Shown: piece after piece, positions 1-5,127 of the stretch
How positions within the stretch are numbered: position 1 is the stretch's first letter
How the letters are laid out: every line of letters begins with the position of its first letter
Source: Chloroflexota bacterium
GTDB lineage: Bacteria > Chloroflexota > UBA6077
Direction: 5' to 3'
DNA: 5,127 bases
Assembly (NCBI GenBank): GCA_021806765.1
Contig: JAJZQR010000353.1
Span: 1-5,127 of the forward strand
The notes under the pieces: model-generated
The model's input: the letters and a program-made list of their open reading frames with translations, nothing else
What the model was told of the DNA's origin: nothing
The model's database searches: none
Position numbers and translations under genes: made by a program

Positions 1-400
<400 letters not shown>

Positions 401-407
401 CCCAACG

Positions 408-476
408 CCCTCACCCCAACCCTCTCCCCCTGGGAGAGGGAGCGCCTTTTCCCCTGGGAGAGGGTTGGGGTGAGGG
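408..476. repeat. Perfect 21-bp inverted repeat (REP-like palindrome), possible metY terminator
   Basis: Bases 408-428 are perfectly complementary to 456-476, with a 27-nt spacer. The left arm starts CCCTCACCCC and ends CCCTCTCCC. The element is modular: CCCTCTCCC (420-428) can instead pair with GGGAGAGGG at 432-440 across a 3-nt loop, and the 14-mer CCCCTGGGAGAGGG occurs twice (427-440 and 451-464). Two mutually exclusive folds are therefore possible. The short hairpin 420-440 is followed by TTTT at 447-450 and lies 20 nt after the metY stop, so it may end metY transcription. The full 69-nt palindrome has no T-run after it. My general impression is that similar CCCTCACCCC/CCCTCTCCC palindromes recur as dispersed repeats in many genomes; that was not checked here. 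Confidence 0.8.
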
Positions 477-546
477 TGACACACCAGCTAGCGCTCGCTA
501 ACGATGGCAAACTCCGGCAGACCGCTCGAAACTCGCCCTTTGGGAA

Positions 547-576
547 TTGACTAGCTCCCCCTGGGTGCTCTATAGT
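547..576 (+). promoter_or_regulatory. Sigma70-type promoter of the candidate structured RNA
   Basis: A -35 box TTGACT at 547-552 is followed after 18 nt by a -10 box TATAGT at 571-576. The boxes match the consensus at 5 of 6 positions (-35) and 5 of 6 positions (-10). Transcription would begin about 6-8 nt downstream, at 582-584, which coincides with the first base of the closing helix of the downstream RNA (584). That independent agreement supports both calls. In 481-546 I see no gene or motif beyond a short palindromic stretch at 489-500. Confidence 0.65.
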
Positions 577-583
577 GCGTCTT

Positions 584-840
584 GCCCCGAGAGATCCGGT
601 ACGTGACACCGAACGGAGCAAGGGAGTTCGGCGGAGCGGGGAAACCCGAAACGCAAGAGCCTGAGCAGGGTTCGGGACTCTGAGACGGGACGGCTAACGG
701 AGCCGGCAGGGCGAAAGCCCGAGAGGCCGTTAGGGTGGGCCGATCAGAGATCCGGCTGCAGGTGACTGACGGCTGAAGACGGCGCAAGCCTGATCGGACG
801 AAGGAAACCGGCAAGCGGACGCAGAAAGGTCGCTCGGGGC
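584..840 (+). ncRNA. Candidate stand-alone structured RNA, about 257 nt, class unknown
   Basis: The sequence folds by hand into a closed multibranch structure. P1 is GCCCCGAG 584-591 with CTCGGGGC 833-840 (8 bp). An inner helix pairs CCGGT 596-600 with ACCGG 807-811. The branches are CCGAAC 609-614 with GTTCGG 626-631, and CCCGAA 645-650 with TTCGGG 671-676, the latter competing with a CGGG-GAAA-CCCG hairpin at 637-648. A further branch pairs CTAACGG 694-700 with CCGTTAG 727-733 and is capped by GGGC-GAAA-GCCC at 709-720. The last pairs CCGATCAG 740-747 with CTGATCGG 790-797 and contains CAG-GTGA-CTG at 759-768. All listed pairs are perfect, and three loops are GNRA-type. A promoter sits just upstream and a terminator-like hairpin just downstream. 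The 10-mer AGAGATCCGG occurs twice (590-599, 746-755). I do not see the conserved blocks of RNase P RNA, tmRNA or the SRP RNA S-domain. Alternatives are a riboswitch-like leader of mreB or a HEARO/omega-RNA relative without its nuclease gene. Confidence 0.6.
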
Positions 841-848
841 ACCTCTTT

Positions 849-895
849 GCCCTGGACCGGAGGCTGAGTCCACCGGGTCAGGGCCTTATTCTTTT
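849..895 (+). terminator. Terminator-like hairpin ending the candidate RNA
   Basis: GCCCTG at 849-854 pairs with CAGGGC at 879-884. A G-T wobble and one A-G mismatch follow, and CCGG at 857-860 pairs with CCGG at 873-876, leaving a 12-nt loop. The downstream tract CTTATTCTTTTCTT (885-898) is T-rich but interrupted by C and A, so termination may be partial. TGGAC 853-857 could instead pair with GTCCA 868-872, giving an alternative fold. The hairpin starts 8 nt after the closing helix of the RNA and ends just before the -35 box of the next promoter. Confidence 0.6.
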
Positions 896-896
896 C

Positions 897-925
897 TTGT
901 CCACCCTTCGACTGCATGGTATAGT
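897..925 (+). promoter_or_regulatory. Extended -10 promoter of the mreBCD-mrdA operon
   Basis: A -35 box TTGTCC at 897-902 is separated by 17 nt from the -10 box TATAGT at 920-925. TGG directly precedes the -10 box (917-919), forming an extended -10 element. The predicted start is near 932, giving a leader of about 113 nt to the mreB start. The -35 box overlaps the end of the T-rich tract of the preceding terminator, so the two transcription units are packed back to back. The same -10 hexamer is used by the RNA promoter at 571-576. Confidence 0.65.
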
Positions 926-1044
926 ATCCTGGTCGCTCTTGATCAACGTAATGGGGCAGCGCGCATGCTCCGGCGCCTGGCCGGCCGCCTCGTGGCGCCC
1001 CCCATCAGCCTCATACCTCCGTTACTCGACACTGGGAGGAATCC
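926..1044 (+). promoter_or_regulatory. mreB 5' leader with Shine-Dalgarno site
   Basis: The leader is GC-rich. Two copies of GGCGCC (972-977 and 994-999) can pair with each other to form a hairpin upstream of the ribosome binding site. The Shine-Dalgarno sequence GGGAGGA at 1034-1040 lies 4 nt before the GTG at 1045 and fixes that start. An in-frame ATG at 1078 has no comparable site. A 33-codon open frame from ATG 951 to TAG 1050-1052 runs across the mreB start, but it has no Shine-Dalgarno of its own and is not called as a gene. Confidence 0.5.
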
Positions 1045-2109
1045 GTGTTTAGCCCCCTCAACGCCATCCTGGGCCTCATGTCCAGGGACATAGGGATTGA
1101 CCTGGGAACCGCCAACACCCTGGTTATGGTACGTGGTAAAGGGGTCGTCATCAACGAGCCTTCGGTGGTCGCCATCAATAAGAAGACCAGGAGAGTGCTG
1201 GCCATCGGGGCCGAGGCCAAGCGAATGGTAGGCCGCACTCCCGCCAACATCGTCGCCATCCGACCGCTCAAGGACGGGGTGATCTCTGACTTCGACGTGA
1301 CCGAGCAGATGTTGCACTACTTCATCGGTCGGGTCCACGAGGAGTTCACCCTCATCCCCAGGCCCAGGGTTGTGGTGGGCATTCCCAGCGGGGTTACGGA
1401 GGTGGAGCGACGGGCGGTGCACGACGCTACCTGCAGCGCAGGTGCACGAGAGGCTCTACTGATCGAGGAGCCGATGGCCGCGGCCATCGGCGCCGGGTTG
1501 CCCATAACCGAACCCTCGGGCAGCATGATCGTCGATATCGGCGGCGGGACCACCGAAGTCGCGGTCATCTCCCTGGGGGGCATGGTCTCCCTCCGCTCCA
1601 TTCGGATCGCGGGGGACGAACTGGACCAAGATATCGTGACTTACGTGCGCCAACGCCACAACCTGATGATAGGGGAACGGATGGCCGAGGAGATCAAGAT
1701 CACCACGGGCAGCGCCCATCCAAGCACCGATGACCGCACTATCGCGGTTCGGGGCCGGGATGTCCTCATGGGGCTGCCCGGCGAGATACAGTTGACCAGC
1801 TCAGAGATCCGCGAGGCCATATCGAGTTCGGTGAACACCATCGTCGAAGCGGTGACCGAGACCATTGAGGAAACCCCTCCGGAACTGGTAGCCGACATGA
1901 TGACTCGAGGAATCACCCTGGCCGGCGGCGGTGCCCTGCTGCCCGGCATGGATCGGCTGATCACCGAGAGAACCGGCATCCAGGTACACATATCGGAGGA
2001 TCCCCTTCAGTCAGTCGTGCGCGGGACCGGCAGGGTGCTGGAAGATCTGGACATGCTGCGCAAGGTGCTGGTTGACGTCCAGGACAGCAAGAGCCCGCGG
2101 CGCCGATAG
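1045..2109 (+). CDS. mreB: MreB, actin-like rod-shape determining protein
   Basis: This 354-residue protein is full length for MreB. It polymerises with ATP into membrane-bound antiparallel filaments that orient the lateral-wall synthesis machinery (family knowledge). Visible motifs are phosphate-1 DLGTANT at residues 19-25, the IEEPMAAAIGAGLPI segment at 140-154 that carries the usual catalytic glutamate, phosphate-2 DIGGGTTEVAV at 164-174, AEEIKITTGSA at 214-224, and the adenosine motif GITLAGGGALLPGMDRL at 289-305. The first 12 residues (MFSPLNAILGLM) are hydrophobic and could form a short membrane-binding N-terminal helix, as in other MreBs. The tail ends in a basic DSKSPRRR. The GTG start is chosen for its strong Shine-Dalgarno. 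It is the first gene of the operon, and mreC begins 27 nt after its stop. Mbl-type paralogues are very similar, but the position ahead of mreC favours MreB. Confidence 0.97.
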   Translation: MFSPLNAILGLMSRDIGIDLGTANTLVMVRGKGVVINEPSVVAINKKTRRVLAIGAEAKRMVGRTPANIVAIRPLKDGVISDFDVTEQMLHYFIGRVHEEFTLIPRPRVVVGIPSGVTEVERRAVHDATCSAGAREALLIEEPMAAAIGAGLPITEPSGSMIVDIGGGTTEVAVISLGGMVSLRSIRIAGDELDQDIVTYVRQRHNLMIGERMAEEIKITTGSAHPSTDDRTIAVRGRDVLMGLPGEIQLTSSEIREAISSSVNTIVEAVTETIEETPPELVADMMTRGITLAGGGALLPGMDRLITERTGIQVHISEDPLQSVVRGTGRVLEDLDMLRKVLVDVQDSKSPRRR

Positions 2110-2136
2110 CCACCCAGCGGCAGAGAGGTACGGCTC

Positions 2137-2949
2137 TTGGATCGCAAGCCTATACCCTGGTGGGCGAGCGCTCTAGCCGCCGTGGCGGCACTGTTTCTCG
2201 TCTTCCAACCCGCCAGCGCAAGCAAGGCTCAGAACTTCGGTAGCCAGTTGCTGGCCCCCTTGTCGTTTTACATCAGTGGCTTCACCAGCTCCCTCGCCGG
2301 TTTCTTCGACACCGTCGGCAGCATCGGCACCCTTCGAACCACCGCTCAGCAAGAGAAAGAGGAGATCGACCGCCTCAACTTCCAGCTGGTGCAGATGCAG
2401 GAGTTGCAGCAGGAAAACCAGGATCTCCGCAACCTGCTGGGGTTCAAGCAGACCCGACCGCAACTGCAACTGGAGCCAGTGCGGGTGCTGGGTACCGACG
2501 CCACCGGCGTCTTGAACACACTCATCATCGACAAAGGAAGCAACGATGGCATCCGTGAGGATACGGCCATCATCACCTGGCGAGGGCTGGTGGGGCGGGT
2601 GATCCGTGTCCAGCCAACCACCGCCTTCGTATTGCTGGTCACCGATGTGAGCAGCTCTGTAGCCGCCAGGGTCCAGGATCCGGGCTCCCGGGCCAGTGGT
2701 ATCGTCAGCGGCCAGAAGCAGGGTGGCCTTATCATGCAGCACATCCTCCAACAGGAACTGATTCAGACCGGCGATCTGGTGATCACCTCGGGGGTCGGCG
2801 GCAGCCTGCCGGAAGGCCTGCCTATCGGAAAGGTGGTACGGGTCCAGAAAAGGAATATAGAGATGTTCCAGGAGGCGGTCCTGGAACCGGCCGTCGACAC
2901 CTCGAAACTGGAACGTATCTACGCCGTCATCGATTTTCCAAAAAACTAA
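2137..2949 (+). CDS. mreC: MreC, periplasmic rod-shape determining scaffold protein
   Basis: This 270-residue protein is within the normal MreC length. MreC is a single-pass membrane protein whose extracytoplasmic part binds and activates PBP2 and links it to MreB through MreD and RodA (family knowledge). A membrane segment lies at residues 8-24 (WWASALAAVAALFLVFQ) after a short basic N-terminus. A charged, Gln- and Glu-rich coiled coil runs from about 66 to 103 and contains QQEKEEIDRL and QQENQDLRNLL. The two-lobed beta domain follows, with DKGSNDGIREDTAI at 132-145, RGLVGRVI at 149-156 and GDLVITSGVGGSLPEGLPIG at 212-231. The protein ends IYAVIDFPKN. The start is TTG with GAGAGG at 2123-2128, 8 nt upstream; no better in-frame start precedes the membrane segment. 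The tight spacing to mreB indicates one transcript. Confidence 0.95.
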   Translation: MDRKPIPWWASALAAVAALFLVFQPASASKAQNFGSQLLAPLSFYISGFTSSLAGFFDTVGSIGTLRTTAQQEKEEIDRLNFQLVQMQELQQENQDLRNLLGFKQTRPQLQLEPVRVLGTDATGVLNTLIIDKGSNDGIREDTAIITWRGLVGRVIRVQPTTAFVLLVTDVSSSVAARVQDPGSRASGIVSGQKQGGLIMQHILQQELIQTGDLVITSGVGGSLPEGLPIGKVVRVQKRNIEMFQEAVLEPAVDTSKLERIYAVIDFPKN

Positions 2950-2953
2950 CAGG

Positions 2954-3020
2954 GTTCTGGGTTCTGAGTTCTGAGTTCTGGGTTGTTCGTTCCCAGAACC
3001 GAGAACTCAGAACTCAGGAC
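2954..3020 (+). repeat. Heptamer-built 29-bp hairpin between mreC and mreD
   Basis: Four tandem heptamers GTTCTGR occupy 2954-2981, and four complementary heptamers (CCAGAAC, CGAGAAC, TCAGAAC, TCAGGAC) occupy 2993-3020. The arms 2954-2982 and 2992-3020 pair at 27 of 29 positions, including two wobbles, with only G2973/G3001 and A2974/C3000 unpaired. The loop is 9 nt. The structure starts 4 nt after the mreC stop. Its 3' arm ends in AGGA (3016-3019), which sits 6 nt before the ATG at 3026 and is fully paired in the hairpin. It has no T-run, so it is more likely an mRNA processing, stability or translation-control element, or a spreading repeat, than a terminator. Confidence 0.85.
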
Positions 3021-3022
3021 TG

Positions 3023-3550
3023 GTGATGGGAGGCCTGGTGCACTCGCGAAGGTTCGGACTCCTCGCCATCGCCCTGCTGGTGGCCGCCGTCTTCCAGTCC
3101 ACCCTGGGCAGCAAGCTGACTCTCTTCTCGGCGAGGCCGGATCTGGTCCTCTTGCTGGTAGTCACCTACAGTGTGAGCCGGGGTGGCGAAGAGGGGCTCA
3201 TAGGTGGTCTCATCGGCGGCCTGCTGGTGGATCTGCTCTCCGCCATACCTTTCGGCACCGCGACTGTCGGCATGGGGCTGATAGGGCTCGCCACCGGGTT
3301 GGGCGAGGCCAACATCTATCGAGCGAACATCGTGATCCCCCTGGTGGCCGTCTTCCTGGCCACCGTGGTCTACCACAGCATTATCATGTTGACTCTTCAG
3401 GCCGTCGGTTGGAGTGTAGACTGGATCAGCACCCTGGCGCTGCAGACAGTGCCGAGCGCGGTCTTTAACGCCGTTCTCGCCCCCCTGGCCTTCACCATGG
3501 TTAAGAAGATAGGACCCTCCGAAGAAGGCGAGGAACACATGCGATGGTAG
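3023..3550 (+). CDS. mreD: MreD, rod-shape determining integral membrane protein
   Basis: This highly hydrophobic protein of up to 175 residues is normal for MreD, the multi-pass component of the elongasome that binds MreC (family knowledge). Hydrophobic segments are seen at about 11-27, 39-51, 57-74, 80-94, 103-127 and 140-162. The MreD-like signature is ARPDLVLLLVV at 37-47 followed by GLIGGLIGGLLVDLLSAIPFG at 58-78. The start is uncertain. GTG 3023 and ATG 3026 are adjacent, with AGGA at 3016-3019 fitting ATG 3026. GTG 3038 has a stronger but close site, GGGAGG at 3028-3033, and would give 170 residues. The 73-nt gap from mreC is unusual for this operon and is filled by a hairpin. The last codons overlap the start of mrdA. 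Sequence conservation in MreD is low, so the call leans on topology and gene order. Confidence 0.9.
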   Translation: MMGGLVHSRRFGLLAIALLVAAVFQSTLGSKLTLFSARPDLVLLLVVTYSVSRGGEEGLIGGLIGGLLVDLLSAIPFGTATVGMGLIGLATGLGEANIYRANIVIPLVAVFLATVVYHSIIMLTLQAVGWSVDWISTLALQTVPSAVFNAVLAPLAFTMVKKIGPSEEGEEHMRW

Positions 3551-5115
3551 CCTCAGGACCTGTCAAATGGCTGTCCCTACCCGGCAATCCAGAGCAGGAG
3601 AAGAAGCACGGCCCGGACTGGCGACTACTCCTCCTGCGTATCGGGTTGGTGCTGCTATTTTCCCTACTGCTGGCTCAATTGTGGAGACTCCAGATAGTAG
3701 AAGGGCATAGTTTCCGCCAACTGGCAGACATCAACCGCTTTCGGGTGAGCCCGGTAGATGCGCCCCGTGGGGTGATCTACGACCGCAACCACAAGATCGT
3801 GGCGGCCAACACCCCCAGCTTCCAGGTGTCCATCGTGCCCGCTGCCCTGCCCAAGGATGATCCAGGCAAGGTGTACTCGGATCTGGGCAACTTTCTCAGC
3901 ATGGCGCCTGCCGACATAGCTGCCAAGGTGAGCAGTCGGAAGGGAGACGATTTCACGCCGGTGGCCATCAAGTCCGATGTGGAGCGGGACGTCGTACTTC
4001 GGGTCGAGGAGCAGCACCTTCGGTTGCCGGGGGTTATCGTCCTCCCCGAATCCAGCCGTCTCTACCCTTACGGTCCCCTGCTTTCTCACATCCTCGGCTA
4101 TATGCTCCCCATTACCGAGGAGCAGCTGGCGGCGCATCAGAACGACACGGCGGCCGGCTACCGGGGCGAAGACAAGATCGGGGCCGCCGGGATCGAGGCC
4201 ACCTACGAGAAGGAGTTGCGAGGCATACCGGGCAAGAAGCTGTACGAGGTGGATGCCACGGAGCGTCCGGTCAACGACCTGCGCATCGACAGCCCCGACC
4301 CCGGCCACAATCTCACCCTCAGCATCGACGTGGACCTGCAGAAGGATGTCCAGACTATCCTTCAGAACGCGATGGACAAGAAGAAGGCTGACTCGGCCGT
4401 TGCCATCGTGATGGATCCACGAAACGGGCAAGTCCTGTCGATGGTCAGTCTCCCCAGCTACGACGACAACATCTTCTCCGGCAAGGTTCGCCCCGCTGAC
4501 TTGAATGCAGTGCTGAACGACCCCCGGAAGCCGATGATCGACTACGCCATCAGCGGCACCTTCGCCCCGGGCTCCACCTTCAAGCTGGTGACGGCTGCAG
4601 GCGCGCTCGAGGAGGGCGTGGCCAACGCCAACACCCAGATCCTCTGCCAGGGAGCGCTCATCATCCCGAACCCGTACAATCCGGCCCTCCCCACCCGGCT
4701 CCCCTGCTGGGGCGTTCACGGCCTGCAGGACTTCGTCACTGGTCTGGCCAACTCCTGCGACGTCTACTACTTTTCCCTGGGTGGCGGCAACCCGAGCCAG
4801 CACATCGACGGGTTAGGCAACGACAGACTCGCCAAGTGGGCCGAATTGATGGGCTACGGAGCCCCCACCGGCATCGACCTCCCGGGAGAAGTCGATGGGC
4901 TCGTCCCCACCGCTCAATGGAAGCAGAACACCTGGGGGGAGCAGTGGCTGACAGGCGATACCTACAACATGGCCATCGGCCAGGGCTTCGTGCTGGCTAC
5001 ACCCCTCCAGGTGGCCAACGTCACCAACGCCATCGCCAACGGGGGCCACCTTCTGGAACCAAGGGTGGTGGCTTCCATTCGCGACTCCGAGGACAACCTG
5101 ATCCGTGACATGTAA
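3544..5115 (+). CDS. mrdA: Penicillin-binding protein 2, frame ends before the KTG motif
   Basis: PBP2 is the class B transpeptidase that cross-links lateral-wall peptidoglycan together with RodA and MreCD. The 523 residues contain a cytoplasmic N-terminus, one membrane segment at about 28-46, and the pedestal motif DAPRGVIYDRN at 72-82. A dimerisation/pedestal region extends to about 250, including SRLYPYG at 171-177 and GIEATYEKELRG at 216-227. The transpeptidase domain has the nucleophile motif STFK at 344-347, the second motif SCD at 404-406 (the SxD form usual in PBP2), DLPGE at 445-449 and YNMAIGQGFVLATPLQVA at 474-491. PBP2 proteins normally run to about 600 residues or more, with KTGT further on. 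Here the frame stops at TAA 5113-5115 without it, so the product should be inactive if the stop is real. The ATG overlaps the mreD stop by 7 nt (ATGGTAG), with AGGA at 3531-3534 as ribosome site, suggesting translational coupling. Confidence 0.93.
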   Translation: MVASGPVKWLSLPGNPEQEKKHGPDWRLLLLRIGLVLLFSLLLAQLWRLQIVEGHSFRQLADINRFRVSPVDAPRGVIYDRNHKIVAANTPSFQVSIVPAALPKDDPGKVYSDLGNFLSMAPADIAAKVSSRKGDDFTPVAIKSDVERDVVLRVEEQHLRLPGVIVLPESSRLYPYGPLLSHILGYMLPITEEQLAAHQNDTAAGYRGEDKIGAAGIEATYEKELRGIPGKKLYEVDATERPVNDLRIDSPDPGHNLTLSIDVDLQKDVQTILQNAMDKKKADSAVAIVMDPRNGQVLSMVSLPSYDDNIFSGKVRPADLNAVLNDPRKPMIDYAISGTFAPGSTFKLVTAAGALEEGVANANTQILCQGALIIPNPYNPALPTRLPCWGVHGLQDFVTGLANSCDVYYFSLGGGNPSQHIDGLGNDRLAKWAELMGYGAPTGIDLPGEVDGLVPTAQWKQNTWGEQWLTGDTYNMAIGQGFVLATPLQVANVTNAIANGGHLLEPRVVASIRDSEDNLIRDM

Positions 5116-5127
5116 CCACCGGAGATC

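Follow-up and report, generated by a model that had tools for sequence, protein, structure and literature searches.

The 257-nt segment at positions 584–840 (plus strand, G+C content 66%) of the window, by which we mean the whole 5,127-nt stretch of Chloroflexota DNA analysed here, is very probably a genuine stand-alone RNA gene, judging from its folding, its homologues in a second genome and the compensatory changes between them. It constitutes a new RNA family relative to Rfam 15 and it belongs to a familiar kind, that of the lineage-specific structured RNAs. On balance we favour a reading of the whole in which this lineage-specific gene produces a structured noncoding RNA that serves as a protein-binding scaffold. 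The first-pass annotation had put the region forward as a new or lineage-specific small RNA, a proposal that is now supported by the lack of an Rfam match, the occurrence of an orthologue and a paralogue, base compensation and a narrow distribution. None of the literature searched was found to describe this RNA.

Locus, copies and transcription signals

The window is a Chloroflexota-type stretch in its gene content. The RNA lies between the 3' part of a metY-like gene (2–400, plus strand), encoding a PLP-dependent enzyme of Cys/Met metabolism (PF01053), and mreB (1045–2109, plus strand), which is followed by mreC, mreD and a gene for a penicillin-binding protein. Among the MreB matches listed from named genomes (80 loci), most are from records labelled Chloroflexi or Anaerolineae, with a best identity of 69%. 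In a 400-genome sample of the phylum the closest MreB, 91% identical to that of the window, is encoded by a genome referred to here as G104, and those of the other listed genomes are at most 74% identical.

Of 29 genomes of the class to which G104 belongs, a DNA search located the RNA in G104 alone, where it occurs twice. The orthologue (C99:6360-6614) occurs after metY (L113:1839-3122) and before mreB, and it is 70% identical to the window RNA. The paralogue (C30:194418-194740) extends over 323 nt and occupies a different locus and, since it adjoins unrelated genes, the RNA is not tied to mreB. Small genes are located downstream of the paralogue (L114:291-1061), two of which carry ParE-toxin and HicB-like antitoxin domains. 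The copies are 60–70% identical in sequence and they correspond throughout in carrying a promoter-like pair, near-invariant pairing ends and a terminator-like hairpin.

The promoter-like pair of the window (547–576, plus strand) consists of a -35 box TTGACT (547–552) and a -10 box TATAGT (571–576), separated by an 18-nt spacer and matching 10 of 12 consensus positions. It ends 7 nt before position 584, in accordance with the earlier claim that the 5' end of the RNA coincides with the start predicted from a promoter. By eye, the G104 counterparts are TTGACA with TATTGT or TATAGT, such that the spacers measure 18, 17 and 16 nt in the window, orthologue and paralogue, respectively, and intervals of 7, 8 and 6 nt separate the -10 box from the G that opens the closing helix. 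When the 40 nt preceding the RNA are simply aligned, only 2/40 columns are identical in all three copies (16/40 for window and orthologue, 9/40 for window and paralogue), because the promoter spacing differs between copies, and another alignment does line up the -35 box together with some of the bases preceding it.

An intrinsic-terminator-like hairpin (849–884), with 12 pairs in the window, and a U-rich tail (together 849–899, plus strand) follow the body. The hairpin had been annotated at 849 and both it and the tail are present there, but a consensus terminator scan did not flag it and the window copy is not significantly more stable than its shuffles (z -1.5; 14/200). The hairpins of G104 have 13 pairs and z -5.9 in the orthologue and 16 pairs and z -8.4 in the paralogue and, although the hairpin sequence differs among the three copies, the pairing is kept.

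Folding, compensatory changes and architecture

The first and last eight bases of the body, GCCCCGAG at 584–591 and CTCGGGGC at 833–840, are perfectly complementary over 8 bp, exactly as annotated. The folding energy of 584–840 is -114.8 kcal/mol (z -4.4), a value reached by 0/200 shuffles, and the corresponding z for the minus strand is -2.2. For the window, orthologue and paralogue the z values are -4.4, -5.2 and -6.0. Among 90 strand-windows of 257 nt, each compared with 16 shuffles, 584–840 ranks eighth (z -3.7). Six of the seven stronger windows cover two simple palindromes (about 403–480 and 2957–3022) and the other is the minus strand of 1–257. Taken alone, the segment is a moderate candidate for a structured RNA, and the decisive support comes from the comparison with its homologues.

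The palindromes are elements in their own right. The first (403–480; CCCTCACCCCAACCCTCTCCC...) is long and imperfect, lies directly 3' of metY and has the appearance of a dispersed palindromic repeat; none of the 144 loci compared contains its first 21 bases. The second (2957–3022; GGGTTCTGAGTTCTG...CAGAACTCAGAACTC) is situated in the mreC–mreD interval and gave a sub-threshold microRNA match (mir-769, 34.5 bits against a cut-off of 57).

The first-pass annotation had further counted at least five nested perfect helices within the body. Six mutually non-crossing perfect helices of at least 5 bp can indeed be selected inside 584–840, but this number is at chance level, being reached by 227/300 dinucleotide shuffles (mean 6.1), and the longest of them (740–747/790–797, 8 bp) is absent from the minimum-energy fold. 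The latter contains only three inner helices of at least 5 bp, at 609–614/670–675, 678–683/744–749 and 694–699/728–733. The GNRA loops that had also been annotated are present in the predicted fold, as GAAA at 641–644, GAAA at 713–716 and GCAA at 784–787.

Covariation was examined in a non-circular manner by folding one sequence alone and scoring its pairs on another, against 20000 nulls that ignore the clustering of changes. When the window fold was scored on the orthologue, pairing survived at 9/12 two-sided changes (null 2.8; 2/20000), and 67 of all 79 pairs were standard ones (null 58.2; 0/20000). In the reverse direction, pairing survived at 11/17 two-sided changes (null 2.9; 0/20000), and 69 of all 86 pairs were standard (null 57.7; 0/20000). 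Most one-sided changes in these two tests break pairs (4/13 and 3/14 kept), which implies that the folds predicted from one sequence are wrong in places. Against the paralogue, two-sided compensation was not significant in any of the four directions (6/12, 4/11, 5/12 and 6/15, reached by 2528, 3378, 9930 and 1163 of 20000 nulls), while total pairing exceeded the null in three of them (122, 506 and 5 of 20000), the fourth, paralogue to window, giving 1224. The opposite strand carries a weaker signal that is nonetheless present: from orthologue to window 8/13 two-sided changes still paired (3/20000; total pairing 6/20000), from window to orthologue 162 and 916 of 20000 nulls reached the two-sided and total values, respectively, and from paralogue to orthologue 56 reached the total.

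A consensus of the two mreB-side sequences retains 69/69 pairs in both, with 10 two-sided and 4 one-sided changes, a result that favours itself since the structure was derived from the same two sequences. An alignment of all three sequences, fitted to the consensus structure, shows pairing in 95.1% of its 206 cells, and two-sided changes occur at 18 pairs, compared with 0 to 4 in slid controls and 7.7 in shuffles. As regards covariation, compensatory changes keep the predicted helices between window and orthologue and, in the non-circular test, are not significant with respect to the paralogue, the comparison encompassing three sequences from two genomes.

The body is predicted to be mostly structured, with 82 pairs in 257 nt, and conservation is distributed unevenly over its parts. 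The 5' side of the conserved core (584–603, plus strand) comprises the closing helix P1 (584–591), P2 (593–596) and a junction strand, with 19/20 positions identical in the three RNAs. Its 3' side (823–840, plus strand) comprises GAAA, P2 (GGUC, 828–831) and P1 (CUCGGGGC), with 16/18 identical. In our reading P2 is GAUC/GGUC, whereas the minimum-energy fold of the window pairs GA and CC with a bulged U. In the ensembles of window and paralogue the GGUAC part of the junction strand is largely free of pairing, and in that of the orthologue less so. For the three arms the positions identical in all three RNAs number 36/67, 28/72 and 29/73; the core is far more conserved than the arms, which hints that a binding or active site lies there.

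Arm I (609–675, plus strand), defined from the predicted fold and the comparison of copies, is closed by CCGAAC/GUUCGG. Its inner helix, in a structure-guided alignment made by eye, reads UUC/GAG in the window, UAA/UUA in the orthologue and UCC/GGA in the paralogue. Arm II (678–749, plus strand) is capped by a GAAA loop and its helix CUAACG/CGUUAG is replaced by CCGGCG/CGCCGG in the orthologue, with 5/6 pairs forming in the paralogue; these changes in arms I and II are the clearest compensations. Folded alone, arm II gives z -4.2, and the longer stretches of the orthologue and paralogue -1.9 and -2.3. Arm III (751–819, plus strand) is a predicted rod with a GCAA loop, built of short helices and purine-purine internal loops (GGU-GA-CU-GA-CG / CG-AA-GG-AA-ACC). 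Its elements GGTGACTGACGG and CGAAGGAAAC are the same in window and orthologue, the latter carrying a one-base insertion after CGAAGGAAAC. The predicted fold of the paralogue has four arms as against three, and the extra arm carries the GGGAAACCC element that is predicted to lie at the tip of arm I in the window and orthologue.

Consistent with the annotation, no convincing protein gene was found in 584–840. A frame starting at 582 with TTG, GTG or ATG, of leaderless type (582–682 in the window), coincides, in each of the three copies, with the start of the RNA, but the part common to them amounts to about 12 codons, overlapping the conserved core, and the frames end after 33, 28 and 117 codons. 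Window and orthologue are separated by four indels of 1 or 2 bases, such that any common reading frame is broken, and a 1-base indel shifts the frame at 582. Some similarity at the peptide level is seen among antisense frames, the highest being 34% over 64 residues for the two G104 copies (E 4e-7 against a database of a few peptides); it is probably attributable to the nucleotide similarity, and the frame ends differ. A protein-coding reading was rejected on the basis of the differing frame lengths and the indels.

Distribution and known RNA families

The distribution of the RNA is narrow as far as searched. A covariance model of the two mreB-side copies scores the paralogue at 48 bits and finds nothing else credible in the class, the 28 genomes other than G104 giving noise-level matches only. 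In samples of 400 (model R1) and 393 (model R2) genomes of the phylum, which overlap and were searched with stricter filters that lose weak matches, G104 was recovered together with one noise-level match each. A DNA comparison of 540–900 with the 80 listed MreB-matching loci gave chance matches only (best E 2.7). An HMM of the three copies, run against 117 sequences, found nothing else credible, the best others being at E 2.7 and weaker, except for the terminator hairpin on the opposite strand. In the upstream regions of mreB at 15 of 29 other loci (L084-L098; 20 shuffles), no fold equals the -4.2 of the orthologue, single windows reaching about -3.

Several weak matches were set aside as noise: short DNA matches in G002 (E 0.02, 21 nt), G010 (E 0.04, 18 nt) and G104:C2 (E 0.9, 24 nt), and model matches at E 0.06-0.9 in G019, G030, G036, G089, G120 (two), G167 and G104:C85. 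Such matches are to be expected because the E-values are per genome and many genomes were searched. Plasmid and phage collections gave no match to the RNA. Pattern scans of IMG/VR returned 0, 2, 1 and 23 stretches, of which the best by R1 or R2, L138 (12.0 bits, E 0.011) and L157 (15.4 bits, E 0.043), are taken as chance; L157 lies inside open frames and its core pairs are broken. The window and G104 share 91% identity in MreB against 70% in the RNA and, with no other listed MreB above 74%, the RNA may seem missing elsewhere because it diverges rapidly, without being truly absent. In a list of the 120 best MreC matches, 42 other proteins reach 60% identity or more with the MreC of the window, and the contigs that encode them should therefore yield many more orthologous neighbourhoods.

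In a comparison with the 4227 models of Rfam 15, a check that the first-pass annotation had suggested, no family overlapped 584–840 at E up to 10, and the G104 copies gave sub-threshold matches only, confined to the hairpin of the terminator (MIR5387, for example, scored 23.4 bits where the cut-off is 69). The first reading had been unable to match the sequence to RNase P RNA, SRP RNA or tmRNA, and it is none of these. Neither RF00010 nor RF00169 matches, and G104 carries separate genes for RNase P RNA (at C52, 119 bits), of which a genome has a single one, and SRP RNA (at C71, 63 bits), both over the cut-off. ARAGORN detects no tmRNA, an RNA with tRNA-like ends and a tag frame, in the window.

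Possible function and alternatives

The transcript would run from about 584 to about 895. In its product three rod-like arms (four in the predicted fold of the paralogue), with purine-purine internal loops and GNRA caps, would project from a fixed core made up of P1, P2 and the junction. Such an RNA could function in trans as a scaffold that builds or titrates a ribonucleoprotein, its conserved core or the length of its arms providing sites for one or several proteins. Protein binding in trans, taken as a claim by itself, is put forward tentatively. We favour it because the core is near-invariant, the rods are variable and compensated, and the gene is free-standing and duplicated; base pairing with mRNA or a role as mreB leader is less likely than a protein scaffold.

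The RNA could instead be a trans-acting antisense sRNA, the body serving only for stability while a linker or the junction strand pairs with target ribosome-binding sites. Possession of its own promoter-like pair and terminator-like hairpin accords with this, as does the pyrimidine-rich linker ACCUCUUU between body and terminator (841–848, plus strand), which is single-stranded in the prediction and largely conserved (8/8 positions in the paralogue, 6/8 in the orthologue). Together with the preceding base (CACCUCUUU) the linker resembles the 3' end of 16S rRNA. However, the orthologue linker reads AACCCUUU and its counterpart of the longer string CAACCCUUU, so that the 16S-like string is not strictly kept, and most of the 257 nt is structured. 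Duplex energies with the mreB start region were no better than those of shuffles (53/300 and 269/300) in a calculation limited to one mRNA and ignoring the RNA's own folding. An antisense RNA fits worse than a protein-binding RNA because conservation of its unpaired sequence should be highest where it pairs with the target, and we consider it rather unlikely.

A leader or attenuator, controlling the mreB operon, or the toxin-antitoxin-like genes at the paralogue, by conditional read-through of the terminator, would account for the same-strand gene that follows the RNA in all three places with a terminator-like hairpin between. Against this, a separate mreB promoter-like pair (TTGTCC, 17-nt spacer, TATAGT; 897–925, plus strand) lies downstream of the RNA terminator, and the same pair with a 17-nt spacer is seen by eye at the corresponding place in G104. 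Moreover, a leader should keep its downstream gene and those following the orthologue and paralogue are unrelated; accordingly, this role appears improbable. No better a prospect is the more elaborate idea that the RNA founds a new class of ornate RNA, a modular machine exclusive to a single Chloroflexota lineage, in which the conserved core is a catalytic or ligand-binding centre and the arms can be duplicated or swapped between paralogues.

Sequestration of CsrA, in the manner of CsrB, CsrC and RsmZ, is very improbable. Those sponges are also stand-alone RNAs, and CsrA is encoded in G104 (85 bits), as in 13/29 genomes of the class, but unlike them the RNA shows no excess of GGA triplets and few in hairpin loops. 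The 10 triplets of the window compare with a dinucleotide-shuffle mean of 12.0, and the 10 and 13 of the G104 copies with 11.2 and 15.0, so that the counts lie at the level of composition. Hairpin-loop GGA number 1, 0 and 2 in the three copies, rather than the many of CsrB-type RNAs, and long rods, in place of a series of short hairpins, make up the arms.

A divergent 6S RNA, binding RNA polymerase and serving as template for product RNAs, would share the pairing ends, and 6S RNA can occur in two copies per genome, as the RNA does in G104. In G104 the 6S model of Rfam detects nothing, and in the class it matches no more than 2/29 genomes, so that a diverged 6S may exist somewhere, and a missing 6S is uninformative by itself. 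Nevertheless, RF00013 gives no match to 584–840 at E up to 10, and the predicted body is multibranched and has no single long rod with a central bubble. The 6S model has 187 positions and the RNA copies measure 257–323 nt, which is long for 6S, and we regard this identity as highly improbable. A non-autonomous MITE-like mobile element with terminal inverted repeats, to which the inverted ends and the second copy in G104 might point, is scarcely credible since the similarity continues beyond the inverted ends, reaching the terminator on the 3' side and, at variable spacing, the promoter region, and G104 has just two credible copies, the identity among copies being only 60–70%.

To return to the RNA gene itself, its clear anatomy, its paralogue and the compensatory changes make direct follow-up possible and, in our judgement, the structured RNAs of uncultured phyla are poorly catalogued. 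Should it prove to be a protein scaffold or a ribozyme, bacterial ribonucleoproteins would gain a new kind; should it be a regulator, the neighbouring rod-shape operon offers an obvious point of departure.

The large structured RNA families OLE, ROOL, GOLLD and raiA-motif, which are included in Rfam, differ from the window RNA, which matches no Rfam family and was found in one lineage only; it is also shorter than OLE (roughly 600 nt). It resembles them in being, by prediction, an intricately folded bacterial noncoding RNA, as these are described to be, several with unclear function (PMC12286853, PMC9723947, PMC11706538). From the same phylum, and unlike the window RNA in having an Rfam number, is the Chloroflexi-1 RNA motif (RF01698), a candidate structured RNA of the Chloroflexota that is listed for Chloroflexus aggregans (PMC2864571).
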